A stretch of 10,956 nucleotides of DNA from Granulicella sp. (GTDB taxonomy: Bacteria; Acidobacteriota; Terriglobia; Terriglobales; Acidobacteriaceae): positions 1 through 10,956 of the forward strand of contig PKWK01000345.1 of assembly GCA_003133205.1 (NCBI GenBank), in the 5' to 3' direction. The position numbers and the translations under genes were made by a program. Numbering within the stretch: position 1 is the stretch's first letter; every line of letters starts with the position of its first letter. The notes under the pieces were generated by a model, which searched no databases, was not told the DNA's origin, and saw only the letters and a program-made list of their open reading frames with translations. Below are positions 1 to 10,956 of this stretch, in pieces.

Positions 1-439
1 GCGGTCCTGTTTCCACCCCGGGCCCAGCGTCCAGTTCCATCGTTGAGGAGGTTGCTTCGTTCAACTGCAGAGCGCCGTTCTCCCGCATCGTCCCCGTCAG
101 CTGATTCCGTCCAAGCTCGATGATGGCTTCAAGGATTCCTTCTCTGAAAATCTCCCCGTTGCATCCCGCCCGGCGCCGATTCGGAATCGAGCCAGCGTTC
201 TTGAAGCCGATCTGGAACAGATCCTGGAACTGGGCGTGGCACGGAGGAGTTCCATTCATGAACTCCTTCAGGGTGATATTGGAGACGATCAGACGGGAGT
301 GTGCATCGCCTTTGCCGTAGCCTTCGTAATCCTCGTGATACGCCCGGGCCTGCCTGGCGCTCCCGGCGAAGACAAACCAATCCTCATCGTGATCGTCCGT
401 CGTTACCCAGTAGAGCTTGATCTGTTTGTTGCTTGCCAT
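1..439 (-). CDS. Hypothetical protein, N-terminal 146 residues (runs off left edge)
   Basis: An open frame starts with ATG at 439-437 on the minus strand and stays open to the window edge, giving 146 complete codons with no stop. The protein begins MASNKQIKLYW. It has a very acidic early stretch (DDHDEDWF, residues 15-22) and an aromatic, charged segment around residues 28-44 (RQARAYHEDYEGYGKG). No signal peptide or membrane segment is seen, so a cytoplasmic location is likely. Two cysteines lie at residues 67 and 93. Codon choice is GC-rich at third positions and composition is protein-like, unlike the other frames here. A purine-rich GGGGAGAGAG lies at 460-451, slightly far from the ATG for a classical ribosome binding site. 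I do not recognise the family and assign no function. The gene is transcribed away from the rest of the locus, so it is probably unrelated to the sugar genes. Confidence 0.72.
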   Translation of the reverse strand, partial: MASNKQIKLYWVTTDDHDEDWFVFAGSARQARAYHEDYEGYGKGDAHSRLIVSNITLKEFMNGTPPCHAQFQDLFQIGFKNAGSIPNRRRAGCNGEIFREGILEAIIELGRNQLTGTMRENGALQLNEATSSTMELDAGPGVETGP

Positions 440-488
440 AAAACACCGTTCTCTCTCCCCCGCCGACTCAGCTGCGAAGGGAGAACAG

Positions 489-515
489 TGTAGCATTACA
501 TATCTCAGATATAAT
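489..515. promoter_or_regulatory. Palindromic patch upstream of the left-edge gene, possible operator
   Basis: Two inverted repeats touch one another here. TGTA-N4-TACA spans 489-500, and a perfect palindrome ATATCT-C-AGATAT spans 500-512. The patch is AT-rich in a GC-rich surrounding and lies about 50-75 bases upstream of the minus-strand ATG at 439. A TATAAT hexamer on the plus strand (510-515) overlaps it but has no good -35 partner. The geometry suits a dimeric repressor site for the left-edge gene. This is inference from symmetry and position only. Confidence 0.35.
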
Positions 516-794
516 AACGACGGACGATACGCGCGAACGTCTCCCCCCACGCATACATTTGTTTTCCCCGCCGGCGGCCCGGAGCAGCCCCGGAATCCAC
601 CCCGCCAGCCACCCGGACTATCCCGGGCTCCTGATGATTTCCTCACCCGCTCCCAACTCACTCCCAACCTTGCCCATGAGCCAATCCTCGACAGAAGCGC
701 GTTTCTCGTTACCAACACGTATTTGTTGGCCCAAGCGAATGACGACCTCGTCTGATCGCAATACGGCTTTCTTGAGTACGATGAATCGAATTAG
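516..794. other. Intergenic stretch without a convincing gene
   Basis: No frame on either strand shows a ribosome binding site, sustained GC-rich third positions and recognisable protein features together. Structures seen are a 10-base palindrome CCGCCGGCGG at 568-577 and a hairpin CCAACA-N6-TGTTGG at 712-729, neither followed by a T run. A minus-strand open frame spans 618-1031 but uses many rare codons (ATA, CTA, AGG, GTA) and looks non-coding. Confidence 0.4.
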
Positions 795-965
795 CCTAGC
801 AAGCAGCGCTCCTCCGACAGCAAAGGCTATCTTTGGATCACGGAAGACACCACCACGTACCAAGTCCGGCCGGCATACACAGGCCGTCTTATGGAGTTCC
901 CCACCGGCGAGGTCGTGCACGAGGGAGCCCGCCTGGCAGAGCCAATGCGTTCGCCAGATTCGTAA
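795..965 (+). pseudogene. Possible decayed 3' coding remnant
   Basis: After an in-frame TAG at 792-794, this frame reads 56 codons to a TAA at 963-965. Its composition looks like real protein: residues around 828-880 translate as YLWITEDTTTYQVRPAYTG, followed by RLMEFPTGEVVHEGARL. Third codon positions are mostly G or C, in contrast to the overlapping frames. There is no start codon or ribosome binding site near its beginning, and the frame upstream is interrupted by TAG and TGA. That suggests the 3' end of a gene whose 5' part is lost or frameshifted. I do not recognise the family. It could also be chance, so confidence is low. Confidence 0.25.
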
Positions 966-990
966 CGAGGGGTTCCGGCCTCGGCACAGA

Positions 991-1013
991 CCTTTCGAAA
1001 GGCCACTTCGGCC
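991..1013. repeat. Perfect 12-base palindrome and adjacent small hairpin
   Basis: CCTTTCGAAAGG at 991-1002 is a perfect palindrome. It is directly followed by GGCC-ACTTC-GGCC (1001-1013), which can fold as a short stem. The pair lies about 125-145 bases upstream of the dehydrogenase start at 1136, where an operator could sit. No clear promoter hexamer pair is visible between here and 1120. Confidence 0.25.
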
Positions 1014-1122
1014 CATTCGTGAATCCCGCAAACCGCCTAAGCGCGATAATCTAAGGGCACGATTGCGGCCACAGGCGTCGGCGCTGGGAATATCGTCTTG
1101 CTGTCCGATCGCTCTATCGATA

Positions 1123-1130
1123 AAGGAAGG
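1123..1130 (+). promoter_or_regulatory. Strong ribosome binding site for the sugar dehydrogenase
   Basis: AAGGAAGG lies five bases before the ATG at 1136. The spacing and strength fix this start rather than the later in-frame Met codons. Confidence 0.8.
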
Positions 1131-1135
1131 ACATT

Positions 1136-2701
1136 ATGAAGCACTTAGCGATCGCGGGGCTATTCCTGGCCATGGCATCGAGCAGCGCATCGGCGCAGGT
1201 TAACGCAGGCGAGCAGAAGTCAGACTTGAACCTGCCCTTCACCGTGACGCAGATCACGACGTTGAGTCTGCCATGGAAGATTGCTTTCCTGCCCGACGGG
1301 CGGATGCTCATCACCGAGAAGGTTGGCGGTCTGTGGCTGGTCACCCAGCAGGGAACAAAGACGCCCGTTGCGAACGTTCCGGCCGTTCTCTGGAAGGGTC
1401 AGGGTGGAATGCTGGGCGTCTACCTCTCGCCGCACTATGCCAAAGACCACAATGTCTACCTGACCTATTCCGAGCCGGGCGACGGCGGTTCGAGCCTCGC
1501 GCTCGCGCGGGCACAGTTAAAGATCGGCAACGATGCGGCGAGCCTCGAAGGGCTCCAGGTCATCTGGCGCGACGGCGGGAGGGGTTTGGGCGGACAGTTC
1601 GGCGCAGAGGTTGCCTTCTCTCCGGATGGCAAGTATCTCTTCCTCTCTTCTGGAGATCGGCAGCGCATGACGCCAGCCCAAGACCCTAACTCGCCACTTG
1701 GTAAGATCCTGCGCTTGACGCTGGATGGCAAACCGGCCCCGGGCAATCCCATGGCAGGCAAGACCGGCGCGGCCACTGTGCCAGTCATCGACCCGCCCTC
1801 GGACACGGAGAAGGCAAAGACGGCCCCGGTCGTACGGACGTACACCTTTCCCGGTCCGAACCTGACGCCCGCGGAGACATGGGCCACCGGCTTACGCACT
1901 CCCTATGGCCTGGCCTTTGCGCCGGATGGACGGCTGTGGGAGCTTGAACATGGTCCACGTGGCGGCGATGAGCTGAACCTGATCCTGCCCGGCAAGAATT
2001 ATGGCTGGCCGCTGGTCTCCTACGGACTCAACTACAACGGCGTTCCCATCCCCAGTCCGGATACGCGCCCTGACCTGACCAAGCCGGTGATCTACTGGAC
2101 CCCCGTCATCGCACCGGGCAACCTCATGTTCTACAAAGGCGCTATGTTCCCACAGTGGAACGGGTCGGCTTTTGCCAGCGGCCTGGCATCGATGGCGCTC
2201 ATCCGCATCACCTTCGACGGCAAGGGAGGAGCGCAGGCAGCCGAGCGTTGGAACATGGGCCGCAGAGTCCGCGACGTGGAGGTTGCACCCGATGGAGCGT
2301 TATGGATGATCGAGGACGCGAAGCCGGGTGGTCTCTTTCGCCTGACGCCATTGGGCATGGCTGTTTCGGTTCCGGAGGCACAGCCGGCAACGCCGGCCCC
2401 GGCTCCGAGCCGCTCCGCGACGCCGAATGACTCGAGTATCGAACACGTGAAGAGCGTCATCGCGGACAACAACTGTCTCGTATGCCATCGCATCGAACGG
2501 GACGGTGCGGACATTGCGCCGTCGTTGAATGGATTGGGAACGCGGCGCACGGCGGACCAGATACGAGCGGCGATTGTCAGTCCCCCTGCAAAAACCAGCG
2601 CTGGCACTCCCAACCCTATGCCTTCCTACGACAAGAAACTCACGGAAGAAGACCTGAAGAACCTGATCCACTACCTCAGCACACTTCCCCCTTTACCCTG
2701 A
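1136..2701 (+). CDS. Exported PQQ-type sugar (glucose/sorbosone) dehydrogenase fused to cytochrome c
   Basis: The product is 521 residues. Residues 1-20 form a signal peptide ending ASA before Q21, so the protein is periplasmic or exported. Residues about 35-410 match the glucose/sorbosone dehydrogenase beta-propeller family. Recognisable blocks are SGDRQ (172-176), TGLRTPYGLAFAPDG (251-265) and LWELEHGPRGGDELNL followed by the PGKNYGWP block (267-292). A Pro/Ala-rich linker (about 414-427) leads to a small c-type cytochrome with haem site CLVCH at 447-451 and a likely distal methionine at M495. Family members oxidise the C1 hydroxyl of aldoses using PQQ; the fused haem would carry electrons onward. 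One oddity: the family's catalytic histidine block (usually H-x-G-G-R-L) reads QFGAEVAF from residue 154, so both His and Arg appear replaced. Substrate and even PQQ dependence are therefore unproven. The gene is convergent with the hydrolase and has its own strong ribosome binding site. Confidence 0.88.
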   Translation: MKHLAIAGLFLAMASSSASAQVNAGEQKSDLNLPFTVTQITTLSLPWKIAFLPDGRMLITEKVGGLWLVTQQGTKTPVANVPAVLWKGQGGMLGVYLSPHYAKDHNVYLTYSEPGDGGSSLALARAQLKIGNDAASLEGLQVIWRDGGRGLGGQFGAEVAFSPDGKYLFLSSGDRQRMTPAQDPNSPLGKILRLTLDGKPAPGNPMAGKTGAATVPVIDPPSDTEKAKTAPVVRTYTFPGPNLTPAETWATGLRTPYGLAFAPDGRLWELEHGPRGGDELNLILPGKNYGWPLVSYGLNYNGVPIPSPDTRPDLTKPVIYWTPVIAPGNLMFYKGAMFPQWNGSAFASGLASMALIRITFDGKGGAQAAERWNMGRRVRDVEVAPDGALWMIEDAKPGGLFRLTPLGMAVSVPEAQPATPAPAPSRSATPNDSSIEHVKSVIADNNCLVCHRIERDGADIAPSLNGLGTRRTADQIRAAIVSPPAKTSAGTPNPMPSYDKKLTEEDLKNLIHYLSTLPPLP

Positions 2702-2717
2702 GAGTGTTGGGAAGCGA

Positions 2718-2756
2718 ACGAATCGCCGAGGCACTGATCGGCGCTCGGAGATTCGT
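2718..2756 (+). terminator. Hairpin downstream of the dehydrogenase
   Basis: Arms ACGAATCGCCGAG (2718-2730) and CTCGGAGATTCGT (2744-2756) pair at 12 of 13 positions around a 13-base loop, starting 17 bases after the dehydrogenase stop. An alternative inner stem CGCCGA/TCGGCG (2724-2729 with 2738-2743) is possible. No T run follows, so it may protect the 3' end or need a factor rather than act as a classical intrinsic terminator. Confidence 0.5.
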
Positions 2757-2788
2757 ACCGACAAGTCGGCATCGCATCAGGAATCCGG

Positions 2789-2827
2789 AACGCGGCGGCA
2801 AAACTGATGACAGGATGCTGCGGCGTT
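2789..2827 (-). terminator. Hairpin downstream of the GH2 gene
   Basis: AACGCGGCGGCA (2789-2800) and TGCTGCGGCGTT (2816-2827) can pair with 10 Watson-Crick pairs, one wobble and one mismatch, around a 15-base loop. On the minus strand it begins five bases past the hydrolase stop codon. No T run follows on that strand. It is probably a 3'-end structure or weak terminator for the receptor-hydrolase operon. Confidence 0.4.
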
Positions 2828-2832
2828 TCCCG

Positions 2833-4752
2833 TTATCTATTCGGATTGGCGACATCTTCCCACACCGGTCCCGGAAAAATATGTGACCCGACGTCCACCC
2901 CCAGAGTTGGTTGGACAGGACCGCCGGAAGCCGTACCATGACTGGCCCAGTCTCTGTAGGTGTTCTGCAGAACAAAGAACGCTTCCTTCTTTTCGCCGCG
3001 GTTCGAGATCAGACCTTTTCGGTTGTATCCGTCCTGTATGCCCGGGAGCTGTCGCATGGGTGACCGAAAGTCCATCAGTATCCAAGGACTCAGGCCACGA
3101 AATTGCGGGATTTTGGCGAGCATAGGAAGTTGATGCCGGAAGATGCTGGCCTGATACTCTTCGGTCCAGCGTTTGGTCTCCAGGCCGTGCATGCCAGCTT
3201 TTGCATCGCCGCCGAATTCGCTGACGATGAGAGGCTTCTGATAGCTGACGTGCCAGATGGTCGTGTCCGCGTCCTGCGGCAACTGCTCGTACCAGCCGAT
3301 GTATTCGTTCATGCCGATCACATCCAGGGCCTCACCCAGCGGATCGTCGACATATTTGTCGTGCCCCTCGGAACGAACCAGCAGCGCCGCGGTGACCAGC
3401 CTGGTCGAGTCGAGTGCGCGCACATCCGCGGCCAGCGTCTTCAGAAACGCCGTCCGCTCTGGAGTCATCGGCGTCTCGTTCGCGATCGACCAGAGCACGA
3501 TCGACGCCTTGTCCCGGTCTCGGCGAATCTCCTCGCGCAGCTGCTGTTCGGCCTTCGCAAGCACAGTAGCGTCGCCGAAGTGTTCAGCCCAGTAGACGGG
3601 AATCTCCGACCACACCATCAACCCCAGGCGGTCGGCGGTGCGAGTCATCCGCTGATCGTGAGGATAGTGCGCAAGACGCACATAGTTGCAACCCAGCTCC
3701 TTCGCCCAGCCCAGCAATGTGGCTGCATCCTCGTCGTTGTTGGCGCGGCCCCCGCGAATGGGAGCCTCTGCATGGATGGAGATGCCGCGAAGAAATACAG
3801 GCTTGCCGTTCAGCAGGATGTCCGTTCCGCGTACTTCAATCGTGCGGAATCCTATCTCGTCGTCAAGGCTGTCCTCCGCGGCCTGTAGGCGCACCTTGTA
3901 GAGCTTCGGTTCCTCCGGCGTCCACAACGCAACACCGGCGGCAGACAGCGAGAAGATAGCCCGGTTGTCCGTGCCAAGCTTGGCGGAAACGCTGCGGCCC
4001 AATTCCGGGAGCGAGACCGTGATTTGCTCGCCGGGTTCAGCGCCTTCGACATGCACACTGCCTTCAATGGCCGTGCGGTCACGATTCAAGTGCAGGTCAT
4101 AATCGTCGATGTACTGCGCCGGAAGATCGATCAGAGACACATCGCGCGTGAGCCCGCCATAGTTCCACCAATCCGTATTAAGCGTAGGCACACCGTCGGC
4201 AAGGCGCGTATTGTCGACGGCGATCACCACGAAGTTCTTGCCTTCGTGGATGCTGGCCGAGACGTCGCAGTCAAAGGCTGTAAAGCCGCCTTCATGAGTG
4301 CACGCTTGTTGCCCATTCACCCAGGCGATTGACTTGTAGTTAGCCGCTCCGATATGAAGAAACGTCTTGTGATTCGCGATCGGCTCGTAGCTGAAATCGC
4401 GCTGATACCACAGCAGACCCTCGTAGTAGAAAAGCGAGTCATGCTGTGTATTCCAGTCCCCGGGAACTTTAAGCGTTGGCGACTTGCTAAAGTCGTACTC
4501 GATCAGGCCATCGCTGCCGGTCTCCGGCGCGCCGTTGAGGAAAAAGCCATCCTTTCGCAACTCGCGATGGAAGGTATAGAGACCCCCGTCGTAGGGGTCA
4601 ACGATATAGTGCCAGTCCCCGTTCAGGCTCATCGTTTTCCGGTGATCAACATCAACCAGGACTGTTGACTTGCCTTGGCCGAAAGCCGGAATTGCAAGCA
4701 ACGCCAGAGCAACGGTCTGCACAGACAGTCTCTTCCACATAGGACGCTTCAC
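2833..4752 (-). CDS. Exported glycoside hydrolase family 2 enzyme (beta-glucuronidase/beta-galactosidase type)
   Basis: From the chosen GTG at 4752 the protein is 639 residues. Residues 1-25 form a signal peptide (KRPMWKR, a hydrophobic core, then AFG before Q26), so the enzyme acts in the periplasm or outside. A sugar-binding jelly-roll fold covers about 35-205 (SLNGDWHY, GLLWYQRDF), an immunoglobulin-like domain about 210-310, and a catalytic TIM barrel about 315-600. The acid/base is the Glu in WSIANETP (E426), and the nucleophile is the Glu in VSEFGGD (E512). The late motif PWILMDFRSP followed by GYNRKGL is typical of glucuronidase-like GH2 members. Exact sugar specificity cannot be read. 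The GTG start is chosen because AAGGGGAG lies six bases before it; the upstream ATG at 4797 sits in the loop of a strong hairpin and has no ribosome binding site. The gene follows the receptor gene in the same direction, 71 bases away, a likely operon for import and cleavage of one glycan. Confidence 0.9.
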   Translation of the reverse strand: MKRPMWKRLSVQTVALALLAIPAFGQGKSTVLVDVDHRKTMSLNGDWHYIVDPYDGGLYTFHRELRKDGFFLNGAPETGSDGLIEYDFSKSPTLKVPGDWNTQHDSLFYYEGLLWYQRDFSYEPIANHKTFLHIGAANYKSIAWVNGQQACTHEGGFTAFDCDVSASIHEGKNFVVIAVDNTRLADGVPTLNTDWWNYGGLTRDVSLIDLPAQYIDDYDLHLNRDRTAIEGSVHVEGAEPGEQITVSLPELGRSVSAKLGTDNRAIFSLSAAGVALWTPEEPKLYKVRLQAAEDSLDDEIGFRTIEVRGTDILLNGKPVFLRGISIHAEAPIRGGRANNDEDAATLLGWAKELGCNYVRLAHYPHDQRMTRTADRLGLMVWSEIPVYWAEHFGDATVLAKAEQQLREEIRRDRDKASIVLWSIANETPMTPERTAFLKTLAADVRALDSTRLVTAALLVRSEGHDKYVDDPLGEALDVIGMNEYIGWYEQLPQDADTTIWHVSYQKPLIVSEFGGDAKAGMHGLETKRWTEEYQASIFRHQLPMLAKIPQFRGLSPWILMDFRSPMRQLPGIQDGYNRKGLISNRGEKKEAFFVLQNTYRDWASHGTASGGPVQPTLGVDVGSHIFPGPVWEDVANPNR

Positions 4753-4758
4753 CACGGG

Positions 4759-4766
4759 CTCCCCTT
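4759..4766 (-). promoter_or_regulatory. Ribosome binding site of the GH2 gene, decides the GTG start
   Basis: AAGGGGAG on the minus strand ends six bases before GTG at 4752 and three before another GTG at 4755. It is 18 bases from the next ATG at 4740. This favours 4752 as the start and a product beginning with KRPMWKR after the initiator. Confidence 0.6.
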
Positions 4767-4782
4767 CCCAACTTGAGTGATT

Positions 4783-4813
4783 GGGGCGGCGGTGCAAGTT
4801 TTGCCGCCGCCCC
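4783..4813 (-). terminator. Strong GC-rich intercistronic hairpin between receptor and GH2 genes
   Basis: GGGGCGGCGG (4783-4792) and CCGCCGCCCC (4804-4813) are perfect 10-base complements around an 11-base loop, with CAA/TTG pairing possible inside the loop. It begins 11 bases after the receptor stop codon and ends about 17 bases before the GH2 ribosome binding site. No T run follows on the minus strand. The likely role is partial termination or protection of the receptor mRNA 3' end, lowering hydrolase output relative to receptor. Confidence 0.65.
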
Positions 4814-4823
4814 TGAGGATGGG

Positions 4824-7800
4824 TTAGAAGGTCAACCGTGCGCCGAGTTGGATGACGCGTTGAGTCCCGGCTGCTGAGGTGATGTTGCCCTGAGAGCTAG
4901 ACGAGATGTTCCCGGCGGACGGGTTGTTGAGACTCACCCAGTTCATGACGTTGGTCACTTCGACGCGGAACTGGAACGCCACTCCCCCCTCGAATTGAAT
5001 GTTGCGCAAAAGCGCCGCATCCATGTCCTTGAGGCCCGGCCCGACCAGGGTGTCGCGTCCCACGTTGCCATCTGCGCCGCCAGGGCCGATGCCGCCTACT
5101 ACACCAGGTCCGTTGGCCATGAACGAAGCTCCGGTGGGGTTCTTGAGGTAGTCTGTGCCATTGAACCATTGCGTCACGACGCTAGTTGGGCTCTGGCCAG
5201 TGGCACCGCATACACGGCAGCGGTGTGGATCGAGCTTGGGGCTGGGCCCGCCAGGATTGACGTTGGGGCGGCTTGAGCCCTGACTGTCAAAGTTCTTGTT
5301 GGATCCCGTGCTCACCGTAAACGGCGTGCCGCTCATCAAATAGACTACCGGTGAGATCTGCCAGCCGTTGACCACTTCCTGCACGATCTTGTTCGATCCG
5401 TGGAAGTAGTCGATTTTCCACATGCCGGAGATGGCAGCATTGCTGTTACGGTTTTGATCCATGAGGCCATATTCTTCGTCAAGGCCGCCGCCGAGGGCGC
5501 CGTATTTGTTGTTGAACAGGGTGAAGGGCTTGCCAAGCACTCCGAAATCCTGCGCGCTCATCCCTCCATTCTCCACCGGGTTTGAGTGTTCCAGAGCGCG
5601 GCTCCAGACATAGAAACCGCTGACTGAGAAGCCGTGTGACATCGACTTGGTCGCCGAGATTTGAAGCCCGTTATAGTTGGAGGTCTGGTCTGAGATCAGA
5701 TCGGTAATCCCGGTCAGGGTGCCAGCCGCACCGGCAGGGCCGGCATCGTATTGACGACGGACATCAGTGCTGGCCCCCGAAGTGCTGGGGGTGATGGTGG
5801 CGCCGAGGTAGTTGACGGTTGCGTAAGGCGCGTAGTTGGCGTCAAGGAAGGTTTGCAGGTGACGGCCAAGGGTGCCTACATACGCAGCCGAGGCGGTTAC
5901 GTTGTAAGGCAATTGCCGCTGCAGGCTGAAGTTGAACTGGTAGACCGACGAATATTTGACATTCGGGTTAATGGCTTCAATGCTTTGGCTCGGGTAGAAT
6001 TTCGGAGCGGACGGCGTGTAGGTGTATGGGAAGATACCTCCGCCGGAAGCGGTGCTCGGGAAGTTGTAAGCGGGGCCACCGTACAGATTTGTGAGGGATG
6101 GAGTGTTGCCAAAGTTGTTGCGAATGGAGAACGGCATGGCGTTGCCGGGCTGGTTCCACTCATTGCCGCTGGGAATACCATAGAAGATGCCCGCTGCGGC
6201 GCGAACCGAGGTCTTGCCGTCCCCAAACGGGTCCCATGCAAAACCGACACGAGGCGAAATGTGGGTGAACGACGTGGAGATGATGCCGCGACCGATTCCG
6301 CTGTCCCCAGGGAAAACTTGACCTAACGGAGCAGCCGGAGTGACAGTGGATTGCTGGCCGGGAACAAACGAGGCCGTCCTGTCATGGGCATCGACGGGAG
6401 GCGTATCGATATCCCAACGAAGGCCAAGGTTGGCCGTGAAACGATTCGTGATGCGGTAGTTGTCCTGCGCAAACGCCGCGATGTGCCACGTGCTCAGATG
6501 CGTGACATAATGCGAGTCCTGCTCAAATGAGCTGGTCTGGCCGCTGACAAAGTCCGAAAACACATTACCTGTGCTGGTGGGCGCCGAGTTGGCGAAGTTA
6601 ACGTCGCCATAATTATTCAGATTGGCGAGGAACATGGTCTTGTCGAGAGCGAACTCACCGCCAATGGCAAGACTATGTTTGCCCTTGGTCAAGTTGACTA
6701 TGTCGCGTAACTCATAGTTGTCGGAACCCGTGACCGGGCCGGCGTTCGGGTTGCCCGTTTGAAAAGCGCCAGAACCGAGGTTTATATAGGGCAGTCCGGC
6801 CGGGCCATCGATTACGAAGGGATTCGTCGTATTCGTGGTTTGAAAGCTGGCAAGGGTTTGGGTGGTTGGGCCGGTCACAGGGATGAGAGCGCGTCCGCCC
6901 ATGGCCCGCGTGAAGGTGAGCCAGGTCTGATTGGCCAAGCTGGGGTTGAAGGTGTGAACATCGGCGAGGGTGACATTCGTCTGAGCCGCAGCGGACTGAT
7001 TTCCGGTCCAATTGATGTTGCCGCCTCCGCTGGGAGTCGACTTGGTCTTGACAAAAAAGTAGGTCGCTGTCACATGGTCCGCATTGCCGACATTCTGGTC
7101 ATACTTTCCCAGGTATTCGTCTGAGTTTGTCGGAGTAGTGTACTCGCCGAGGTATTGCGCGCCGCCGCTCGCTTGGGTCGGGCCGGTGGGCAACGGAACG
7201 GAAACACCGATTTTGTTGTTTACGTTCAAGAAATTGGCAGCGGTCGGATCCAGGAGTGCCGTGGGTATGCAGTTCGGTTTGTCAGTCTGGCAACCCGGGC
7301 TGGAGTTTGTACCGTGGATGATGTTCGCGGGGACCCGCCAGGCGGCCGCGGTCGTGCCGAGCGGTTGCGGGAAGTACACAGGGAAGCTGTCCGCGGTAAA
7401 GTCGCCCGCGCGCTCGGCAGCCGTGGGCACGAAAGCGCCTGAGACCGGTGCTCCTTGTGTCTGGCGCAGACCGGCATAGCTGAAGAAGAAGAAGGCTTTG
7501 TCGTGCTTGATGGGGCCGCCGAAGGCTCCGCCAAAGTTGTTGCGGTGATAAGGGAGCTTCATCGGTGCCCCGGTAAGGGGGTTCTTGGTCGGAATCCAAC
7601 TAAAAGCGTTGAAAGCGGTGTTGCGGTCGAACTCAAACAACTCGCCATGAAACTTGTTGCTTCCCGACTTGGTGATCACCGTGACCACTGCGCCGGAGAA
7701 TTGGCCGTATTGAGCCTGGAATGCGTTGGTCTCTACGCGGAACTCTTCAAGTGCGGCGGGATTGGGAGCCGGGTTTCCGTAGTTGCGCATCCCGGTAATG

Positions 7801-8480
7801 TTGTTGCCGCCGTCTAGATAAAATGCGACGGTTCCGTTGCCGGAGTCGAGCGAACCGTTGACCTGGACAGCCGCGGACGGCAGTCCAACGGTCATATTGG
7901 GGGTGCCGCTGGGGTTGCTGGTGGGGCTGTTGCTATTGGACATCACTCCCGGTGTGAGCGAGAGTTCGGCGTATACGTTGCGATTGACCAGGGGCAGGCC
8001 GATGATCTCATCCAACCCAATGGTCCTGCCCAATACCGCGTCAGACGTATTGATCTGCGGGGGAGCTTCAGTGACCGTGACGGTCTGAGACGCCGCTCCC
8101 ACGGTCAGTGCGATGTCAACCGTCAGCGTCTGGTCCACGCTGAGGGTGAGATTCTGCTGCACAACGCGTTGGAAGCCTTTCGACTCCACTTCGACGGTGT
8201 ACTTGCCCACGGGGAGGTAATCGATGCGGTACTGCCCATAGCCGTTGGTCGGCGCCACCCGGGAGTACCCGGTATCCGCATTGGTTGCTTTCGCGGTGGC
8301 CGTGCTGACCACTGCGCCGGTTTGATCCTCCACCGTACCGACGATGGACCCGGTGGTCTGCTGCGCATACGCCGACGCGAAGCTCGCAAAGATCAACACT
8401 GCCATCACCCACAAGCAGCGGGTGAAAAATCGCTTTGTGGAGTGGACCGTCTCGCTGTTCGTCTTCATCAAGTTCGTCAT
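4824..8480 (-). CDS. TonB-dependent receptor, Oar-like, with carboxypeptidase-regulatory-like domain
   Basis: The 1,218-residue product is an outer-membrane transporter of the large acidobacterial type. A signal peptide (1-39) ends with a hydrophobic core and AYA before Q40. A carboxypeptidase-regulatory-like beta-sandwich follows (about 42-130: GSIVGTVEDQTGAVV, then YRIDYLPVGKYTVEVES). The plug domain spans about 140-275 and includes FYLDGGNNITG, EEFRVETNAFQAQYGQFSGA and VITKSGSNKFHGE. The remainder is a 22-strand-type barrel ending VIQLGARLTF, with the terminal Phe expected for outer-membrane insertion. The ATG at 8480 is supported by GGAGAAG (8492-8486) five bases upstream. The receptor should import a ligand, probably an oligosaccharide given the GH2 gene behind it and the malectin sensor in front; the ligand itself is inferred. 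An unusual CRVCG motif lies in the late barrel (about 5200-5220), where relatives usually lack cysteine. Confidence 0.93.
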   Translation of the reverse strand: MTNLMKTNSETVHSTKRFFTRCLWVMAVLIFASFASAYAQQTTGSIVGTVEDQTGAVVSTATAKATNADTGYSRVAPTNGYGQYRIDYLPVGKYTVEVESKGFQRVVQQNLTLSVDQTLTVDIALTVGAASQTVTVTEAPPQINTSDAVLGRTIGLDEIIGLPLVNRNVYAELSLTPGVMSNSNSPTSNPSGTPNMTVGLPSAAVQVNGSLDSGNGTVAFYLDGGNNITGMRNYGNPAPNPAALEEFRVETNAFQAQYGQFSGAVVTVITKSGSNKFHGELFEFDRNTAFNAFSWIPTKNPLTGAPMKLPYHRNNFGGAFGGPIKHDKAFFFFSYAGLRQTQGAPVSGAFVPTAAERAGDFTADSFPVYFPQPLGTTAAAWRVPANIIHGTNSSPGCQTDKPNCIPTALLDPTAANFLNVNNKIGVSVPLPTGPTQASGGAQYLGEYTTPTNSDEYLGKYDQNVGNADHVTATYFFVKTKSTPSGGGNINWTGNQSAAAQTNVTLADVHTFNPSLANQTWLTFTRAMGGRALIPVTGPTTQTLASFQTTNTTNPFVIDGPAGLPYINLGSGAFQTGNPNAGPVTGSDNYELRDIVNLTKGKHSLAIGGEFALDKTMFLANLNNYGDVNFANSAPTSTGNVFSDFVSGQTSSFEQDSHYVTHLSTWHIAAFAQDNYRITNRFTANLGLRWDIDTPPVDAHDRTASFVPGQQSTVTPAAPLGQVFPGDSGIGRGIISTSFTHISPRVGFAWDPFGDGKTSVRAAAGIFYGIPSGNEWNQPGNAMPFSIRNNFGNTPSLTNLYGGPAYNFPSTASGGGIFPYTYTPSAPKFYPSQSIEAINPNVKYSSVYQFNFSLQRQLPYNVTASAAYVGTLGRHLQTFLDANYAPYATVNYLGATITPSTSGASTDVRRQYDAGPAGAAGTLTGITDLISDQTSNYNGLQISATKSMSHGFSVSGFYVWSRALEHSNPVENGGMSAQDFGVLGKPFTLFNNKYGALGGGLDEEYGLMDQNRNSNAAISGMWKIDYFHGSNKIVQEVVNGWQISPVVYLMSGTPFTVSTGSNKNFDSQGSSRPNVNPGGPSPKLDPHRCRVCGATGQSPTSVVTQWFNGTDYLKNPTGASFMANGPGVVGGIGPGGADGNVGRDTLVGPGLKDMDAALLRNIQFEGGVAFQFRVEVTNVMNWVSLNNPSAGNISSSSQGNITSAAGTQRVIQLGARLTF

Positions 8481-8540
8481 GAAAGCTTCTCCGTCGCTGG
8501 TTGCGTTGCAAAATATTTCATTGGAAAACCATGCCGAAAC

Positions 8541-8566
8541 GTGACCCTTTCAAGTCCACAGGTCAC
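8541..8566. promoter_or_regulatory. Inverted repeat upstream of the receptor gene, possible operator
   Basis: GTGACC at 8541-8546 and GGTCAC at 8561-8566 are exact complements with starts 20 bases apart, two helical turns. The repeat lies about 60-85 bases upstream of the receptor ATG. It fits a dimer binding site or a leader hairpin; only symmetry and position support it. Confidence 0.35.
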
Positions 8567-8739
8567 TTCGCAACGGCAAAGTTTGTCGTGCTATTGCTGA
8601 CACACCCTAGCAACGGTTCTCGATCCTGTCTTGTGAATTCGCAGTGAATGAAAGTTATCGGCTGGTAAGCCATTCGGCCTGCAAATGGTCGCAGTGTTTC
8701 ACCCGAGAAATGTTGAGGATGGAAGTTGTTATTTCGGCC

Positions 8740-8757
8740 TGTTAGCGTTTGTTAGCG
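8740..8757 (+). promoter_or_regulatory. Tandem 8-base direct repeat with 10-base period, candidate winged-helix site
   Basis: TGTTAGCG occurs at 8740-8747 and again at 8750-8757, separated by TT. The exact 10-base periodicity places both copies on the same DNA face, as in sites of OmpR/PhoB/ToxR-type winged-helix proteins. The adjacent plus-strand gene encodes a protein with such a domain, so this is the best candidate for its own binding site. Confidence 0.4.
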
Positions 8758-8862
8758 ATTTGCAAGCTGCTCGCGGATCAGCAAGTTAGGTGCGCTGGGC
8801 GACGAATGCCGCAACCATCAAGCGTGGCAAACATACGTTCCAAACATCCCCGAACTTCTACG

Positions 8863-8892
8863 TTGTAGACGGTTGGTCAAGGGGTATAGAAT
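8863..8892 (+). promoter_or_regulatory. Probable promoter for the malectin regulator
   Basis: TTGTAG (8863-8868) is followed after 18 bases by TAGAAT (8887-8892), within the longer string TATAGAAT (8885-8892). The -10 matches the sigma-70 consensus at five of six positions; the -35 matches at only three. The predicted transcript start, around 8897-8900, falls just before the GTG at 8901 and would give an almost leaderless mRNA. Confidence 0.45.
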
Positions 8893-8900
8893 CGCCCTCC

Positions 8901-10463
8901 GTGGGAGCTATTGGAACACCCGAGTACGTTGCGACAGCAGAAGCCGGAACCGAGGCCGAACGACGAGAACTCGATTGGCTCCTGACGTCCGGCGTCCTTG
9001 GCCGGTCAGGCAATCTGGCGCGCGTTTTGAAATACATCTGCGAAGAGCGCTTCGCGGGCCGGGCGAATCAGATCAAGGGGTACTCGATTGCGACCGAGGC
9101 TCTTGGGCGACGGCTTGATTTTGATCCCAACTTCGACACCATCGTACGCGTAACGGTCCACTCTCTTCGGAAACGTCTCCTGGAGGTCTACCAGAACGAA
9201 GGGGCAGACCGGCCGATGCGACTGATGCTTCCCCCAGGTCACTATAACCCTCGTTTTGTTCCGGCAGCGCAGTTAGAACCACCGGGCACTCTTACGTCGG
9301 GGCCGGGAGGAGCGAATTTAAGCCATCACGGCGGCCTGGGTTCAGTAGCACTGGACAAGGTCGACACAGCATGGGGTCCCCAGCCATCCTCCAGGCGAGT
9401 TCAGATTTGGTCCACGGGAGTTGTCGCGCTCTGCCTGACAATTGCAGCGTCTGCCCTGTGGTGGGTCCGAAACCAGCAAAACAAGGGATTGCACCCGTTG
9501 GAGTTTGCCTCGGCGGCGGGGGCTCTGCCACTGCCTCCTCCGCAAGCTACGATTCGGGCTCTCATGGGCAGCGGCCGCCGGCCCTATGTTGACCACTCCG
9601 GAGTCACTTGGGTTACGGGCAACTACTGCCAGGGAGGAACGAACGTAACGGTCCCGCCCCAAAATATCGGGAGCACGCAGGACGCTCCGCTCTATCTCGG
9701 CGGGGTGCGCGGAATTGCTCACTGCGTATTTCCCGTGACGCAGAAACTTTACGAGCTGCACTTCCACTTTGCCGAAACCTCGGATCTTCCGGCGGCTACG
9801 CGATTGGCTACCCTCTCCATCAATGCCGGACCTGCCATTGGCGTGGATGTTGTCGACGATGCGGGCGGCGACGGCATCGCGACGTCCACCGTAGTGACCG
9901 GTGTGGCACCCGAGAACGACGGTTCCATTCACATCGACTACACCAGTGAGATTTCCCTGCTGAACGCCGTGGAGATTATTCCGGCGCCCTCGGCAAGTCT
10001 GCTGCCCGTGCGAATTGTGGTGAACTCAAAGCCCTACATCGATAGCGCGAATCAGTTTTGGGCGTCCGATCGCTACTTCAGCGGAGGGCGTTACGGCCTG
10101 CCTCCCGAATCAGCTAAACGCGCGAAGCTGGGGCTATACGAATCGGACCGCATCGGCCGCTTCCGTTACAGCATTCCGGCTGTCCCCATAGCTCATTACC
10201 GCGTCAGGCTTCACTTTCGTGAGCCTTGGTTTGGCACGGAGAATGGCGGGATCGGGGGCCCCGGAAGTCGGGTGTTCGATGTCGCTTGCAACGGTGAAAT
10301 GCTCCTGAAGAACTTTGACATCCTTGCCGAAGGTGGCTCCGCGCCCGTCGTCAAGACCTTCGACCATATCCAGGCGACCGCCGGCGGCAGGATCGAGCTC
10401 TCCTTCATGCCGGTGGTTAATTACGCCGTTGTGAATGCCATCGAGGTTCTTCCCGAAAACTAA
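8901..10463 (+). CDS. Membrane one-component regulator candidate: winged-helix-like domain, TM helix, two malectin domains
   Basis: From GTG at 8901 the product is 520 residues. Residues about 21-119 form a helical domain (ELDWLLTSGVLGRSGNLARV, then IVRVTVHSLRKRLLEVY and LMLPPGHYNPRF). Its VxVHSLRKRL helix and terminal GHY-x-x-RF wing resemble the OmpR/ToxR C-terminal winged helix (VHIxRLRKKL...GVGYRF). One membrane helix lies at about 167-189, after SRR. Two malectin-like carbohydrate-binding domains follow at about 218-361 (DHSGVTWVTGNYCQGG, ELHFHFAETSD) and 370-517 (NQFWASDRYFSGG, YRVRLHFREPWF). The order implies a cytoplasmic DNA-binding end and a periplasmic sugar-binding end, as in ToxR/CadC-type regulators. 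The divergent receptor and GH2 genes are its likely targets. An upstream in-frame GTG at 8790 would add 37 residues of unlikely composition and has no ribosome binding site, so 8901 is preferred. Regulatory function is inferred; a purely structural carbohydrate-binding role is possible. Confidence 0.82.
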   Translation: MGAIGTPEYVATAEAGTEAERRELDWLLTSGVLGRSGNLARVLKYICEERFAGRANQIKGYSIATEALGRRLDFDPNFDTIVRVTVHSLRKRLLEVYQNEGADRPMRLMLPPGHYNPRFVPAAQLEPPGTLTSGPGGANLSHHGGLGSVALDKVDTAWGPQPSSRRVQIWSTGVVALCLTIAASALWWVRNQQNKGLHPLEFASAAGALPLPPPQATIRALMGSGRRPYVDHSGVTWVTGNYCQGGTNVTVPPQNIGSTQDAPLYLGGVRGIAHCVFPVTQKLYELHFHFAETSDLPAATRLATLSINAGPAIGVDVVDDAGGDGIATSTVVTGVAPENDGSIHIDYTSEISLLNAVEIIPAPSASLLPVRIVVNSKPYIDSANQFWASDRYFSGGRYGLPPESAKRAKLGLYESDRIGRFRYSIPAVPIAHYRVRLHFREPWFGTENGGIGGPGSRVFDVACNGEMLLKNFDILAEGGSAPVVKTFDHIQATAGGRIELSFMPVVNYAVVNAIEVLPEN

Positions 10464-10798
10464 CAAGATTACCGGTGCGAAGCCGGCCGAATTTCACCCG
10501 TTGAGACTTCCTTGTTGCCAAGTCGCCACTCATCTAAGACCTGATAGGTAATGAGAAGTCGGCTAGGGTCCGCAAGTTGTGGTTCAGCTAAACGACGGGA
10601 CCCGTAGATGCGTGCTGGCGGACTGCTGGTTCGGTCGGCGACATATGCTCTCGTTTCTTATGGTGGCGGTTGCTTCCACCCAGCCGTCCCCCGTGAGACG
10701 AGGAAGCGCGGGCGGATGTACGGTCCATCGCAATCGCTAAATGGAAAATACTGTGACCCTGCGATCACAGGCGTTACAGCCATCCTTCGGTGCAAAGG
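10464..10798. other. Convergent intergenic stretch without a recognised gene
   Basis: No convincing coding frame is seen on either strand. Weak structures present are GGGTCC/GGACCC (10566-10571 with 10598-10603) and CTGTGA-N8-TCACAG (10751-10756 with 10765-10770). The second sits about 30 bases past the cold-shock stop on the minus strand and could serve as a weak 3' hairpin. No T runs follow either. A small RNA cannot be excluded but nothing supports one. Confidence 0.4.
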
Positions 10799-10956
10799 TT
10801 ATGCGGCCTGGATGTTCGAAGCCTGCATACCCTTGGGTCCCTTAGTCGCTTCGAAGGTCACTTTCTGACCTTCCTGAAGTGACTTGAAGCCGCTCGACGC
10901 GATCGCAGAGTAGTGGGCAAAGAGGTCTGCGCTGCCGTCGTCCGGGGTGATAAAGC
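10799..10956 (-). CDS. Cold-shock protein (CspA family), C-terminal 51 residues (runs off right edge)
   Basis: The minus-strand frame enters from the window edge and ends at TAA (10801-10799). It reads [18 protein letters not shown], then a segment including [21 protein letters not shown], ending ASNIQAA. This is the C-terminal two thirds of a single cold-shock domain of about 65-70 residues. The first RNA-binding motif (KGFGFI) is only represented by its final residues FI, and the second motif appears as DLFAHY. Family members are small cytoplasmic proteins that bind single-stranded RNA and DNA and melt mRNA structure. The N-terminus, promoter and long cold-shock leader lie outside the window. 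It is convergent with the malectin gene and not functionally linked to it. Confidence 0.93.

Follow-up and report, generated by a model that had tools for sequence, protein, structure and literature searches.

ToxR- and CadC-type transmembrane regulators (TTRs) join an OmpR-like winged helix, which begins with an N-terminal beta-sheet, through a linker and one membrane helix to a periplasmic sensor. The plant proteins FERONIA and ANXUR carry a malectin tandem outside the cell, one membrane helix and a kinase inside, while the glycan loci of Bacteroidota are controlled by hybrid two-component systems, SusR or sigma/anti-sigma pairs. A census of 50,302 transmembrane regulators, counted through Pfam DNA-binding domains, lists Acidobacteriae among the classes in which TTRs are more or slightly more numerous, and its main text does not contain the word 'malectin' (Demey et al. 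2023, PMC10269533).

Acidobacteriota abound in soil. Among the papers listed by our literature search, which did not extend to subscription papers, none links malectin, acidobacteria and regulation, and we found no account of how their outer-membrane receptors are regulated. Here we analyse a stretch of 10,956 nucleotides from Granulicella sp. (the window) that encodes a membrane protein divergent from a receptor operon. Across its family, this protein combines a common architecture and a predicted OmpR-type fold with conserved divergent pairing to receptor genes and a cis-element linked to the regulator. We consider it a probable membrane-bound transcription regulator of the divergent operon.

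Results

The locus

The features of the locus are as follows (residues refer to the 520-residue protein).

2833 to 4797, minus strand: GH2 hydrolase, beta-glucuronidase-like, TTG start as listed (Pfam, NCBIfam)
4824 to 8480, minus strand: outer-membrane receptor (CarboxypepD_reg and OMP_b-brl_4, Pfam), first gene of the divergent operon
8481 to 8900, no strand: divergent intergenic region, 420 bp
8740 to 8759, no strand: direct repeat TGTTAGCGTT/TGTTAGCGAT, period 10 bp, candidate operator, kept in the relative L001
8901 to 10463, plus strand: regulator coding sequence, 520 aa, from a GTG at 8901 that fits the N-termini of many homologues
8940 to 9266, plus strand: predicted N-terminal winged-helix domain, residues 14-122, four helices and then a beta-hairpin wing
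9141 to 9194, plus strand: fourth helix, residues 81-98 (IVRVTVHSLRKRLLEVYQ region), predicted recognition helix
9399 to 9476, plus strand: single transmembrane helix, residues 167-192 (predicted helix)
9543 to 9986, plus strand: first, divergent malectin domain, about residues 215-362 (model and Foldseek; Pfam match in relatives only)
10002 to 10460, plus strand: second malectin domain, about residues 368-520 (Pfam PF11721, Foldseek)

The open reading frame at 8790-10463 on the plus strand, 557 aa from a GTG at 8790, is a real gene. It has 220 homologues at E<=1e-3 (over query residues 45-165); among the 120 of these that were listed, 115 carry a Pfam malectin domain and most are 500-550 aa long, and the 52 aligned with the window regulator share 58-93% identity. 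Since many homologues start with MGAIGT, VGAIGT or similar, the GTG at 8901 is the likelier start.

On the other side of the intergenic region, the GH2 gene begins 26 bp past the receptor stop on the same strand. The receptor matches the barrel family PF25183, which we take to be Oar-like, with 609 bits, as well as CarboxypepD_reg. The first-pass annotation had described a divergent pair of a TonB-dependent receptor and a GH2 enzyme: the arrangement and the barrel and GH2 domains stand, while the term 'TonB-dependent' derives from the barrel family, because no plug-domain model was returned for this receptor. The hydrolase reaches 241 bits against the beta-glucuronidase equivalog PRK10150/NF007538, short of the cut-off of 544, and by sequence it is a GH2 enzyme that is only beta-glucuronidase-like. 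No SusD family member was found among the five scanned proteins of the window, both genes adjoining the receptor included.

Two further genes lie in the window. Positions 1136-2701 (plus strand) encode a glucose/sorbosone dehydrogenase with a fused C-terminal cytochrome c domain, convergent with GH2, and positions 10799-10954 (minus strand) read as the C-terminal part of a small cold-shock protein cut by the window end, an assignment that we made by eye and take as presumptive.

Architecture of the probable regulator

Sequence models describe little of this protein. NCBIfam names no part of it above cut-off, and Pfam finds nothing within its first 400 residues and no kinase, receiver or anti-sigma part anywhere. 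An AlphaFold model built from a 53-row alignment (mean pLDDT 73.2, pTM 0.48) places helices at residues 13-29, 37-51, 60-67 and 81-98, a two-strand wing, a disordered linker, a helix at 167-192 and two beta domains. Beyond the N-domain there is one hydrophobic stretch, at residues 167-186.

Pfam recognises the second beta domain as malectin (PF11721, E 8.2e-16, 58.8 bits against a cut-off of 23, residues 443-527 of the 557-aa frame) and misses the first in the window protein, while the relatives L007 and L010 each show two malectin stretches by Pfam. Foldseek searches with the full model rank the ectodomains of ANXUR1/2 and FERONIA, which are malectin tandems, as the closest structures (best E 3.6e-15), followed by bacterial beta-glucuronidases bearing such a domain and by vertebrate malectin. 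The TM-scores of the ANXUR and FERONIA alignments, just 0.24-0.27 of the query with an rmsd of about 12, indicate that the malectins match domain by domain and not as a single body. Taken together, the tandem match and the two Pfam stretches in relatives argue that two malectin domains is the right reading, with the first one divergent in the window. The architecture first proposed, a winged-helix-like N-domain, one membrane helix and two malectin domains, is thus supported by AlphaFold, by Foldseek and by Pfam in relatives.

A predicted, divergent winged helix at the N terminus

No Pfam or NCBIfam model covers the N-domain. As the Foldseek matches of the full model are malectin-type and other beta folds and say nothing about this part, it was folded and searched separately. 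Modelled alone it reaches a pLDDT of 91.5, and its best structural matches, though middling, are OmpR/PhoB-type DNA-binding domains including that of CadC. The earlier comparison with OmpR- and ToxR-type winged helices therefore holds at the level of a predicted fold of OmpR type. Profile comparison of the N-domain gives a match specific to Trans_reg_C. The Pfam model of that family (PF00486, gathering cut-off 26.2) does not match the window protein, and only one of 14 relatives responds, under the cut-off (12.3 bits for the whole protein, E 0.0098 as a domain). In the fourth helix, V82, R83, V84, R90 and L93 are invariant across 16 diverse sequences.

These comparisons largely support a predicted, divergent OmpR/PhoB-type winged helix, which very probably binds DNA in the cytoplasm. 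Two paralogues with TPR tails (L046, L050) have no hydrophobic stretch, which argues for cytoplasmic action of the N-domain. Because the published census counted regulators through Pfam DNA-binding models, as described in its methods, and the N-domain is unmodelled, the family was probably left uncounted there (PMC10269533).

A large acidobacterial domain family

A contig search for relatives gave 33 loci. The full order of N-domain, helix and malectin tandem occurs in 13 of them (L001-L011, L013 and L014; L008 is cut by the contig end), all titled acidobacterial and, where aligned, 31-81% identical to the window protein; L012 is a fragment and the others are malectin-only matches. The best named relative, a Granulicella MAG (L001, 80% identity), also preserves the whole window arrangement, the receptor and GH2 arrangement recurs in L133 and L135, and in L002 the gene order is co-directional. 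At least 61 of 299 genomes of the class match at E<=1e-40, at least 52 near full length (five candidates per genome scored). The window's own subtype is rare among the genomes searched, with at least 8 of 398 genomes of the family at E<=1e-150 (three candidates per genome scored).

The N-domain is more widespread than this architecture. Five acidobacterial genomes hold 10, 4, 4, 27 and 13 copies, and among 30 N-domain proteins fetched the tails include malectin tandems, TPR (L046, L050 and L058 by Pfam) and unnamed ones with no Pfam match (L042, L043, L055, L059 and L060). The window regulator is one branch of an extensive family of N-domain proteins and not a singleton. A search for the N-domain in seven non-acidobacterial genomes with malectin-only matches, run without a positive control, found none. 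A tblastn search using the N-terminal portion of L046, a TPR paralogue, returned 277 plasmid records below 60% identity, including 97 from Sinorhizobium and 97 from Rhizobium, annotated for example as 'adenylate cyclase', 'membrane protein' or hypothetical; such rhizobial labels may hide a regulator family.

As a separate observation, the five proteins with unnamed tails form a second N-domain class with a hydrophobic stretch and an unnamed C-terminal part, and at least one of them (L060, in L190) is also divergent from a receptor.

Divergent pairing with receptor genes

From 79 match rows we retained 63, drawn from 52 genomes, that cover roughly 90% or more of the query, and fetched them with up to 6 kb of flanking sequence. 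Three were dropped (L168, L173, L186) because ORF calling missed their regulator; two of the remaining 60 regulators lay at a contig edge, leaving 58 with an upstream neighbour. Close relatives such as L180 and L181 were kept in the counts. Receptor calls relied on an iterated profile built from the receptor of the window and therefore miss distant ones. Under these rules a receptor is immediately divergent from 36 of 58 regulators, against 2 of 61 control divergent pairs. The controls are pairs without such regulators, from the same stretches and from 17 paralogue stretches hand-picked from two of the five genomes (G001, G004).

The pairing is lower elsewhere, with 3 of 12 regulators from the contig loci (some already present in the class sample) and 2 of another 6 loci. 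Non-malectin paralogues in two genomes have a divergent receptor in 6 of 18 cases (p 0.0014).

The partners vary. A gene follows the receptor on its strand in 24 of 38 cases, encoding a TPR protein in 8, GH2 in 3, GH9 in 2 and GH30 in one. Where the divergent neighbour is not a receptor, it may be an esterase (L149, L164, L166), a protein with FG-GAP, ankyrin or TPR repeats, or a malectin protein. Two such neighbours carry malectin stretches homologous to the regulator's sensor: a 1151-aa GH16 protein with four (divergent pair at L130:5998-11430) and an fn3 protein with two (divergent pair at L008:4419-9683). GH2 is one cargo among several, alongside TPR proteins, GH9, GH30, esterases and GH16.

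A cis-element linked to the regulator

We searched 39 intergenic regions between regulator and receptor (the 36 above plus L001, L006 and the window) for shared motifs. GTTA/TAAC pairs occur in 13 and 11 of the 39 in dyad counts, compared with at most 6 in four randomised sets, and a mixture motif search reached a log-likelihood of 271, compared with 161-172 in three randomised sets. Cross-validation recovered the same element in all four folds. Held-out motif scores exceed those of 30 control divergent regions with p 8e-9, an optimistic value because control scores are repeated over folds; only 7 of the 39 held-out regions score above the 95th percentile of the controls, and the margin over 7 receptor regions lacking a regulator is small (p 0.017).

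The 16-bp element, TAAC-N5-TARCCTW, was scanned as the fixed pattern TAACNNNNNTARCCTW. The resulting counts are descriptive, since the pattern came from the very regions counted. With at most one mismatch it occurs in 16 of the 39 regions, 3 of 170 control intergenic regions and none of 60 coding sequences; with at most two, in 27, 10 and 18 (the coding sequences being much longer), or 2.95, 0.28 and 0.19 sites per kb. It points toward the receptor in 25 of 27 cases. In the 16 regions with at most one mismatch, the distance between the regulator ORF start and the beginning of the element is 91-152 bp in 11, and that between its end and the receptor ORF start is 44-172 bp in 14. Upstream of regulators with another neighbour it is found in 5 of 20 regions (7 of 20 with two mismatches), and between non-malectin paralogues and receptors in 0 of 6 (1 of 6).

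Genome-wide scans covered 13 genomes picked for an exact site beside a regulator, except G285, which has none. Three genomes have a single exact site each, within the regulator's upstream gap; nine of the ten others have exact sites, with just one, beside a regulator, in G138, G206, G190 and G084. The exact element is thus a single occurrence adjoining a regulator in 7 of the 12 genomes that contain it, and G206 has two additional regulators without it. The reversed pattern occurs 0-14 times across the same 13 genomes. Of 25 exact sites in the 12 genomes, 13 were previously known and 12 are new: two beside an N-domain gene (L314, a gene outside the sample; L318, behind the regulator's stop), two near a receptor start (L310, L326) and eight elsewhere.

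Two observations stand apart from these counts. In G090:C69, an identical exact element lies upstream of one regulator gene (4406-4421) and behind its stop (6162-6177). A GTGAATTC palindrome flanked by TAAC-type half-sites occurs in L133, L134 and L135 (at 126, 78 and 207 in oriented intergenic coordinates) and may serve this subclade as a different operator.

The window's own intergenic region

The family element is absent from the window's intergenic region, where the best match has three mismatches. The window and L001 (9424-9443, as TGTTAGCGATTGTTAGTAAT) have in common a 10-bp direct repeat, TGTTAGCG, which in the window lies 141 bp from the start of the regulator and is our candidate for the operator. 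Scans of 8400-8960 for sigma-70 promoters and terminators gave no hit.

The window clade also differs in its fourth helix, which reads IVRVT.H(S/A/L)LRKRL against IVRVE.HRLRKKL-like in the others. With at most one mismatch, the element is present in 15 of 25 regions of E/Q-type and 0 of 8 of T-type regulators (p 0.0036); this comparison omits six of the 39 regions, namely L006 (D-type) and five not typed by the pattern, including L152, which has the element. As seven of the eight T-type rows belong to one clade, the covariation amounts to about one or two events. The density of TA[AG]C direct repeats with a 9- or 10-bp period is 2.4 per kb in the eight T-type regions, 2.7 per kb in the other 31 and 0.16 per kb in controls.

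Discussion

A proposed switch and its alternatives

We propose a single-pass, one-component regulator with its winged helix presumably in the cytoplasm. The N-domain would bind tandem TAAC/GTTA-type half-sites within the 420-bp divergent intergenic region, and the periplasmic malectin tandem would bind a glycan or oligosaccharide imported by the receptor or freed by GH2. Ligand binding could then alter dimerisation or geometry and so change transcription of the receptor and GH2 genes, probably along with the regulator's own gene.

The regulator might instead act on its own gene only, with the receptor operon controlled otherwise, the divergence an inherited neighbourhood and the element a part of the regulator's own promoter. 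This would fit the element upstream of regulators with no called receptor neighbour (5 of 20) and its spacing of 91-152 bp from the regulator start in 11 of 16 sites. However, pairing in 36 of 58 cases against 2 of 61, among proteins that the tree often separates by over one change per column, together with an element oriented toward the receptor in 25 of 27 and ending 44-172 bp from the receptor start in 14 of 16, makes action on its own gene alone improbable. Still more remote is a membrane-anchored scaffold or lectin whose winged helix serves protein contact or dimerisation and not DNA; the basic fourth helix with invariant R83 and R90, the Trans_reg_C-specific profile match and the linked cis-element all speak against it.

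The malectin part could bind a protein or envelope component, as FERONIA ectodomains bind a peptide, and so report an envelope or peptide signal. Among solved tandem-malectin structures, the ANXUR and FERONIA ectodomains come closest (6a5e is FER with RALF23 and LLG2), and a TPR protein takes the place of the hydrolase in 8 of 24 paired operons; but next in the Foldseek ranking come beta-glucuronidases that carry such a domain, along with vertebrate malectin, and the L130 and L008 regulators share their malectin module with a GH16 and an fn3-malectin protein. We regard a non-sugar input as rather unlikely and lean slightly toward carbohydrate as the signal.

With regulation of the divergent operon as the preferred reading, the initial idea of a direct sugar-to-DNA switch for a polysaccharide locus keeps the OmpR-type predicted fold, the single pass, the tandem malectin, the family-wide receptor pairing and a conserved cis-element, keeps its link from sugar to DNA and to the receptor operon as a hypothesis, and loses its picture of a singleton dedicated to GH2. 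Its further suggestion that the switch replaces Bacteroidota control falls away, because both the host, whose best named relative is a Granulicella MAG, and all 13 same-architecture loci are acidobacterial.

More broadly, the N-domain may define an unrecognised, abundant DNA-binding family providing Acidobacteriota with local switches: one regulator, one uptake operon and one rare or unique operator, with a swapped sensor (malectin tandem, TPR or unnamed C-terminal domain) and an operator type that tracks the recognition helix. We see this as an evenly balanced possibility. The helix-operator code within it, which could equally well hold or fail, would pair VRVE..HRLR with TAACN5TARCCTW and VRVT..H.LR, as found in the window, with 9-10 bp TAAC direct repeats, and the paralogues with other types. 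A receptor-operon regulator family whose short operator can be read from sequence would allow each sensor's glycan locus to be predicted, and a simple one-protein sugar-to-DNA sensor would be a test case for how a membrane-bound factor acts on its promoter.

Comparison with known systems

The window protein resembles ToxR/CadC-type TTRs in the order of its parts, a predicted OmpR-like winged helix followed by a linker, a single membrane helix and a presumably periplasmic sensor, and the DNA-binding domain of CadC is among the best structural matches of its N-domain. Unlike theirs, its winged helix lies outside Pfam Trans_reg_C and its model opens with helices, with no N-terminal beta-sheet; the sensor is a malectin tandem, and a divergent receptor operon accompanies it family-wide. 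With FERONIA and ANXUR it shares two malectin domains, presumably outside, a single membrane helix and a signalling domain inside, which is a kinase in plants and a predicted winged helix here. Like the hybrid two-component, SusR and sigma/anti-sigma systems of Bacteroidota, it would tie membrane sensing to glycan loci, but would do so in another phylum and as one polypeptide, in which Pfam finds no kinase, receiver or anti-sigma part.
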